Source: Arthrobacter sp. PAMC25564 (lineage in GTDB: Bacteria > Actinomycetota > Actinomycetes > Actinomycetales > Micrococcaceae). From it: DNA of 64,000 nt. Positions 1 through 64,000 of the stretch are shown piece by piece (the first letter of the stretch is position 1; every line of letters begins with the position of its first letter). The stretch is taken from NCBI RefSeq assembly GCF_004798705.1, contig NZ_CP039290.1, positions 496,001 to 560,000 on the forward strand, read 5' to 3'. The notes under the pieces were generated by a model. The model made no database searches. It saw nothing but the letters and a program-made list of their open reading frames with translations, and was not told where the DNA came from. Both the position numbers and the translations under genes were made by a program.

Positions 1-1560
1 AACGACAGGCTCCTGAGGGCCGTGGATGCCCTGGTGGGTTCCGGCGACATTGCCCAGGCGCAGATGTGGGCCGCAGCCGTGGACGCCCTGCCGTCCTCGT
101 CGCTCCGCTCCTCCGTGTTGGGCTACCTCTCCACGGCGTCGGGACAGAACGGCAGCGCGCAGACGCAGCTGGAGATGGCGTGGCGGACCTGCAACCCGCA
201 GCGTGATCCCTCCGCCGCAGCGCAAGTAGCGCAGCGCTTCGTTCTGCACGGGGTAGCGTCCTGGGACGGCCCGCTGATTACCGGTTGGGCAGAGCGGGCC
301 ATGGAACTTACGCAGCCGGAAACCCCCGCCCACATTGAGTCAGAGGCGATCTACGGCCTGGGCCTGTATGCGCAGGGCCGGCTGGCAGAGGCGGAGGCCT
401 CCTATAACCGGGCCTTCGAACACGCTGCCGAGAACGCCCAGAAGCAGCGGGTCCAGATGGGTGCCGGCTGGCTGGCACTGCGCCTTGACAACGTTGAGTC
501 AGCGCTGGTGAACTTCGAGTCCGCTGCTCCCACGGAGTACCGCGGCGGTTCGATGCGGATTTCCCTGTGGGCCGAGGCCTGGCTGGCGCGCACCCACCTG
601 ATCCTCGGCAACTGGGATGCCGCCGCCGCCACCGTGGCGCGCGCATCCGTGCGCCTCGAGACCTCGCGGATGCCGCTGATCCGCCCCCTGCTCTACTGGA
701 CCGCGGCCGAGCTCTGGTCCATGCGCGGAGACTGGGAGCGGGCCCGATACTACGTTTCGCAGGCCGCGGTGCAGCCGGGGACGTACTGTGCCATGCAGGT
801 GCCGGCAAGCCTCGCCCGTGCCCGCTTTCACGAGGCGAGGGCCGACTATGAAAGCGCTTTGGCTGTGCTGCAGCCGCTGACGGAGCTGGACCCGTGGACG
901 GAGAACCGGGTGTCCTTCTGGCCGTGGCAGGACACATATGTCAACGCGCTTGTCATGACTGACCAGCTCGACGCTGCCGACTCGTTCCTCACGGCGTTCG
1001 AGCGCGTGCCGCGCGAGCGGGAAATACCCTCGGACCTGGCGCGCATGGCCTGGGCCAGGGGCCGGCTCGTGGCCGCGCAGGGGGACCCCGACACGGCCAG
1101 GGAACATTTTGAGGCATCCCTGGGCCACCTCCGGGGGCTCAACCGGCCGTATCTACGGGCCCGGGTAAGTTTTGCCTTTGGCCAGAGCATGCGGCGGGCG
1201 GGCAAACGGCGTCTGGCGTCCACAGTCCTGCGCGCGGCCCGTGACCTGTACGACTCCCTGGGGGCGGCCACCTACGTGGAACGGTGCGACCGGGAGTTGG
1301 CGGCCACAGGCCTCGACGTCGGGAACATGCCCGACCCGGCCGACCCCGTGCTCACTGCCGTCAGCCGCCACCAGGTTCAGCTCACTGCGCAGGAGCAGGC
1401 GGTGGCCAGGCTGGTGGCGACCGGGGCTACCAACAAGGAGGCGGCCCGGGCTCTGTTCGTGGCGGAGAAAACGGTGCAGTACCACCTGACGCGGCTCTAC
1501 AGGAAAATGGGAATCCGCTCCCGCAGTGAACTCGCGGCCGCGTTCCGCGCCAAGGACTGA
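1..1560 (+). CDS. LuxR-family transcriptional regulator, 5'-truncated by window edge
   Basis: The reading frame is open from base 1, so the N-terminus lies outside the window; the first in-window start candidate is a GTG at 22. About 430 residues of helical, alanine-rich, TPR-like repeats precede a C-terminal LuxR/GerE helix-turn-helix of about 60 residues. It contains the pattern TNKEAARALFVAEKTVQYHL, the recognition-helix region of the family. The layout fits large LuxR (LAL or TPR-LuxR) regulators, but any N-terminal ATPase would be upstream and cannot be seen. It converges on catC with a 38-bp gap. Its target is unknown. Confidence 0.85.
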   Translation, partial: NDRLLRAVDALVGSGDIAQAQMWAAAVDALPSSSLRSSVLGYLSTASGQNGSAQTQLEMAWRTCNPQRDPSAAAQVAQRFVLHGVASWDGPLITGWAERAMELTQPETPAHIESEAIYGLGLYAQGRLAEAEASYNRAFEHAAENAQKQRVQMGAGWLALRLDNVESALVNFESAAPTEYRGGSMRISLWAEAWLARTHLILGNWDAAAATVARASVRLETSRMPLIRPLLYWTAAELWSMRGDWERARYYVSQAAVQPGTYCAMQVPASLARARFHEARADYESALAVLQPLTELDPWTENRVSFWPWQDTYVNALVMTDQLDAADSFLTAFERVPREREIPSDLARMAWARGRLVAAQGDPDTAREHFEASLGHLRGLNRPYLRARVSFAFGQSMRRAGKRRLASTVLRAARDLYDSLGAATYVERCDRELAATGLDVGNMPDPADPVLTAVSRHQVQLTAQEQAVARLVATGATNKEAARALFVAEKTVQYHLTRLYRKMGIRSRSELAAAFRAKD

Positions 1561-1598
1561 CCCGAAACACAGCCGGTACTGAGCCCACACGCCGGTGT

Positions 1599-1877
1599 TT
1601 ACTTGACGTCGGAGGGGTGCTTGGCGAGCGGCACCACAGAGATGTCCATGTAGGGGAACAGCGGCAGGTCCTGCAGGATCTCATGGAGTTCGTCGTTCGA
1701 GCCGACGTCGAAGATCGAGTAGTTGGCGTATTCGCCCACCACGCGCCAGATTTCCGGCCACTTGCCCGAGTGCTGCAACTGCTGCGAGTAGGCCTTCTCC
1801 CTGGCCTTGATCTCCGCAGCCTCGTCGGCGGGCAGGTCGACGGGCAGTTTTACGTCCATGTGGACCAGGTACTTCAT
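1599..1877 (-). CDS. catC: Muconolactone delta-isomerase
   Basis: This 92-residue protein begins MKYLVHMDVKLPVDLP and has the usual length of CatC (about 90-96 residues, a ferredoxin-like fold that assembles as a decamer). It would isomerise muconolactone to 3-oxoadipate enol-lactone in the catechol branch of the beta-ketoadipate pathway. The ATG has a good AAAGGA ribosome site. It lies 26 bp downstream of catB on the same strand, so the two are almost certainly co-transcribed. The C-terminal half (residues 45-85) with WRVVGEYANYSIFDV is typical of the family. Confidence 0.95.
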   Translation of the reverse strand: MKYLVHMDVKLPVDLPADEAAEIKAREKAYSQQLQHSGKWPEIWRVVGEYANYSIFDVGSNDELHEILQDLPLFPYMDISVVPLAKHPSDVK

Positions 1878-1903
1878 GGATGTCCTTTCGGTGGAAGGTG
1901 CGG

Positions 1904-3007
1904 TTATCGGTCTGTGCGGTAGAGGGAGAGCTTGTCCTCGTCAACAGCGGTTCCCGCGCCCGGGCCCTCGGGAACACGGATGCGCCCGCCGGTGATGGCC
2001 AAAGGCTCGGCCAAAAGGTCGTCGGCCATGTCCAGGTAGTTGGACAGCTCCGCTGCGCGCTTGGCCGTGTGGGCGAAGGCGGCGCCGAAGACCACCGATG
2101 CGACCGTGCCGACCTGGGTGTCGATCTGGTTGCCGATATAGACGTCGATGCCCATGCCCTCGGCCATCCCGACGATTTTGGCGGCCTCGGTAAAACCGGA
2201 CCGGGCCGTCTTTACCGCCAGGAGGTTCGCGCCGCCGGTGAGGATTTCCCGCGCGGCCTCGCCAAGGTTGGCGGCAGATTCGTCCGCGGCGATGGGGATG
2301 GGGGAGTTCTCCACGAGACGGCGGCGGCCGAGGACTTCGCGGGCGTCGTCGGGTTCCTCAAGGAACTGCAGGCCCAGGTCCGCCGTGCGGCGCAGTACCT
2401 CGGCGGCCTCGTTGGCGGACCAGCCGCGGTTGGCGTCCATGTAGAGCTCGGCGTCTTCACCCAGACCCTCCCGTAATACCCGGGCGGCCTCGATGTCAAG
2501 GTGAAGGGGGCGGCGGCCGGTCTTGAGCTTGAACGTGTTGATGCCATACGTCTCACGGAACTCCAGAGCCAATGCCAGCAACTCCTGTGCGGGCTTGAAT
2601 CCGAGCATGTGGGAGACCCGCAGCGAGTCAGTATATCCGCCCAGCAGTTTTGTCACCGGCTGTCCGAGAGCCTTGCCAATGACGTCCCACAGGGCGATAT
2701 CCACGGCGCCTTTGGCGGTCTGGTTGTGCACCGTCCGGTGCAGGATCGCCTGAATTTTCTCGCGGTCAAAGATGTCGACGCCGATCAGCTGCGGGGCAAA
2801 AACATCCTCCACCACCGCAACGATGGACTTCTGCGTCTCACCGTAGGTGTAGGGGCGCGGCGGGGTGTCGGCGGTGCCCACCACCCCATCGTCCGTGCGA
2901 AGCCTTATCAGCACATGGTCTGCCTCGTGCACGGAACCGGAGGCGAAGTGCAGTGGATGAAGATAGGGGATCGAGTAGGGAATCGCCTCAATGGCTGCGA
3001 TCTTCAT
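1904..3007 (-). CDS. catB: Muconate cycloisomerase (enolase superfamily)
   Basis: This 367-residue protein has the two-domain MLE layout: an N-terminal capping domain (1-125) and a TIM barrel with all catalytic residues. These are K160 and K162 (FKLKTG), metal ligands D191 (MDANRGW), E217 (LEEP) and D242 (AADES), and K266 (AVKTARSG). Their spacing matches the Pseudomonas MLE set at a constant offset of 7. It would convert cis,cis-muconate to muconolactone. Its ATG overlaps the stop of the upstream LysR gene by 4 bp (ATGA), implying translational coupling. No catechol 1,2-dioxygenase gene (catA) is in the window. Confidence 0.92.
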   Translation of the reverse strand: MKIAAIEAIPYSIPYLHPLHFASGSVHEADHVLIRLRTDDGVVGTADTPPRPYTYGETQKSIVAVVEDVFAPQLIGVDIFDREKIQAILHRTVHNQTAKGAVDIALWDVIGKALGQPVTKLLGGYTDSLRVSHMLGFKPAQELLALALEFRETYGINTFKLKTGRRPLHLDIEAARVLREGLGEDAELYMDANRGWSANEAAEVLRRTADLGLQFLEEPDDAREVLGRRRLVENSPIPIAADESAANLGEAAREILTGGANLLAVKTARSGFTEAAKIVGMAEGMGIDVYIGNQIDTQVGTVASVVFGAAFAHTAKRAAELSNYLDMADDLLAEPLAITGGRIRVPEGPGAGTAVDEDKLSLYRTDR

Positions 3008-3948
3008 GAGCGGGTAAGCCTTTCATCAGTGGGAAACGGCGCGCTGCCGGGGGCCGGGGCAGGCGCCGGGGGTCCTGCAGTCGCGGTATCCACGACGTCC
3101 AGGAAGTTCTGTAGCAGCGCGGAGGGGTGCCCGCGCAGCCAGGCGACAGCGAGCTCCACCGCGGGGACGTTTTCGATCTCCCGGTAGGCGACGCCTTCGA
3201 GCTGGAAGGCCCGCACGCTGGACGGCATGACGGCCACCCCGCCCCCTGCGGCTACGAACGCCAGCATCGTGGAGGTCTCGCCTACGACCTGGGTGATGCG
3301 TGGCTGGAAGCCCGCCTGGCGGCACAGGTCTGAGGTGGTGCGGGAGAGCGCAGATTCGGGCGGGTAGGCGATGAAGTCCTGGTCCTGCAGTTCGTGCATG
3401 GCCACGGGCCGATCCACGGCCAGGGCGCTGAACGAGGGAAGCGCGACGACGAGCGGCTCCCGGGTCACAATCCGGTAGTCGATGTCCTGGGAAGCAACAG
3501 GGGGACGCAGCAATGCCGCGTCCAAAGTGCCGTCCCGCAGCCCCGCTTCCATGGAAGGCGTGAGCATTTCGCCGTGCAGCGCAAGGGACAGGCCCGGCAG
3601 GAGCTGTCTGGCGAGGCGGGCGATGCGGGGCATGACGCCGTAGGTTGCGGACCCTGAGAAGCCCACCCGCAGGACGCCGGTGGCGCCCCTCCCGACCTGA
3701 TAGACATCGGCCTGAAGCGTCGCTACGTCGTTGACGATCTGCCGTCCGCGGTCCAGCAGGAGTTGGCCTGCCGCTGTGAGGTCCACTCTGCGGGTGGTGC
3801 GGTTGAGCAACCGGACTCCAAGCTGATCCTCCAATTGGCGGATCTGCTGCGACAGGGGTGGCTGGGCCATATGCAGGCGCTTGGCCGCGCGGCCGAAGTG
3901 CCGCTCCTCGGCAACCGCGATGAAATAGTTCAGCTGCCGGATGTCCAA
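3004..3948 (-). CDS. LysR-family regulator, probable CatR/BenM-type activator
   Basis: This 314-residue LysR protein has its winged helix-turn-helix at residues 1-60 (AVAEERHFGRAAKRLHMAQP) and a periplasmic-binding-like effector domain after about residue 90. The start is TTG at 3948, preceded by GGAAGGA with suitable spacing; no ATG fits. The protein has a Pro/Ala-rich tail. It is the first gene of a lysR-catB-catC operon rather than divergent to its target, the more usual LysR arrangement. Context makes muconate or a related aromatic the likely co-inducer, but this is inference. Confidence 0.88.
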   Translation of the reverse strand: MDIRQLNYFIAVAEERHFGRAAKRLHMAQPPLSQQIRQLEDQLGVRLLNRTTRRVDLTAAGQLLLDRGRQIVNDVATLQADVYQVGRGATGVLRVGFSGSATYGVMPRIARLARQLLPGLSLALHGEMLTPSMEAGLRDGTLDAALLRPPVASQDIDYRIVTREPLVVALPSFSALAVDRPVAMHELQDQDFIAYPPESALSRTTSDLCRQAGFQPRITQVVGETSTMLAFVAAGGGVAVMPSSVRAFQLEGVAYREIENVPAVELAVAWLRGHPSALLQNFLDVVDTATAGPPAPAPAPGSAPFPTDERLTRS

Positions 3949-4081
3949 CGTGATGCCGTCCTTCCGCCCGACCGGCCCCGATGGTGCTGCCCTGGGCCCG
4001 TGATTGATTCAAAGAATATCCCTAAAGAGCCCTACTAGTATATTTCGCAGACGTAATATTGTCAGGGCAGCCACCGACCGA
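3949..4081 (-). promoter_or_regulatory. AT-rich promoter region of the lysR-catB-catC operon
   Basis: This 133-bp stretch separates the stop of the aromatic-acid transporter from the LysR gene start. Bases 4005-4065 are clearly AT-rich against the high-GC background. On the minus strand two TAGGG units lie 11 bp apart, and an imperfect AATAT/ATATT inverted repeat surrounds them. This suits a LysR (T-N11-A type) binding region, but no single operator can be assigned with confidence. Confidence 0.35.
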
Positions 4082-5467
4082 CTATCTGAGCTGTCCAGCA
4101 GGGATGCCGTCCTCTGCCCGGCTTTCGGCGATCGCCTCGACTTTATGCCCGGCCTCCTCCAGCCTGCGCTGGCGGGGGACCAGGACGGTCACCACGGCCC
4201 CGATAAGTGCCACTGCCCCGTAGATGTAGAAGGCCGTGGACCCGCCGACCCCCGCGGCGGCGAGCCAGCCGCCGATGATCGGACCGAGCACCCCGCCCAG
4301 CCGTCCCACGCTTGCGCACCACGCGACCCCGGCCGCCCGGGCATTGGTGGTGAAGTAGTTGGACTGGAACCCGTAAACCAGTACCTGGGTGCCCAGTGTT
4401 CCAACCCCCGCGAGGGCGATAAAGGCAAAGAACAGCGGCAGCGGAAAGCTGAAGGTCATGAGCGTCAGGGAGATGGTGGCCAGTACGAAGGTGGCGGCGA
4501 TGACCCGCTGGGGGCCACTCTTGTCCGCGAAACGGGACGCGAGCAAACCGCCGACCACCGCGCCAAGGTTGAGTGCCAGTGGGAAGAACAGGGAGTACGT
4601 CCGCCCGTAGCCGTAGCCCTCCATGATTTTTGGCAACCACGTGTTGAGTCCGTAAGTCAGCAGAAGGCCTGAGAAGGACATCAGGCCCAGCAGAATGGAT
4701 GCCACGGCGAACTGGCGGGAAAATACGGCTGCAAAGCCGGACTTGTGCGGCGCGGCGCCCACCTGAAGGATCACCCGCTCTTCGATGAGCGGGACGCCGG
4801 TGCGCTGCGCGGCGGCCAGGGCGTCCTGTTCACGGCCCCGGGACAGCAGCCAACGCGGTGATTCCGGGAGCTTGCGCCAGGCAATGGGCAGGAGAACGAC
4901 GAGCGGCAGGGAGCCGATGATGAACAGGCCGCGCCAGCCGATGCTGTCAAGGAACAGGATGCCCAGGATTGATGCCAGGACGCCGCCTGCCGGGACCCCT
5001 GAATAAACAATTGCGTTGTAGAACTGCCGCCTTCCCGCGGGCGCGAACTCAGCCATGGTGGCGCCGGCACTGGCAATGACCAGTCCCAGGCCGAGTCCGG
5101 TCACAAACCGCATGGCACCGAAAGCAGGGACGCTTGTGGTCAGGGCCGTGGCGAACATGCCGACGGAGAACCAGGCGATGCCCAGGAGCATCAGCCGGCG
5201 CCGACCGAAAAAGTCGCCGACGGCGCCGCAGATCAGTGAGCCCACGAGTACTCCGATGAGGGCCCAGGACCCGAGGAGGCCAGCTGCGGCTGCATCAAAC
5301 GGTCCGATCTGGCTTGGGTCCGCGAGCAAACCCGGAAGGACAGTGCCGTAAACGACGAGATCGTACCCGTCAAACAAGAGGGCTGTGCAGATGATGAAGG
5401 CGACCCAATTGGCCGTGCGCGCCTCCTTTCGTGGATTTTCGGCGATATCGACATGCGATTGTGTCAC
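4082..5467 (-). CDS. MFS aromatic acid:H+ symporter (AAHS family, BenK/PcaK-like)
   Basis: A 12-helix major facilitator protein. The AAHS signature FDGYDLVVYGTVLP lies in helix 1 and the MFS loop motif GDFFGRRR between helices 2 and 3. The frame is open to an ATG at 5569, but that ATG has no ribosome site and would add a 34-residue Arg/Ser-rich leader. The GTG at 5467 has GAGAGGA upstream and gives about 461 residues, the family norm. It would import benzoate, protocatechuate or similar acids. It lies just upstream of lysR-catB-catC on the same strand, supporting an aromatic uptake role. Confidence 0.85.
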   Translation of the reverse strand: MTQSHVDIAENPRKEARTANWVAFIICTALLFDGYDLVVYGTVLPGLLADPSQIGPFDAAAAGLLGSWALIGVLVGSLICGAVGDFFGRRRLMLLGIAWFSVGMFATALTTSVPAFGAMRFVTGLGLGLVIASAGATMAEFAPAGRRQFYNAIVYSGVPAGGVLASILGILFLDSIGWRGLFIIGSLPLVVLLPIAWRKLPESPRWLLSRGREQDALAAAQRTGVPLIEERVILQVGAAPHKSGFAAVFSRQFAVASILLGLMSFSGLLLTYGLNTWLPKIMEGYGYGRTYSLFFPLALNLGAVVGGLLASRFADKSGPQRVIAATFVLATISLTLMTFSFPLPLFFAFIALAGVGTLGTQVLVYGFQSNYFTTNARAAGVAWCASVGRLGGVLGPIIGGWLAAAGVGGSTAFYIYGAVALIGAVVTVLVPRQRRLEEAGHKVEAIAESRAEDGIPAGQLR

Positions 5468-5838
5468 GGTCCCCAAGTCCTCTCTGGGCGAAGTGGAGGC
5501 GCTGCGGCGCCGGGAGGATCCGAGGGGCCGTCCTCCGAGTGCTTCCAGCCTGACAGAAGTGTGACGCATGCCATATGAGGTAAATGTCCGGGTTTTGGCC
5601 GGGGTGGTATTGAGATGTTTTCGATTATCAACGGAACGTTTTATGCACTCAATTGGTAAAGGAAGGCTGCTAGCGGAAATTCGAGAGAGAAACGCCGAAT
5701 CGAGCCTGAAGGCTTTCGGTGAGCCGCTGGGCGTCGTGGCCTGTGGGCGCAGGGACCGTATCAGTCCATACGATCTGGATATGGAACGCCGGGGCAGGAA
5801 CGCTGGTACGGGTTCGGACGCGTGTATAGGCTGGCAGG
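5468..5838. other. Intergenic region between the AAHS transporter and the isomerase remnant
   Basis: No supported gene lies here. The part near 5468-5570 is the leader of the transporter. An AT-rich patch at about 5612-5660 contains TTTCGATTATCAACGG, which loosely resembles the IclR-type (PcaR/PobR) aromatic-regulator half-sites. It could hold the transporter promoter. The rest shows nothing recognisable. Confidence 0.3.
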
Positions 5839-6536
5839 ATGATCAACCGCGCACGCCTGCACTCAGACCTGTCCCGCCTGGGCAGGGAAACGGACATGTT
5901 CCTGGCCACCGTCGCGTCCTTGTCCGACGAGGAGATGACCGCGCCCTCGCTGTGCGAGGGATGGACCCGGGCCGATGTCATCGCCCACGTCGCATCCAGC
6001 GCCGCGCCCTGGTAAAGCTCATCGATTGGGCTTCCTCCGGTGAGGAACGCACCCTGTACGCCTCAAGCGAGGCCCGCTCCCAAGCGATCTCCGCCCTGGC
6101 GGCCCTGCCGCGGGAGGAGCTCATTGGAGAACTGCGGGAATCCGCCCGGAACTTTGCCGAGCAGGCCCAGCGGCTGGGCGGGGAGCTCGCAGCCCCGGAA
6201 GTGCAGGTGAGCGGCAAGACGATCCCCGCCACTTCCATCGTGGCGCTTCGAATTGCCGAGGTGGTGGTGCATCACCATGACCTCAACACTGCCTGGACCC
6301 TCGAGGAGGCCGACCCCGATTCGCTGTTGAACGCCCTCGAAGCCGTGGTGCGGTCGCTGCGTGCCAAGGGCGCCCCGGGAATGACACTCGTGACCGAAGA
6401 GCGTGACGAGTGGGTCATCGGCGACGGCGGCTTGCACGTTGTGTCCGATCGCGAGGGCCTGCTCCAGTGGCTGGCCCGCGGGGACGCCGAAAACATTGAT
6501 GTGGACGGCCCGGTGCCGGCACTGCCTTCCTGGTGA
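5839..6536 (+). pseudogene. Frameshifted maleylpyruvate isomerase-family (mycothiol-dependent) protein
   Basis: Two frames together encode one protein. Frame one starts at ATG 5839 with MINRARLHSDLSRLGRETDM and the motif LCEGWTRADVIAHVA, the N-terminal DinB-like/MDMPI signature. It hits TAA at 6013. The expected continuation (ALVKLIDWASSGEERTLYAS ...) is in another frame from about 5997 and runs to 6536, including the conserved RIAEVVVHHHDL segment. A one-base loss (or two-base gain) near 5990-6000 explains this. The family uses mycothiol as cofactor, consistent with an actinobacterium. It may be decay or a sequence error. Confidence 0.7.
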
Positions 6537-6540
6537 GCGG

Positions 6541-6663
6541 ACCGCAACGAAGGACGGTGTCAAAGCCAAGTTCGTGATCGAATGCGCCGACATCAACGAG
6601 GCCACAGACCAGCTGGCCGACGGAAAAGCCGTCCGGCAGGTCATCATGTTCAACGCCGTGGAC
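6541..6663 (+). pseudogene. Remnant of a zinc-type alcohol dehydrogenase C-terminus
   Basis: Reading from 6541 gives VKAKFVIECADINEATDQL followed by a GKAVRQVIMF-like segment. This resembles the last 40 residues of MDR (GroES-like) alcohol dehydrogenases, where D/EINEAxxxLxxGxxxGRxVL is conserved. No upstream MDR body is present: the frame upstream belongs to the isomerase remnant in another phase. I read it as a deletion scar. The match rests on a short stretch, so confidence is modest. Confidence 0.35.
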
Positions 6664-6800
6664 GCTGTGGAGAATAAGCCCCGCCCAGCCCGGCACGCCT
6701 TCGGAAATCCGGCGCAGGGGAGGCAAAACATGGTCCGGGCTGTTTGCCCCTGGCCCGCCCGAATGTGACAATCCCGCGTCACACTGTCAGCATTAAGTAA

Positions 6801-8270
6801 ATGAGCACAACTCATTTATCCAGGCCCGCCGCCCCAACGCAGGGCGATACCTCCTTTTTCGGCCACCCAAAGATGCTGGCCAGCCTCTTCTCCGTAGAAA
6901 TGTGGGAGCGATTCTCCTTCTACGGCATGCAGGGAATCCTGCTCTACTACATGTACTTCTCGGCCGCCAAGGGCGGGCTGGAGATTGAGCAGGGCCTGGC
7001 GGCCGGCCTCGTCGGCGCCTACGGCGGCGGCGTTTACCTCTCCACCATCCTCGGCGCCTGGCTCGCGGACCGGCTCTTCGGTTCCGAGCGCGTGCTGTTC
7101 GGCTCGGCCATCATGATCATGGCCGGCCACGTCGCCCTGGCGCTCGTGCCCGGCATTCCCGGCCTGATCACCGGGCTCGTGCTGGTGGGCGTCGGCTCCG
7201 GCGGGCTGAAAGCCAACGCCACCGCCCTGGTCGGCAGCCTGTACGGCGAGAAGGACGAACGCCGCGACGCCGGTTTCTCCATCTTCTATATGGGCATCAA
7301 CGCCGGCGCGCTGATCGGCCCGCTGGTCACCGGGTGGCTCCAGGAAAGCCAGGGGTTCCACTGGGGCTTCGGCGCCGCCGCCGTCGGCATGGCCTTGGGC
7401 CTCGTGATCTACTCGCTGGGCCGCAAGAAACTCCCCGCAGAAACCCACCGGGTGCCGAACCCCCTGCCCGCCGCGGAGCGCACGCGGTACGGGCTGATCT
7501 TCTTAGGGCTCGCCGTGGCCATCGCGGTGCTGCTGGTGACCGGCACCGTGAACGCCGGCAACCTCGCCCTGTCCATGGCCTACGCGGCCATCGGCGCGTC
7601 CGTGCTGTACTTTGCCCTGATTTTCAGCAGCAGGAAGGTCAGTGCCACCGAGCGCCGCCGCGTGACGGCGTTCATCCCGCTGTACATCGCCTCGGCCGCG
7701 TTCTGGGCGCTGTTCCAGCAGCAGTTCACCTTCATCGCCGTGTACTCGGAGGAGAAGCTGGACCGGAACCTGTTCGGTTGGGAGATGCCGGCCGCCTGGG
7801 TGCAGTCCATCAACCCGGTGTTCATCATCGTCTTCGCCGGCATCATGGCCGCCCTGTGGACCAGGCTCGGCCGCAAGCAGCCCGGTTCCGCGCTGAAGTT
7901 CTCGATCGGCCTGTTCGTGATGGGCCTGGCGTTCCTGGCCTTCATCCCGCTGGCCGGCGGCGGCAAGACCCCGCTGCTGGCGCTCGTGGGGATCCTGTTC
8001 CTGTTCACGCTGGCGGAGCTGTTCCTCTCCCCCATCGGCCTGTCCGTGACCACCAAGCTGGCACCCAAGGCCTTCCACACCCAGATGGTGGCGCTGTTCT
8101 TCCTCTCCGTGTCGCTGGGCACCACGCTGGCCGGCATCCTGTCCGGCCTGTACAACCCGAAGGACGAGCTGCCCTACTTCATCGGCATCGGCGGAACCGC
8201 CATGCTTCTGGCCGTGGGCCTGGCTGCCGCCTCGCCCGCGATCAGGAAACTCATGGGCGGCGTACGCTGA
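6801..8270 (+). CDS. POT/PTR2-family proton-dependent peptide transporter
   Basis: A 489-residue integral membrane protein with 12-14 hydrophobic segments. The POT proton-coupling motif ExxERFxxYG is present as E33-MW-E36-R37-F38-SFYG, near residues 33-42, and the second PTR signature FSIFYMGINAGALIGPLVTG lies near residue 160. Members import di- and tripeptides using the proton gradient (DtpT/DtpA type). It is a single-gene unit, convergent with the decarboxylase pseudogene 32 bp downstream. An upstream promoter is likely in 6700-6800 but is not clear-cut. Confidence 0.92.
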   Translation: MSTTHLSRPAAPTQGDTSFFGHPKMLASLFSVEMWERFSFYGMQGILLYYMYFSAAKGGLEIEQGLAAGLVGAYGGGVYLSTILGAWLADRLFGSERVLFGSAIMIMAGHVALALVPGIPGLITGLVLVGVGSGGLKANATALVGSLYGEKDERRDAGFSIFYMGINAGALIGPLVTGWLQESQGFHWGFGAAAVGMALGLVIYSLGRKKLPAETHRVPNPLPAAERTRYGLIFLGLAVAIAVLLVTGTVNAGNLALSMAYAAIGASVLYFALIFSSRKVSATERRRVTAFIPLYIASAAFWALFQQQFTFIAVYSEEKLDRNLFGWEMPAAWVQSINPVFIIVFAGIMAALWTRLGRKQPGSALKFSIGLFVMGLAFLAFIPLAGGGKTPLLALVGILFLFTLAELFLSPIGLSVTTKLAPKAFHTQMVALFFLSVSLGTTLAGILSGLYNPKDELPYFIGIGGTAMLLAVGLAAASPAIRKLMGGVR

Positions 8271-8302
8271 CCCGATGAACGCCGGGCGGCTGCTCGCGGC
8301 AC

Positions 8303-11147
8303 TCATGGACTGACCGAAGCGCAGTGCAGTTGCCCGGCTCCGTGCCCGACGGGCGTCGTACGTCCCTCCGCACCATGTCCGGCGCCCGCTGTGTCGGGCA
8401 TGCCGGATTCCGTAAACACCCTGAAGCCGAGGTCAGGATCATACCCGTGGACCTCGCGGGTATCCAAGGCTGCCATGAAGTTCAACGTGTTTGCAGTGAT
8501 CACCTGCCCCGGCACCAGAATGGGGAACCCGGGCGGATACGGCGTCACGAAGCCGGCGGAGACCACTTCGGCTCCCGAGGAGACCCTTCTGTCCAGCTCG
8601 TCCGGCGCCATGTATTCAGTCGCGCCGGCCTTGTAGGTCTCGAAGTAGGCGGCCCGCAGGTTCCCGTCAGGCGTCGCGTCGTCATGCCGGAAGCGATCGG
8701 CGAACCGGCTGAAATCCGGGAGCGCGGGCGGTGCGCTGCTGAGGGCGCTTACACGGGCAGCGCGTGCCGTCAGCCCACGCGGACCAAGGGTCCGCTGCTC
8801 CGTATCGAAAGATTCGGCGAGCTTGACGAGCACCTCCACGAGATACGCAACGGCGCTGCGCGACGTGCCGATGTTGGTCATAAAGAGCACGCTGTTGCGG
8901 GAGGTCTTGTTGACCTGTATCCCGTATTTGTCCATCAGGTGATCGTGTTTGAAAGTGTCACCGTCGATTCCGGTCAGTCCGATGTCCAGCGTCAGGCGGC
9001 TGGGGTCGACCACGAATTCGTCCCGCCGCCAGGCCTCGTCAAGGACAGACAGACCTTGGCTAAGCGGCATGGAGCAATCCGTTTCCCGGTATTCGGCCGG
9101 AATGAGCTCCCTCGATCCCAGGACCCGGAAGTACTTTTTCAGCAGCGGATTCCGGGCCACGGCCTGGGCGATGCTGACCGCAAGATCAGCCTGCTTCTGC
9201 ACCAGCGAATAGCCCTCCAACTCCACCTGGCGCCGGCCAATGTCGAGTGAGGCGAGGATCTGGTAGTTCGGCGACGTCGACGTATGCGTCATATAGGCTT
9301 CGCGGAATGCCTCTCCGTTCAGATGCTCGAAGTCCTGATCGAACACGTGAACCATGGATCCTTGCCGCAAAGACGTCAGGGTCTTGTGCGTTGACTGGGT
9401 GGCGTAGACCCGAAGCCGCGCCTTGGCCGGATCCGGGATCAGCCGGGTCCTGAGCCAGGCCTCGTCATCGGCTGGTTCCCCCGTTTCCTGGTCCCAAAGC
9501 GATTCAGCCTGTTCGGCGTGACGGAGCGCAAAATCGGGATCCCTGAATTCGGACTCAAGCTTCCTGGCCGCCGCCATTGCTGTCCGGCGCCGGTAGACGG
9601 GGTGGAAACCCGCGAAGGCGAACCAGGCTTCATCCCACAGGAACACCAGGTCAGGTTTGATGGCCAGGCACTCCTCCATGACCCGCTCGGCGTCATAGAC
9701 AATGCCGTCGAAAGTGCAGTTTGTCAGGGCGATCATTTTGACGTCATCCAGCCGCCCCGCACGCCGGTAGTCAAGGAGCATCTTCTTGATGCTGGCCAGC
9801 GGCACGGCCCCGTAAAAGGAGTACTGGTCCAACGGGTAGGCATCGAGATAGGCCACCTGCGCACCGGAGAGCATCAAGGCGTAGTGGTGGGACTTGTGGC
9901 AATTACGGTCGACCAGGACTACGTCGCCAGGGGCGACGATGGACTGGTGGACGATCTTGTTCGCGGTGGAGGTTCCGTTGGTGACGAAGAATGTCTTCTC
10001 CGCCCAACGCCCGTGCCGCCAGCGTCTGGGCTTTCTTGATTGAACCGTGCGGGTCCAGCAGGGAGTCGAGACCCCCGGAGGTGGCCGATGTTTCAGCCAG
10101 AAGCAGGTTCAGCCCGTAAAAATCGGCCATGTCCTTGATCCACGGTGAGTTGCCAACGGAACCGCCGCGGGAAATCGGGAGGGCATGGAAGACACTGGCT
10201 GGTCGGCGGCTGTATTCCTGCAACGCCGTGAAGAACGGCGTCTCGTAGCGGTCCGCCACTCCAGCCAGCAAGGACAGATGCAGATCCAGGCGATCCTCGC
10301 GCCGGAAGATCCTGGCGAACCTGCGGGTCAACGAGCCTGCAAGGCCTTCGATGGCAACGCCCGCCACAAGATAGACGTCCAGCTCTGGCCGGAGCCCGGC
10401 GATCCGTTCGGCCAGCCGCAAAATCCGGTCGATGGGGCGGAGGGCTTCAAGATCGTCCTCGAGGTGCCGGGCGAGGAACTGCAACAGGTCCGTTCCTGTC
10501 GGCTGGCCGCTATGGTTGGTGAAGCCTGGCCGGAGGACGCACGCTTGGATGTCGGGATTGAGCAGGACCGCAATGAGTGCGTCCTCATAGGAAGGAACAA
10601 CGTTGACTTCGTAGCTGAAGGCATCCGCCGGCCTGCGCTGGCCGAGCATGTCGCTCTTCAGTGCCTCCGCTTCCTGCTCTGTGATGTCGTCAACCACCAG
10701 CACTTCGAACGTGGGCCGGTCCGGAAACAGCTCAGGTCCTTCCGGGGCCCCGTTTTCGACCGGGACGTGCGGCTCCAGGCCGTGTTGGAACTGTTCCGGC
10801 GCAGACTGGATACGGCACACCCGGCGCTTGACCCTTTCCACCAGGTCAAAAGCCTCGCCGTAGTCACCTGCGCTGATGCAGCGGCGCAAGCGGGCCACGG
10901 CCTCCAGCCCTGGAGACGACCAGTACAGCTCGATGGCGTCCAGCAATCCGAGGGCCCGCCGAACCTGGCCATGAAGGCCGTTCTGGTTTCCCGGGGACGA
11001 GTCTGCCGCGCTCAACTGTTTCATGGCGTAGCCGAGGAAATCCCACGCGTCGGCACGGACGCGCCAGGCCCGGCTCGGGGTGCTCATTTCCGGTTCGACG
11101 CGATGTGATGAGGAGGCGGCGTCATTGTTCATGTCTTGGATTTTCAT
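8303..11147 (-). pseudogene. Orn/Lys/Arg decarboxylase, split by a single-base frameshift
   Basis: Two minus-strand frames make one PLP enzyme of about 948 residues. The upstream part (11147 to about 10010) carries the N-terminal wing/receiver-like domain and the start of the PLP domain (LLLAETSATSGGLDSLLDPH). The downstream part (to 8303) continues with KTFFVTNGTSTANK, DRNCHKSHH and the PLP-lysine motif STHKTLTSLRQGS (codon 9383-9385). One extra A at 10007-10008 (CCCAACG on the plus strand) explains the break. An intact enzyme would decarboxylate a basic amino acid, consuming a proton. It lies about 50 bp downstream of an amino-acid permease on the same strand. Decay and sequencing error cannot be told apart here. 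Confidence 0.82.
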
Positions 11148-11197
11148 GCTTTCTCGTAGAGTCCGGGGTGGAATGCGTGTTCGTTCTGGGACGTTGC

Positions 11198-12724
11198 CTA
11201 GGGAGTCGTCTCCAGATGAGCAGCCGCCGTCGCGTCAGAGTGCCGTCTCCGCCGCTGGGATGCGTACCAGCCAAGGGACAGCAGCGGGATCAGAAGCAAA
11301 AGGGACGCCAGCACCCAGCGGCCGGTTTCCGAGAAACCCATCGTCACCAGGACGAAGGCGAGGAAGCCGAGCGTGAGATAGGAGGTGTAGGGCGCACCGA
11401 AAAGCCGAAACGATGGACGTTGTGCCCTGCCCTGCCTGACCCATTTCTGAAGTCTGATGTGGCAGAGGATGATGGTTCCCCACCCGCCGATGATTCCCAC
11501 GGCCGATATCTCCAACACGATCTCAAAGACCTGCGACGGCACCAAGGCGTTCAGTCCCACACCGACAAGGGTGACGACGGCGGTGAGCAGGATCCCGCCG
11601 TAGGGGACCCCGTTCCGGCTCATCCTGGCTGTGAAAGCGGGAGCCGATCCGTTGACCGCCATGGACCGTAGAATCCGGCCCGTGGAGTACAGCCCGGCGT
11701 TAAGGCTGGACAAAGCGGCCGTGAGGACCACGAAGTTCATGATCGAGGCCGAGACTGCTCCGGTTTCTGCGGAACCCAAATGGGAGAAGAACGTCACGAA
11801 GGGAGATTCGCCGGCCTTGTATGCCGTGAACGGCAGCAACATGGACAGCAACAGGACGGATCCGACGTAGAAGACGGCAATCCTCACAACTACCGTGTTG
11901 ACGGCCTTGGGCATGACCTTTGCCGGATTCGCTGTTTCGCCCGCGGCGGTACCGACGAGTTCAATCGCCGCGTAGGCAAACACGACGCCGCTGATGGCCA
12001 AGAGAGGCGCCACAGCCCCGGTGGGGAACACCCCGCCGTTGTCCAGGATGACGCCAAAACCCGGTGTTCCGACGTCGGTCTTGCCGCCCAGGACGATGAA
12101 GCACACGCCGACGATGAGAAACGCGACAAGCGCGGCAACCTTGGTCAGTGCAAACCAGAACTCCATCTCACCGAATACCTTGACCGAAACCAGATTCAGT
12201 CCGAGCACCACAACCAGTGCAACCAAGGCGATCAGCCACTGCGGAACGTCCCGGACCGGCTCCCAGTACGGCGCCCAGAACTTCACGTAGAGGGCCACGG
12301 CTGTTACGTCCACGATGGAGGTCATCGCCCAGTTGAGGAAGTATAGCCACCCAGCGGTGTGCGCCATTTTTTCGCCGTAGAACTCCCGTGCGTAGGAAAC
12401 AAAGGATCCCGACGACGGGCGGTAGAGCACCAACTCACCCAGCGCGCGCAGGATGAGAAAAGCGAAGAAGCCGCAGACGGCATAAACCAGGATCAACGCC
12501 GGTCCTGAACCGTTGAGCCGGCCGCCGGCGCCCATGAACAACCCCGTGCCGATGGCACCGCCGATCGCGATCATCTGGATCTGCCGGGGCTTGAGGGTCT
12601 TGTGGTAGCCGGTTTCCTCGTTGGAGAAATCCTGCGCGGCCATCAATCTGTCGCCGAGCAGTTCCCTGCTGTTCTCTAGGGCATCCGCCCGGTCTAGCTG
12701 TGGATCCAAGTCGTTGGTTTTCAT
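11198..12724 (-). CDS. APC-superfamily amino acid permease (AnsP/GabP-like)
   Basis: A 12-helix permease of about 508 residues from the ATG at 12724 (MKTNDLDP); the frame also allows a TTG at 12790. It has the amino-acid permease signature [19 protein letters not shown] at the start of helix 1 and the helix 3 [16 protein letters not shown] segment. It most resembles L-asparagine/GABA permeases. Its position directly upstream of the basic amino-acid decarboxylase suggests substrate import or substrate/product exchange, but the substrate cannot be fixed from sequence. A GGGA site precedes the ATG. Confidence 0.85.
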
Positions 12725-13175
12725 GAGATTCCCAAAATTTGTTGGAGGAGACAAGCGAGTGTCAGCCGGGGCAGGACGAAGTACCGCCAAGGAAGGTCCT
12801 GCTCGCCGATTTGCGAGGCGAAGTCCCCGCTGTGTGAGGTCCTCCCAGGCGGGGCCGGGGAGGCGGGAGGTAAAGCGTTCAGTGCCGCTTCAATGTCACC
12901 GCGGCTGCAAAACTGAACGGACGTGCGGTCTTAGCGAGCTTGTCACTACTGGGGTCTCCTTTGACTCCTGTACCGCGCTCAGCGGTGGAAAAGTTGAAGC
13001 GTTCTTGCCGCTCCCTGCGCACCTTTGCGATGGGAGGACGGTATCCAACTCTAGATCCAGGGCGATAAATTTAACTTGGCAGGGCCGACAAATTCACAAA
13101 TGCAGAATTGTGCCGGATGCCAACTTTGTTGATCCGATGGGCGAGTAACGTTCATGGCTGTGGCACTGGCCATCA
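12725..13175. other. Divergent intergenic region (permease / PucR regulator)
   Basis: This 450-bp gap is the longest clean non-coding stretch in the window. It must hold both divergent promoters. Bases 13060-13125 are AT-rich and are the best promoter site. Bases 12876-12919 hold a two-tier inverted repeat, listed separately. No known riboswitch class could be matched by eye. Confidence 0.5.
12876..12919. repeat. Two-tier inverted repeat in permease leader
   Basis: Outer arms CGTTCAGT (12876-12883) and ACTGAACG (12912-12919) are a perfect 8-bp match. Inner arms GCCGC (12884-12888) and GCGGC (12901-12905) extend the stem with a 6-nt bulge on one side. In the minus-strand transcript it would fold about 150 nt upstream of the permease start. 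It could be a leader RNA structure or a binding site. Confidence 0.4.
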
Positions 13176-14825
13176 TTGACAACTTCGACGGGGAAGGGCC
13201 TGAACGCAGCAGTGGAACCTGAGGAACTCGATGGGGTCGCTGTCAGTGTCACGCTCAGCGATATTCTTGAAGACATCGGTGTGGATAACGGTCAGTTGCT
13301 GATAGCTCCTGCGGCTGACAACGAAAGAGTCAGCGAGACAGTCATCGTTGATTCCGAGGACAGGGACCCTGTCCGCCCGGGGGCGCTTGTCCTTCTCGTT
13401 GGCGCGAGGGGCCGGGCAGCACTGCCCAAGATTCGGGAATTGATCCCGGACAACCCCGTGGCCATAGCGGTCAAGGGCACCGATAGCGAGCTCGCGGCGG
13501 TTCTGGAACTCCTGCGTCCAACGGGAATCGGCCTTATTGCCGTTTCGCCGTCGACGCGGTGGGGCCAGATCGAGGGCATAGCGATTGACCGCATCAGGGA
13601 ATCGCTCCCTTCCGGGGATACCTCCACGTTGATGCAACGGGATCTCTTCGGGATCGCGCAGACGACGGCAACGCTCGCGCACGGGCACGTAATCATAGAG
13701 GACACCGCCAACAGGGTCCTGGCGTACTCCCCCGCGTCCAACGACGTGGATGAACTGCGCAGGCTGTCGATCTTGGCGAGACGGGGGCCGGAGCGCTACC
13801 AGAAACTACTCAAGGAATCCGGCGTTTACAAACACCTGCAGGCCGGTGAGGCGCCAATCCACATCCCGGCAAATCCTGAAGAGGGCCTCCGCGAACGTGT
13901 CGCGATTGCCATTCATGCAGGTCGGAGGGTTCTGGGCTACATCTGGCTGCAGGAAGGAACCGAAGGCCTTGCTCCCAACACCGACAGGATCCTGGTGGGA
14001 TCTGCCCGCCATGCAGCAATCGAACTGGTGCGGCACCGCAATGAACAATCCCAGTCCATGCGTCGGGACCGTGTTTCAAGCCTGCTCAGCAGCACTGCCC
14101 AGAGTCATTCCCAGGCCCAATCCGCAGGGCTCGATCCGTCCAAGCCTGCAGCCCTTGTGCTCGTTTCATCAGGTGGCCTGAATCAGGCAGCCCCCGGACT
14201 GCAGCTGAGACGGGGAGAGCTGGCCAACCTGATCTCCATTCATACCGCCGCCTTCAGGCACGGCGCCGTAGTGGGCACGCTTGGACTCGAGACAGCAATC
14301 ATCTTGCCGGATCTGGACCCGGATAAGTCACCCGCGGCTATCAGCAGGCTCGTCAATTTGATTGTCAGAGACGCCGGCACCCACCTTGGCCTACAGGTGC
14401 AGGCTGCCATCGGACCCGTAGTCGAGCGGCTGGACCGCCTGCATACTTCGCTTGAACACGTCCGCAACGTGCTGAAGGTCCTCAAGGACACTCCGTCCAT
14501 GCGCGTGGCCTCTTTCAGCGAGGTGGAGACGACGGTCCTGGTCAACGAATTGCTTGAACTGATCGGTTCCAATGACCGTCTTCGCCACAAAGGCATCACG
14601 CTGCTCTGCGCGCGATACCCCGAATTTGCCATCACGCTGCTGGCATACCTCGAGTCCTTCGGCGACGTGAACCAGTGCGCTGAGCAGCTCCTGATCCACC
14701 GGAACACTGTCCACTACCGGCTCCGCCGATCCTGCGAGGTCGCGGGCATCGACCTCCAGGATCCGGGCCAGCGGTTACTCGCCCATCTTCAAATCCGGCT
14801 CTGGACGGAATCCGAAAACCGGTAA
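13176..14825 (+). CDS. PucR-family transcriptional regulator
   Basis: A 549-residue protein with an N-terminal PucR-like domain (about residues 20-150) and a central GGDEF-related/GAF-like region. The C-terminal HTH_30 domain has CAEQLLIHRNTVHYRLRR near residue 515, the signature of PucR/CdaR regulators. The frame's first start is a TTG at 13176; a GTG at 13212 after GGGGAAGGG is an alternative. It sits between a divergent amino-acid permease and the glutaminase gene 135 bp downstream, so it probably controls amino-acid (glutamine or basic amino acid) use. The effector is unknown. Confidence 0.88.
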   Translation: MTTSTGKGLNAAVEPEELDGVAVSVTLSDILEDIGVDNGQLLIAPAADNERVSETVIVDSEDRDPVRPGALVLLVGARGRAALPKIRELIPDNPVAIAVKGTDSELAAVLELLRPTGIGLIAVSPSTRWGQIEGIAIDRIRESLPSGDTSTLMQRDLFGIAQTTATLAHGHVIIEDTANRVLAYSPASNDVDELRRLSILARRGPERYQKLLKESGVYKHLQAGEAPIHIPANPEEGLRERVAIAIHAGRRVLGYIWLQEGTEGLAPNTDRILVGSARHAAIELVRHRNEQSQSMRRDRVSSLLSSTAQSHSQAQSAGLDPSKPAALVLVSSGGLNQAAPGLQLRRGELANLISIHTAAFRHGAVVGTLGLETAIILPDLDPDKSPAAISRLVNLIVRDAGTHLGLQVQAAIGPVVERLDRLHTSLEHVRNVLKVLKDTPSMRVASFSEVETTVLVNELLELIGSNDRLRHKGITLLCARYPEFAITLLAYLESFGDVNQCAEQLLIHRNTVHYRLRRSCEVAGIDLQDPGQRLLAHLQIRLWTESENR

Positions 14826-14960
14826 CAGTCTGTAAGCCACGGAGAGCTCGCCCCGGCAGCCGGCTGAAAGTATCAACAATTCATCCAGCAATCACCGCGA
14901 TTACGCACGTGGTCATCCCTGCCAGCACGTGCACATCCCCCGAAACAGAAGTAGAGAATC

Positions 14961-15872
14961 ATGGACATCCAAAACCTGCTGGACGATATCGTCGGCTCGA
15001 TCAAACCCCATATCGGCCAGGGGGAAGTAGCGGGCTATATCCCCGAGCTCGGCTCAGTGCGGGCCGATCACTTCGGAATTTCTGTAGCAACCGGCGATGG
15101 GGAAGTGTTCTCCTCCGGGGACTCGGAAATGGCATTCTCGATCCAGAGCATTTCAAAGGTGTATGCGCTGGCGCTGGTGCTCGCCGGCGACGGCGACAGG
15201 ATCTGGAAGCGCGTGTTCCGGGAGCCGTCCGGCAATCCGTTCAATTCGCTGGTTCAGCTTGAGCACGAGGACGGCATTCCCCGTAACCCTTTCATCAACG
15301 CGGGCGCACTCGTGGTCACGGACAGGCTCCTGAGCGTCTCCCAGGACGCTTCCACGGCTGTTCGCGATCTGCTCCGGACCGAAAGCGGAAACGGCTCGAT
15401 CCAGATCGACTCCATAGTGGCCGATTCGGAGGCCCGGAACAGCAACCGGAATGCCTCGCTGGCGCACTTCCTGGCCAGCTGCGGAAACCTGGACAACCCG
15501 GTGGAAGAAGTCCTCGACGCCTACATTAGTCAGTGTTCCTTGGCGATGAGCTGCACCGATCTGGCGTTGGCCAGCAGATTCCTGGCCCGCAACGGGCTAC
15601 GCGCAGACGGCACTGCCCTGCTTTCCCCGGCCCAGACCAAGAGAATCAATGCAGTGATGCTTACCTGTGGAACCTACGATGCCGCAGGTGAATTCGCCTA
15701 CCGCGTGGGCCTTCCCGGCAAGAGCGGTGTAGGCGGCGGGATCATCGCTGTGGTGCCCAACAACTGCACCATCTGTGTATGGAGCCCCGGGCTTGGGCGT
15801 TCGGGAAATTCCGTTGCAGGAGTCGCCGCCCTCGACGAGTTCACCACGCGAACCGGCCTGTCCATTTTCTGA
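14961..15872 (+). CDS. glsA: Glutaminase A (serine-type)
   Basis: A 303-residue protein matching the GlsA/YbaS beta-lactamase-like glutaminases in length. The catalytic S63-x-x-K66 is within FSIQSISKVYAL, followed by EDGIPRNPFINAGA and the C-terminal GLPGKSGVGGGI segment. It converts glutamine to glutamate and ammonia. In enteric bacteria such glutaminases support acid resistance by releasing ammonia. The decarboxylase and permease nearby fit the same theme, but that is inference. Codon 1 is ATG at 14961. Confidence 0.95.
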   Translation: MDIQNLLDDIVGSIKPHIGQGEVAGYIPELGSVRADHFGISVATGDGEVFSSGDSEMAFSIQSISKVYALALVLAGDGDRIWKRVFREPSGNPFNSLVQLEHEDGIPRNPFINAGALVVTDRLLSVSQDASTAVRDLLRTESGNGSIQIDSIVADSEARNSNRNASLAHFLASCGNLDNPVEEVLDAYISQCSLAMSCTDLALASRFLARNGLRADGTALLSPAQTKRINAVMLTCGTYDAAGEFAYRVGLPGKSGVGGGIIAVVPNNCTICVWSPGLGRSGNSVAGVAALDEFTTRTGLSIF

Positions 15873-15913
15873 CTTCGGAACCGACAGATCGGGCTGGCAG
15901 TTGGCGGTGGCAA

Positions 15914-15941
15914 AAAGCCTCCGGTGCTGGAAGCCGGCTTT
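15914..15941. terminator. Hairpin between convergent glsA and DUF4190 gene
   Basis: AAAGCC (15914-15919) pairs with GGCTTT (15936-15941), and the stem extends inward with CCGG around a one-base bulge. It lies between two convergent genes and overlaps the last codon of the minus-strand gene. U-runs flank the stem in both directions, which suits a bidirectional terminator. Confidence 0.4.
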
Positions 15942-16536
15942 AGGCGCCGTAGCCGCGATACCTGGCACTGCCCATGGCCAGCGAAAAGATCACGATTACC
16001 AGCACGGTGATCGCGATTCCCACGTAGCCCAGAACAAGGCCCGCAATGGCCATGCCCTTGCCGGCAGGCTCCCGGGTCAAGGCCAGGTGCCCCAGGATGA
16101 CCGCGGCGATCTGCGTCAGGATGAAGAACCCGAACCCCAGGAACACGGCGATGCCGCAGCACAGGCTCGCGATGCTCAGGCTCTTGGGCGCGGGCGGCAC
16201 CCCGTAGTAGCCCGGCTGGCCGTACGCGTTGTAGGTGCTTCCCGGCTGGCCGTACGGCTGCTGGGTCGGTGCGCCGTACGGCTGCGGGGTCGGTGCGCCG
16301 TACGGCTGCGGGGTCGGTGCGCCGTACGGCTGCGGGGTCGGTGCGCCGTACGGCTGCGGGGTCGGTGCGCCGTACGGCTGCGGGGTCGGTGCGCCGTACG
16401 GCTGCGGGGTCGGCGCACCGTAGGCGGTGCCATAGGGGCTTCCCGGCTGGCCGTACGGATCCTGGGCCGGGATATGGGGCGGCGGTCCGTAGCCCTCCGG
16501 CATCCCGTCGTTACCCTGTTTCGGCTGGTCAGTCAT
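15940..16536 (-). CDS. DUF4190 membrane protein with an octapeptide-repeat N-terminus
   Basis: A 198-residue protein. Residues 1-115 are low-complexity Pro/Gly/Tyr/Gln-rich and include six perfect APTPQPYG octapeptides plus one APTQQPYG. Residues 120-198 hold two transmembrane helices in the DUF4190 pattern (LCCGIAVFLGFGFFILTQIAAVILGHLAL, cut here only as a description of helix 1). The tail is predicted to be disordered and cytoplasmic, as in many actinobacterial small membrane proteins tied to the cell envelope. Function is unknown. It converges on glsA. Confidence 0.85.
   Translation of the reverse strand: MTDQPKQGNDGMPEGYGPPPHIPAQDPYGQPGSPYGTAYGAPTPQPYGAPTPQPYGAPTPQPYGAPTPQPYGAPTPQPYGAPTPQPYGAPTQQPYGQPGSTYNAYGQPGYYGVPPAPKSLSIASLCCGIAVFLGFGFFILTQIAAVILGHLALTREPAGKGMAIAGLVLGYVGIAITVLVIVIFSLAMGSARYRGYGA
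16250..16425. repeat. 24-bp tandem repeat coding for the APTPQPYG octapeptide
   Basis: About seven units of 24 bp, nearly identical in DNA (five are exact copies of a GGTCGGTGCGCCGTACGG-containing unit). The edge units have diverged at a few bases. The unit is a multiple of three, so unit gain or loss would keep the frame. This kind of tract can vary in length by slipped-strand replication. Confidence 0.85.
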
Positions 16537-16687
16537 GGATCGTCACCCCGTGGATCGTCCCCTCGTGAAGTCTCTGGACTCAGGGTACCGCCGCCCCGAA
16601 CCAAAGAGCAGGATATTTTCCGCGTCACAGGGACCGGATTCCGCCTAAATCGTGTTGCCGTCCGCCGTCGTCTGGCATGCTGGTGCC

Positions 16688-18349
<1,662 letters not shown>

Positions 18350-18381
18350 GGCTCAGGCGCCGCCCCGCGGGCGGGCCGCCG

Positions 18382-19548
18382 TCAGGCTGATTTGTCCTCG
18401 AGGAGACTCGCGGCCAGCACCGAGCGGTTCCGCCCAAGGGTCTTGGCCCGGTAGAGGGCCGCGTCCGCCGACGCGGCCAGCGCCTCAAGGTCCACACGGC
18501 CGGGGGCGGTGCCGGCAATCCCATAGCTCACGGTGGGCAGCCGAGGGACCAGCGTGGACTGGTGGGACTGGAGCCGCCGGCTGATGTCCGCCGCGATTTC
18601 GCTGGCACGTTCGGGCGGCACTCCGGGCAGGAGCAGGATGAATTCCTCCCCGCCGTACCGGCCCACGAGGTCCGTGGAACGCACCGCGGCAGTGCAGGCG
18701 TCTGCGAAGGCCTGCAGCGCGGTGTCTCCGGCGGAGTGCCCGAACTGGTCGTTGATCAACTTGAAATGGTCCAGATCGGCCAGGATCAGCGTGGCGGTGG
18801 TCCTGGCCCGGTTGAGCCTGCGCAGCTCGTCCCGGGCAAGGTCCATGAACGCCGTACGGTTGAGCAGCCCGGTCAGCCCGTCCACCGTCGCCCGGGCCCG
18901 GAGGTCCTGCGTCTGCTGTTCGTAGCTCAGCTCGGCCATCGAGAAGGACGCGACGACGAGGAGCACCGACGAGACAATGGTGGTTGCGGCGGATCCGAAG
19001 ACCGAGGTGAAGATCCGGCCGTCGCGCCCCTCCACCACAAAGGCCACCAGACGGCCCAGATAGTAGGCGGCCAGGATGCATGTGGCCACGGCCAGGGGAC
19101 GGTGCACGCGGGAGTAGCTGTGGTCCAGCAGGAACAATTCCCGGGACGATAGCCCGATCAGGATTGCCATCAGCGCGAGGAAGACGGCACCCCCGGCCCA
19201 GTTGTTCGTCGCGGGGTGGTCAAGCAGCGAGGCCACCGCGGCTGCCGCAGGACCGGCCGCGAGGTACCAGATCCCTGGCACGGCAGTCCGTAGCGAACGG
19301 GCTCCCGCCCACACGCTGGCCGAGCCGGCAACGAGCACCACGTTCCCCAGCGGGTTTGCCCATACCTGGTGCACGGTGCCGTTCAGCAGATACGCGGCGG
19401 AGCCGGTAAGGAAAAGGGTCAGCGCCAGGCACCACCAGCCACTGTAGGCCGCACGGGTCCGGCGGAAGGTGATGAAATAGAAGAGCAGCAGCAGCGTCAG
19501 CGACACGATAGCGAACGCAACCCGAAGCGTCGACGTGTCCAGCGTCAT
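18382..19548 (-). CDS. Membrane-bound diguanylate cyclase (GGDEF)
   Basis: About 388 residues from the ATG at 19548, which has a GGGGGG site; the frame extends to 19623 without support. About seven or eight hydrophobic segments fill the first 210 residues. A GGDEF domain follows, with LTGLLNRTAFM at its start and the active-site loop YGGEEFILLLPG (GGEEF, an active variant). It should make cyclic di-GMP in response to a membrane-sensed signal. No EAL partner is nearby. It converges on pgm with a 32-bp gap. Confidence 0.9.
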   Translation of the reverse strand: MTLDTSTLRVAFAIVSLTLLLLFYFITFRRTRAAYSGWWCLALTLFLTGSAAYLLNGTVHQVWANPLGNVVLVAGSASVWAGARSLRTAVPGIWYLAAGPAAAAVASLLDHPATNNWAGGAVFLALMAILIGLSSRELFLLDHSYSRVHRPLAVATCILAAYYLGRLVAFVVEGRDGRIFTSVFGSAATTIVSSVLLVVASFSMAELSYEQQTQDLRARATVDGLTGLLNRTAFMDLARDELRRLNRARTTATLILADLDHFKLINDQFGHSAGDTALQAFADACTAAVRSTDLVGRYGGEEFILLLPGVPPERASEIAADISRRLQSHQSTLVPRLPTVSYGIAGTAPGRVDLEALAASADAALYRAKTLGRNRSVLAASLLEDKSA

Positions 19549-19656
19549 GTCGTGACCCCCCGGTCCACACTCGATGGCCCGATAGTGATCGACCCAGCAT
19601 CGCAATTGACCCCAGTATGGCACCCCGGCCCGAAAACTGTGACGCCGGGCTACGGG

Positions 19657-20202
19657 TCAGGCGCTCCAGAGCCGTAGGACCCGCCGGGTAGCGTGCCCGC
19701 CGTCGGGCGCCATGTCCACCAGCCCGATCAGGTCCAGGACCAGCACGTCGCCCGCACTGAGCCGCTTTTCGCGGAGGTGGGAGACGTGCGGGCGGTAGCC
19801 GCCGAGGGTGTAGCCCGGGGTGGGGATCCGGCCGGGCAGTGCCCCCACGACCTGCACCAGGGCCTCATGCAGGGTCTGCAGCGCGCCGCTGGGCTCAATC
19901 AGGCTGACCGGGACCGCCCCGGTCCGGCCGAAGCCAGCCTCCGCGCCGACGGTCATCGGGCTACCCAGCGCCGCCGCGACCGGGGCGTCCATCAAGGCGG
20001 CGATCCGTTCGGCGAGCGGATCACCCGGATCGGGCTCCGCTGGGGGCGCCACGGGGGCACCCCGCGCACCTTCGCCCGCTGCGATCCGGGGCCCGACGAC
20101 GTCGAACTTCACCAGGGTGATGTGAAGCGGCCAGTCATCCCGGGGGAATTCGAGCCCCTCGGTGACGGGCTCCAGGAAGGCCACCACGATCAGGTTCCGC
20201 AT
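19657..20202 (-). CDS. 2'-5' RNA ligase-family (2H phosphoesterase) protein
   Basis: A 181-residue protein with two HxT/S-like motifs expected of the 2H superfamily: HITL near residue 27 and HVSH near residue 153. Between them is a Pro/Ala-rich stretch. Members hydrolyse 2',3'-cyclic phosphates or ligate tRNA halves in vitro; in-cell roles are often unknown. It is a single-gene unit on the minus strand, ATG at 20202. Confidence 0.75.
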   Translation of the reverse strand: MRNLIVVAFLEPVTEGLEFPRDDWPLHITLVKFDVVGPRIAAGEGARGAPVAPPAEPDPGDPLAERIAALMDAPVAAALGSPMTVGAEAGFGRTGAVPVSLIEPSGALQTLHEALVQVVGALPGRIPTPGYTLGGYRPHVSHLREKRLSAGDVLVLDLIGLVDMAPDGGHATRRVLRLWSA

Positions 20203-20368
20203 GGGGCAAGTCTGCCACGGCAGCGCGCAACGCCCTATGGCCCGGGCTCCGCTGCGGACTAAGATGTGAAGTGGCCCTGGATGCAGGCCTTGCGCTCAAC
20301 CGCATATTTGCGTCCCGTGTGCCTCCGGCCTGTCCCCCATGGTGCCGGAGGCACCTCCGCGAAAACCC

Positions 20369-20974
20369 TTAGACGGTGCGGACGACGTCCTCGTAAGCAA
20401 ACTTCGGCTTGGCCTCACCCCACGCGTCCACACCGGGCAGGCCGATGTTGACCACGAGGAAGCTCTTCTGGCTGCCGTCGGGGAAGAAAGCGGCGTCAAT
20501 CGCGGGGAAGTCCGCCCCCGTCATGGGACCGGCGGCGAATCCGAGGGAGCGGACGGCGAGGATGAAGTAGCCGGCCTGCAGGTGGGCGTTGTTGTTGCCG
20601 GTGGCGGCGGCGAGGTCCGGAGCGGCATCGTACATGGCCTTGGGCGCGTTGTAGCCGGGGAGGAAGCTGTCCCACTGTTCCTGCCAGGACGTGTCGTAGC
20701 TGAGGACCGCCACGAGCGGCGCGGACGCCGTCTTGGCACGGTTGCCGTTGGAGAGGGTGCCCACGAGGGTGGCGCGGGCCGCCTCAGAGCGGACGTAGGT
20801 GACGCGCAGCGGCTGCGAGTTGAACGCGGTGGGGCCAAACTTGGTCAGCTCGTAGATGGCGCGCGCCTGCTCGTCCGTAACCTCCCCGGTGAAGGCGTTG
20901 GCAGTGCGGGCTTCGGCAAAGATTGCGTCTACGGCCGCTGCGTCGATTGCTGCTTCGTCATGGGCGATTGTCAT
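20369..20974 (-). CDS. rutE: Malonic semialdehyde reductase, nitroreductase family
   Basis: About 201 residues from ATG 20974 (an ATG at 20980 is also possible; AAGGG precedes both). The sequence ELTKFGPTAFNSQPLR is the nitroreductase FMN-binding segment characteristic of RutE/HadB, followed by LQAGYFILAVRSLGFAAGPM. RutE reduces malonic semialdehyde from pyrimidine breakdown to 3-hydroxypropionate. It is divergent from a uracil permease, which supports a pyrimidine link, though the rest of a rut operon is absent here. Confidence 0.85.
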   Translation of the reverse strand: MTIAHDEAAIDAAAVDAIFAEARTANAFTGEVTDEQARAIYELTKFGPTAFNSQPLRVTYVRSEAARATLVGTLSNGNRAKTASAPLVAVLSYDTSWQEQWDSFLPGYNAPKAMYDAAPDLAAATGNNNAHLQAGYFILAVRSLGFAAGPMTGADFPAIDAAFFPDGSQKSFLVVNIGLPGVDAWGEAKPKFAYEDVVRTV

Positions 20975-20980
20975 TCGCAT

Positions 20981-21211
20981 CCCTTTCGCTGGGCCCGCGC
21001 ATCCGGGTGATGGCTGGCGTTCTGCTTCCATAATTACAACCCCGGCGCCGGTCCTCCACTTCCCGTGTCCGCCCATGACCTTCGGCACATGCCCCTGCAA
21101 GGGACAGGACCGCACAGGACAGGACCGCGCGGGCCGGAACGGGCCGCGCGGTAAAGTTGCTGCGGAAGATTCCTTCCCCGCCCCGCCCTATTCTCTGAAA
21201 GGCTCCCGGCA
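20981..21211. other. Divergent promoter region rutE / uracil permease
   Basis: This 231-bp gap holds both promoters. It contains a short direct repeat of ACAGGAC units at about 21101-21130. A GC-rich hairpin follows at about 21125-21153, where the self-complementary CCGCGCGG occurs on both sides. Neither is assignable to a known regulator. Confidence 0.35.
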
Positions 21212-22567
21212 ATGAGCATGCTCGGTACCAAATGGAAGCTCCACGGCAACGGCAAGTCGATCCGCCCCGGTGAAGTCGTCAAGCCGGACGAGCGCCTTGC
21301 CTGGCCCCTCACCATCGGCGTCGGGATGCAGCACGTTGTCGCCATGTTCGGCGCCACCTTCCTGGTCCCGATCATCACCGGCATGCCGCCCGCCACCACG
21401 CTCTTCTTCTCCGGCATCGGCACACTCCTGTTCCTGGTCATCACGAAGGGCCAGGTGCCGAGCTACCTCGGCTCCAGCTTCGCTTTCATCGCGCCGATAA
21501 TGGCCTCGCAGCACCAGTTCGGCATCCCGGGCGCGCTCGGCGGCGTCGTGCTGGCCGGCGTCGGGCTGGCCCTGATCGGCGCCCTCGTGCAGAAGTTCGG
21601 CGCGGGCTGGATCAACCGGCTGATGCCGCCGATCGTCACGGGCACCATCGTCGCCCTGATCGGCCTCAACCTGGCCCCGGCTGCCAAAAACAACTTCGCC
21701 GCCGCCCCCGTCACGGCCGTGATCACCCTCGCCACGATCATCCTGGTCAGCGTCTTCTTCCGCGGCATCCTGGGCCGGTTGAGCATCCTGGTGGGCGTCG
21801 TGGTGGGCTATATCGTCGCAATGATGCGCGGCGAAGTCGATTTCTCCAAGATGGACGGCGCCGCCTGGATCGGGCTGCCGTACTTCCAGACCCCCGAATT
21901 CCACCTCGGCGTCGTGGGACTCTTCGTGCCGGTCGTGCTGGTGCTCGTCGCAGAGAACATCGGCCATGTGAAGTCCGTGTCCGCCATGACCGGACAGAAC
22001 CTCGACGGAGTCTCCGGACGCGCGCTGATGGCCGACGGCGCGGCCACCGTGCTGGCCGGCTTCGGCGGCGGCTCGGGCACCACGACTTATGCGGAAAACA
22101 TCGGCGTAATGGCCGCCACCAAGGTGTATTCGACGGCGGCCTACTGGGTGGCCGGCATCTTTGCCGTAGTGCTGAGCTTCTCGCCGAAGTTCGGTGAGCT
22201 CATCGCGACCGTTCCGGTTGGCGTGCTGGGCGGCGCGGCCACGATGCTCTACGGCATGATCGGCGTCCTGGGCGTGAAGATCTGGGTCCAGAACAAGGTT
22301 AACTTCTCCAACCCTGTCAACCTCACCACGGCCGCCGTCGCACTGATCATCGGCATCGCGGACTACACCTGGGCCGTCGGCGACCTGACGTTCAACGGCA
22401 TTGCCCTGGGCTCCGCCGCCGCCCTGGTGATCTACCACGGCATGAAGGCCATCGGGAAGGCACGCGGCACGGTGGCCGAGCCCGAGACCGAGGGTTCCGT
22501 CCTGCCTCCCGCGGTCAAGGCTGCAGCGAGCGCCGCGGCGAAGCGCGCGGCCAGGAAGCGCCGCTAG
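21212..22567 (+). CDS. Uracil/xanthine permease (NCS2 family)
   Basis: A 451-residue protein with about 14 membrane segments. It starts with LAWPLTIGVGMQHVVAMFGA, the NCS2 helix 1 pattern of UraA/PyrP proteins, and has the helix 8 VAENIGHVKSV and helix 10 GGSGTTTYAENIGVMA motifs that bind the nucleobase. The length and lack of xanthine-type motifs favour uracil as substrate. The C-terminal tail is rich in Ala, Lys and Arg. It is divergent from rutE, so uptake and salvage of pyrimidine may be linked. Confidence 0.9.
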   Translation: MSMLGTKWKLHGNGKSIRPGEVVKPDERLAWPLTIGVGMQHVVAMFGATFLVPIITGMPPATTLFFSGIGTLLFLVITKGQVPSYLGSSFAFIAPIMASQHQFGIPGALGGVVLAGVGLALIGALVQKFGAGWINRLMPPIVTGTIVALIGLNLAPAAKNNFAAAPVTAVITLATIILVSVFFRGILGRLSILVGVVVGYIVAMMRGEVDFSKMDGAAWIGLPYFQTPEFHLGVVGLFVPVVLVLVAENIGHVKSVSAMTGQNLDGVSGRALMADGAATVLAGFGGGSGTTTYAENIGVMAATKVYSTAAYWVAGIFAVVLSFSPKFGELIATVPVGVLGGAATMLYGMIGVLGVKIWVQNKVNFSNPVNLTTAAVALIIGIADYTWAVGDLTFNGIALGSAAALVIYHGMKAIGKARGTVAEPETEGSVLPPAVKAAASAAAKRAARKRR

Positions 22568-22587
22568 CCTCTGGCCCGCGCCGGACA

Positions 22588-22633
22588 AAAGGCCGGCATC
22601 CTGCCGCTGAAGAGCGACGGGATGCCGGCCTTT
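22588..22633. terminator. Strong bidirectional rho-independent terminator
   Basis: A perfect 14-bp inverted repeat: AAAGGCCGGCATCC (22588-22601) and GGATGCCGGCCTTT (22620-22633), with an 18-nt loop. It sits between the convergent uracil permease and the acidic protein gene. A/T runs at both ends allow termination on either strand. Confidence 0.85.
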
Positions 22634-22669
22634 GTTGTCAGCATGCGGCGGGACGTCCGACGGCGGTGC

Positions 22670-22966
22670 TCAGCCGGCGTCGAAGGATTCCTTGTCGTCG
22701 CTGTCACGGTCCTTCGGCGCCTTGCTGCCAGGAAGGTCGGTGCCGCTTCCGTCGGGCAGGCCGGCCGCGTCCTGGCCGGGCTCCGAGGAGACGGGGCCCT
22801 CTGCGTCTGGCTTCTCCGTGTTGGAGGCGTCCATCTCGGCGTCAGTGGAAGGCACCGCTGCGTCCGGCTTGTTCCCGGCTGCGCCCGGCATCTCCTCTTC
22901 GGGGGTCGGCGTTCCGTAGCCGCCCGGCTCCTCGATGCGGCTTCCTTGCTGGTTCTCCTGCGTCAT
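22670..22966 (-). CDS. Small acidic, disordered hypothetical protein
   Basis: A 98-residue protein from ATG 22966, chosen because AGGAGG lies 8 bp upstream; the frame runs on to 23212 without support. It is rich in Asp, Glu, Gly, Pro and Ala and has no hydrophobic segment or known domain. The C-terminus is SKAPKDRDSDDKESFDAG. It is likely intrinsically disordered and soluble. Function is unknown. It is a single gene converging on the uracil permease. Confidence 0.7.
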   Translation of the reverse strand: MTQENQQGSRIEEPGGYGTPTPEEEMPGAAGNKPDAAVPSTDAEMDASNTEKPDAEGPVSSEPGQDAAGLPDGSGTDLPGSKAPKDRDSDDKESFDAG

Positions 22967-23202
22967 TTCAGTCCTCCTGTGTATGGGTGCCTTCCTCCGG
23001 ACCCGGCGAAGCAGGCCCCTCGGAATGGCCCGGCGAAGCAGACAGTTCCAGCCTACGCGGAAATAGTCAGTAAACTTAGTACCAATGCGTCCCCGGATGC
23101 CCCCGCCCAGCGACGCAGGCGTTCCCGCGGTTCCGCTGGGATAGCATGGACTGGCTCCGGCACACCCGGCACCCCGCCTGCTTCCCGCTCGAAGGATGAC
23201 CC

Positions 23203-24429
23203 ATGACGGCACCGCACCTCGAGGACCGCGTCCGCTCCCGGCTCAACCTCTCCGGCCGCAAGGACCGGGTCGCGCTCGTGGTGGCGCTCGGCATCCTGAG
23301 CGCGGTCAGCCCGATGGCCACGGACATGTACCTGGCGTCCATGCCCCGCATGGCCGAGTACTTCGGGACCTCGGCCACGGCGGTGCAGCTGACCCTGACC
23401 ACCTACATGGTCGGCATGGCACTCGGGCAGTTCCTGCTGGGCCCGGTCTCCGATGTGGTGGGCCGGCGCCGACTCATGGTGGCGGGCAATGTGCTGTTCC
23501 TGCTCAGTTCCCTGGCGGCCGTCCTCTCCCCCAGCATCGAGGTGGTCATCGCGCTGCGCGCGGTCCAGGGCCTGGCCGGCGCCGCGGGCGTGGTGATCGC
23601 CCGGGCCGTGGTCGCCGATATCGCCACCGGGCGGCAGGCAGCGAAACTCTTCTCGGTGCTGGCGACCATCACCTCCTTCGCCCCTGCCGTGGCCCCCCTG
23701 CTCGGCGGGGTCATTGCCACCGTCGCCCCGTGGCAGGCCGTGTTCTACGCGCTCTCCGGGTTCGGCCTGCTGATGCTCGCCTGCTCCCTATTCGTCATCC
23801 CGGAGACGCTGCCGCCGGAAAAGCGCCACCGCGGTGGACTGCGCGCCGTCGTCGGCACCTCCTGGGCGGTCATGCGCACCCCCTCGTTCATGGCCTACGC
23901 CCTGACCTTCGGTTTCGCGTTCGGCTCCCTGTTCTCCTACATCTCCGCTTCCTCGTTCGTGGTGCAGAACGTGCTGGGCTTCTCCGCCCTGGGCTACTCC
24001 GTGATCTTCGCCGTAAACGCGGGCGGCTCCATCCTCGGGGCCATCGTCAATACCCGGCTGCTCGACCGCATCGAGCCCGGCACCATCCTGCGCACGGCGG
24101 TCGTGATCGTGGGTGCGGTCAACGTCGCGGGCCTCGGTCTCGTCCTGGCCGGGATCACCGGCTGGCCCACGCTGGTACACCTTTTCGTCAGCCAGTCCTG
24201 CCTGGGTTTCGTCTTCGGCAACGCCGTGGGCCTCGCCCAGGGGCGGGCCCCGGGGCGGGCCGGCGCGGGCTCGGCGGTGCTGGGCCTGGTCCAGTTCATC
24301 TTCGGAGGCCTCGTGAGCCCGCTGACCGGACTGGCCGGCCAGCAGTCGGCGGTGCCGATGGCCATCTCCATGGCAGTATGCTCGGCCCTGGCCGTGGCGG
24401 CCGCGCTGTCCGCCCGCCGCCTGGCCTGA
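23203..24429 (+). CDS. Bcr/CflA-family multidrug efflux MFS transporter
   Basis: A 408-residue, 12-helix MFS protein. Helix 1 has the DHA1 Bcr pattern SPMATDMYLASMPRMAEYF, and loop 2-3 has GPVSDVVGRRRLM. Members export drugs, or sulfonamide, bicyclomycin or cysteine, by proton antiport. Its ATG follows a GAAGGATGACC leader. It is followed 51 bp later by a small membrane protein on the same strand. Confidence 0.9.
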   Translation: MTAPHLEDRVRSRLNLSGRKDRVALVVALGILSAVSPMATDMYLASMPRMAEYFGTSATAVQLTLTTYMVGMALGQFLLGPVSDVVGRRRLMVAGNVLFLLSSLAAVLSPSIEVVIALRAVQGLAGAAGVVIARAVVADIATGRQAAKLFSVLATITSFAPAVAPLLGGVIATVAPWQAVFYALSGFGLLMLACSLFVIPETLPPEKRHRGGLRAVVGTSWAVMRTPSFMAYALTFGFAFGSLFSYISASSFVVQNVLGFSALGYSVIFAVNAGGSILGAIVNTRLLDRIEPGTILRTAVVIVGAVNVAGLGLVLAGITGWPTLVHLFVSQSCLGFVFGNAVGLAQGRAPGRAGAGSAVLGLVQFIFGGLVSPLTGLAGQQSAVPMAISMAVCSALAVAAALSARRLA

Positions 24430-24480
24430 GAGTAGACTGCCGTCCCATAGACCGGTTCTGCCCCGCCCGGAGGTGTGCCA

Positions 24481-24969
24481 GTGTCCCATACGGAGGAGTC
24501 CGCCGACGACGGGCGGCATGAGTCGGTCGAAGAGCAGCTGGACCGCAACTGGCTCGAACTGCTCCAGGAGCTCCGCGTCCTGCAGACCGGGGTGCAGATC
24601 CTCGCGGGCTTTCTCCTGACGTTGCCGTTCCAGTCGAGGTTCGAGACCCTGGACCGCTTCGAGACAACGCTCTATCTCGCCAACGTCGTCCTGGCCGCGC
24701 TTACCACGGCCCTAATCCTGCTGCCGGTGAGTGTGCACCGGCGGCTGTTCAGGATGCACCTGAAATCCACGCTGGTGTCCAGCGCGGACAGGATCGCGAA
24801 GGTGGCGCTGGCCGGCGTCGGCCTGCTCAGCGTGGGCACCTCGGCCCTGGTCTTCGACGTCGCAGCCGGACGGACTGCAGGGCTCACCGCCGGCGCGGCA
24901 TTGCTGGCCGTGCTCCTGGTCCTGCTGGTCTATCTCCCGGCCAGGCTCCGCCGGCAGGCACGAAAGTGA
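24481..24969 (+). CDS. DUF6328-family membrane protein
   Basis: About 162 residues from GTG 24481, which has GGAGG with 7-bp spacing; a GTG at 24475 is in the same frame but too close to that site. The N-terminal 40 residues are acidic (NWLELLQELRVLQTGVQILA) and precede four transmembrane helices arranged as two hairpins. This matches DUF6328, common in actinobacteria and without known function. It may be co-transcribed with the upstream exporter. Confidence 0.75.
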   Translation: MSHTEESADDGRHESVEEQLDRNWLELLQELRVLQTGVQILAGFLLTLPFQSRFETLDRFETTLYLANVVLAALTTALILLPVSVHRRLFRMHLKSTLVSSADRIAKVALAGVGLLSVGTSALVFDVAAGRTAGLTAGAALLAVLLVLLVYLPARLRRQARK

Positions 24970-24996
24970 CCAAGGCATCGCAGGCCGGGCGCGCCC

Positions 24997-26121
24997 TTAG
25001 GCCCCTTCGAGCACCTGGCTGGTCGCCCGGCTGAGGTACTTCGCGGCGTTCGCGAGGGCATCGTCCGGGCTCCCGGCCAGGTCCAGCAACTGCGCCGCCG
25101 CCACCACGCCATGCCCGGCAAGCTCCTCCGGTGTGACCAGTATCCGTCCGGCGACCACGATCACCGGGATGCCGCGTTCCTGCGCTGCATCGGCGAGGGC
25201 AATCGGTGCCTTGCCGGTCAGGGACTGGGAATCCAGGGATCCCTCACCGGTGATCACGAGGTCCGCCCCGGCGAGCCTGGCAGCGAGGCCGGTGAGACCT
25301 GCCACCAGCTGGAACCCGCCTTCCAGGGCGGCGTTGGTGAAGGCCAGGAACGACGCCGGGAAGCCACCGGCCGCTCCGGCACCGGGGATGTTGACGTCCC
25401 GGCCGGTGGCCTGGCGCAGGACCGAGGCCCAGTTCCGCAGTCCCGCGTCGAGCAGATCCACGGCGTCCTCGTCGGCACCCTTCTGGGGAGCGAACACCTG
25501 CGCTGCCCCGTCGCTGCCGAAAAGCGGGTTCTGCACATCCACGGCGATCCGGAACTTCACGGCGGACAGCCGGGGATCGAGGCCGCCGGCATCCACGGAC
25601 ACTACATCCGCCAGCGAACCGCCGCCCAGGGGAACGACGTTGCCGGCGGCGTCCAGAGGCGTGAGCCCCAGCGCGCGGAGGGCGCCGCTGCCGCCGTCGC
25701 TCATGGCCGAGCCGCCCAGGCCCAGCACGATCTCCGTGGCGCCGGCGTCCAGCGCCGCGGCGATCAGCTGCCCGCAGCCGTAGCTGTGGGCGCGCAGGGC
25801 GTTGGCCGGTGTGGGTTCCATGTGCGCCAGGCCGGATGCCTGCGCCGTTTCAATCACCGCGGTGGCCCCGCCGAACGCGTCCTTGCGGATGGCCCAGGCG
25901 GCGCCGACCGGAGCCAGGATCGGGCCGACGACGGCGTTGAGCCGCTCCTCGTACCCGGCGGCGACGGCTGCCGCCAGGGTTCCTTCGCCGCCGTCGGCCA
26001 CGGGAAACTGGATGGCCTCGGCGTCGGGATAGACCCGGAGGGCGCCTTCGGCGATGGCGGAGGCGGCTTCGGCGGCGGTGAGGGAGCCCTTGAACTTGTC
26101 CGGGGCGATGAGGATGCGCAT
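24997..26121 (-). CDS. Glycerate kinase (GK-I, GlxK/GarK type)
   Basis: About 374 residues from ATG 26121 (MRILIAPDKFKGSL); an upstream in-frame start at 26175 lacks support. APDKFKGSLTAAEAA at the N-terminus, GLGGSAMSDGGSGALRALG in the middle and DLVITGEGSLDSQSLTGKAP near the C-terminus are the family's signature blocks. It phosphorylates D-glycerate to 2-phosphoglycerate, closing the glyoxylate/tartronate route into glycolysis. It follows the GDPD gene by 44 bp on the same strand. Confidence 0.93.
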   Translation of the reverse strand: MRILIAPDKFKGSLTAAEAASAIAEGALRVYPDAEAIQFPVADGGEGTLAAAVAAGYEERLNAVVGPILAPVGAAWAIRKDAFGGATAVIETAQASGLAHMEPTPANALRAHSYGCGQLIAAALDAGATEIVLGLGGSAMSDGGSGALRALGLTPLDAAGNVVPLGGGSLADVVSVDAGGLDPRLSAVKFRIAVDVQNPLFGSDGAAQVFAPQKGADEDAVDLLDAGLRNWASVLRQATGRDVNIPGAGAAGGFPASFLAFTNAALEGGFQLVAGLTGLAARLAGADLVITGEGSLDSQSLTGKAPIALADAAQERGIPVIVVAGRILVTPEELAGHGVVAAAQLLDLAGSPDDALANAAKYLSRATSQVLEGA

Positions 26122-26165
26122 GGCACTATCCTGCCAGCCGGGGCCGACAGCGGCTGCCATGGTGC

Positions 26166-26975
26166 TCAGTCCCACAGCCCGCGCTCCTGCAGGACCTCCT
26201 TGAGCAGGTCCGCGCGGTCGGTGACGATCCCGTCGACGCCGAGGTCGAGCAAGCGGTGCATTTCCGCGGTCTCGTTGATGGTCCAGACATGGACCTGCAG
26301 GCCGTGCCGGTGCGCGCGGCGGACCAGGCCCGGCGTCACCACCGTCACGGCGCCGTAGCGGACCGGGACCTGCAGGGCGTGGACACCGCGGAGCGCCCGC
26401 CCCGCCACGAGCCGCAGCAGCGGCGCCGGCAGCACCGGCCCCAGCAGAACGAACAGCGCGTTGGAGACGATGCCGCCCGAGCCGGCGGCGGGCCGGCTCA
26501 GCTGCCTGAGCACGGCGCGGCGACGGCGGTCCGAAAAGCTGGCGATCAGCACCCGGTCGTGTAGCCCGTACCGTTCGATCGCTGCGGCCAGGGGTGCCAC
26601 CGAGCCCCAGTCCTTGACGTCGAGGTTGAGCCGGACCTCAGGAAAGGCCGTGATCAGCTCCTCGAACAGCGGGATCGGCTCCGCGCCGTTGATCCGCGCG
26701 AGCGCGACCGTCTCCGCGGACAGTTCCGAGATCCTGCCCCGTCCGTCCGTGACCCGGTCCAGGGTTTCGTCATGGAAGAGCAGCAGGACGCCGTCGGCCG
26801 TGGTGTGGACGTCCGTCTCCAGGTGCCGGAACCCCAGCTCGACGGCGGCGCGGAACGCGGCCATCGAGTTTTCCAGGCCGTCCCGGGAGAAGCCGCGGTG
26901 TGCCATCGCGAGGGGCGCCGCGGGGCCCTCATCATTCAAGCCGCCGGCCGCGAAGAAGGGATGCGGATCGCTCAC
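26166..26975 (-). CDS. Glycerophosphodiester phosphodiesterase
   Basis: About 269 residues. The GDPD catalytic motifs AHRGFSRDGLENSMAAF, HLETDVHTTADG and LFHDETLDRVTDG (HR, E-D, HD) lie in the first 90 residues, and VWTINETAEMHRLLDLGVDG in the C-terminal part. It hydrolyses glycerophosphodiesters to glycerol 3-phosphate and an alcohol. The start is uncertain: GTG 26975 has AGGA too close, and the frame stays open to 27314. It is likely co-transcribed with the glycerate kinase. Confidence 0.88.
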   Translation of the reverse strand: MSDPHPFFAAGGLNDEGPAAPLAMAHRGFSRDGLENSMAAFRAAVELGFRHLETDVHTTADGVLLLFHDETLDRVTDGRGRISELSAETVALARINGAEPIPLFEELITAFPEVRLNLDVKDWGSVAPLAAAIERYGLHDRVLIASFSDRRRRAVLRQLSRPAAGSGGIVSNALFVLLGPVLPAPLLRLVAGRALRGVHALQVPVRYGAVTVVTPGLVRRAHRHGLQVHVWTINETAEMHRLLDLGVDGIVTDRADLLKEVLQERGLWD

Positions 26976-27051
26976 TCCTGAAGCGTACCGGAGCCCCGCC
27001 TGCCGGAGCCGGAGCCCCGGTCCGGCTCCGGCTTCGACTCCTTGGGCGGAA

Positions 27052-27300
27052 TCAGGAGGGGTTCGGGAGGATGTCCACGCCGTCGCTGCAGTGCAGCAGG
27101 GTGCGGCCGCGGCCGCCGTCGAGGTCCACCCAGACGGCGGTGTGGTCCGAGGTGACGGCGGCCACCAGGCCAGTGGCTTCATAGCCGGGCAAGAGCCGGA
27201 CCCGGACCCGGTCACCCTGGCGCAGGCTCTTCCAGTGCTCGTCCGGATCCACCCGGCGCAGAGGCTGCTCGTCCCTGTTTTCCATACGGTACCTGGCCAT
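27052..27300 (-). CDS. Small hypothetical protein with an SH3-like RNA/ligand fold pattern
   Basis: An 82-residue protein from ATG 27300, favoured over TTG 27321 because GGGGA lies 5-6 bp upstream. The segment QGDRVRVRLLPGYEATGLVAAVTSDHTAVWVDL has the alternating beta pattern of KOW/SH3-like barrels. The N-terminus is charged. I do not recognise a named family. It lies upstream of GDPD on the same strand (76-bp gap). Confidence 0.6.
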   Translation of the reverse strand: MARYRMENRDEQPLRRVDPDEHWKSLRQGDRVRVRLLPGYEATGLVAAVTSDHTAVWVDLDGGRGRTLLHCSDGVDILPNPS

Positions 27301-27414
27301 GATTTCCCCACCATTGCTCAATAAACCCGTCGCGAAGCTTCAGCGTAGGAGGCCAAGGTGAACGGCAGTTGACGGGCCGCCGGGAAACGGGTGGCGGCCC
27401 GTCAGCGGGGAGGA

Positions 27415-28233
27415 TCAGGGAAGCCGGACGCCCCGGGCAGCGAGTTTGGCCTCAAGGATCTGGGCCACGCCGTCGTCGTCGAAATGCGGGGCCTGCTGGC
27501 CGGCGGCGCGGATGGCCTCCGGGTGGCCGCTGGCCATCGCATAGCCGTCGCCGGCCCAGCGCAGCATCTCGATGTCGTTGGGCATGTCCCCGAATGCCAC
27601 CACGTCGCCGGCCCCGATGCCCAGCGACGCGGCATATTCGGCGAGGGTGACGGCCTTGTTCACACCGGGGAGGGAGAGTTCCAGAAGCGCCATGTTCGGC
27701 GCCGAGTGGGTGGCCGCTGCCAGGTGTGCGACGGCAGGGGTCACCTCGGCCAGGAAATCATCCGCGGTCCCCTCGCGGACGATTGCCAGGAACTTCACAA
27801 CGGAATCCGCGGCGGTCAGCGTGGTGTGCAGCGCTGCAGGCGTGTACTCGGCGAGCAGGCGGCCGGAGCCGTTCTCGATGAACCCCGGTTCCAGGTGGAA
27901 GCCGGTCAGGGTTTCGGCGGCGAACAGTGCCGCGGGGCGAAGCCGTCGGATGATGCGGCGCGCCTCGAACACGGCGTCCAGTTCCAGGGCCCGGGCCGAT
28001 ACCATCCGGTCCGCCTCGAGGTCCCATACCACCGCACCGTTGGAGCAGATCACGGTTCCGGTGTGGCCCAGCTGCTCGCGCAGGGGGTTCAGCCAGCGCG
28101 GCGGGCGCCCGGTCACAAAGACCAGTTCGACCCCGGCGTCGCGGCAGGCCTGGAACGCCCGGACAGTGCGGGCACTGATCTTGCCGTCGTGGCCGAGGAT
28201 CGTTCCGTCAATGTCACTTGCTACGAGCCGCAT
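27415..28233 (-). CDS. HAD-superfamily hydrolase (Cof type)
   Basis: A 272-residue protein with HAD motif I DIDGT at residues 7-11, motif II FVTGRPP near residue 40 and the motif III/IV block GDVVAFGDMPNDIEML near residue 215. The C2B cap lies between motifs II and III. Such proteins dephosphorylate sugar phosphates or FMN-like substrates; the exact one is unknown. ATG at 28233. Confidence 0.9.
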   Translation of the reverse strand: MRLVASDIDGTILGHDGKISARTVRAFQACRDAGVELVFVTGRPPRWLNPLREQLGHTGTVICSNGAVVWDLEADRMVSARALELDAVFEARRIIRRLRPAALFAAETLTGFHLEPGFIENGSGRLLAEYTPAALHTTLTAADSVVKFLAIVREGTADDFLAEVTPAVAHLAAATHSAPNMALLELSLPGVNKAVTLAEYAASLGIGAGDVVAFGDMPNDIEMLRWAGDGYAMASGHPEAIRAAGQQAPHFDDDGVAQILEAKLAARGVRLP

Positions 28234-28327
28234 ACTGCCAGTCTACGTTGGCTTGTCGGGGCGGATTCCCGGCCCGCTCCGGTCTGCGCTGCGTCCGGCT
28301 CGCGGGCCGACGGCCGCAGGGTGCGGC

Positions 28328-29332
28328 TCAGACGTCGATCGTGACGACGGCGCGTTCCCCGCCCGAGTCCGCCCGCGCCCCGGTTTCGGAACTGACGGCC
28401 CGCGAGACGCAGCAGCACATCTTCGCCGCGGCGTGCTGCTGGCGCTCACTGTAGAAGACGTCGCGGTGGTCGATGGAACCCTGCAGGCCCAGCAACCGCA
28501 CTTCGCAGAGCCCGCACTCACCCTTGCGGCAGTCGAACATCATGTCGACGCCGGCATCCTCGAGGGCCTCCAGCATGGACTTCCCGGGACCCACAGTCGC
28601 CTCGACGCCCAGGCGCGGCACGCGGACGAGGAATTCCTCCGGGTCGAACCAGCCGCTGTTGCCGAAGGTCTCGTACCGGAGGTTCGGCATGCTGAGCCCG
28701 AGCGTGTCCCAGCCGCGCTTGACGGCATCCATCAGCCGGATCGGACCGCACATATAGAGTTCCGTCTCCGGATCCACCGAAGCTAGCAGCTCATCGACCT
28801 GCAGTGCCGTGCCTTCGTCGTCCACGTGAACGCGAAGTGCGTCGCCGTGGAGCCCCTCCAGCTGGGGCAGGTAGGCCATCGCGTCACGGCTGCGGCCGGA
28901 GTAGACGAGGGTGTAGTCCGCCTTGGTGTTGCGGAGCACGCGGGCCATGTTGACCATCGCGGTGATGCCGATGCCGCCGGCCAGCAGCACGTAACGCGGT
29001 GCGCCCACCCGGAGCGGGAAGTTCTGCAGGGACTGGGTGATCTCAAGCTGGTCCCCGATCTCAAGACCTTGCATGAACACCGAGCCGCCGCGTGATTGCG
29101 GGGTCCGGAAGACGCTAATCGCCACACGCTGGCCGTCCTCGCTGGAATCCACCGCGGAATAGGAGCGCTTGTGCCGTTCGCCGTCGATCGTCACCATCAC
29201 GTCGATGTGCGAGCCGGGCTCCGCCCGCTTGGGCAGGGACTGGGACAGGACCAGGCGGCGGGTCTCCGCGGTGATGGACTCCGCCTCGACGACAGTGCCT
29301 GTCTGCCAGATCTCTAGGTTCGTTGCTGCCAT
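28328..29332 (-). CDS. vanB: Vanillate O-demethylase reductase component (PDR/VanB type)
   Basis: A 334-residue phthalate-dioxygenase-reductase type protein. It has an FMN/FAD domain with KRSYSAVDS, an NAD domain with LLAGGIGITAM and YMCGPIRLM, and a C-terminal plant-type 2Fe-2S domain with CRKGECGLC and a distal Cys. It passes electrons from NAD(P)H to the Rieske oxygenase encoded 31 bp upstream. The pair matches vanA-vanB, though a related methoxy-aromatic could be the substrate. Start ATG has AGAAGAAG upstream. Confidence 0.9.
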   Translation of the reverse strand: MAATNLEIWQTGTVVEAESITAETRRLVLSQSLPKRAEPGSHIDVMVTIDGERHKRSYSAVDSSEDGQRVAISVFRTPQSRGGSVFMQGLEIGDQLEITQSLQNFPLRVGAPRYVLLAGGIGITAMVNMARVLRNTKADYTLVYSGRSRDAMAYLPQLEGLHGDALRVHVDDEGTALQVDELLASVDPETELYMCGPIRLMDAVKRGWDTLGLSMPNLRYETFGNSGWFDPEEFLVRVPRLGVEATVGPGKSMLEALEDAGVDMMFDCRKGECGLCEVRLLGLQGSIDHRDVFYSERQQHAAAKMCCCVSRAVSSETGARADSGGERAVVTIDV

Positions 29333-29363
29333 GGCTTCTTCTAACTTCTCGGTGCCGGTACGG

Positions 29364-30461
29364 TCAGACGGTCGGGATGAGGCGGCCTTCGGCGACGAGC
29401 TGGCGCTCGATCAGCCGCCGCACCCACATGCCGCCGGCGTCGATATTGAGGTTGTAGAACTCATAGTCCGGGTTGGCGTCGATGGCCTCCTGCTGGGCTT
29501 TGAGCATGGCCTCATCCTCGCCGAACACGCCGTGCACCCCGTTGCGCAGCTGGGTGGTGATGAGCTGGCTCTCCAGCCGGTAGTTGCGCATGAAGGCCCA
29601 AAAATAGTGGCAGGTCTTGGCGGTCTCCGGGGAAATGGTGTTCATGACGAAGCCGTTCACGCCCTGGCTGCGGTCACCTTCCGGGGCACCCGTGCCGGCC
29701 ATCGCGACGCCGACGTCGATGTTGATGGTCGACGGCGACTGGAAGGTGATGATCTGCCAGCGGTCCACCTTGCCGTCAAAACCGGGGAACTTGTCCCGCA
29801 TGTTCTTGAGCCAGAACGGCGGTGCATCGATGTCGAGCATCCAGCGGGACACAGTGACGGTGTTGCCATCCTGGGTCACGACGAAATCAGATTCGCTCAG
29901 CTCGTCCTGCCCGATCGAGGACGAGTGCACGAATTCCTCGTGGGTCAGGTCCATCAGGTTGTCCAGCACCAGCTGGTAGTTGCAGGGGGCGAAGATGGTC
30001 TCCCCGTCGCCGGCCCATTCGTCCGAGCTCATCTGGTGCATGTCCGGGATCAGGTCCGGATCTGCCCGGGTCGGATCGCCCAGCCACACCCAGAGGTAGC
30101 GGTAGCGCTCGACCACGGGGAAGGACGGCACGGTGGCGCTCGGGTTGACGGTTTCCTGCGCCGGCATGGAGACACAGCGGCCCGCGGAGTTGTAGACGAT
30201 GCCGTGGTAGGGGCACTGGATCTGGTCCTTGCCGAGCGTCTTACCCATGGACAGGGGTGCCAGCCGGTGCCAGCATGCGTCCGCGAGGGCCACGGCCCTG
30301 CCGTCCTCGGTGCGGTACAGGGCCAGGGGCCGGTCGGCGATCCGACGCGACATCGGCTTTCGGGTAACTTCATGGTCCCAGGCGGCCACGTACCAGGCAT
30401 TCAGCGGGTAGCCCAGCACTTTGTTGGTTGTCGAACTCATGGACTGCATCAGCGCGGTCAT
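29364..30461 (-). CDS. vanA: Vanillate O-demethylase oxygenase component (Rieske)
   Basis: A 365-residue Rieske non-heme iron oxygenase. The Rieske cluster ligands are CWH near residue 63 and CPYHG near residue 83. The mononuclear iron site is NLMDLTHEEFVH near residue 170. The GYPLNAWYVAAWDHEV start is typical of VanA. It demethylates vanillate to protocatechuate and formaldehyde with VanB. ATG 30461 has GGAAGGA. Two PadR-type palindromes and a promoter lie directly upstream, so control by the neighbouring PadR protein is likely. Confidence 0.92.
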   Translation of the reverse strand: MTALMQSMSSTTNKVLGYPLNAWYVAAWDHEVTRKPMSRRIADRPLALYRTEDGRAVALADACWHRLAPLSMGKTLGKDQIQCPYHGIVYNSAGRCVSMPAQETVNPSATVPSFPVVERYRYLWVWLGDPTRADPDLIPDMHQMSSDEWAGDGETIFAPCNYQLVLDNLMDLTHEEFVHSSSIGQDELSESDFVVTQDGNTVTVSRWMLDIDAPPFWLKNMRDKFPGFDGKVDRWQIITFQSPSTINIDVGVAMAGTGAPEGDRSQGVNGFVMNTISPETAKTCHYFWAFMRNYRLESQLITTQLRNGVHGVFGEDEAMLKAQQEAIDANPDYEFYNLNIDAGGMWVRRLIERQLVAEGRLIPTV

Positions 30462-30485
30462 GGTTATTCCTTCCCGTCACGCTAT

Positions 30486-30545
30486 ACCTATATACATAGG
30501 TAGTGGTCTGGATCACAGCATACCTATGTTGATAGTTAGTTGCAA
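30486..30545 (-). promoter_or_regulatory. vanA promoter with two PadR/VanR operator palindromes
   Basis: On the minus strand TTGCAA (30540-30545), 17 bp and TATGCT (30517-30522) form a good promoter. Operator 1 (30522-30537, ACCTAT-GTTG-ATAGTT) sits between the -35 and -10. Operator 2 (30486-30501, ACCTAT-ATAC-ATAGGT, perfect) lies about 36 bp downstream. The same design, with the same -10, recurs at the transporter promoter at 31.3 kb. Confidence 0.6.
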
Positions 30546-30589
30546 CCCTTCCCGATCCGCACGGAAAATGGCACAGGGCAGCGGGAATG

Positions 30590-30626
30590 CGAAAGGCCCG
30601 GACACCTTCGGTTTCCGGGCCTTTCG
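30590..30626 (-). terminator. Terminator of the PadR gene
   Basis: A perfect 12-bp inverted repeat, CGAAAGGCCCGG (30590-30601) and CCGGGCCTTTCG (30615-30626), with a 13-nt loop. It starts 4 bp after the PadR stop codon and separates that gene from the vanA promoter. Confidence 0.8.
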
Positions 30627-30630
30627 GCGA

Positions 30631-31212
30631 TCAGGATTCGAGTTTGTCAATCAACTCCAGGCCTCTTTGGGCCCATGCTATCTCCGCCTTGGCGCGGTCA
30701 ATCATGCCTTCGTAGGTGAAGATCTTATACCCGGCAATCTTGGCCCGATCCACTTCGGGTGCCGATTCGAGGCGCCTTGCCAGGATGGGGTTGCTGCGGT
30801 CCTCCAGTGCCTCGATCATCTCCTGCCATTGCCGTGCACGGGAGGAGTGGTACGCCATGTGAGCGCGCATCTGGGCCCGCGCCGCCTCGGGTTCGGCCCA
30901 CTCCAGGTAAGCCGCCTTGAGGTGGATCGGGTCGCGCTCCCGCGCATAGTCCAGGGTGGTGTTCATCCAGGCCCGGAAAGCCTCGACCCCTTCCGGGGTG
31001 ATGTGGTAACGCTTTTTCTTGCCCTTTTTACCCCAGGGCTCCTCGACACCACGGAGGAGTCCATCCTTTTCCATCCGGCGGAGCTCGGGGTAGATCTGAG
31101 AATCCGGGGCATGCCAGACGTAGCCGACAGACTGTTCGAAGTGCTTGAAAACGTCATAGCCCGTCAGGGGTTGGGACGTCAGCAATGCAAGTAGGGCGTA
31201 ACGCAGACTCAC
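30631..31212 (-). CDS. vanR: PadR-family regulator, probable VanR repressor
   Basis: A 193-residue protein. The PadR winged helix fills residues 1-90 (LLALLTSQPLTGYDVFKHF, then IYPELRRMEKDGLL), and a C-terminal dimerisation helix bundle (Vir_act_alpha_C) follows. The start is GTG 31212. In Corynebacterium a PadR-type VanR represses vanABK and is released by vanillate; the same gene set surrounds this protein. Four matching palindromes, two at vanA and two at the divergent transporter promoter, support its being the local repressor. Confidence 0.85.
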   Translation of the reverse strand: MSLRYALLALLTSQPLTGYDVFKHFEQSVGYVWHAPDSQIYPELRRMEKDGLLRGVEEPWGKKGKKKRYHITPEGVEAFRAWMNTTLDYARERDPIHLKAAYLEWAEPEAARAQMRAHMAYHSSRARQWQEMIEALEDRSNPILARRLESAPEVDRAKIAGYKIFTYEGMIDRAKAEIAWAQRGLELIDKLES

Positions 31213-31291
31213 CTGCCACCGATCCTCTCCGTCAGGGCGCCGCGGTGCCGATGCCTTTCGGCAGGACCGGACGCAGCCTCCATTAAACCCC

Positions 31292-31359
31292 TTGTCAACT
31301 ATCTACATTCATAGTTATGCTGTGTCTCGCGCCACATATAACTATCAGTATAGATAGTT
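31292..31359 (+). promoter_or_regulatory. AAHS-transporter promoter with two PadR/VanR operator palindromes
   Basis: TTGTCA (31292-31297) and TATGCT (31316-31321) form a promoter with an 18-bp spacer. Operator 1 (31297-31316, AACTAT-N8-ATAGTT) fills the spacer. Operator 2 (31340-31359, AACTATC-N6-GATAGTT) lies about 43 bp downstream. The region also serves the divergent PadR gene, so autoregulation is likely. Confidence 0.6.
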
Positions 31360-31482
31360 TGCCCTGCTGCCGCTCCTTCAACGATGAGGTCCGGCCGCTG
31401 GCTCCGGAAAGCCACACCTCCCCTTCCGTACCCGCAGTTAAGCATCCGCCCGGACCGCCCGAGGCCTCCAGAAAGTAGTCCC

Positions 31483-32826
31483 ATGCAACTCCAAGAACGC
31501 ATCGACGCGTCACGCATGTCCCTGTACCAATGGTTGATTGTGGGACTGTGCATCGTCCTCAATGCCCTTGACGGCTTCGACGTCCTGGCCATGGCCTTCA
31601 CAGCCAACAGCGTCACCCGCGAATTCGGCCTCAGCGGCGCAGAACTTGGCATTCTGCTCAGCGCCGGACTGGTCGGCATGGCCATCGGCTCGCTGGGCTT
31701 GGCCCCCTTCGCCGACCTTATCGGACGCCGGCCCATGGTTCTGGTCTCCGTCGGTCTCGCCACCACCGGGATGCTGCTGGCTTCCCTGTCGCATTCCGCC
31801 GTTGAACTCGGGATCTGGCGCGTGGTCACGGGCCTCGGCATCGGCGGGATCCTCGCCTGCACCAATGTGATCGCCAGCGAGTACTCGTCAAAGCGTTGGC
31901 GTGGGCTGGCCATCAGCATTTACACCGCCGGCTACGGCATCGGGGCGACCTTGGGCGGCACTGCTGCGGTGACCCTGCAGGCAAGCTTCGGCTGGCGCTC
32001 GGTCTTCCTGTTCGGTGGCATCTGCACAGCCGCCACCTTCGTCCTGCTGGCGGTCCTGCTGCCCGAGTCCGTGGACTTCCTGGCCACCCGCCGTCCCCGC
32101 AATGTCCTTGATCGCCTCAACAAGATCGCCCGCAAGATCGGACAGCCGGCCGTGACGGAGCTCCCCGCAGCCGCCGTCAAGGCGGACCGCGAGAACAAAC
32201 TCTCCGAACTGTTCACGGCAGGCAACCGCCGCTCCACGTGGCTCGTCTGGCTGGCCTTCTTTGCCACTATGTTCGGCTTCTACTTCGTGAACAGCTGGAC
32301 GCCGCGGCTCCTCGTCACGGCCGGTATGACCGAGAGCCAGGGAGTCGTCGGTGGGCTGATGCTGACCCTCGGCGGCACCTTTGGGTCCCTGCTCTACGGC
32401 CTGCTAACCATCCGCTGGAACAGCCGGAAGGTGATGATCGCCTTTGCTGTCCTGTCCGCCGCCACCATGGTGATGTTCATTTCCACCGCGGGCGTCCTCG
32501 CCCTCGCCTTCGTGGCCGGCGGCGTGGTGGGCATGCTGATCAACGGCTGCATCGCGGGCATGTACACCATCACCCCGGCGCTCTACGGCGCGTCCGTGCG
32601 GAGCACCGGCGTGGGCTGGGCAATCGGGATCGGACGGGTTGGCGCGATCGTCGCCCCGTTGATGACCGGCGCCCTGCTTGATGCGCACTGGACGGCTTCC
32701 ATGCTCTACATGGGTGTCGGCGTCGTGGTCCTCGTGGCCGGTGCCGCCGTGGCCGCCATGCGGCCGGCCGCCCCGGAGGCGCGGTCAAGCGCCGAAGTAC
32801 AGGAGAAGCTGACGACGGCGGTCTGA
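31483..32826 (+). CDS. MFS aromatic acid transporter (AAHS family, VanK/PcaK-like)
   Basis: About 447 residues from ATG 31483 (MQLQERIDASRMS); the frame is open to 31384 but that part covers the promoter. The AAHS signature NALDGFDVLAMAFTA is in helix 1 and PFADLIGRRPMVL in loop 2-3, with 12 predicted helices. Its place in the van locus, with the VanR-type operators, makes it a probable vanillate or protocatechuate importer. It is a second AAHS protein in the window, separate from the one beside catB. Confidence 0.88.
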   Translation: MQLQERIDASRMSLYQWLIVGLCIVLNALDGFDVLAMAFTANSVTREFGLSGAELGILLSAGLVGMAIGSLGLAPFADLIGRRPMVLVSVGLATTGMLLASLSHSAVELGIWRVVTGLGIGGILACTNVIASEYSSKRWRGLAISIYTAGYGIGATLGGTAAVTLQASFGWRSVFLFGGICTAATFVLLAVLLPESVDFLATRRPRNVLDRLNKIARKIGQPAVTELPAAAVKADRENKLSELFTAGNRRSTWLVWLAFFATMFGFYFVNSWTPRLLVTAGMTESQGVVGGLMLTLGGTFGSLLYGLLTIRWNSRKVMIAFAVLSAATMVMFISTAGVLALAFVAGGVVGMLINGCIAGMYTITPALYGASVRSTGVGWAIGIGRVGAIVAPLMTGALLDAHWTASMLYMGVGVVVLVAGAAVAAMRPAAPEARSSAEVQEKLTTAV

Positions 32827-32912
32827 CGCGGCAGGCCTGCCGCGAGCGCGAAACCGCCGGAAGCGTGCCGGATCGCCGGAAAATTACGGCGAATTCGCAG
32901 GATTCCGGCGAT
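32827..32912. repeat. Perfect palindrome and inverted repeat downstream of the transporter
   Basis: Bases 32827-32844 are an 18-bp perfect palindrome without a loop (CGCGGCAGG/CCTGCCGCG), starting right after the stop codon. A second inverted repeat follows: ATCGCCGGAA (32872-32881) and TTCCGGCGAT (32903-32912), loop 21 nt. They lie between two convergent genes, so a role in 3' end formation is plausible. Confidence 0.5.
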
Positions 32913-32949
32913 TTCGGCGTCGGGACCGGCCAGCACCCCGGGCCGGGGG

Positions 32950-33483
32950 CTAGCGCCGTTCGTAGATTCCGGTCAGCGTCGACTTGGCCAGCGTGTGCGG
33001 GCCGAGCTTCGCTTCCAGCTTCGCCGGGGAGGCGCCGGCGTCGAGCCCGGACTGCGCAACATCCAGGGCATGGACGGTGACGATGTAACGGTGCGGCCCG
33101 TGGCCCTTGGGCGGCGCGGCCCCCAGATAGCCGGCCGACCCGCCGTCGTTCCTCAACTGGAAGGCGCCCCGCGGCAGGCCGCCGCCGTGCCGGGAACCCG
33201 CGCCCGCCGCCAAGGAGGTGACGTCCGCGGGGATGTCCAGCACGGCCCAGTGCCAGAATCCGCCGTGGCCCGGGGCGTCCGGATCAAACATGGTGACGGC
33301 ATAGCTCCTGGTGCCGGCGGGGGCGCCGCGCCAGCTCAGTTGTGGCGATTCGTCGCTGCCGCCGGGTCCGGTCGCGGCGCCGCGTTGCGCGGCCGGGAGG
33401 GTCTGCCCGTCGTCGAACGATTCGCTGCCCAGTGTAAAGGCAGAGTTGCCGTGCCGGGCTTCGTGGGGATCACGGGTTGTCAT
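32950..33483 (-). CDS. YbhB/YbcL-type PEBP (Raf kinase inhibitor-like) protein
   Basis: A 177-residue protein from ATG 33483, where the upstream gene's stop overlaps it by 4 bp (ATGA). The PEBP ligand-site block DPDAPGHGGFWHWAVLDIP lies near residues 65-85 and GPHRYIVTVHALD near residue 130. These soluble proteins bind anions or phospholipid heads; the physiological role in bacteria is unclear. Its translational coupling to a sugar kinase is noted but unexplained. Confidence 0.9.
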   Translation of the reverse strand: MTTRDPHEARHGNSAFTLGSESFDDGQTLPAAQRGAATGPGGSDESPQLSWRGAPAGTRSYAVTMFDPDAPGHGGFWHWAVLDIPADVTSLAAGAGSRHGGGLPRGAFQLRNDGGSAGYLGAAPPKGHGPHRYIVTVHALDVAQSGLDAGASPAKLEAKLGPHTLAKSTLTGIYERR

Positions 33484-34463
33484 GGCTGCCTTTCCCTTGC
33501 AGTTGAGGCCGGCAGGGGCGCACCGGCCTCCGCCAGCTTCAGTTCCTCCCGGGTGGGCGGGTTCGCGCCGGCGCGGGACACGGTCGCCGCCGCCGCGGCG
33601 GCCGCGTGCGCCAGGAGTTCGCGCATCGAGCCGGCGGACAATTCGCGGAGGGCCTTGCGGTTCTGTGCACCGTCCAGGCCCCGGTCCACCACGCCGGACA
33701 GCAGCGCGGCCATAAAGGAGTCCCCGGCACCGACGGTGTCCGCCACGGTCACCGCGGGGGCGGGGAAGTGCGCTTCGCCGGCGGCATTGACGCCCCAGGG
33801 GCCCTCGGCGCCGCGGGTCACCACGACCATCGCCGGGCCTTCCGCGCCGCCCAGCGCGAGCCAGCGGCGCGCCGAGTCGAGCGGATCCACTCCGGGGTAC
33901 AGCCATTCAAGGTCCTCGTCGGAGGCCTTCACGATGTCCGCCAGGGCGACGAATTTCTCCGCCTGTCCGCGCGCGTAGTCCACATCGGCGATGATGCTCG
34001 GCCGGCAGTTTGGATCGAAACTGACCGTCGTTGAAGGATGGGCATGTTCGACGGCGGCCAGCACCGCGGCGGCGCCGGGCGCCAGCATGGTGGCAATCGA
34101 TCCGGTGTGCAGCAGGGTGGTGCCCTGCAGCAGGAAGGGCAGCCGCTCCGCCAAGCCGGGCAGCTCCCAGGCGAGGTCGAACGTATAGCTGGCGGCGCCG
34201 TCGTCGCCGATCTGCGCGGTGGCCACGGAGGTGGGTAGTCCGTCCGGGGCCACGGGCAGCAGCACGGAGCTGGATTTAAGGTGGGCGGCGAGGGATTCAC
34301 CGTAGGCGTCCCGCCCGTAGCGGCCGACGAACTGCACCGGGTGGTCCAGCCTGGCCAGCCCCACCGCCACGTTCAGGGGGCTGCCGCCGACATGGGCCTG
34401 GGTCCCGGAGGAGCGCTGGACGACATCGACCAGGCCCTCGCCAATAACTGTGAGCATGCTCAT
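33480..34463 (-). CDS. PfkB-family carbohydrate kinase (fructokinase-like)
   Basis: About 327 residues from ATG 34463; the upstream open frame to 34526 is unlikely. It has the N-terminal signature HVGGSPLNVAVGLARL and the C-terminal PfkB motif VTVADTVGAGDSFMAALL with the catalytic Asp in GAGD. Length fits the ribokinase superfamily. The substrate could be fructose, ribose or a related sugar and is not resolvable here. It overlaps the PEBP gene by 4 bp. Confidence 0.9.
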   Translation of the reverse strand: MSMLTVIGEGLVDVVQRSSGTQAHVGGSPLNVAVGLARLDHPVQFVGRYGRDAYGESLAAHLKSSSVLLPVAPDGLPTSVATAQIGDDGAASYTFDLAWELPGLAERLPFLLQGTTLLHTGSIATMLAPGAAAVLAAVEHAHPSTTVSFDPNCRPSIIADVDYARGQAEKFVALADIVKASDEDLEWLYPGVDPLDSARRWLALGGAEGPAMVVVTRGAEGPWGVNAAGEAHFPAPAVTVADTVGAGDSFMAALLSGVVDRGLDGAQNRKALRELSAGSMRELLAHAAAAAAATVSRAGANPPTREELKLAEAGAPLPASTARERQP

Positions 34464-34531
34464 ACTCTGCCAGAGAACGCAGCCCGGCGCCCCTGTTTTG
34501 CGGCGTCCGATTGACGGACCCGGCATGCCGC

Positions 34532-35896
34532 TCAGCCGGGGAGGGGGCGGGACGTGTCCATCCGTATCCCGGCGGCCTCGGCATCCCGGTACCTCGCATC
34601 GATGAGGACCACGTCCTTGCCGGCGCGCTGCAGCAGGCTGGCGGCGATGCCGGCCCGGTAACCGGATGCGCAGTGGATCCAGAGTTTTCCGGCCGGGATG
34701 TCCGTCAGGCGCAGCAGGAGTTCGTGCAGCGGGACATTCACCGCACCGGCCACCCGCGACTTGGCGTATTCGTCGGCGCGCCGCACGTCCAGGACGGTGT
34801 CTGCGCCGGCCCGGCCCGCCAGCACCTCATCCCAGCCCACGCGGGGGTAGGAGGCCAGGGCGGACTCCGGGGCCAGGGCGTGCGGATCCGTACCGACGGC
34901 GGCATCCGGGGATTCGATGCCGATGCGGGTGAGGTCCCGGATGGCGTGTTCGACGTCCCCGTGCGAGCCGACGAGGGTGAGCTTCTCACCCCATGGCATC
35001 ACCCAGCCCAGGTAGGTGCTGAAGCTGTTCCCGTATTCGAAGCTCACGCTGCCCTGGAGGTGGTTGCTGGCGAACGCCACGCGGTGGCGCAGATCCACCA
35101 CCCACTCCCCGTCGTGGAGGCGCCGGGCGAGCTCCGCGGCGTCGAGCGACTCCGCCACGGCCAGCACCGCCGGGCCGGGGCCCTGTGCGTTGGCGACGCC
35201 CATGTGCGCGTAGTACGAGGGGTAGGCCGTGAGGTTGGCAATGAGTTCGCGGACGAAGTGCTCCTCGTCCGGGTCCGTCAGGGCATGGTTCGCGGTCAGC
35301 TGCTCGCCGATCGTGGAGGATCCGGCGCCGGACGCCGGCCCGGACGAGCAGAACGAGCCGAAGCCATGCGTCGGGAACAGCGCGGCGTCGTGCCCGGCCT
35401 GGGCAACGAGGCGCCGTACCGAGGCGTACTGGTCGTGGGTGAGGCCGACCGTGTCCTCCGCTGCGACGAGGTCGGTCCGGCCGACGGATCCGTACAGCAG
35501 GCTTCCGCCGGAGAAGACGGCCTGCCTCCCGCCGTCGTCGACGATGAAGGACAGGTGCGTGTGGGTGTGGCCGGGGGTGGCGACGGCCCTGACCGTCAGC
35601 GAGCCCACCCTGACGGTCTGGCCGTCGGTGATGGGCTGGCGATCGAACGTCACCGGGTCCGCGGCGTTCACGAGGTACTGCGCGCCGTGCGCCTTGGCCA
35701 GCTCCAGGCCGCCGGTGATGTAGTCGTTGTGGACGTGCGTCTCAGCCACGTGCGTGATGACGACGCCGGCTTCCCTGGCCGCGGCTTCGACGCGGTCGGT
35801 GTCCCGCTGCGGGTCGATGACCAGCGCCACCGAGCCGTCGTGGACCAGATAGCTCCGGTCCCCCAACTGGGGAGTTTCGATCACGATGACGTCCAT
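34532..35896 (-). CDS. MBL-fold hydrolase fused to two rhodanese domains
   Basis: About 454 residues from ATG 35896 (MDVIVIETPQLGDR); ATGs at 35905 and 35908 are also in frame. Residues 1-200 form a persulfide-dioxygenase-like MBL domain with H54, H56, D58, H110 and H177. The usual metal Asp of GDxL is Gly here (FSGGSLL, residue 131). A rhodanese domain without an active Cys follows (about 250-330), then a second with HCASGYRAG (active Cys, about 420). It probably acts on sulfane sulfur or persulfides. Confidence 0.85.
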   Translation of the reverse strand: MDVIVIETPQLGDRSYLVHDGSVALVIDPQRDTDRVEAAAREAGVVITHVAETHVHNDYITGGLELAKAHGAQYLVNAADPVTFDRQPITDGQTVRVGSLTVRAVATPGHTHTHLSFIVDDGGRQAVFSGGSLLYGSVGRTDLVAAEDTVGLTHDQYASVRRLVAQAGHDAALFPTHGFGSFCSSGPASGAGSSTIGEQLTANHALTDPDEEHFVRELIANLTAYPSYYAHMGVANAQGPGPAVLAVAESLDAAELARRLHDGEWVVDLRHRVAFASNHLQGSVSFEYGNSFSTYLGWVMPWGEKLTLVGSHGDVEHAIRDLTRIGIESPDAAVGTDPHALAPESALASYPRVGWDEVLAGRAGADTVLDVRRADEYAKSRVAGAVNVPLHELLLRLTDIPAGKLWIHCASGYRAGIAASLLQRAGKDVVLIDARYRDAEAAGIRMDTSRPLPG

Positions 35897-35963
35897 GGTT
35901 CCCATCATGGCCCCTGGGCGTGCGAAATCAAGCCGGTCGGCGGGGCCGGGGCCGCCCGGCTGG

Positions 35964-37343
35964 CTAGGGCTGGCGATGCTGGCCCGCGGCGCCGTCCTGC
36001 TGGTATGCGTCCTGCTGGTAGAGGTCCGGGATGCCGTCGTGGTCCGAATCGACCTTTTCCTCTTCCTCTGCCCGGCGGTACTGGCGGTTCCGGGTCCGCA
36101 GCACCGCGGTGGCCAGCAGCGCCGCCAGCAGCGATGCCACCAGGATCGCGACCTTCGCGTGGTCATCGTGGACGCTGCCCTGGCCGAAGCTCAGCTCGGC
36201 GACGAGCAGGGACACGGTGAAACCGATGCCCGCCAGGATGGAGACCCCGAAGATATCGATCCATTTGAAGGACGCATCCAGCCGTGCCCTGGTGGCCTTG
36301 GTAAGAAGCCAGGTCGTCCCAAGGATCCCTGCCGGCTTGCCCAGCACCAGGGCCAGGATGATGCCCACCGCCACCGGATCGGTCAGCGCCGAGCCGAGTC
36401 CCTCCCAGCCACCCACCGCGACGCCGGCGGAGAAGAAGGCGAAGACCGGAACGGCCACCCCGGCGGAAATCGGGCGGAAGCGGTGTTCAAAAATTTCGGC
36501 CAGGCCCGGCCCGGCCTCGGGGCCGCCGCTGGCCCGGGAGCGGATCACCGGGATCGCGAAGCCGAGCAGGACGCCGGCCACCGTGGCGTGGATGCCCGAG
36601 GAGTGTACGAGCGCCCAGGTTGCGATGCCGAGGGGCAGCAGGATCAGCCATGCGGCCATGGGGTGGGTGCCGAAGAAGCGCCGGTACTTCTGCGCCAGGA
36701 AGGTATAGAGGCCCAGCGGGATGAGCGCCAGCAGCAGCGGCAGGGGCTGAAGGTTGCTGGAGTAGAAGACCGCGATGATGCAGATGGCCAGGAGGTCGTC
36801 CACCACTGCGAGGGTGAGCAGGAAGATCCGCAGGGCGCTGGGCAGGTGCGAGCCCACGATCGCCAGCACCGCGACGGCGAAGGCGATATCGGTGGCGGTG
36901 GGGATGGCCCAGCCCCGCAGGGTCTCCGGGCTGGCGAGGTTGACCAGGGCGAAGATCAGGGCGGGAACGATGACGCCGCCCACCGCCGCGGCGACGGGCA
37001 CGACCGATTTGCTCGGCTGCCGCAGGTCGCCCGCGATGAACTCCCGTTTGAGCTCGAGCCCGACGAGGAAGAAGAAGATGGCCAGCAGTCCGTCGGAAGC
37101 CCACGCCGCCAGGCTCAGCTCAAGGTGCCAGGGTGCGTAGCCAATCCGGAAGTCCCGGAGCGCAAAGTAGCTGCCCGAGGCCGGAGAGTTGGCCCAGATG
37201 AGGGCGATCACGGCGGCCGCGACCAGCAGGGCGCCGCCCACCGTTTCCTTGCGCAGGATTTCCCCGATCCGCAGCGATTCGGCGTAGCTGCCGCGGCCAA
37301 AGACGGTGAAACGCGGCGGGACGGGAGGAGGCGTGGCGCTCAT
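35964..37343 (-). CDS. nhaA: Na+/H+ antiporter NhaA
   Basis: A 459-residue protein with about 12 helices and the NhaA ion-binding blocks [16 protein letters not shown] and [10 protein letters not shown] (the two-Asp site). It would expel Na+ in exchange for protons. The tail after about residue 425 is unusual: EEEEK followed by D-S-D-H-D-G-I-P-D, a Ca2+-binding loop pattern seen in thrombospondin type-3/EF-like repeats. A duplicated YQQD unit follows. ATG 37343 has AGGA. It is 87 bp downstream of an alpha/beta hydrolase. Confidence 0.93.
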
Positions 37344-37430
37344 GGGGTCCTAAAAGTTGGGTCGACTGAACTATGCCGACCAGACTTCCCGGCGCACCTG
37401 TTGCTAGTCTATCCGCAAACGGGCCGGGGC

Positions 37431-38219
37431 TCAGCCGAGCAGTTGCTGGACGAGTTCGCGGCACTTCCGGTAGGCGGCGGCCTTCGGATCGATCAGGGCA
37501 AAGTGATCACCGGGGATCTTCAGCAATTGGACCGGGGAGCCGGCAGCCTTCGCCGCTGCGGCATACGACTCGGACTGGCTCACCGGGACGGTGTCATCCT
37601 CTGTGCCGTGAACGGCATAGACCGGAACCCCCAACGGCACGGCGCTCATCGGGTCCGTGTATTTATGCCTTTTGGGGTATTTCTCGGAGGATCCTCCGAG
37701 CAGGTTGCTGACGGCGCCGTTGCTGAGGTTGAGCCGCTCGGCGGCCGCCAGGTTGAGCACCCCGGACTGGCTCACGACGCCGGTGAGCTGCACCGCGCCG
37801 CCGTCGAGGTTTCGCAGCAGCTGGCGGTCCGCCTCCGGGGCGCCGAGCCGGTCCAGCCGGCTGCGTCCCGCCGCCCAGACGGCCAGATGGCCGCCGGCGG
37901 AGTGCCCCAGCGCAACGACGCGCTCCAGGCCGAGGCCGTGCTCGGCCGCTACGTCGCGAAGCTTGTCGATGCCGGCCAGCACATCCGCAAAGGTGTTCGG
38001 CCAGCCGCCTCCGTTGCCGGCGCGCCGGTATTCCAGGTTCCAGGCAGCCATGCCGTGCGCCGCGAGGTCCTTGGCCAGCGGCTCTCCGAGTTCGGCGCCA
38101 TACTGTGAACGCCAGTAGCCGCCGTGGATGACGACGACAATGCCCTTGGGCGCGGTTTCCGGCAGGAACAGCTCACCCCATTGGCTGGGATCATCCCCGT
38201 AGTGGTACTTGTGCCGCAT
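37431..38219 (-). CDS. Alpha/beta hydrolase (kynurenine formamidase-like esterase)
   Basis: About 262 residues from ATG 38219, served by GAGGAGG at 8-bp spacing. It has the oxyanion HGGYW motif near residue 33, the nucleophile elbow GHSAGG near residue 106 and the C-terminal Asp/His (HGTEDDTVP, GDHFALID). These features fit esterase/KynB-like BD-FAE hydrolases. No tryptophan catabolism genes are nearby, so the substrate is open. Confidence 0.85.
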   Translation of the reverse strand: MRHKYHYGDDPSQWGELFLPETAPKGIVVVIHGGYWRSQYGAELGEPLAKDLAAHGMAAWNLEYRRAGNGGGWPNTFADVLAGIDKLRDVAAEHGLGLERVVALGHSAGGHLAVWAAGRSRLDRLGAPEADRQLLRNLDGGAVQLTGVVSQSGVLNLAAAERLNLSNGAVSNLLGGSSEKYPKRHKYTDPMSAVPLGVPVYAVHGTEDDTVPVSQSESYAAAAKAAGSPVQLLKIPGDHFALIDPKAAAYRKCRELVQQLLG

Positions 38220-38270
38220 CACTGTGTCCTCCTCGGGGCCCGGTTATGAGCCGGCGGAGACTGTCCCCAG

Positions 38271-38298
38271 TGTCACCGCCGCTGCGGCTGCGGTGACA
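38271..38298. repeat. Inverted repeat upstream of the hydrolase
   Basis: TGTCACCGC (38271-38279) pairs perfectly with GCGGTGACA (38290-38298) around a 10-nt GC-rich loop. It lies in the 200-bp divergent gap between the hydrolase and the RelA/SpoT gene, which otherwise holds only promoters. It could be a regulator site for either gene. Confidence 0.4.
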
Positions 38299-38420
38299 GG
38301 CCGACGCCGCACGTGAGCCATGTGCTGAGCCTACCTTGGGCGCCGCGCGGCACCGCGTAGGGCAACGGCGGGCGGGGGTGTCACCCGGCCGCCGTCGTAG
38401 CTGCGCCGTAAGCTAATCGC

Positions 38421-39527
38421 ATGGCTAGCAATTGGGACCGTCTGGACCCCGTCCTGCGCGCATCCGTGCAGGAAAACGTGGAACTCTACGAACGGGTGCG
38501 CCCTGCCCTGAAACTCATCACCCGCGAGGTCTTGCTGATGCTGCGGACCATGCTCAAGGGCACCGACGTGACGCCGCTGTTTGTCACCGGCCGCACCAAG
38601 ACGGTGGAGTCCTTCCGGGAAAAGATCTCGCGGACGGAGGAGCCGCTGGAACCCGGCGGCCCCCGGATCCTCAAGTTCCCGGACCCTTTCCGGACGCTCA
38701 ATGACATGGTGGGCATCCGGGTGATCACGAAGCTTCCGGCTGAGAACGCGGCGGTGGCCAACCTTATCAAGCGTCAGCGCCACCTCTTCGACTGCCGCGG
38801 GGACCGGGAGAAGGACATCGGTTCGATCGAGTCCGGGACCTACGGCTATTCCAGCCGGCACCTGATCCTGCGGACCATCCAGAACGAAGTGGTCAAGGAT
38901 TACCAGCAGGTCTTCAACCCGGACGTCCCGCCCAACGGCAGCTACTTCTTCGAATGCCAGATCCGCACGGTCTTTGCCCATGCCTGGAGCGAAATCGAGC
39001 ACGACATCCGGTTCAAGGCCGAGGATCCGCGCGCGTGGACACCGCACTTCGACCGCCAGTTCACCGCCACGGCGGCCATGCTGGAAACGGTGGAGAGCGC
39101 ATTCTCGGACCTCCACGACCGCTACGAAGAGGTCCGCAGCTACTGGGACATGGACGGCGAAGGCGCAGCCCAGCTCACGCCGAACCGGATCCGGGACGTC
39201 TGGCGCACCCTGCTGCCGCACGTGGACCGGAAGGTCGACGACGACTGGGGCTGGGCCGCGGAGCTGATGGCAGCCCACGGCCTCAACCAGACCATGCAGC
39301 TCGCCGGACTGCTCAGTGCCAACCGGATCACCGAAGTCCGCAAGGCCCTGGACCACCGCTACTCGCCCGGCCCGGACCGGCTGCTGGATGACCTGCTGCT
39401 CTGGCAGTACGGCACCGAGCACATTGAGCTCACCGCGGAACCGGCCGACGCCGTGCCGCACCCGCGGCGGGACAGCCTCCTGCGGCGGCTCAAGCAGATC
39501 GAGCGGTACCGGCTCACGCAAGGGTAG
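38421..39527 (+). CDS. Stand-alone RelA/SpoT-domain alarmone synthetase
   Basis: A 368-residue protein. Residues 40-215 are the RelA/SpoT nucleotidyltransferase: RTKTVESFREKISR, DMVGIRVI, GYSSRHLIL and FECQIRTVFAHAWSEIEHDI. There is no N-terminal HD hydrolase domain and no TGS/ACT regulatory region, so it could only make (p)ppGpp, not degrade it. The C-terminal 150 residues are helical and not assigned. It is longer than RelQ/RelP types (about 210-250 residues). A separate Rel protein is presumed elsewhere in the genome. Confidence 0.85.
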   Translation: MASNWDRLDPVLRASVQENVELYERVRPALKLITREVLLMLRTMLKGTDVTPLFVTGRTKTVESFREKISRTEEPLEPGGPRILKFPDPFRTLNDMVGIRVITKLPAENAAVANLIKRQRHLFDCRGDREKDIGSIESGTYGYSSRHLILRTIQNEVVKDYQQVFNPDVPPNGSYFFECQIRTVFAHAWSEIEHDIRFKAEDPRAWTPHFDRQFTATAAMLETVESAFSDLHDRYEEVRSYWDMDGEGAAQLTPNRIRDVWRTLLPHVDRKVDDDWGWAAELMAAHGLNQTMQLAGLLSANRITEVRKALDHRYSPGPDRLLDDLLLWQYGTEHIELTAEPADAVPHPRRDSLLRRLKQIERYRLTQG

Positions 39528-39553
39528 GGCTTGGCGCGCGCTGACCAGGAGCT

Positions 39554-39790
39554 GTGCCGGTTCTCCCCACTTCTGACGCCAGGACCCGCTGGGCCGGCCT
39601 CGTCGAGGAGGGCCTGGGCTACCTGACGGCAGGCAAGCGGGCCGACGATCCCGAGGTCCGCGACCTCGTCCGGAGCTGGGACGAGGTCGGCTCAATGTTC
39701 CACAGCGCGGAGGATTTCCTCTGGGCGATGCGCAAGTTCCCCGGCGCTACCGGAATACCGGCTGCGTCAGGGAATGTGCGCATCATGAAG
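39554..39790 (+). pseudogene. Possible TipAS/MerR-type C-terminal fragment
   Basis: About 80 residues from GTG 39554 (RWAGLVEEGLGYLTAGKRAD, then PEVRDLVRSWDEV) resemble the antibiotic-binding TipAS domain at the C-terminus of some MerR regulators. No N-terminal DNA-binding part is present. The open frame then runs antisense into the MFS gene, so the true end is unclear. I treat it as a degraded fragment. Confidence 0.3.
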
Positions 39791-39816
39791 GACCGTGACC
39801 GCCTTGGGGACGCGGT

Positions 39817-41265
39817 TCAGCCCAGGTGGACGGGGGCGTCGCCTTCGGTTCCGCTGAACTTCTTGCGGTCGATGTTGATGAGCAGCAGGGCGATCGGGGC
39901 GATCAGGATGGCGACTCCGGCGGCCCAGAGAAAGACCGCCGCATAGCCGGTGCTGAGCGCCGCCAACGAGACGCCACCGGCGGTGGCCGCGGCAGCGACG
40001 GTGCTGAAGAAGGCAATCCCCAGGGAGCCGCCGATCTGCTGAGACGCGTTGACCAAGGCACTGGCAACGCCCGAATCATCCTTGTCCACGCCGAACAGGG
40101 CCAGGTTCTGCATCGGAACGAAGACCATCCCCAGGCCCGCGCCCATCAGAAGCAGGGCAGGCAGCATGTTGACGACGTAGCTGCCGTCCGCACCCACCTG
40201 GGTGAGCCACAGCATGGCGGACGCCATGAAGACCGGGCCGAGTGCCGTGGGGATCTTTGCGCCCAGTTTCGGCAGGTTCTTCGCGACGAGCGCTGCCGTG
40301 ATGAGCACCGCCACCGTCATGGGCAGGGAGGCAAGACCGGCGAGGAAGGGTGCAAACCCGAGAACGATCTGGATGTAGAAGTTGATGAACAGGACGCCGC
40401 CGATGAGCACCGCACCGGACAGGAACGAGGCCAGGAACGCCGCTCCGCGGTTGCGTTCGGTTGCCACGCGCAGCGGCAGGAGCGGGTGCTTGACTTTCCG
40501 TTCGACGACGACGAACAGCACCATCAGAACGACGCCGGCGAGGATAAAGCCCCAGGCTTCGGGGGCGTCCCAGCCGTGCTCCGCGTTGGTGAAACCGTAG
40601 ACCAGGGACCCCAGGCCCAGCGCGGCCAGCACAACGCCGGGCCAGTCGTACTTGGTGGACCCCTGGGCCTTGCTTTCGCTGACGAGTGACCACACGCCGA
40701 CGAGGGCGATGGCGGCGATCGGCACATTAACGAAGAAGCACCAGCGCCAGGTCACGTGTTCGGTCAGGAACCCGCCCAGCAGGACGCCGGCGGCGGCGCC
40801 GACGCCGGTGATGGAGCCGAAGATCGCGAACGCCGTGCCACGGTCCTTGCCGCCGGGGAACGCGACGGTCAGGAGCGCCAGCGCGGCCGGAGCCAGCAGC
40901 GCCGCGAACACACCCTGCAGCGCCCGGGCGCTGATCAGTTCCCACGGCTGTTGTGCGATGCCGCCGATGAGGGACGCGAGGGCAAAACCCGCCGCGGCCA
41001 CGATGAAGGTCCGCTTCCGTCCCCAGAAATCCGCGATGCGCCCGCCGAGCAGCAGGAAAGCACCGAAGACCAGCGCGTAGGCCGTGACCACCCAGGAACG
41101 CGTCGAATCGCTGATCCCCATCTCGGTCTGGAGACGCGGCAGCGCCAGGTTCACGATCGTTCCGTCCAGCACGACCATGAATTGCGCCAGGGCCAGGAAC
41201 ACCAGCGCTCCCCAGACCGGCCGGCTGCCCTGCTGCACGCCCGCGTTTGCCAACTGTGTCGCCAC
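39817..41265 (-). CDS. DHA2-family (14-helix) drug efflux MFS transporter
   Basis: About 482 residues from GTG 41265, which has GGAG at 5-bp spacing; the TTG at 41283 is less likely. Helix 1 has FMVVLDGTIVNLALPRL, the DHA2 motif D1 of EmrB/QacA proteins, and loop 2-3 has GGRIADFWGRKRTF. Proton-driven export of drugs or dyes is the likely role. A perfect operator palindrome lies 20-47 bp upstream of the start and a MarR gene directly precedes it, so drug-induced derepression is likely. Confidence 0.88.
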   Translation of the reverse strand: MATQLANAGVQQGSRPVWGALVFLALAQFMVVLDGTIVNLALPRLQTEMGISDSTRSWVVTAYALVFGAFLLLGGRIADFWGRKRTFIVAAAGFALASLIGGIAQQPWELISARALQGVFAALLAPAALALLTVAFPGGKDRGTAFAIFGSITGVGAAAGVLLGGFLTEHVTWRWCFFVNVPIAAIALVGVWSLVSESKAQGSTKYDWPGVVLAALGLGSLVYGFTNAEHGWDAPEAWGFILAGVVLMVLFVVVERKVKHPLLPLRVATERNRGAAFLASFLSGAVLIGGVLFINFYIQIVLGFAPFLAGLASLPMTVAVLITAALVAKNLPKLGAKIPTALGPVFMASAMLWLTQVGADGSYVVNMLPALLLMGAGLGMVFVPMQNLALFGVDKDDSGVASALVNASQQIGGSLGIAFFSTVAAAATAGGVSLAALSTGYAAVFLWAAGVAILIAPIALLLINIDRKKFSGTEGDAPVHLG

Positions 41266-41284
41266 GCTGTCTCCATTCTTCAAG

Positions 41285-41312
41285 GTAATTATACTTATAC
41301 AAGTATAATTAC
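41285..41312 (-). promoter_or_regulatory. MarR operator upstream of the DHA2 exporter
   Basis: A perfect 28-bp inverted repeat: GTAATTATACTT (41285-41296), ATAC, AAGTATAATTAC (41301-41312). It is the most AT-rich feature of the region and contains TATAAT in both directions, so binding would cover the promoter. It lies between the MarR stop and the exporter start. Confidence 0.75.
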
Positions 41313-41355
41313 TGGAGGAAAGTGATCACGTCCGGAATTGAAGTGACGGGGGTGA

Positions 41356-41829
41356 CTACTCGGGTTCGGCGAGGACCGCGGCGAGCCGCTGCAGGGCCGG
41401 TAGGCTGGCGGCTATTTGCTCGCGTTCCGCCGGCAACAGACGGGAACTCGCGGAGGCCAGCGCTTCCGCCCACGCGCCCTCGAGCAGCGCTTTGATGCGC
41501 TGGGACTCCGCCGTCGGATGCAGGGCGACATAACGCTTGTCAGCCGCGTCGCGCGTACGGGTGACAAGATTTCCGGCCACGAGCTCGCGCAACTGCACGC
41601 TGACATTGCTGAATTGCCGGCCCAGGCGGGAGGCGACCTCGGCGACGGTGATCCCCGGATGGCTTTCGATGACCCGGAGGATTTCGAGCACACCGTTTGA
41701 CAGTGGCCGGACTCCCGTATCGTTGTGGGATTTCCGGCGGACATCGGAGGAGATGTCGAGCAGCGCCACGGCCAGGGCCCGGTGGTCCATGGCTTGTGCC
41801 GGCGTTGTGCTTGCTTCAACACTTTCCAT
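41356..41829 (-). CDS. MarR-family regulator
   Basis: A 157-residue protein with the MarR winged helix: HPGITVAEVASRLGRQFSNV near residues 57-76 and the wing TRTRDAADKRYVALHPT near 90-106. Flanking helices form the dimer. It is the gene upstream of the DHA2 exporter on the same strand, and the perfect palindrome between them is its likely operator. ATG at 41829. Confidence 0.88.
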   Translation of the reverse strand: MESVEASTTPAQAMDHRALAVALLDISSDVRRKSHNDTGVRPLSNGVLEILRVIESHPGITVAEVASRLGRQFSNVSVQLRELVAGNLVTRTRDAADKRYVALHPTAESQRIKALLEGAWAEALASASSRLLPAEREQIAASLPALQRLAAVLAEPE

Positions 41830-42041
41830 TCCATAAGCATAGGCGCGGGGCCGGGAGGGCTTCCGGGGTCACCGCCGCGATGACGGGACTGGCCGGCGGA
41901 ACAGTGCCTGCCGCGTTCAATAATTCATCTGATGCATTTAACGGATAATCAATATTCATTTGCCGAACTATATGGCCGCTGTCACACTTTTGGGACGGGG
42001 CTGGCAACGTAGCCACACCCTGGACACACCCGGAGGAAGAA
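41830..42041 (+). promoter_or_regulatory. Promoter region of the ferredoxin/reductase pair
   Basis: This 212-bp gap separates the divergent MarR and ferredoxin genes. Bases 41915-41975 are AT-rich with repeated ATTCAT/ATTCATT elements and are the probable promoter. No clear -35/-10 pair or operator is assigned. Confidence 0.3.
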
Positions 42042-42230
42042 ATGAAGATTGTCCTTGATCGGCCGCGCTGTGAAGGCCACGGCCTGTGCGAGGAAGCCGC
42101 GCCGCAGCTGATGCATTTGGACGACGATGGCGAACTGGTCCTGGACGTCGAGGCCGTTGACAATGGCGACCTCGAAGCCGCGAAGGCCGCCGTCCGCGTC
42201 TGCCCGGTTGCCGCGCTCCGCGTGGCCTGA
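42042..42230 (+). CDS. Small [3Fe-4S]-type ferredoxin with a His in the cluster motif
   Basis: A 62-residue protein of the P450-partner ferredoxin type. Cluster motif C10-E-G-H13-G-L-C16 and a distal C54-P are present; His occupies the second position where a Cys is found in 4Fe-4S proteins. This CxxHxxC form is known among actinobacterial P450 ferredoxins. GGAGGAAGAA precedes the ATG. Only 2 bp separate its stop from the reductase start. No P450 gene is in the window. Confidence 0.88.
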   Translation: MKIVLDRPRCEGHGLCEEAAPQLMHLDDDGELVLDVEAVDNGDLEAAKAAVRVCPVAALRVA

Positions 42231-42232
42231 CG

Positions 42233-43414
42233 ATGCAGCCACTGAAACGTGTCGTCGTTGTGGGCAACGGAATCGCCGGCCTCACCACAAGCGATTCCTT
42301 GAGGGCCGCCGGTTTCGACGGCGAACTCACCATCGTGGGCGACGAGAACCATGCGCCGTACAGCCGGCCCGCGCTGTCCAAAGCCGCGCTCCTGGACGGC
42401 GGGGAGATGACATCCCATCATCTTCCGCCCTCAGGTCACGGGGCACAGGAGATCCTTGGCGTGAGCGCCTCGCGGCTCGATGTCGCCCGGAAGGCCGTGA
42501 TTCTCGACGACGGCACGGACGTTCCGTACGACGCCGTCGTCATCGCCACCGGCTCGCGTGCACGGCGGCTGGGCAACGCTGACCTTGACGGCCCTGAGGT
42601 GGAGCAGCTGACGCTGCGCAACCTCGAGGACGCGCTCACCCTCCGGAAACGGCTCATCAGCAAGCCCTCGGTCGTTGTCCTCGGTGGCGGCGCACTCGGG
42701 ATGGAGATCGCCTCCGGTTGCCTCTCCGCGGGGTGCGAGGTCACCCTCGTGTCGCGCGACCGTCCGCTGGTCCAGCAGCTCGGTCCTTACCTGTCAGATG
42801 TCTTCGTCGCTTCAGCCCACCGCGATGGGCTGAAGGTCGCGTCGTCCCGGGCGGTCGGACTGCGCGATGCCGGCGGGCACCGCCAGGTACTGCTCGCCGA
42901 CGGTTCGGTCATCGAGGCTGAACTCGTGATCAGCGCAGTAGGAGACGTACCCAACCTTGAGTGGCTGTCGACCAGCGGGCTCCTGAGCAACGGAAGGCTC
43001 GAAGTCGACACCCGCGGGCGGCTTCGGCCCGACGTTGTCGCCGCGGGAGATGTTGCAGCGTTCCCGACCCGGCATGGCATCCGTCGGGTCCCGCTGTGGA
43101 CGAGCGCCATCGAGCAGAGCAAGGTCGGGGCGCTGGCACTGGTCCAGGGCGATGACGCCCCGGAGCTCGACTTCCAGCCGTACTTCTGGACCGAACAGTT
43201 CGGCCTCAATCTGAAGGCGAGCGGCTTCCTTCCCCTGGCAGGCCCGCCAGGATTCGTCGAAGGCAATCCTCATGACGGCCCGGCCCTCATGCGCTGGTCC
43301 CACGAGGACGGTTCGGGCACCGCGGTGGCGATCAATTACCGGATCCCCATTCCCAAGCTGCGCCGGCTCAGCAACACCGCCCCGGCAGCGGCGCCCCCGC
43401 TGACTAATCGGTGA
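42233..43414 (+). CDS. FAD-dependent ferredoxin reductase
   Basis: A 393-residue Rhodocoxin/putidaredoxin-reductase type flavoprotein. The N-terminal FAD motif VVVVGNGIAGLTTSDSL, the NAD motif VVVLGGGALGMEIAS near residue 145 and the second FAD site AAGDVAAFP near residue 275 are all present. It would reduce the preceding ferredoxin from NAD(P)H. The pair is evidently one transcription unit. Its end overlaps the convergent TetR gene by 11 bp. Confidence 0.9.
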   Translation: MQPLKRVVVVGNGIAGLTTSDSLRAAGFDGELTIVGDENHAPYSRPALSKAALLDGGEMTSHHLPPSGHGAQEILGVSASRLDVARKAVILDDGTDVPYDAVVIATGSRARRLGNADLDGPEVEQLTLRNLEDALTLRKRLISKPSVVVLGGGALGMEIASGCLSAGCEVTLVSRDRPLVQQLGPYLSDVFVASAHRDGLKVASSRAVGLRDAGGHRQVLLADGSVIEAELVISAVGDVPNLEWLSTSGLLSNGRLEVDTRGRLRPDVVAAGDVAAFPTRHGIRRVPLWTSAIEQSKVGALALVQGDDAPELDFQPYFWTEQFGLNLKASGFLPLAGPPGFVEGNPHDGPALMRWSHEDGSGTAVAINYRIPIPKLRRLSNTAPAAAPPLTNR

Positions 43415-43991
43415 GCAGGAAGCACCAGGTGTCAACCATCAGGTCCAGCGAGATGTCGCGGTCCACGGTCCAGCCGAGCCGCATCCACCGCCGCGAAATG
43501 AACTCCAGGTCGCCGAAGGCGAGCGAGCAGCGGACGCGTCGACTGGCCGGCTCGAACCGCCCGGCCCGGTCCAATCCGGCCTGCATCTCATCGATGGCGC
43601 CGTCGAACCACTCATCCAGGGCCGCCTGAATTTCAGGTTCACTCGCGGCAGCCTGATGCGCAGCAGTGACATAGGGGCGGATTTCGGCCCATTGCTCGAA
43701 CTTTCGCTCCAGCCACACCCTGATCTGCCCACGGTCGCCTGACTCCACCACCGACTGCAAGGACGGCGCATCCGCCGCCGTGAGCATCTCATTGGAGCGG
43801 GTGACAAGCGACTGCATGAGCTGCCCCTTGGAGGGGAAATGCGCGTAGAAGGTGGCCCTGGTGGTCCCGACACCGGCGGCAATGTCATCGACGGTCGTTG
43901 CCGCGTACCCCTTCCGTTCGAAGAGCTCCAGGGCCTTCTCGAGCAACAGCCGGCGGGTCATCTGTTTCTGAGCTTCTCTAATGCTTGCCAC
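43404..43991 (-). CDS. TetR-family regulator
   Basis: About 195 residues from GTG 43991 (VASIREAQKQMTRR); an upstream in-frame start at 44054 is weak. The TetR helix-turn-helix covers residues 12-55: RLLLEKALELFERKGYAATT, then VDDIAAGVGTTRATFYAHFP. The C-terminal ligand domain is typical in length. It is divergent from a drug exporter across a gap with a good operator, so it is the likely repressor of that exporter. Confidence 0.88.
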   Translation of the reverse strand: MASIREAQKQMTRRLLLEKALELFERKGYAATTVDDIAAGVGTTRATFYAHFPSKGQLMQSLVTRSNEMLTAADAPSLQSVVESGDRGQIRVWLERKFEQWAEIRPYVTAAHQAAASEPEIQAALDEWFDGAIDEMQAGLDRAGRFEPASRRVRCSLAFGDLEFISRRWMRLGWTVDRDISLDLMVDTWCFLLTD

Positions 43992-44074
43992 AAGGCCAGC
44001 GTAATGCAGGTGCGCTCCCCCATCTGGCGGGACGGTACGCGGCTCATGCCCCACCTGCCATCATACTGATAACT

Positions 44075-44106
44075 CACTTGACGCAATGTCTAGTGAACAG
44101 TAGCTT
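44075..44106 (+). promoter_or_regulatory. Exporter promoter with TetR-type operator
   Basis: CACTTGAC (44075-44082) and GTCTAGTG (44088-44095) form a 7-of-8 inverted repeat. It overlaps a -35 element TTGACG (44078-44083); TAGCTT at 44101-44106 is a possible -10 at 17-bp spacing. This position suits repression by the divergent TetR protein. Confidence 0.5.
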
Positions 44107-44167
44107 TGTAATAGACATCACATCGGTAACTCATCGCCGATTAAGCAAGAGAACAAAGGAGTTTTCC

Positions 44168-45835
44168 ATGAGTCACGATTCCGGGACCGTTCCACTCCAG
44201 ACCTACCCGCCGCAGCAGGCACCTCCTCCATCTGCACTGGCAGCGGCGGCATCACTCGCGCCCCTCCGTGTAAAGGGCACCCTCGCCGCTGCCGCCGTCG
44301 CCGTCATGATCGCGCAGATCGCCAACGCGCTGCCAGGATCCCTCAACGGGGTGTTCCAGCAGACGTTCAACACCGTGGGGTCACAGCTGACCTGGATCAC
44401 GGCAGCCTTCATGATCCCCGTGGTCGTGTTCGAGCTGACCTTCGGCCTGCTGGGCGACAAGCTCGGCCACAAGAAGCTCGTCATCGGCGGCTCCGCGCTG
44501 CTGGTTATCGGATCTCTGGTCTGCGCCCTGTCCGCCAGCATTGAGGGAATGTGGATCGGTTCGGCCCTGAACGGGCTCGGCGCGGGAGCCATCTTCCCCG
44601 CCTCCCTGGCCCTCGTCGCGGCCGTCACCACAAATGCGCGTGAGCGGGCCAGGGGCATCGCCATGTGGGCAGGCTTCCTGTCCGTGGGCGCGGCCCTGTC
44701 TCCGCTGCTCGGCGGCACTCTGGCCAGCCTTGGCTCATGGCGCGCGGCGTACATCGTGGTCGCCGTCCTCAGCGTCCTGACCGTGATCGTGGCGCTCCTC
44801 GTGGCGGCAGAACACAAGGCCGCCCAGGGCCGCAAGCCGGACTGGTGGGGCCAGATCACCTTTGCCCTCGGCCTGATCCTGGTCCTCTTCGGCCTGGTCC
44901 AGGGACCGGAAGACGGCTGGGGCGCGTCCCACGTCGTCTTCGCCTTCGTCGCCGGCATCGTCCTGCTGGCCGCGTTCGTCATCATCGAAACCCGCGTCAA
45001 GTCCCCGCTGCTGGATCTTCGGCTCTTCCTCAACCGCGGCTTCACGGTCTCCTCCATCGTCGCCGTCGTCGGCATGTTCGCATTCCTGGGCAGCCTGTTC
45101 TCCCTGAGCATGTGGCTCGGTCCGGTCCAGCACCAGAGCCCGCTCAACGTGGGCCTGCTGTTCCTCCTGCTGCAGGGCCCCACCTTCGTCCTGGTTCCGC
45201 TGATCTCCCGGCTGCTCACCCGCGTCGCAGGCCGCTGGCTGCTGACCGCTGGCTTCTTCCTGATGACCATCGGTGCGCTGATGGCCTCGGCCCTGGATGT
45301 CACCAACATGAGCATGACCCCATTCATGGCCCCGGCCCTGCTGATCGGGGTCGGCTTCGCCCTGACGCTCAGCCCGATGACGGCCATTGCCTTGAACACC
45401 GTCCCGCTGCACCTGGCCGGCATGGCCAGCGCCACCACCAACCTGCTCCGCGACCTGGGCTTCGCCCTCGGCCCCGTGCTGGCCGGCGCCGTGGCCCTGA
45501 GCGCGGCCGGAGCCCGGCTGGGTGCCGCCCTTCCGGGTGCCGGCCTTCCCGCTGACCAGGCGGGAGCAGCCGCGGCCATCGCCCAGGCCGGCGGCCCCAT
45601 CGCGCTCAACAGCCTGCCGCCGGGAGCTCCCGGCTCCGCAGCGCACGAAATAGCACTGCTGGCCCTCGGAAACGGCTTCTCCCAGGCATTCCTCGTGTGT
45701 GCCATCGCGGCAGGTGCAGCAGCGCTGCTCACCCTGATCGGCCTGCACGGGGTGCGCGACACCCAGCCCGACGCCGAGGCCTTCGTCGACCCGCTGCGGG
45801 ACCCCTCTGAAACCGGAGCCGTCGCGGCACACTAG
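44168..45835 (+). CDS. DHA2-type MFS efflux transporter
   Basis: About 555 residues from ATG 44168, preceded by AAAGGAG; the frame extends upstream to 43985 without support. It has a Pro/Ala-rich N-terminal 35 residues, 14 predicted helices, a motif A-like loop (GDKLGHKKLVIGG) and a long Ala/Gly/Pro-rich extracytoplasmic loop near residue 480. It is probably a drug or metabolite exporter under the divergent TetR regulator. It is distinct from the MarR-linked exporter. Confidence 0.88.
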   Translation: MSHDSGTVPLQTYPPQQAPPPSALAAAASLAPLRVKGTLAAAAVAVMIAQIANALPGSLNGVFQQTFNTVGSQLTWITAAFMIPVVVFELTFGLLGDKLGHKKLVIGGSALLVIGSLVCALSASIEGMWIGSALNGLGAGAIFPASLALVAAVTTNARERARGIAMWAGFLSVGAALSPLLGGTLASLGSWRAAYIVVAVLSVLTVIVALLVAAEHKAAQGRKPDWWGQITFALGLILVLFGLVQGPEDGWGASHVVFAFVAGIVLLAAFVIIETRVKSPLLDLRLFLNRGFTVSSIVAVVGMFAFLGSLFSLSMWLGPVQHQSPLNVGLLFLLLQGPTFVLVPLISRLLTRVAGRWLLTAGFFLMTIGALMASALDVTNMSMTPFMAPALLIGVGFALTLSPMTAIALNTVPLHLAGMASATTNLLRDLGFALGPVLAGAVALSAAGARLGAALPGAGLPADQAGAAAAIAQAGGPIALNSLPPGAPGSAAHEIALLALGNGFSQAFLVCAIAAGAAALLTLIGLHGVRDTQPDAEAFVDPLRDPSETGAVAAH

Positions 45836-45857
45836 TCAGGTCCGGGGCCGGGAGCCT

Positions 45858-45953
45858 GCGTTCCTGCCCGGTAGCTGACCGGTCGCCCGGCGTGCCACCA
45901 AGGACACGCCCGGGCTTTTCAGCGTCCGGGCCGAAGCAACCGGGCAGGAACGC
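45858..45953. repeat. Nested inverted repeat enclosing a terminator
   Basis: Outer arms 45858-45872 and 45939-45953 are a perfect 15-bp match (GCGTTCCTGCCCGGT / ACCGGGCAGGAACGC). They enclose the smaller terminator hairpin at 45885-45919. The whole 96-bp unit lies between the exporter stop and the BASS gene. No transposase or direct repeats are seen at its ends. Confidence 0.7.
45885..45919 (+). terminator. Rho-independent terminator after the DHA2 exporter
   Basis: GCCCGGCGTG (45885-45894) pairs with CACGCCCGGGC (45905-45915) with a one-base bulge, followed by TTTT. It lies 50 bp after the exporter stop codon on the plus strand. Confidence 0.75.
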
Positions 45954-46040
45954 GGGCGAGCGGCGAAAGTAATCTGACATACTTTTCCGGGCTGCGGTCA
46001 TGAACTGGCCACGGTCCGGCCGCGGTGGAACCATACTTGG

Positions 46041-47078
46041 ATGCTTGAGGCAACTAAATCCCCCACATCCCTCCTGAAACCCAGCACCGACACTGGCGTT
46101 CCGGCCAATCCCGCCCTGGCCGCCGAGGCAAGGATTGCCCGCGTCGCGGTGACCGTCTTCCCGATCCTGGTGGTGCTGGCCGGCGTGGCCGGTTTCCTCC
46201 TGCCGGGCGCGTTCAAACCCCTGGCACCGGGCGTTCCGTACCTGCTGGGCATCATCATGTTCTGCATGGGCCTGACCCTGACGCCGCCGGACTTCGCCTC
46301 CGTGGCCAAGCGGCCCTGGGCCGTCGTCCTGGGCATCGTTGCGCACTACGTCATCATGCCCGGCGCCGGCTGGGTGATCGCCGTCGGCCTCCACTTGGAA
46401 CCGGAACTGGCCGTGGGCCTGATCCTGGTAGGCTGCGCCCCGTCCGGCACGGCTTCCAACGTTATGGCGTTCCTGGCCAAGGGCGACGTTGCCCTTTCCG
46501 TGGCAGTCGCCTCCGTTTCCACCCTGATCGCCCCGGTTGTGACACCGCTGCTGGTGCTGTTCCTGGCCGGTTCCTTCCTGGACATCGACGCCGGCGGCAT
46601 GGTGCTGGACATCGTCAAGACCGTGCTCCTGCCGGTGATCGCAGGCCTTTTGGCCAGGCTGTTCCTCAGGAAACTGGTGGCCAGGGTGCTGACGGCACTG
46701 CCGTGGGCCTCCGCCGTCGTGATTTCCCTGATCGTGGCGATCGTGGTGGCCGGAAGCGCCAGCAAGATCGTGGCCGCCGGCGGCATCGTCTTCCTCGCCG
46801 TGGTGCTCCACAACGGCTTCGGCCTGGGCCTGGGCTACCTCGCCGGGAAGCTGGGCCGCCTCGACGACAAGGCCCGCAGGGCATTGGCCTTCGAGGTCGG
46901 AATGCAGAACTCGGGCCTGGCCGCCACGCTGGCCACCGCCCACTTCAGCCCGCTGGCCGCCCTGCCGTCCGCCGTATTCTCGCTCTGGCACAACGTTTCG
47001 GGTGCGATCGTGGCAGCCTGGCTGGCCCGGCGCCCGCTGCGGGACGCTGAGAGGCCGGCACCCAGCCGCGGCGCTTAG
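46041..47078 (+). CDS. BASS-family bile acid:sodium symporter-like transporter
   Basis: A 345-residue protein with about 9-10 helices. The conserved BASS helix 4 block GCAPSGTASNVMAFLAKGD and the helix 9 block EVGMQNSGLAATLATAHF, which form the crossed Na+ site, are present. Bacterial members move keto acids, pantoate or other organic anions with Na+; the substrate is unknown here. The ATG at 46041 has only a weak ribosome site. It overlaps the convergent LacI gene by 4 bp. Confidence 0.9.
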   Translation: MLEATKSPTSLLKPSTDTGVPANPALAAEARIARVAVTVFPILVVLAGVAGFLLPGAFKPLAPGVPYLLGIIMFCMGLTLTPPDFASVAKRPWAVVLGIVAHYVIMPGAGWVIAVGLHLEPELAVGLILVGCAPSGTASNVMAFLAKGDVALSVAVASVSTLIAPVVTPLLVLFLAGSFLDIDAGGMVLDIVKTVLLPVIAGLLARLFLRKLVARVLTALPWASAVVISLIVAIVVAGSASKIVAAGGIVFLAVVLHNGFGLGLGYLAGKLGRLDDKARRALAFEVGMQNSGLAATLATAHFSPLAALPSAVFSLWHNVSGAIVAAWLARRPLRDAERPAPSRGA

Positions 47079-47632
47079 GCGCGCAGGCGGCTGATCAGAA
47101 TAGCGACGGCGCGCTCCGCGAAGTCTTCCTCCGCTGCGGTCCCCGCCGCCAAAACGTCGAAACCCGCGGGCTGCAGGGTGTCCGAGAAAACCAGCTGGGC
47201 GACGCCGCGCCGGGCCAGTTCCGCGAGGGTCTCGACGTCGTCGGTGTCCTCGCCGCGAACCGCCAGGATCACGCCGTCGGCACCGCCGGAGAGCATGAAC
47301 TGCCGCCAGCCCTCGCCCAGCAGGATGACCGGCTGGTACCCGTGCTGCGGCAGGAGCCGCGCTACCGCGGCGGCCAGGACCCGGTCCCGGGGGTCTTCGA
47401 GGTCAGCGACGGCGACTGCCACAAGGTCCGTCCGGCCCCGCCGCATTCCGCGGGCCGCCCGGTTGGCCACGTAGCCCAGTTCCCGGACGGCGGCATGGAC
47501 GCGGTCCTGGGTGGGCTGGCTGATCCGGGTGGTGCCGCCGGGCCGGCCGGAGAGCACGTAGGAGACGGTGGTGAGTGATACACCTGCCGACTCCGCGACG
47601 TCGCGGATGGTGGGCCTGGATCCATGCCGCAC
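47075..47632 (-). CDS. Short LacI-family regulator lacking most of the sensor domain
   Basis: A 185-residue protein from GTG 47632. The LacI helix-turn-helix TIRDVAESAGVSLTTVSYVL lies at residues 8-27 and the hinge near residue 55. About 120 residues of the N-terminal sensor subdomain follow. Full LacI proteins have about 330-350 residues, so the C-terminal subdomain is missing or replaced. The stop codon overlaps the convergent BASS gene. Whether it can bind an inducer is uncertain. Confidence 0.78.
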   Translation of the reverse strand: MRHGSRPTIRDVAESAGVSLTTVSYVLSGRPGGTTRISQPTQDRVHAAVRELGYVANRAARGMRRGRTDLVAVAVADLEDPRDRVLAAAVARLLPQHGYQPVILLGEGWRQFMLSGGADGVILAVRGEDTDDVETLAELARRGVAQLVFSDTLQPAGFDVLAAGTAAEEDFAERAVAILISRLRA

Positions 47633-47714
47633 TGATGACTCCCGGGTACTTCTCCGCCGCTGATTCGTGGCGGGTGCTCAAAATTTTGTCTGGGGCAGAC
47701 CCCCAGTCTGAACT

Positions 47715-48329
47715 CTATCCTTCACCCCATCGCGGGGTCACGTGGCGCTCATCCGGGGCCCCGTGATGGGCGCCAGGTGACCCCGCGTTGGGGTTTTCCG
47801 GGCCCCTCTTTGCCGCGAGAGCCTTGGTGAAGGCCAGCGGGCCGATGGTTTCGGGGTCTGCAGAGAGGTCGAACTGCGCCTCGTAGCCTGTGTTCAGGTA
47901 GAGGTGCTTGGCTTCGGGCTGCCGCGGGCCGGTAGTGAGGTACACAGTCCGGTAGCCGCGCGCGGCAGCCAACGCCTCGAGCTCGGCGAGCACAAACCGG
48001 GCCAGGCCACGGCGGCGGTGGGCCGAGTGCGTCCAGATCCTCTTGAACTCGGCGGTCGCGGGCCCGTGACGCCGGAATGCCCCGCCGGCAATGGATTCGC
48101 CGTTCTCCTGCACGATCAGCAGGGCGCCGTCGGGGGCCGCGAACTCGTCCGCCGGGTAGCGGCTCAGCTCCTCGGCAGCTGCCCCGGGACCGAACAGCCC
48201 GCTGTACCGGGTCTCGTACTCCCAGGCCAGCTCATCCAGGAGCGGGCGGACGCGGGGATCGGCCAGGGGCAGGTCCAAAACCGTGAGTTCCGAAGGGCGC
48301 ACGGCTGCTGGAATCGTTTGGCGGATCAT
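47715..48329 (-). CDS. GNAT-family N-acetyltransferase
   Basis: A 204-residue protein with the GNAT acetyl-CoA loop HRRRGLARFVLAELEALAAA near residue 105 and TAEFKRIWTHSAH just before it. C-terminal LYLNTGYEAQF is also typical. It starts 2 bp after the stop of the FAD protein, so they share an operon. About 24 C-terminal residues are encoded by a REP-like palindrome, so the native end may have been shorter. By analogy with S-modified-cysteine salvage operons it may N-acetylate an amino acid taken up by the adjacent ABC system. Confidence 0.85.
   Translation of the reverse strand: MIRQTIPAAVRPSELTVLDLPLADPRVRPLLDELAWEYETRYSGLFGPGAAAEELSRYPADEFAAPDGALLIVQENGESIAGGAFRRHGPATAEFKRIWTHSAHRRRGLARFVLAELEALAAARGYRTVYLTTGPRQPEAKHLYLNTGYEAQFDLSADPETIGPLAFTKALAAKRGPENPNAGSPGAHHGAPDERHVTPRWGEG
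47725..47793. repeat. REP-like palindrome, copy 1
   Basis: Arms 47725-47753 and 47765-47793 match at 26 of 29 positions with an 11-nt loop. The core CGCGGGGTCAC ... GTGACCCCGCG is shared with two other copies at 58.6 and 61.5 kb. It overlaps the 3' end of the GNAT gene. Confidence 0.85.
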
Positions 48330-48331
48330 TG

Positions 48332-50278
48332 TCAGGCCTTTTCAGAAACGGCGGCGGGCGCCCCCGCCGAGTGGTTGTCGTCCTGTGCCAGGACTTTGAG
48401 GACACGCCGTGCGAGGGCATCGTTTTCCCGGAAGGGTGCGGCATTGATGCCGGGCCGCGCGAAGGCGCCTGCCCCCCAGCCAGAGGTGCCAGGGCCGACG
48501 CCGAACACCCGGGGGCGGGGTTCGCCCAGGGGGCTGAGCAGCTCGTTTTCCCTTGATACCAGCAGACGTCCCGTCGCGTGCAGGCCTTCCGCGGTGAGCA
48601 GCTCCTGTTCGGTCCCGAGACCCGAGCCGTGCAGGTGGCGCAGCAGGGGGTTCGCGGACCGCGCCACGGAGGGTGCCGGCAGCCGTGCCTCGATCAGCGC
48701 CGTGGCGGACACGCTCACGCCGGAGCGGGCCGAGCCGGCCACGAACCGGCCCGATTCCTCGTCGGCCGAGATCTGCAGCCCGGGGCCGATGAACTCCAGC
48801 AGTCCGGCGCGGTGGATCGCGAGCATCTCCTTCAGCCGGCGCGGCGGCGGCCCGGAGTCCACGAAGCTGAAGAAGCCGTGCCACCAGCCGTGCACTGCCT
48901 GCTGGGAGCGGGCGTTCAGCCGCTCGGCCGGCACCAGGCGGCCCAGGTCCATGTAGACCCTGAGCAGTCCGTGGAAGAGGGCCAGCGTCTCGGAATGCTC
49001 CGGCCCTGTCCGCAGCCGGAGGTCGTTTTCGATGTACGCCGCCACCGCCGCCTGGACCTCGTCATGTCCGGCGAAACCGCGGCCGGCAAAGGGGTGGTCC
49101 AGCCGTTCCAGGTCCAGGTGCAGTTCCCCGTCCGGGACGGACTCGGTTACGAGCCGGACCCGTTCCGCGCTGTACCAGTCAGCCGCTGTGAAGCGTTCCG
49201 CGAACTCGGTCCAGCCGATGCTGACCCGCTCCGGATGGCCGGTGAAGAGCTCGCGGTAGTACGCGTAGCCGGCGTCCTTCGCGATCAGCGGCCAGAGCTG
49301 GCTGCGGAAATCGAGCTCGCCGTGCACCGCCAGCAGTGCCCCGACGGCGGCCGTCGTGAAAAACCTCGGGGCACCGACGGGTTCGCCGCGGAGGGTGGAG
49401 GAGATCTTGGAGTGATAGGGCACGCCGCGCCGCGATCCGGCCCAGAGGCGCGGTTCCGCGCCGGACGGCAGGTACCGCAGGCCGCCGTCGGGCGCCTCCT
49501 CGAAGCGTCCGCCCCGGCCCTCCATCAGCAGGACCAGCAGGTCAACGAACGCCAGGCCCATGCCGGAGACGATCACGTCCTGCCCGGGCGCGATTGGTGA
49601 GTAGTCGACGTCGGTGGTGTAGCTGGGTGCCGCGTGATACCCGCCGTGGCGGGCGGCGAAGTCGCCCCAGGCAGCGGACGCCGCGTCCGGCAGCGAATCA
49701 GTGTGCCCCAGGGCGGTGACCACGACGTCGGCCCGCAGCACTGCGCCGCCGGCCAGCCGAACGAGGTACGCACCGGCGTCGGGCTCATTGCCTGCCTCGA
49801 TGCCTATGGCCCAGTCCCGGTGAACCGTGACGGTGACGGCGGTTCCGAGGGCGGCGACCGCGCGGCGGAAGAACCATTCCAGGTACTTGCTCTGCAGCTG
49901 TCGGGTGGGAAACGTGGCCCCGGTCAGGGACCGCAACTGACGGACGAGTTCCGCCGGCAGCTCCTGCACATCCGTGATGGAGCCATCCAGCACACCGGAG
50001 GCCCACTCGGACAGCCCGGGACCGTCCGAGGCAGGGCCTTCGCACTGCACGGAGGAGTCGGTGAACATTGTGACGTCCGCGGCGGCCGAATTGAGCATCA
50101 GGCCAGGGTCCTGCCCGTAGCGCCAGATCCGCCCGGAGCCGGGCTCGTGCGGCTCGACCACGTGGACGTCCAGCGGTCCCTCGAAGAGTTCCGGCCGGTT
50201 GGCGGCGAGACGCTCCAGGATTCCGGCAGCGCGGGGACCCCCGCCGACAAAGACAACGGCTGGTGGATTCGCTGGCAT
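48332..50278 (-). CDS. FAD/NAD(P)-binding protein (large, NAD_binding_9 type)
   Basis: A 648-residue flavoprotein. The dinucleotide fold VVFVGGGPRAAGILERLAAN is at the N-terminus, followed by GSGRIWRYGQDPGLMLN. A second nucleotide site is near residue 240 (VIVSGMGLAFVDLLVLLMEG). It belongs to the FAD-NAD(P)-binding family whose members are mostly uncharacterised. ATG 50278 has AGGAG. It is divergent from the ABC transporter and co-transcribed with GNAT, so it probably oxidises or hydroxylates the imported compound. Confidence 0.82.
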   Translation of the reverse strand: MPANPPAVVFVGGGPRAAGILERLAANRPELFEGPLDVHVVEPHEPGSGRIWRYGQDPGLMLNSAAADVTMFTDSSVQCEGPASDGPGLSEWASGVLDGSITDVQELPAELVRQLRSLTGATFPTRQLQSKYLEWFFRRAVAALGTAVTVTVHRDWAIGIEAGNEPDAGAYLVRLAGGAVLRADVVVTALGHTDSLPDAASAAWGDFAARHGGYHAAPSYTTDVDYSPIAPGQDVIVSGMGLAFVDLLVLLMEGRGGRFEEAPDGGLRYLPSGAEPRLWAGSRRGVPYHSKISSTLRGEPVGAPRFFTTAAVGALLAVHGELDFRSQLWPLIAKDAGYAYYRELFTGHPERVSIGWTEFAERFTAADWYSAERVRLVTESVPDGELHLDLERLDHPFAGRGFAGHDEVQAAVAAYIENDLRLRTGPEHSETLALFHGLLRVYMDLGRLVPAERLNARSQQAVHGWWHGFFSFVDSGPPPRRLKEMLAIHRAGLLEFIGPGLQISADEESGRFVAGSARSGVSVSATALIEARLPAPSVARSANPLLRHLHGSGLGTEQELLTAEGLHATGRLLVSRENELLSPLGEPRPRVFGVGPGTSGWGAGAFARPGINAAPFRENDALARRVLKVLAQDDNHSAGAPAAVSEKA

Positions 50279-50538
50279 GGGGACTCCTGATCAGGACGGC
50301 ACATAATTCGGGTGGTTCAGGGCCCCATGCTAGGCACCGGCCAGGGCCCCGGTCGAGGCGCCGTTCACGGCTGTTCACCCCGCGTCACCGCGCGTAAGAC
50401 GGGGCAAGAAAACGACTCATGACGCCGCGAGAGCCCCCGTGAACGAATGCAACTTCCCGCCTTGCCGCGCCATCCGGGCGCCCCTAGATTTGCACCAATC
50501 TGAACCCCACAAACCAACCGGAAGAAGCGAGGTGGCGC
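50279..50538. promoter_or_regulatory. Divergent promoter region of the flavin/ABC cluster
   Basis: This 260-bp gap serves both operons. For the plus strand TTGCCG (50462-50467), a 17-bp spacer and TAGATT (50485-50490) make a plausible promoter about 50 bp upstream of the permease start. GTTCAC occurs twice at about 50367-50380. No regulator gene lies directly beside it. Confidence 0.45.
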
Positions 50539-51555
50539 ATGAGTTCGACAGTAACCACGATGGCGCAGACCCTGCCAGGGGACGACGGCGCCGGTCCCGT
50601 CGGCACCGGGACCGCACCGGAGTCCCGCGGGCCGGCGACCGACTACGCCGACTACCGCGTGATCACGGCCCGCCACCCGTGGCGCTGGGTAGGCACCGTC
50701 CTGGTGGCCCTCGGCGTCCTAGGCATCGCCTGGTCCCTCGCCACGAACCCGCGCTGGGAATGGGGCGTCGTCGCGCAGTGGTTCACCGCCAAGTCGATCC
50801 TCAACGGCCTGCTGGAGACGCTCAAGCTGACCGCGATCTCCGGAGCCCTCGGCTTCATCCTGGGTTTCATCCTGGCCCTGATGCGCCTGTCCGCGTCCCC
50901 TCTGCTGCTCTCCGTGTCCTGGACGTTCTCCTGGATCTTCCGCTCCACCCCGCTGCTGGTACAGATGCTGCTCTGGTACAACCTGGGCTACCTGTACGAG
51001 AAGGTCAGCTTAGGCATCCCCTTCACGGACATCCGGTTCTTCGAGGTGCAGACCACCACACTGATCAGCCAGTTCGCAGCGGCGGTGCTCGGCCTGACCC
51101 TCAACCAGGCGGCCTACTCCGCCGAAATCATCCGGGGCGGCATCCTCTCCGTGGACCAGGGCCAACTGGAGGCCGCCGCGGCACTCGGCATCCCGGCTTG
51201 GCGTCGCTCCACCCGGATCGTCCTGCCCCAGGCCATGCGGGCCATCCTGCCAACGGCCTTCAATGAAGTGATCGGTCTGGTCAAGGGCACCTCGATCGTC
51301 TATGTGCTGGCCTACTCCGAGCTGTTCTACACCGTCCAGGTCATCTACAACCGCACCCAGCAGGTGTTGCCGCTGCTGCTCGTGGCCACGCTTTGGTACG
51401 TCGCGATCACCTCGGTCCTGAGCATCTTCCAGTACTACATCGAGCGGCACTACTCCAGGGGCGCCGTCCGCACGCTGCCGCTGACACCGCTGCAGAAGGT
51501 CCGGAAGTTCCTGTCCACCCACGCCACCGACACCCGAGTGAAGGGACTCCGATGA
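50539..51555 (+). CDS. Polar amino-acid ABC transporter permease
   Basis: A 338-residue protein. The N-terminal 50 residues are disordered, then five or six helices follow. The HisM/GlnP-type permease block LTLNQAAYSAEIIRGGILSV (EAA loop: GQLEAAAALGIPAWRRSTRIV) is near residues 190-230. Its stop overlaps the ATPase start by 4 bp (ATGA at 51552). It carries both transmembrane halves as a homodimer, since no second permease gene is present. Confidence 0.92.
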   Translation: MSSTVTTMAQTLPGDDGAGPVGTGTAPESRGPATDYADYRVITARHPWRWVGTVLVALGVLGIAWSLATNPRWEWGVVAQWFTAKSILNGLLETLKLTAISGALGFILGFILALMRLSASPLLLSVSWTFSWIFRSTPLLVQMLLWYNLGYLYEKVSLGIPFTDIRFFEVQTTTLISQFAAAVLGLTLNQAAYSAEIIRGGILSVDQGQLEAAAALGIPAWRRSTRIVLPQAMRAILPTAFNEVIGLVKGTSIVYVLAYSELFYTVQVIYNRTQQVLPLLLVATLWYVAITSVLSIFQYYIERHYSRGAVRTLPLTPLQKVRKFLSTHATDTRVKGLR

Positions 51556-52370
51556 GCACCGCAGTCACGGAAGCCACCCGCGGCCTCGTGGAAATCACCA
51601 AGGTCCGCAAGTCCTTCGGGGCAGTCGAAGTCCTCAAGGGCGTCACGCTGACCGTCGAGCCCGGCGGCGTGGCAGTCATCGTCGGTCCCTCCGGTTCCGG
51701 CAAGTCCACCCTCCTGCGCACCATCAACCACCTGGAAAAGCTCGACGGCGGCTTCATCGCCATCGACGGCACGCTCGTGGGCTACGAGATCCGCGGCAGC
51801 AAACTCCACGAGCTGCGCGAAAAGGACATCCTGAAGCAGCGCACCGAAATCGGCATGGTGTTCCAGAACTTCAACCTGTTCCCGCACCTCACGGCGCTGG
51901 AAAACGTGGTGGAGGCACCCGTCGTCGCGCCGCGTTCCGGAAAGCCCCGGCTCTCGAAGGCCGAAGCCCGGGAACGCGGCCTTGAACTGCTGGACCGCGT
52001 GGGCCTGAAGGACCGGGCCGGCGCCTACCCCCGGCAGCTCTCCGGCGGCCAGCAGCAGCGCGTCGCGATCGCCCGCGCGCTGGCGCTGGACCCCAAGATC
52101 CTGCTCTTCGACGAGCCCACCTCGGCGCTGGACCCGGAACTGGTCAACGAGGTCTTGGACGTCATCCGCGAGCTCGCCAAGTCCGGCACCACGCTGATCA
52201 TCGTCACACACGAGATGGGCTTCGCCCGGGACGTCGCGGACACCGTGGTCTTCATGGACCAGGGCCAGATCGTCGAACAGGGCACCCCCCAGGCAATTTT
52301 CACCAACCCGCAGGAAGAGCGCACCCGGAGTTTCTTCTCCAAGGTGATCGAACCCGCTTTCAACATCTAA
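51552..52370 (+). CDS. Polar amino-acid ABC transporter ATP-binding protein
   Basis: A 272-residue ABC ATPase with Walker A GPSGSGKST, Q-loop FQNFNLFPHLTALENV, signature LSGGQQQRVAIARALA, Walker B ILLFDEPTSALD and H-loop VTHEM. The class is GlnQ/TcyC (PAAT). It starts at ATG 51552 inside the permease stop; the frame's upstream extension is spurious. It energises import of an amino acid bound by the lipoprotein encoded next. Confidence 0.95.
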   Translation: MSTAVTEATRGLVEITKVRKSFGAVEVLKGVTLTVEPGGVAVIVGPSGSGKSTLLRTINHLEKLDGGFIAIDGTLVGYEIRGSKLHELREKDILKQRTEIGMVFQNFNLFPHLTALENVVEAPVVAPRSGKPRLSKAEARERGLELLDRVGLKDRAGAYPRQLSGGQQQRVAIARALALDPKILLFDEPTSALDPELVNEVLDVIRELAKSGTTLIIVTHEMGFARDVADTVVFMDQGQIVEQGTPQAIFTNPQEERTRSFFSKVIEPAFNI

Positions 52371-52381
52371 GGAACTCCCCC

Positions 52382-53404
52382 ATGGCATCTTTCATCACCC
52401 CGCTCCCAGCCCGGCTGCGCAAACTCGCGGCGCTGCCCGTCGTCGCCCTCATCGGCACTCTTTCCGGCACGCTGGCGCTGAGCGGCTGCTCCGATCCCGG
52501 CGCCTCGGCGGCCGGTTCCGCGTCCAGCGGCACTGCGACAGCTGCCAAGAACGGCGTCGTCTACAACACCTCACCGGACCAGAACCGGATCCGCGCGGAG
52601 AAGGACACGGCCCTGGCGGCGAAGGTTCCCGCGCTGATCAGCAAGGACGGCAAGCTGACCGTGGCCACCACCGCCGGCTCCATCCCGCTGACCTTCCACG
52701 CCACCGATGACAAAACAACCATCGGCGTCGAGGTGGACCTGGCCCAGCTCGTCGCGGACAAGCTGGGCCTGGACCTGGACCTGCAGATCACATCCTGGGA
52801 GAACTGGCCGCTGAAGACCCAGTCCGGCGACTTCGAGGCCGTATTCTCCAACGTCGGCATCAATGCCGCCCGGGTGAAGCTGTTCGACTTCGCCAGCTAC
52901 CGCGCCGCCTACATGGGCTTCGAGGCGAAGAAGAACTCCAGCTACAACATCAAGGGCTCCGATGACATCTCCGGCCTGAAGGTCTCCGTCGGCTCCGGTA
53001 CCAACCAGGAGAAGATCCTGATCGCCTGGAACAAGGAGCTCGAGGCCAAGGGCAAGGCCCCCGCGGAGCTGCAGTACTACTCCAACGATGCCGACACCGT
53101 CCTGGCTCTTGCCTCGGGCCGCACCGACCTCAACCTCGCCCCCTACCCCACGGTCTCCTACCGCGAGAACACCCGCGATGACCTCAAGGTCGTGGGCAAG
53201 GTCAACGCCGGCTGGCCGTCCGAGACCCTCGTCGCCGCCACGACGCTCAAGGGCAACGGCCTGGCCCCGGTGATCACCGATGCCCTGAACGCGGTCATCA
53301 AGGACGGCTCCTATGGCAAGGTCCTGGAGCGCTGGGGACTCTCCGAGGAAGCACTCCCCGAGTCCAAGACCGTCACCGAGGCGAACTTCGGGACCGGCAA
53401 ATGA
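52382..53404 (+). CDS. Amino-acid ABC transporter substrate-binding lipoprotein
   Basis: A 340-residue SBP_bac_3 protein. The signal peptide ends with lipobox LSGC near residue 37, giving a diacylated Cys. The mature start CSDPGASAAGS is shared with the other binding protein at 58.7 kb. The ligand domain has GVEVDLAQLVADKLGL and VSVGSGTNQEKIL. Start ATG is 11 bp after the ATPase stop. It overlaps the next gene by 4 bp. The ligand is unknown but should be a polar or S-containing amino acid. Confidence 0.92.
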   Translation: MASFITPLPARLRKLAALPVVALIGTLSGTLALSGCSDPGASAAGSASSGTATAAKNGVVYNTSPDQNRIRAEKDTALAAKVPALISKDGKLTVATTAGSIPLTFHATDDKTTIGVEVDLAQLVADKLGLDLDLQITSWENWPLKTQSGDFEAVFSNVGINAARVKLFDFASYRAAYMGFEAKKNSSYNIKGSDDISGLKVSVGSGTNQEKILIAWNKELEAKGKAPAELQYYSNDADTVLALASGRTDLNLAPYPTVSYRENTRDDLKVVGKVNAGWPSETLVAATTLKGNGLAPVITDALNAVIKDGSYGKVLERWGLSEEALPESKTVTEANFGTGK

Positions 53405-54573
53405 GGTTCCAGGTCCTTGACATCATCCCCCACCTGAAGAACCCGGTCACCGGGGAGATTGTCTCCACCGCGGACCGGCTCAACCAGGTGGTCCAGACGG
53501 CCCGCCGAGCCGAGGAACTTGGCTACGACGCCTTCTCCGTCGGGGAACGCCACGCGGGCGAGTTCATTTCCTCCTCCCCCACCACGGTACTGGCAGCCAT
53601 CGCGGCCGTGACGTCCACCATCCGGCTGCAAAGCGGCGTAACCGTGCTGTCCGTGCTGGACCCGGTGCGGGTCGCGGAGGACTACGCCACGATCGACCAG
53701 CTCAGCCGCGGCCGGCTCGAGCTGGTGATCGGCAAGGGCAACGAGGTGCTGCAGTACCCCCTCTTCGGCCTGGACCTGGCTGACCAGTGGACGCTGCTGG
53801 CGGAGAAATACGGCCTGCTGCGGCGGCTCTGGACCGAGGAGAACGTCACATGGTCCGGGACGTTCCGCCCGGCGCTGACCGAGCCCACCACCACCACGCC
53901 GCGGCCGTTCGCCGGGGCTCCGCGCATCTGGCACGGCTCGGCGACGAGCCTGACCTCCGCGGCGCTTGCCGCCAAATGGGGCGATCCTCTGTTCACCGCC
54001 AACGCGATCCAGCCGCGCGAAAACTACAAGGTGCTGATTGACCACTACCGCGAAGAATACGAACGCCACGGCCACGATCCCCGGCACCAGTACCTGGGCT
54101 CCGGTTCCGGCGCGGGCGGGGTGTTCATCGCGGACACCACGCAGGAAGCCAAGCGCCAGTTCGGCCCGGTCTACGAGGCCCTCACCTCGGGCCGCGACGT
54201 TCCCGGCAACAACTCCCCCTACCGGGACATCGACCACGCCGTCGCCGAAGGCCCTGCCCTGGTGGGCAGCCCGGAACAGGTGATTGACAAGATCCTCAGC
54301 TACCACGAGCTCTACGGCCACGACCTGCAGTCCATCGCCCTTCCGACCACGCAGCCGTTCGAGCAGCAGCTGGAGATCCTGGAACGGTTCGCGCTTGAGG
54401 TCATCCCGGCCCTCCGCGCCGCGGCGCCCACCACGCTCTGGTCCGAGGATGATCCCTTCGCCGGCCGCCCGGAGTCCAGCCTCGCCGGCAAGTCAGGCAC
54501 CGAACCCGACGCCGCGGCCCGCGTCACTGCCGACCACAACAGCTACAGGAGCTCCCATGTCTACGCCCACTGA
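53401..54573 (+). CDS. LLM-class flavin-dependent oxidoreductase
   Basis: A 390-residue bacterial-luciferase-like monooxygenase. It has FSVGERHAGEFISSSPTTVL near residue 45 (the flavin/active-site His region) and DYATIDQLSRGRLELVIGKG near residue 90, typical of the TIM-barrel family. It uses FMNH2 from a separate reductase. The start overlaps the binding-protein stop (ATGA, 53401) and the end overlaps DUF1684 by 17 bp. Its closest role parallel is YtmO/CmoO of the Bacillus S-modified-cysteine operon; this is inference. Confidence 0.9.
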   Translation: MRFQVLDIIPHLKNPVTGEIVSTADRLNQVVQTARRAEELGYDAFSVGERHAGEFISSSPTTVLAAIAAVTSTIRLQSGVTVLSVLDPVRVAEDYATIDQLSRGRLELVIGKGNEVLQYPLFGLDLADQWTLLAEKYGLLRRLWTEENVTWSGTFRPALTEPTTTTPRPFAGAPRIWHGSATSLTSAALAAKWGDPLFTANAIQPRENYKVLIDHYREEYERHGHDPRHQYLGSGSGAGGVFIADTTQEAKRQFGPVYEALTSGRDVPGNNSPYRDIDHAVAEGPALVGSPEQVIDKILSYHELYGHDLQSIALPTTQPFEQQLEILERFALEVIPALRAAAPTTLWSEDDPFAGRPESSLAGKSGTEPDAAARVTADHNSYRSSHVYAH

Positions 54574-55426
54574 CACTGCCGGTCCCGCCGCGAGCTACGA
54601 TTCCTTCGCCACGATCTGGACAGACTGGCACGCCGCGCACGAACGCCACCGGGCGGAGCCGCACGGCTTCCTCGCCGTCACCCACCTGCACTGGCTTGAC
54701 GCCGAGCCGTCCCGCCTGGACGGGGCGCCCGGCATCTGGAGTGTGGAGAACGACGTCGTCCGCCTGGTTTTGGGGGCAGGCGAACACGTCCTCCTGGACG
54801 GGCAGGACCTGAACCCCGACGACACCGGAGCCACCGTGTTCCTCGGCCCGGTTCCCGAGCGCGACGGGCTCACCCTGCGCGTGGAGGACGCCGGCGCCGG
54901 GCACACCGTGATCGAGCTCGCCAAACGCGGCGGCCGCTATGTCGTGCGGCCGCGGCATCCCCTCAATCCGCTGCTCACCGGCTACCGCGGAACGCCCGCG
55001 TACGCACCGGACTCTAAATATTCCGTTACGGGCATATTTCTTCCGTTCGCCGAACCACGTCCCACCACCGTCGGCGCCGCGGTCGAAGGCATCCAGCACG
55101 TCTACGAAGCCTCCGGCGAGCTCCACTTCCGGCTGGCAGGCCAGGACCTGGTCCTGACCGCCTTCAACGGCCACACCCCCGGAACCCTGTCCGTGCTGTT
55201 CACCGACGCGACCTCGGGCAAGACCACCTATGCGGCCAACCGCTCGCTCACCATCGCAGCCCCCGGCCCGGACGGCACCGTCACGCTCGATTTCAACCGG
55301 GCTGTGAACCTGCCCTGCGCCTACACGGACCTGGCGACCTGCCCGCTGCCTCCGGCGGAAAACCGCCTGCCCGTGGCCGTCGAGGCCGGAGAAAAGATCC
55401 CTTACGAGCGTCAGGACGCGTCATGA
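54557..55426 (+). CDS. DUF1684-domain protein
   Basis: A 289-residue protein from ATG 54557 (MSTPTDTAGPA), preceded by AGGAG, overlapping the upstream LLM gene by 17 bp. The block GFLAVTHLHWLDAEP and the later FNRAVNLPCAYTDLATCPLPPAENRLPV are the DUF1684 hallmarks. The family has no assigned function. Being locked between two LLM genes by overlaps on both sides implies it acts in the same pathway. The next gene starts inside its stop (ATGA 55423). Confidence 0.85.
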   Translation: MSTPTDTAGPAASYDSFATIWTDWHAAHERHRAEPHGFLAVTHLHWLDAEPSRLDGAPGIWSVENDVVRLVLGAGEHVLLDGQDLNPDDTGATVFLGPVPERDGLTLRVEDAGAGHTVIELAKRGGRYVVRPRHPLNPLLTGYRGTPAYAPDSKYSVTGIFLPFAEPRPTTVGAAVEGIQHVYEASGELHFRLAGQDLVLTAFNGHTPGTLSVLFTDATSGKTTYAANRSLTIAAPGPDGTVTLDFNRAVNLPCAYTDLATCPLPPAENRLPVAVEAGEKIPYERQDAS

Positions 55427-56574
55427 GCCAAGCTTCCCAGAACCACCCCGGGCAGGGGCACGCTCTCCTGCTGCTGGAGCTCGACGGCGCCGGAGCCCAC
55501 CCGGCGGCATGGCGGGCTTCCCGCTCCCGGCCGGAGGCCGTGCTCACCCCCGCACGTCTCCGCGACGTCATCCTGGCCGCCGAATCCGCCGGATTCCACG
55601 GCGCAACGATTGCCGACGGCCGGCTCCCCGAGGGGCCGGATGCCGCTGCGCGGCTCAACGCCCTGCAGCGCGCCGCCTTTGCCGGACCCATCACGCGTTC
55701 CATCGCCCTGATCCCGGAAGTGGATACTGTCTACACGGAGCCGTTCCACATCTCCACCCAGCTCGCCAGCCTGGACTATGTCTCCGGCGGGCGGGCCGGC
55801 TGGCTCGTCGCCGCCTCGACCAGCTCCGCCGACGCCGCCGCCGTCGGCCGTGAAACGGTGCGCGGGGGCCGGCTGGCGCAGGAAGCCGCGGACGCCATCG
55901 AGGTCAGCCGCCGTCTCTGGGACTCCTGGGAGGACGACGCGGTGATCCGCGACGTCCCCACCGGGCGCTATCTGGACGTGGACAAGCTGCACTACAGCGA
56001 TTTCGAGGGCGGGAACTACGCCGTGAAGGGTCCGTCAATCGTCCCGCGGCCGCTCCAGGGCCAGCTTCCCGTGCTGGCGCCGGCGGGGCTGCTCGCACCC
56101 GAGGAGCTCGTTGCCGGGGCTGTTGATGGGCTGCTGGTCTCTGCCCCGACCCCCGAGCTCCTCTCCGCCGAACTCACGGAAACACGGGAAGCCCTCGCCG
56201 CGTTCGGCGCGGGCGCTGCGCCGGCCTTGATCGCCGAGCTCGACGTCGTCCTGGACGCCCGGGGGCAGGCTGCCGCCGAAAGGCTCGCCGCACTGGACGC
56301 GCACACACCCTGGGACAGCACGCGGGCACGCTTCCTTGGCACCGCCACCGGGCTGACCGAGCTGCTGGCCGAGGTCCTCGCCGTCGCCGACGGCGTCCGG
56401 CTGCACCCGGCCGTGCTGGACACCGACCTTGAAGAGCTGTCCCGGCTGGTGCTTCCCGAACTGCGCCGCCGCGGAATCCTGGCGCCGGTGGTCCTGGACG
56501 CCTCGTTCCGGGACCAGCTCGGCCTCGCGCGGCCGGCCAGCCGCCACGCCGCCACACCCGCCGCAGGAAACTAA
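55423..56574 (+). CDS. LLM-class flavin-dependent oxidoreductase (NtaA-like)
   Basis: A 383-residue luciferase-like protein. DTVYTEPFHISTQLASLDYV and GGRAGWLVAASTS are conserved in NtaA/SnaA/DszA-type FMN monooxygenases, and RRLWDSWEDDAVIRDVPTGR follows the same family pattern. It is shorter than the gene downstream and lacks its central insertion. The start overlaps the DUF1684 stop. It may work with, or be a diverged duplicate of, the downstream monooxygenase. Confidence 0.85.
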   Translation: MSQASQNHPGQGHALLLLELDGAGAHPAAWRASRSRPEAVLTPARLRDVILAAESAGFHGATIADGRLPEGPDAAARLNALQRAAFAGPITRSIALIPEVDTVYTEPFHISTQLASLDYVSGGRAGWLVAASTSSADAAAVGRETVRGGRLAQEAADAIEVSRRLWDSWEDDAVIRDVPTGRYLDVDKLHYSDFEGGNYAVKGPSIVPRPLQGQLPVLAPAGLLAPEELVAGAVDGLLVSAPTPELLSAELTETREALAAFGAGAAPALIAELDVVLDARGQAAAERLAALDAHTPWDSTRARFLGTATGLTELLAEVLAVADGVRLHPAVLDTDLEELSRLVLPELRRRGILAPVVLDASFRDQLGLARPASRHAATPAAGN

Positions 56575-56584
56575 GGAGAGAACC

Positions 56585-58009
56585 GTGAGCCACAATCCGT
56601 ACCCGAATCCGGCCCGGGAATCCACGCCCTCCGGGCAGCTCAGCCTGGGCGTCTTCTTCCAGGGCGTCAACTCGGGAACCATCTGGAAATCCGCTGAGTC
56701 CGGTTCCCAGACGGACTTCGAATCATTCCGGCGCCTCGCCCAGACCGCCGAGCGCGGGCTGTTCTCCGCGTTCTTCCTCGGCGAAGGGCTGCGGCTGCGG
56801 GAGCACCTCGGCCGCCCGCACGCCCTCGACGTCGCCGGCCGGCCCGATGCACAGACCGCCCTGGCCGCCCTGGCCGCCGTGACCTCGCACATCGGCCTGG
56901 TGGCCACCCAGAACACCACGTACAACGACCCGGCAGACCTGGCCCACCGGCTCTCCTCCCTGGACCTGATCTCCGGAGGCCGCGCGGCCTGGAACATCGT
57001 CACCACGGACAACGCCTGGACCGGGGCCAACTTCCGCCGCGGCGGCTACCTCGACCATGCGGACCGTTACGTCCATGCCGAGGCCTTCGTGCAAACGGCC
57101 AAGCGGATCTGGGATGCCTGGGACGAGGACGCCGTCGCCTCCTCGCCGTCGGCGGACCGCTGGGCCGCCCCCGGTGCCGTCCGCCGGGTGCACCACACCG
57201 GCCGGCACTACACCGTGGATGTCACCCCGGGGCTGCCGCGCAGCGCCCAGTACCGGCCGGTCCTGTTCCAGGCCGGGGACTCCCCGGACGGCCGTGACTT
57301 CGCCGCACGTCAGGCGGACGTCATCTTCTCGGCCCACCCGCAGCTTGAGGACGCGCTGCAGTTCCGCCGCGACATCGTCGAGCGCACGCTCAAGGCCGGC
57401 CGGGGAGCCAACGACGTCAAGATCATGCCCGCCAGCGAGTTCATCCTGGCCGCCACACCGGAGGAGGCGCTCGAGAAGAAGGCCTGGGTCCGTGAGCTGC
57501 AGATCGGCCCGCAGCAGGCCATTGCCTATCTGGAGCAGTTCTGGGGCCGCGAACTGCAGGGCTTTGATCCTGACGGGCCGCTTCCGGAGATCGACCCCGT
57601 AGTGGAGGAAACGTCCGAAACCCGCGGCAGCGGCTTCCACGGCGCCAAGGCCCGGCAGCTCGCGGACCAGTGGCGGGCCGAGGCCAAGGAGAAGGGCCTG
57701 TCCATCCGCCAGTTCGTCTCCGCGAAGACCTCCCGCGGGGACTCCACCTTCACCGGCTCCTACGCCGAGGTGGCGGACCGCCTCGCGGAGTATGCCCGCA
57801 CCGGCGCCGTCGACGGGTTCAACATTTCGCCCTGGCTCATCCCGAGCGGCCTGGATGACATCGTCAACCATCTGGTGCCCGCCCTGCAGGAACGCGGCGT
57901 GTACCCGAGTGAATACGCCGGCACCACGCTGCGGGAAAACCTCGGACTGGCCACCCCTGTCCGCCCCGTCGCCGCGGCCGAAGCCGTTGCCAACGCAGTG
58001 CGGGTCTAG
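56585..58009 (+). CDS. NtaA/SnaA/DszA-family FMN-dependent monooxygenase
   Basis: About 474 residues from GTG 56585, with AAGGAG upstream; the frame's extension to 56429 overlaps the previous gene and is spurious. The family blocks NTTYNDPADLAHRLSSLDLI, SGGRAAWNIVTTDNAW and YRPVLFQAGDSPDGRDFAA are all present. This family cleaves C-N or C-S bonds (nitrilotriacetate, dibenzothiophene sulfone, N-acetyl-S-succinocysteine). It is the best candidate for the bond-breaking step of the cluster. It ends the plus-strand operon. Confidence 0.92.
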   Translation: MSHNPYPNPARESTPSGQLSLGVFFQGVNSGTIWKSAESGSQTDFESFRRLAQTAERGLFSAFFLGEGLRLREHLGRPHALDVAGRPDAQTALAALAAVTSHIGLVATQNTTYNDPADLAHRLSSLDLISGGRAAWNIVTTDNAWTGANFRRGGYLDHADRYVHAEAFVQTAKRIWDAWDEDAVASSPSADRWAAPGAVRRVHHTGRHYTVDVTPGLPRSAQYRPVLFQAGDSPDGRDFAARQADVIFSAHPQLEDALQFRRDIVERTLKAGRGANDVKIMPASEFILAATPEEALEKKAWVRELQIGPQQAIAYLEQFWGRELQGFDPDGPLPEIDPVVEETSETRGSGFHGAKARQLADQWRAEAKEKGLSIRQFVSAKTSRGDSTFTGSYAEVADRLAEYARTGAVDGFNISPWLIPSGLDDIVNHLVPALQERGVYPSEYAGTTLRENLGLATPVRPVAAAEAVANAVRV

Positions 58010-58210
58010 GCAATGGGCGCGGCAGAGTCCGGCACCGCCGGCGTAAGCAGCGGCAATGGCCCCCGGAGCAACAACAGCGCCGACACCATCAGGCTGCAGT
58101 TGACGATCTGGCAGCAGAACCTCTAACCCACATCGATTGCTCCGCACCCGCCCTTTTCACGCCCCGGAAGGGCAGTTACGGAGCGATCGATGCATCAGCC
58201 CCGGAACAGG

Positions 58211-58516
58211 TCAGCCCGCGGCCGGATTTTCGCTGCCCACTTGCTCCAGGATCCTGGCTGCCGGCGATCCCGCCATCAGCGGCTCCATCACTTCCGGGTT
58301 ATTCCACACATTGGTGCGTAGCCGCTCCAGAAACGCCGCCGCGGCGTCCTTCGTGTCGAAGTCCAGGTGCACGGCCACACTGTTCCCGTCGTCGGTGTCC
58401 CGAAATACCCGGATCGAGCGGGCGCCCGAGGCGGCACGGCCTGCGGGATCACTATCGAACACCTGCTTCCATGCGGCATAGTCCCGGACCGGATAACCTA
58501 CCTGCAGCGTGAACAT
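58211..58516 (-). CDS. Small dimeric alpha/beta-barrel-like hypothetical protein
   Basis: A 101-residue protein from ATG 58516 with AAGGATC upstream; the frame to 58600 is not supported. The N-terminus MFTLQVGYPVRDYAAWKQVF and SIRVFRDTDDGNSVAVHLDF resemble ferredoxin-like ABM/cyclase proteins. No exact family is recognised. It lies between the plus-strand monooxygenase end and REP copy 2. Confidence 0.6.
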   Translation of the reverse strand: MFTLQVGYPVRDYAAWKQVFDSDPAGRAASGARSIRVFRDTDDGNSVAVHLDFDTKDAAAAFLERLRTNVWNNPEVMEPLMAGSPAARILEQVGSENPAAG

Positions 58517-58593
58517 CCTTGATCCTTTCCTCGATTGGGTAATCACGATAATGCGTGCGGCGTCCATCTGGAGAGAGCTGGAGGACTCTCCGG

Positions 58594-58680
58594 AGGCCAC
58601 AGCAACGCGGGGTCAGATCGCGCCCATAATCCCCTCCGGGATGGGCGCGATCTGACCCCGCGTTGGTCCTCTGGTGGCCT
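58594..58680. repeat. REP-like palindrome, copy 2 (perfect)
   Basis: Core arms 58603-58627 and 58641-58665 match at all 25 positions, with a 13-nt loop. Outer arms AGGCCAC (58594-58600) and GTGGCCT (58674-58680) extend it. It lies just downstream of the minus-strand binding-protein gene. The shared core CAACGCGGGGTCA / TGACCCCGCGTTG links it with copies 1 and 3. Confidence 0.9.
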
Positions 58681-58685
58681 GGGAG

Positions 58686-59684
58686 CTACGTCTTGGGCAG
58701 GCCTGCCGGGTTGACCTCGGACTTCTTCACAGCCTCATCGCCCAGCCCCCAGCGGTCCAGGATCTTCGCGTAGCTGCCGTCCTCGATCAGGTGGTTCAGG
58801 CCGGCCGCGGCCGCGGCAGCGAAGCCATTGTCCTTCTTGCTCGTGACGGCGATGTTGGCTTTCAGCGGCCAGCCGCCGTCGACGAGGCCCACGAGCTTGG
58901 TCTTGGCGTCCGAGGCGGCCTTGAAGGCTGCCGTGGCGTTGGGGCCGAAGGTCAGGTCCGCACGGCCCGACTGGAGGGCAAGCTGGGACGCGGAGTCGTC
59001 GTCGTAGTACTGGAACTCAACCGGCTTCAGGCCGTTCTTCTTGTTCTCCTCGTCCCAGCGCAGCAGGATGGCCTCCTGGTTGGTGCCGGATCCGACGATC
59101 ACGCGCTTACCGGCGACGTCGGCCGCGGTTTCCACCTTGCCGATTGCGCTGTCAGCCTTGGCGTAGAAGCCGAGCTTGTCCTCGCGGTAGCTGGCGAAGT
59201 CGAACTTGAGCTTGCGCTCCTCCGTGACGGTGACGTTGGAGATGACGGCCTCATATTTGCCGGAGTCGACGCCGAGGGGCCAGTCGGCCCAGGCCGTGGG
59301 AACGATGTCGGCTTCCAGGCCCAGCGACTCGGCCAGTGCGACGGCGAGATCCACCTCGTTGCCGACCGGCGTCTTGTTGTCCGTGGCATAGACGGCCAGC
59401 GGTGCGGCGAAGGGGCTGACTGCCACGGTCAGCTTGCCGTCCTTTTTGATGGCGTCCGGGACAAGGGCGGCGGCGGCCTTGTCGACGGTGGCCTTCACCC
59501 GGTCCTGCTGCGGGGAAAGGTTGAAGGTCTTGACTCCGGTGGAGGAGGACGACGGCGTGGCCGGGTTGGCGCTGCCGGCGGCCGACGCGCCGGGGTCGGA
59601 GCAGGCGGCCAGGCCCAGCAGGGTGGTGGCGGCAAGAGCCACGCTGACACCGGATCTGAACGCTGTGGACGATTTTCTGGACAT
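58686..59684 (-). CDS. Second amino-acid ABC substrate-binding lipoprotein (paralogue)
   Basis: About 332 residues from ATG 59684, chosen because GGGGAG is 4 bp upstream; the upstream frame to 59756 lacks support. The signal peptide ends with lipobox LAAC. The mature start CSDPGASAAGSA is identical to that of the binding protein at 52.4 kb, and the body is clearly related (VGSGTNQEAIL against VGSGTNQEKIL). No permease or ATPase is beside it, so it may share the upstream ABC machinery with a different ligand. Confidence 0.9.
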   Translation of the reverse strand: MSRKSSTAFRSGVSVALAATTLLGLAACSDPGASAAGSANPATPSSSSTGVKTFNLSPQQDRVKATVDKAAAALVPDAIKKDGKLTVAVSPFAAPLAVYATDNKTPVGNEVDLAVALAESLGLEADIVPTAWADWPLGVDSGKYEAVISNVTVTEERKLKFDFASYREDKLGFYAKADSAIGKVETAADVAGKRVIVGSGTNQEAILLRWDEENKKNGLKPVEFQYYDDDSASQLALQSGRADLTFGPNATAAFKAASDAKTKLVGLVDGGWPLKANIAVTSKKDNGFAAAAAAGLNHLIEDGSYAKILDRWGLGDEAVKKSEVNPAGLPKT

Positions 59685-59938
59685 TTTTCTCCCCGTGGAA
59701 GTTCGTGGATTACTGCTCATGCCAGCAACTATCCGGGCTGGCCGGATGCCGGTCAAAAGGCGGTGAAACCAAGGGATACAGGGGGTAACCGCGGTTAACC
59801 CGGAGGCCTGGAAATGACCTGGGGTGGCCCAGTGTTACCGCAGGTTGCCCTCCGTGACGCGGCGGGACGAATTTCTACCCGGCGGGGCCCCGCTGCGCCT
59901 AGCCTGCTTAGAAGACCACACGAACAGGAGGGCCGGAC
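59685..59938. promoter_or_regulatory. Divergent promoter region with palindrome
   Basis: This 254-bp gap serves the binding protein (minus) and the SRPBCC gene (plus). It contains the perfect 12-bp palindrome TAACCGCGGTTA (59786-59797), with a related imperfect copy near 59834-59849. This is a candidate operator; no cognate regulator is adjacent. Confidence 0.4.
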
Positions 59939-60433
59939 ATGTCACTGACCACGCGCCGGACCACGCACCGGCTCAGCATCGATGCCCCGGAGGACGTCAT
60001 TTTCGGCCTGTTGCGGGAGGCCGCACACTGGCCGTACCTTGATGGTCTCACCGTCTACGCCGAGCGCGTCAGCGGCGACGATTCCATCCACGAACTGCGG
60101 ATCTCGATCGTCGCCAACGGGTCCCTCAGCTCCAGCTACTGCCGCCGGGTTTTCGATGCGGACCGCCACCGTGCACAGTTCCGCCAGCTAGACGTCGAGG
60201 CTCCCTTCCACGCGCTGCGCGGTGAATGGGAAATCCACCGCGCAGACGGGCAGTCCCTGGTGACGCTCAGCCACGAATACGAACTGGACGCCGGCGCCGA
60301 CGTCGAGGAGCTCGCGGAGCGGGTCAACCGGAACATCGACGAGTTCAGCCGGCGCGAGCTTGAGGCGCTGCGGCTCAGCTCCGAGCGCCTCGCCCAACTG
60401 CTGCAGCAGCACTCTGCTGGGCGGGAGGCGTAG
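59939..60433 (+). CDS. SRPBCC-family (polyketide cyclase/aromatase-like) protein
   Basis: A 164-residue protein with an AGGAGG ribosome site. The pattern HRLSIDAPEDVIFGLLREAAHWPYL at the start and the long C-terminal helix (residues 125-160) fit the helix-grip START-like fold, closest to the aromatase/cyclase subgroup. No polyketide synthase is nearby, so a biosynthetic role is not supported. The next gene starts 7 bp after its stop. Confidence 0.75.
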   Translation: MSLTTRRTTHRLSIDAPEDVIFGLLREAAHWPYLDGLTVYAERVSGDDSIHELRISIVANGSLSSSYCRRVFDADRHRAQFRQLDVEAPFHALRGEWEIHRADGQSLVTLSHEYELDAGADVEELAERVNRNIDEFSRRELEALRLSSERLAQLLQQHSAGREA

Positions 60434-60439
60434 CTGAAG

Positions 60440-61042
60440 ATGGCGACGGACCGGTACACCACCGAACAGGACCGTTTCGGCCGGCTCCTGGCCGACCGTG
60501 AGGTCTGGCGGCAGGCGGCCACCATCCCGGCGGCCGGCGAGCTGACTGCACGATGGCTGGAGGGACGCAGCCAGTATCAGCCGGGGACATCAGCTCCCGG
60601 CTTTGATGAGGAAACCCGGCCCATTGCCGGCGCGCTTGCGGGACTCAACCGGAGCGGCCTCTTCACCAAGGAATCCCAGCCCGGGGTTCTCGCCGAAGGG
60701 CACGCCCAGCGCGCTTATGTGGCCGGCTTTTGCAGTGTCGAGTCAGCGGCGGCGCTGCTGGAGTTGTCCGGGCGGACCGATCTGGTGACCGTCGCCCACG
60801 CCCCCGGCGAAGCCAGCCAGTCGTCAATCCCCGTGACCCTGCGCGATGGTGAGGTCGTGACGGTGCTGGGCAGCAGCGAGGGCCCGGTCGGCGATGATCA
60901 GCTCCGGGACTGGTCAGAGGAAGCCAACGAAAGCCTGGCGCTCGTGCTGGCAGACTCCTGGTATGTCGAGGTCTTCGACCCGGTCTGGGGACGGAATGGC
61001 GTGCTCCTCCCTGCCGTCCTCGAGGCGCTGACGGCAGGCTGA
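60440..61042 (+). CDS. DUF6919-like hypothetical protein
   Basis: A 200-residue protein, second of a two-gene unit with the SRPBCC protein. AAGELTARWLEGRSQYQPG near residue 35 and ALAGLNRSGLFTKESQPG near residue 65 match the pattern I associate with DUF6919, mostly from actinobacteria and of unknown function. The assignment is from memory of the family and is not certain. No membrane segment or signal is seen. Confidence 0.6.
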   Translation: MATDRYTTEQDRFGRLLADREVWRQAATIPAAGELTARWLEGRSQYQPGTSAPGFDEETRPIAGALAGLNRSGLFTKESQPGVLAEGHAQRAYVAGFCSVESAAALLELSGRTDLVTVAHAPGEASQSSIPVTLRDGEVVTVLGSSEGPVGDDQLRDWSEEANESLALVLADSWYVEVFDPVWGRNGVLLPAVLEALTAG

Positions 61043-61058
61043 CCGGAGGCTCACCGCC

Positions 61059-61355
61059 TCAGCCGATGCTGGCTGCCTCGTCCAGGGTGCGTGCCTCGAA
61101 ATGCTCCAGCATTTCGCGCATGCCTTCCATGCTCTGTTTGAACATCTCGGACGCCCGCCACACTTCAGCCTGTTCCAGCGACTCCCATGGGCCGGTACTG
61201 ATGAACCGGTTCGGCACGTCATGGTCATGCATCAGCACGGCCTTGGCGTGCGGGAAATCCTCCTGCGTCTTCCGGGCCAGATCACGCCAGGCCTGCACAA
61301 AATCGTTCTCGCGGCCCGGGTGTACCAACCAGATTCCCAGCGTGTAAACCGACAC
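61059..61355 (-). CDS. Antibiotic biosynthesis monooxygenase (ABM)-domain protein
   Basis: About 98 residues from GTG 61355, which has GGAGG at 8-bp spacing; ATG 61370 is the alternative. LGIWLVHPGRENDFVQAW at the start and FISTGPWESLEQAEVWRASE in the middle are typical of the ABM ferredoxin-like fold. Such proteins may be quinol or heme monooxygenases or have structural roles. The convergent neighbour is the DUF6919-like gene. Confidence 0.75.
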   Translation of the reverse strand: MSVYTLGIWLVHPGRENDFVQAWRDLARKTQEDFPHAKAVLMHDHDVPNRFISTGPWESLEQAEVWRASEMFKQSMEGMREMLEHFEARTLDEAASIG

Positions 61356-61469
61356 GTCGATCGCCTCCATTTTCTGCACGGGGTGGATTGAGGGGATGGA
61401 TACCCCGATTATCTTCCCGTCCCCCGGACGGCGGTAGGGCCCTTCTGCCCGACGGCGGCCGCCACCCAG

Positions 61470-61532
61470 CAACGCGGGGTCACCTACGGCCCATCCCGCG
61501 GCCTCGGATGGGCGCTAAGTGACCCCGCGTTG
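61470..61532. repeat. REP-like palindrome, copy 3
   Basis: Arms 61470-61496 and 61506-61532 match at 24 of 27 positions with a 9-nt loop. The core CAACGCGGGGTCAC is shared with the other two copies. It is followed at 61527-61554 by a tandem pair of the 14-bp unit GCGTTGGAGTAATC / GCGTTGGAGCAATC that runs to the stop of the aldehyde dehydrogenase gene. Confidence 0.88.
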
Positions 61533-61552
61533 GAGTAATCGCGTTGGAGCAA

Positions 61553-63076
61553 TCACACCTTCCGGTGGATCGACTTGTAGCTCAGGTACGCGTTCAGGCC
61601 CTCGATGCCGTACTCGGTGCCGAGGCCGGAATCGTGCCGGCCGCCGAAGGGTGCGGCGTGGTTGGAGGCGAAGAAATTGATGCCGACGGAGCCGGTATCC
61701 ATCCTGTCGGCCACGGCCAACGCCGCCTCCGGATCGCCTCCGAACACCAGCCCGCCCAGGCCGAACTCGGTGTTGTTTGCCAACTCAACCGCCTCATCGG
61801 CACTGCCGCCGGCGTCGTTGTACTTCAGGATGCAGATCACCGGGCCGAAGATCTCCTCGCGGGAGATCCGCATCTCCGGGGTGACGTCGGCAAAGACGGT
61901 GGGTTCCACAAAATAGCCGCCTTCCAGGCCGCCGCCGAGCGACGCTGCGCGTCCGCCGGTGGTGGCGCGGGCGCCTTCGGCCAGGCCCGATTCAACGTAC
62001 TCCAGCACGGTCCGGTACTGGGATTCCGTCGCGCAGGGCCCGAACACGGTGTCCGGGTCCAGCGGGTCGCCCTGTTTGCCGGCGGCGATGGTCTTGGTGA
62101 CCATGTCCACCACCTCCTCGTACCGGCTGGCCGGGGCCAGGATCCGGGTGGAGATGTAGCAGGTCTGCCCGGTGTTGCGCATCGAGGAGCGGATCAGCAC
62201 CTTGGACATCGCGTCCAGGTCCGCGTCCGGCAGCACGATCGCGCTGGACTTCCCGCCGAGTTCCAGGGTGACGGGGCGCAGCAGTTCCCCGCAGGCGGCG
62301 GCGATTTTCCGGCCCACCGGCGTCGACCCGGTGAAGGCGACCTTGTCCACGCCCGGGTGCTTCACCAGCGCGTCCCCCAGCCGGCCGGAACCGGTGACCA
62401 GGTTGACGACGCCGGCCGGGACACCGGCGGCGGCCACCGCGTCGATGATCACCCGCAGGGACAGCGGGGTGGGCGACGCCGGCTTGATCACCACGGTGCA
62501 GCCGGCCAGCAGCGCCGGGGCCAGTTTGATGACCACCAGGTTGATCGGGAAGTTCCACGGTGCGATCAGCGCGCAGACCCCCAAAGGGTCACGCCGGACC
62601 ACGGATTCGCCGCCGCCCTTGGGGAAAGCCCGCACGTCCTCGCGCTCGAGGTACCCGGCGAGAGTGGCGAAGTAGCGGAAGATGCCGGCGGCGTTCGCTG
62701 CCGCACCGGAAGATTCGGCGACCGGCGAGCCGTTCTCGCGGGTATTGGTCAGCGAGAGCTCCTCCGCGCGCTTCTCCACCTCCTCGGCGATGCGCAGCAG
62801 GTACGCGGCCCGCTCGGACGGCGCCAGCCGCGGCCATCCGCCGTCGAACGCCCTGCGGGCGGACGCGACGGCGGCGTCCACATCCTCAACGGTGCCGTCC
62901 GGCACCGAACCCCAGACTTCGCCCGTGGCGGGGTCGGTGACCGGGTTGCGGCCGGTGCCGCGCGCCGGGGTCCAGGCGCCGTCGATGAAGATGTCGTCGA
63001 CGTTTGTGTACGGCAGGGACAACGCGGCGCGGGCCGCGAGGGCGTCGTGCGTTGCGGAGGGGGTTGGGGACGTCAT
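61553..63076 (-). CDS. Aldehyde dehydrogenase (NAD(P)-dependent)
   Basis: A 507-residue ALDH-superfamily protein from ATG 63076. It has the catalytic Glu in VTLELGGKS, the catalytic Cys in NTGQTCYIST, the APWNFP and GSTPVGRKI cofactor sites and the EEIFGPV motif. The substrate aldehyde is unknown. Its start overlaps the stop of the upstream HD-domain gene by 4 bp, so the HD enzyme may produce, or be needed for, its substrate. Confidence 0.94.
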   Translation of the reverse strand: MTSPTPSATHDALAARAALSLPYTNVDDIFIDGAWTPARGTGRNPVTDPATGEVWGSVPDGTVEDVDAAVASARRAFDGGWPRLAPSERAAYLLRIAEEVEKRAEELSLTNTRENGSPVAESSGAAANAAGIFRYFATLAGYLEREDVRAFPKGGGESVVRRDPLGVCALIAPWNFPINLVVIKLAPALLAGCTVVIKPASPTPLSLRVIIDAVAAAGVPAGVVNLVTGSGRLGDALVKHPGVDKVAFTGSTPVGRKIAAACGELLRPVTLELGGKSSAIVLPDADLDAMSKVLIRSSMRNTGQTCYISTRILAPASRYEEVVDMVTKTIAAGKQGDPLDPDTVFGPCATESQYRTVLEYVESGLAEGARATTGGRAASLGGGLEGGYFVEPTVFADVTPEMRISREEIFGPVICILKYNDAGGSADEAVELANNTEFGLGGLVFGGDPEAALAVADRMDTGSVGINFFASNHAAPFGGRHDSGLGTEYGIEGLNAYLSYKSIHRKV

Positions 63077-63855
63077 CGGATGACCGCCGTCTTGAGCAGG
63101 GCGGTGGAGCGGTTCAGGTCCGCGGTGGCCATGTCCACGGCTGCCTGGGTGATGAGTTCCGGGATGATTTCCGCGGCGAGGCGGTCGGTGTAGGTGGCCG
63201 GGTCCATGTTGAACCAGGAGGACGCGAGGGCGATCCCGGCCTGGTCGAAGCGCCACAGCCTGTCGGCGTCGCGCATCAGGGCATCTTCCAGCGAGTGCGC
63301 CACGGGCCGGGTGTCGTGGCCGTCGATGATGGCGCAGACGCGTTCGATGAATTCCGCGGAGTAGCCGAGCCCGGGCAGGACCCGGCGGGCGACGTCGCAA
63401 CCCTGCTTCTCGTGCTCGTAGCGGATGGTGGCCTTGCGCCAGTCGCCGGTGAAGCCCTCGGAGAGGATGCGGGATTCGTCCACGTGCGCCCAGCCGGTGT
63501 CGTGCAGCAGGGTGGCCACCCGCACCAGTTCGGCGTCGGCGTCGGGGTAGGCCCGGCAGAGGCGTTCGGCGAAGGCGAGGGAGATCGGCAGGTGGATGTC
63601 GTTGCCGCGGGTCCGGGTTTCCTGCACCACGGCCTTCCAGAGCCCGTCGAGTTCCTCGACGGCGGCCGGGGTGGTGGCGATCGGGTCGGTGTCCACCGGG
63701 CCCGGAGCCGGGACGGGGCGGACCGGATAGGCGGCGGCGAAGTCCGCAGCCGCGGGGTGAACGTCCGCGGGATTGACGTCCGCAGGGTGCACGGGCGCGG
63801 TGCCGGCTGCGCCGGCGTTGCCGACGTCGGCAACCGGAGTCTTGGGCGTGGTCAT
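63073..63855 (-). CDS. HD-domain protein with a full di-metal ligand set
   Basis: A 260-residue protein from ATG 63855 with GAAGGAG upstream. The first 60 residues are Pro/Ala-rich with a PADV(N/H)P repeat. The HD domain follows with H88, H118-D119 (LLHD), H148 (YEHE), H180 (DGHD) and D196, six potential ligands for two metals. This H-HD-H-H-D pattern is that of di-iron HD oxygenases (PhnZ, TmpB) and of some phosphohydrolases. It overlaps the aldehyde dehydrogenase by 4 bp. Confidence 0.85.
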   Translation of the reverse strand: MTTPKTPVADVGNAGAAGTAPVHPADVNPADVHPAAADFAAAYPVRPVPAPGPVDTDPIATTPAAVEELDGLWKAVVQETRTRGNDIHLPISLAFAERLCRAYPDADAELVRVATLLHDTGWAHVDESRILSEGFTGDWRKATIRYEHEKQGCDVARRVLPGLGYSAEFIERVCAIIDGHDTRPVAHSLEDALMRDADRLWRFDQAGIALASSWFNMDPATYTDRLAAEIIPELITQAAVDMATADLNRSTALLKTAVIR

Positions 63856-63887
63856 AATGCTCCTTCGCGGGCGGCCGGCCGGAGTGG

Positions 63888-64000
63888 CTAGCTGTCCGTC
63901 GTGATCGTCTTGAGGGGTGTGGCCGGGTCCGCGGCCGCGGCGGCCGGGACGTTCTGGCCCTTGGCGAGGGCGTTCTTGACGGCCATGAAGTCCAGTGGCG
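63888..64000 (-). CDS. C-terminal end of an unidentified protein, truncated by window edge
   Basis: The last 37 codons of a minus-strand gene, ending at TAG (63888-63890). The visible peptide is PLDFMAVKNALAKGQNVPA followed by an Ala/Pro-rich tail ending KTITTDS. It is upstream of the HD gene (32-bp gap) on the same strand, so likely co-transcribed. Too little is visible to name it. Confidence 0.6.
   Translation of the reverse strand, partial: PLDFMAVKNALAKGQNVPAAAAADPATPLKTITTDS

Follow-up and report, generated by a model that had tools for sequence, protein, structure and literature searches.

The ytm cluster of B. subtilis includes an amino-acid ABC importer. The ytm/ytn (Cmo) pathway proceeds through acetylation, sulfoxidation by CmoO, C–S cleavage by CmoJ, reduction, and deacetylation; CmoJ is presumably identical to YtnJ. 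According to PMC10863075, CmoJ is a YxeK/DszA homologue that cleaves N-acetyl alkylcysteine sulfoxides. The Bacillus clusters contain GNAT and monooxygenase genes (PMC12757645) and yxe an ABC importer (PMC9706529), all of which recur in the cluster described here.

We analyzed a 64,000-nt stretch of Arthrobacter sp. PAMC25564 (GCF_004798705.1, NZ_CP039290.1, positions 496,001–560,000 of the forward strand), referred to as the window. The window contains a divergent cluster (Table 1) that resembles ytm/ytn in its GNAT, amino-acid ABC importer, NtaA-family monooxygenase with YtnJ as its nearest solved relative, and, in some strains, an LLM; however, it differs in having FADN fused to or beside GNAT, DUF1684, a degenerate LLM2, and an LLM1 that is not constant, and in lacking a linked M20 deacetylase. 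A GNAT, an ABC importer, and a flavin monooxygenase are also shared with B. subtilis yxe/scm (YxeK/ScmK, YxeL, YxeMNO, and YxeP), whereas neither an M20 deacetylase nor a sign of a succinyl substrate was seen here; YxeK lay outside the direct comparison. The analogy to Bacillus clusters for S-modified cysteines, drawn in the first-pass annotation, is supported for the GNAT, the amino-acid importer, and the YtnJ-like NtaA-family monooxygenase; nothing points to S-(2-succino)cysteine as the particular substrate, and that interpretation as a whole is partly supported. The cluster looks like an unstudied pathway, with an enzyme set different from those of the known Bacillus pathways. We propose, with a probability of roughly 0.45, that the operon oxidatively scavenges sulfur from imported cysteine-type amino acids with an S-substituent, or from mercapturates, which are their N-acetylated forms.

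Table 1. Features of the cluster, with positions counted from the first base of the window.
Feature	Position	Strand	Basis
GNAT N-acetyltransferase	47715-48329	-	PF00583 50 bits
FADN, FAD/NADPH class-B monooxygenase-like	48332-50278	-	PF13454; PDB 8cp2 301 bits; own clade
Divergent promoter region	50279-50538		75 aligned intergenic regions
PERM, polar amino-acid ABC permease, cystine-like	50539-51555	+	best NCBIfam match cystine permease, 134 bits
ATPA, polar amino-acid ABC ATPase	51552-52370	+	EhuA 319 bits, TcyN 315 bits
SBP1, solute-binding protein family 3	52382-53404	+	PF00497
LLM1, luciferase-like monooxygenase near CE1758/Atu2307 families, accessory	53401-54573	+	TIGR04036 269 bits
DUF1684 protein, accessory	54557-55426	+	PF07920 155 bits; alignments; model and fold comparison
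LLM2, short NtaA-like, predicted non-catalytic NTAA partner	55423-56574	+	no FMN site, no lid
NTAA, NtaA/DmoA-family FMNH2-dependent monooxygenase, GTG start	56585-58009	+	TIGR03860 383 bits
SBP2, another cystine-like solute-binding protein, akin to SBP1	58686-59756	-	cystine SBP 87 bits

Gene layout and conservation

Domain and family profile matches recovered all eight gene families listed in the first-pass annotation, with place and strands as described there. The start codons of ATPA, DUF1684, and NTAA are our choice within longer ORFs. The FADN and GNAT genes lie 2 bases apart. ATGA overlaps occur at three of the six joints of the plus-strand run (PERM/ATPA, SBP1/LLM1, and DUF1684/LLM2); LLM1 and DUF1684 overlap by 17 bases, and at the remaining two joints the genes are separated by 11 and 10 bases, so the earlier description of ATGA overlaps at most joints was generous. 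Elements resembling −35 and −10 sequences were read by eye on both sides of the promoter region, and repeated GTTCAC/GTCAC boxes lie between the two putative promoters. No second site of the conserved box motif was found in the genome within 3 mismatches; a sulfur regulon is therefore not indicated, which counts against sulfur scavenging.

Among 80 loci found through FADN, 72 contained the complete core of seven genes (FADN, GNAT, permease, ATPase, solute-binding protein, LLM2, and the NtaA homologue), which we count in favor of sulfur scavenging. A full-length DUF1684 orthologue (at least 67% identity) was present in 20 of 59 relatives, the source genome included, and 18 of the 20 fetched contexts preserved the arrangement of FADN, GNAT, PERM, ATPA, SBP1, DUF1684, LLM2, and NTAA, nine of them with LLM1. 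The neighborhood is therefore not a product of chance, and its predicted conservation in Micrococcaceae was borne out. In the 80 loci, GNAT was found in 75, DUF1684 in 62, and LLM1 (at least 60% identity) in 49; at least one of the 31 loci missing LLM1 is cut by its contig. LLM1 and DUF1684 are accessories rather than core genes. The SBP2 gene was missed in the first-pass annotation. A hit labeled like SBP2, as a cystine-like solute-binding protein, occurs in 30 of the 80 loci, although in L131 and L133 the label denotes the transporter's own protein; SBP2 is likely associated with the cluster, though not constantly.

The partner genes track one FADN clade. At least one of them was carried by 17 of 19 class-wide close-clade contexts, DUF1684 by 8 of 19, while LLM2, NTAA, GNAT, and DUF1684 appeared in 0 of 21 distant FADN contexts. 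This distribution bears on the explanation that an actinobacterium simply uses the known ytm/yxe/yha-type S-alkylcysteine pathway and that FADN and DUF1684 travel along without any relation to it. Although the genes shared with the Bacillus clusters and yxe suit such an origin, we consider it very unlikely, given the tracking of the partners, the fact that in distant actinobacteria DUF1684 is again found next to NTAA or LLM2, and the missing M20 deacetylase described below. Two observations count against sulfur scavenging: NTAA was missing from 10 and LLM2 from 6 of the 19 close-clade contexts (20 kb each), and L170, L171, and L131 have in their place an SsuD-like LLM together with GNAT and ABC genes.

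FADN and its fusion to GNAT

FADN is homologous over nearly its full length to the class-B aspartate N-hydroxylases (FzmM, CreE, and the Streptomyces sp. V2 enzyme 8cp2), and the equivalents of 8cp2 R13, W51, and N62 are kept as R16, W52, and N63 (correspondence read by eye). In contrast, the FADN subfamily forms a separate clade in the tree (support 98/91), keeps other genomic company, and lacks the aspartate-binding stretch DLRNExR, whereas DLRNE[VI]R is retained by four distant homologues examined. The substrate-side residues R266, R409, R412, N413, and R416 of 8cp2 correspond to K291, R440, M443, D444, and R447 in the window; the R266 position is K in 99 of 99 rows on the clustered side, whereas 19 of the 21 distant rows have R there. 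In the 8cp2 enzyme, N413E abolishes hydroxylation (PMC10404684).

Hydroxamate siderophore pathways pair N-hydroxylation with acetylation, and certain NtaA-family enzymes cleave C–N bonds. NTA monooxygenase is one such case (PMC7661421). The main rival explanation, which we regard as doubtful, is that FADN N-hydroxylates an imported amino acid, GNAT acetylates the hydroxylamine to a hydroxamate-like compound, and LLM2–NTAA cleaves this N-oxygenated compound or oxidizes it further, to serve nitrogen use, detoxification, or biosynthesis. All FADN relatives of known function that we met (8cp2, and FzmM, CreE, and PcxL, named in PMC10404684) are N-hydroxylases, which counts for this rival and against sulfur scavenging. 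Fusions of FADN to GNAT, found in 11 of the 120 FADN homologues listed and also in L045, fit consecutive steps in sulfur scavenging; however, they suit hydroxylation followed by acetylation equally well as the reverse. Against N-hydroxylation stand the loss of DLRNExR and the separate clade, which exclude aspartate more than N-hydroxylation itself, the closeness of NTAA to a C–S enzyme together with its much lower score for EDTA monooxygenase, and sulfur-type neighbors in a few distant clusters. In our reading, FADN would perform S- rather than N-oxygenation.

LLM2, NTAA, and the accessory functions

NTAA exceeded the curated cut-off of TIGR03860 (383 vs 280 bits). Among 23 solved sequences, which do not include YxeK, its profile matched YtnJ best (353 bits, 30 above the next), followed by 3sdo (323), NtfO2 (317), and DszA (311), with EDTA monooxygenase at 208 and SsuD/MsuD-type entries at 52–66 bits. 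The match to YtnJ counts in favor of sulfur scavenging. The second-best match, 3sdo, is named nitrilotriacetate monooxygenase. Grouping of NTAA with NTA/EDTA enzymes, named earlier as a finding contrary to a sulfur role, was not seen at the level of profile scores, although 3sdo ranks second.

Nine LLM2 rows keep 0 or 1 of the eight FMN-site residues of NtfO2 (F56, A58, T101, T133, H151, Y155, Q203, and F222; correspondence read by eye) and the lid is also gone, whereas nine NTAA rows keep seven of the eight. H151 is replaced by R in both Streptomyces NTAA rows, which counts against sulfur scavenging. The loss resembles NtfO1/NtfO2 (PMC8027225), which counts in favor of sulfur scavenging; in 7E36, as here, a lidless short LLM adjoins an NtaA-family FMN enzyme, and its chains A and B are among the matches of LLM2 and NTAA, respectively. 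LLM2 is probably a non-catalytic partner of NTAA by analogy with this pair. However, NtfO1–NtfO2 is a polyketide hydroxylase, 3sdo and YtnJ both score higher for LLM2 than NtfO1 does, and the partnership here is a predicted one. Both genes are present in 85 of 120 loci, and in 83 of these LLM2 is adjacent to NTAA, within 400 bp; LLM2 occurs without NTAA in 4 of the 13 close-clade contexts that carry it (L174, L175, L181, and L183), which disfavors an obligate heterodimer. The first-pass view of three LLM-type flavin enzymes as the core is not supported: the constant extra oxygenase is FADN, LLM2 has no FMN site, and LLM1 is often missing. LLM1, which scores below the cut-off of TIGR04036 (CE1758 LLM family; 269 vs 479 bits), is a candidate counterpart of the CmoO-type LLM sulfoxidase, present in 49 of the 80 loci.

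The DUF1684 protein combines an N-terminal FHA-like domain with PF07920, and its Cx7C motif (C254 and C262) is invariant in the alignments. In PMC9426492, a Haloferax DUF1684 member is placed in a thiol-relay group by its Cx7C, and a Halobacterium DUF1684 protein was crystallized with mercury; together with the recurrence of DUF1684 in the close FADN clade, these findings count in favor of sulfur scavenging. Unlike HVO_1043 and Q9HRE7 (4fj4), the protein here is encoded in one operon with oxygenases and an amino-acid importer. PERM (134 vs 300 bits for cystine permease), ATPA (EhuA 319 vs 345, TcyN 315 vs 406), and SBP1 (StpK7 72 and cystine SBP 69, both below the cut-offs, the latter 312) all fall short of equivalog level, which counts against sulfur scavenging; SBP2 reaches 87 bits against the same cystine SBP cut-off.

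No linked M20 deacetylase was found among 14,704 ORFs of 140 loci with a search that recovered 9 of 10 members in a leave-one-out control, as the first-pass annotation had noted; the genome has M20 genes at other places. Each Bacillus cluster carries its own deacetylase (scmP, yhaA, or ytnL; PMC12757645), which counts against sulfur scavenging. No linked flavin reductase of PF01613, the only family sought, was found, which likewise counts against it. Sulfur-type neighbors count in favor: L133 carries TauD-like, Tau-ABC-like, and SsuD/SfnG-like genes, L120 a TauD-like gene, and L180 a SufS-like, cysteine-desulfurase-like protein, yet TauD-like and desulfurase-like neighbors are few. With an SsuD/SfnG-like LLM in 6 of 25 loci compared, the TauD-like and Tau-ABC-like genes also suit desulfonation of sulfonated amino acids (such as taurine, cysteate, or homocysteate) instead of thioether cleavage, as does the sulfate bound in the substrate site of an aspartate N-hydroxylase (PMC10404684), from which a relative could accept sulfonated aspartate analogues. 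We consider desulfonation quite unlikely, since neither an SsuD-like nor a TauD gene belongs to the conserved Micrococcaceae arrangement, YtnJ is a closer match to NTAA than the SsuD/MsuD-type entries are, and the importer resembles those for amino acids.

Proposed sulfur scavenging and its significance

The best reading is an actinobacterial variant of N-acetyl-S-alkylcysteine salvage with mercapturates as a plausible substrate pool, for which we infer the substrate and the order of steps. SBP1/SBP2–PERM–ATPA would take up the substrate and GNAT would N-acetylate it; FADN, physically coupled to GNAT, would use NADPH and O2 to S-oxygenate the N-acetyl thioether. A putative LLM2–NTAA heterodimer, supplied with FMNH2 by an unlinked reductase, would break the sulfoxide C–S bond as CmoJ (YtnJ) does. 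The sulfenic acid product would be reduced, a step for which DUF1684 with its Cx7C motif is a candidate, and cysteine would be freed by an unlinked deacetylase. LLM1, in some strains only, would widen the substrate range.

In favor of sulfur scavenging, the genome encodes a mycothiol S-conjugate amidase (462 bits); such enzymes release N-acetylcysteine S-conjugates (PMC4267739). An unlikely elaboration is mercapturate recycling, in which N-acetyl-S-conjugates shed through this amidase are taken back up, S-oxygenated by FADN, and cleaved by a CmoJ-like heterodimer with a dead LLM, and the sulfenic acid is reduced by DUF1684 with its Cx7C pair. FADN would then be a new, single-component class-B flavoprotein branch, in some strains with an acetyltransferase as fusion partner. 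To our knowledge, no S-oxygenase is known in the aspartate N-hydroxylase family; if mercapturate recycling is true, FADN would be the first, and DUF1684 would gain its first function.

FADN-type proteins should not be annotated as nitrosuccinate makers, nor LLM2-type proteins as active monooxygenases. The cluster provides a testable function for three uncharacterized co-traveling groups in common soil actinobacteria, namely the FADN branch, degenerate LLM2, and DUF1684; if sulfur scavenging is true, it would fill a gap in the recovery of sulfur from S-conjugates by mycothiol-using bacteria.

Conservation of the cluster among relatives

All genes reported by the first-pass annotation were found in the window on the strands it had stated (table). 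On the plus strand, the permease (PERM), ATPase (ATPA) and solute-binding protein (SBP1) of a polar amino-acid ABC importer are followed in order by LLM1 (a luciferase-like monooxygenase), DUF1684, LLM2 (a short NtaA-like protein) and NTAA (an NtaA-family monooxygenase), and three of the six joints carry an ATGA overlap.

Coordinates of the cluster, its flanks and related genes at other loci (L-numbered); positions without a locus are those of the window
Feature	Position	Strand	Remark
LacI-family protein, 185 aa	47075-47632	-	adjoins GNAT; match to the DNA-binding domain; short of full regulator length
GNAT, N-acetyltransferase	47715-48329	-	divergent pair with FADN
FADN, FAD/NAD(P) protein (PF13454)	48332-50278	-	divergent pair with GNAT
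NTAA, NtaA-family enzyme	start 56585	+	GTG start
SBP2, second cystine-like solute-binding protein	58686-59756	-	shortly past the cluster
DUF6919 protein	60440-61042	+	273 bits; downstream of the cluster
FADN-GNAT fusion	L045:4124-6601	-	one ORF, 825 aa
ORF spanning LLM1 and DUF1684	L048:9806-11836	-	
Another DUF1684 gene, own genome	L226:5198-5968	-	

A full-length DUF1684 orthologue with at least 67% identity was present in 20/59 relatives, the own genome counted; besides these, G010 and G028 contained DUF1684 in short pieces alone (63-90%). FADN, GNAT, PERM, ATPA, SBP1, DUF1684, LLM2 and NTAA had the same arrangement in 18 of the 20 fetched contexts, with LLM1 in 9 of these 18; of the other two, L053 is truncated at a contig end and L052, from another family, showed DUF1684 and FADN only with the queries used. 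A scan across named genomes with the FADN alignment yielded 554 confirmed loci, the best 80 of which were analysed; they come from Arthrobacter, Pseudarthrobacter, Paenarthrobacter, Sinomonas, Kocuria, Paeniglutamicibacter, Kitasatospora, Streptomyces and further Micrococcaceae. All seven core genes (FADN, GNAT, PERM, ATPA, SBP1, LLM2 and NTAA) were found in 72 of these 80, a count that indicates conservation rather than independence because the best 80 are the nearest FADN relatives. Among the remaining eight, L054 and L060 end at contig ends, and L120, L121, L129, L130, L131 and L133 are Kocuria or Streptomycetaceae forms. DUF1684 was present in 62/80, LLM1 (at least 60% identity) in 49/80 and both together in 45/80. 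A conserved neighbourhood, whose absence would have refuted the first-pass annotation, was seen in both sets; the cluster is real and conserved.

The LacI gene adjoined GNAT at 65-76% identity in six of the best 80 loci, all close relatives, and five others of the 80 carried LacI genes elsewhere, at 40-43% identity only. The DUF6919 gene, whose neighbours are an ABM-domain gene and one weakly resembling polyketide cyclases, also lay near the cluster in a few relatives. A single ORF spanned LLM1 and DUF1684 in L048 and P0024; a fusion is possible, as is a frame error where the two genes overlap. In the FADN/PERM intergenic region (75 loci aligned), most loci keep elements that by eye look like promoters, with boxes lying between these elements; both are less pronounced in Sinomonas, in Paeniglutamicibacter and in a few other cases. 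The GTTCAC/GTCAC box had no other site in the own genome with up to three mismatches and therefore gives no evidence of a regulon.

Association with one FADN clade

We searched 296 genomes of the class and found FADN-like proteins (E ≤1e-60) in 37 genomes at 44 places; contexts were fetched for 40 of these, omitting G000 and G002 (already in the set), G304 and G098. Where FADN scored at least 356 bits, at least one partner gene was present in 17 of 19 contexts (LLM2 in 13, NTAA in 9, DUF1684 in 8), and L172 and L179 had none in their contexts. Where it scored 308 bits or less, LLM2, NTAA, GNAT, DUF1684, PERM and SBP were found in 0/21 contexts; one of these, L196, had a weak SsuD-like match. 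In a tree of 61 FADN rows, those labelled clustered fell on one side of a branch with support 98/91, recovered in 98% of bootstrap trees; this side includes three unlabelled rows, and several rows have long branches. The cluster tracks a single FADN clade. A fixed pathway is opposed by the absence of NTAA from 10 and LLM2 from 6 of the 19 higher-scoring contexts (20 kb seen), and by 4 of the 13 contexts with LLM2 being without NTAA.

L170, L171 and L131 carry FADN with GNAT and ABC genes, have no LLM2 or NTAA, and contain an SsuD-like LLM; they may be a variant in which this SsuD-like enzyme performs the cleavage step. In Streptomyces-type genomes (L173, L174, L177, L181-L186 and L188), common flanking genes (an MFS-like gene, a gene with an acyl-CoA-dehydrogenase-like start and, in several, a DUF5685-like gene) lie next to a cluster of variable content, which resembles an exchangeable cassette.

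The sole sequence relative of FADN among solved structures was the Streptomyces sp. V2 L-aspartate N-hydroxylase (8cp2, 301 bits), described as holding aspartate in an arginine/asparagine chamber and losing hydroxylation in N413E (PMC10404684). Residue correspondence was read by eye. FADN retains the equivalents of R13, W51, N62 and R577 (8cp2 numbering). The R266 position is K in 99/99 clustered-side rows vs R in 19/21 distant rows; on the Micrococcaceae side, R412 is M in 72/76 rows and N413 is D or E in 73/76, the latter being mostly Q in Streptomyces-type rows. Among distant rows, four that were shown in full have DLRNE[VI]R, as in 8cp2, and column counts make 18/21 distant rows compatible with this stretch, one alignment column shifted. 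FADN is therefore a homologue of class-B monooxygenases that probably acts on a substrate other than aspartate. The 21 contexts with homologues outside the clustered clade (L187, L190-L209) mostly have the aspartate N-hydroxylase stretch, and their hosts are candidate nitrosuccinate or 3-nitropropionate producers.

FADN-GNAT fusions made up 11/120 of the FADN homologues listed, in addition to L045. FADN and GNAT likely catalyze consecutive steps, on whose order the fusion is silent.

NTAA and its putative partner LLM2

A profile built from 12 NTAA sequences was scored against solved structures, giving 353 bits for YtnJ, which we take to be CmoJ, 323 for 3sdo, 317 for NtfO2 and 311 for DszA; long-chain alkane monooxygenase (242), riboflavin lyase (241), dimethyl sulfide monooxygenase (232) and EDTA monooxygenase (208) scored lower. 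CmoJ is described as converting N-acetyl alkylcysteine sulfoxide to aldehyde and sulfenic acid (PMC10863075). LLM2, the shorter relative, reached 166 bits for TIGR03860, under the cut-off of 280. Of eight FMN-site residues probed in NtfO2 (PMC8027225), each NTAA row had seven (A58 is G in 7/9 rows; H151 is R in both Streptomyces rows) and LLM2 rows had 0 or 1; 80 alignment columns were absent from 9/9 LLM2 rows. NtfO1, reported in that paper to be without the lid, partners the FMN-binding NtfO2, much as LLM2, with at most one FMN-site residue, adjoins NTAA, which keeps seven. Where LLM2 and NTAA both occur (85 of the 120 loci examined), they share a strand and lie no more than 400 bases apart in 83; in the other two, 453 and 489 bases separate the matched ends. 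Site loss, missing columns, the NtfO1/NtfO2 pairing and this adjacency lead us to read LLM2 as a putative non-catalytic partner of NTAA; we infer heterodimer formation itself.

Sulfur context and the proposed route

In L133 (Streptomyces bauhiniae), next to the cluster lie a TauD-family gene (297 bits with the taurine dioxygenase model, cut-off 313), ABC genes of the taurine type (SBP 214 of 304 bits) and an LLM resembling SsuD/SfnG (204 of 510); in L120 (Kocuria), LLM2 adjoins a TauD-family gene (213 of 313). In L180, genes were found for a SufS-like protein (272 of 475), for a GST_C_2 protein and for an SBP of the peptide/nickel type. These neighbours, from few loci, are family-level hints because they passed Pfam cut-offs and missed NCBIfam equivalog/subfamily ones. 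Genes near the own genome's second DUF1684 gene (L226) have starts that resemble a desulfurase of the NifS type, NAD-biosynthesis genes and an LLM.

The own genome encodes a mycothiol S-conjugate amidase (462 bits, over the cut-off), an enzyme reported to set N-acetylcysteine S-conjugates free into the medium (PMC4267739). In Gordonia, two NtaA-family genes, for which orthology to NTAA is not implied, were reported to be expressed when fluorotelomers were the sulfur source but not when sulfate was (PMC7661421). All seven PF01613 flavin reductases in the own genome lie at least 460 kb from the cluster.

The first-pass annotation saw no deacetylase, which held for M20: none occurred in 14704 ORFs of 140 loci (leave-one-out control 9/10), a set in which the 21 distant-FADN contexts are counted and some genomes occur twice under different locus ids. 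The own genome has seven M20 matches, with none near the cluster among the four positions listed. In contrast, each of the three Bacillus clusters described in PMC12757645 has an M20 deacetylase. Since this linked deacetylase, one of their defining features, was not found here, we kept the cluster apart from them.

Oxidative sulfur recovery from S-substituted cysteines or mercapturates is the most likely function. FADN chemistry is the weakest link of this reading, as characterised relatives N-hydroxylate. The route would run parallel to the CmoO/CmoJ path but employ FADN, an NtaA enzyme that probably has two subunits, and perhaps DUF1684.
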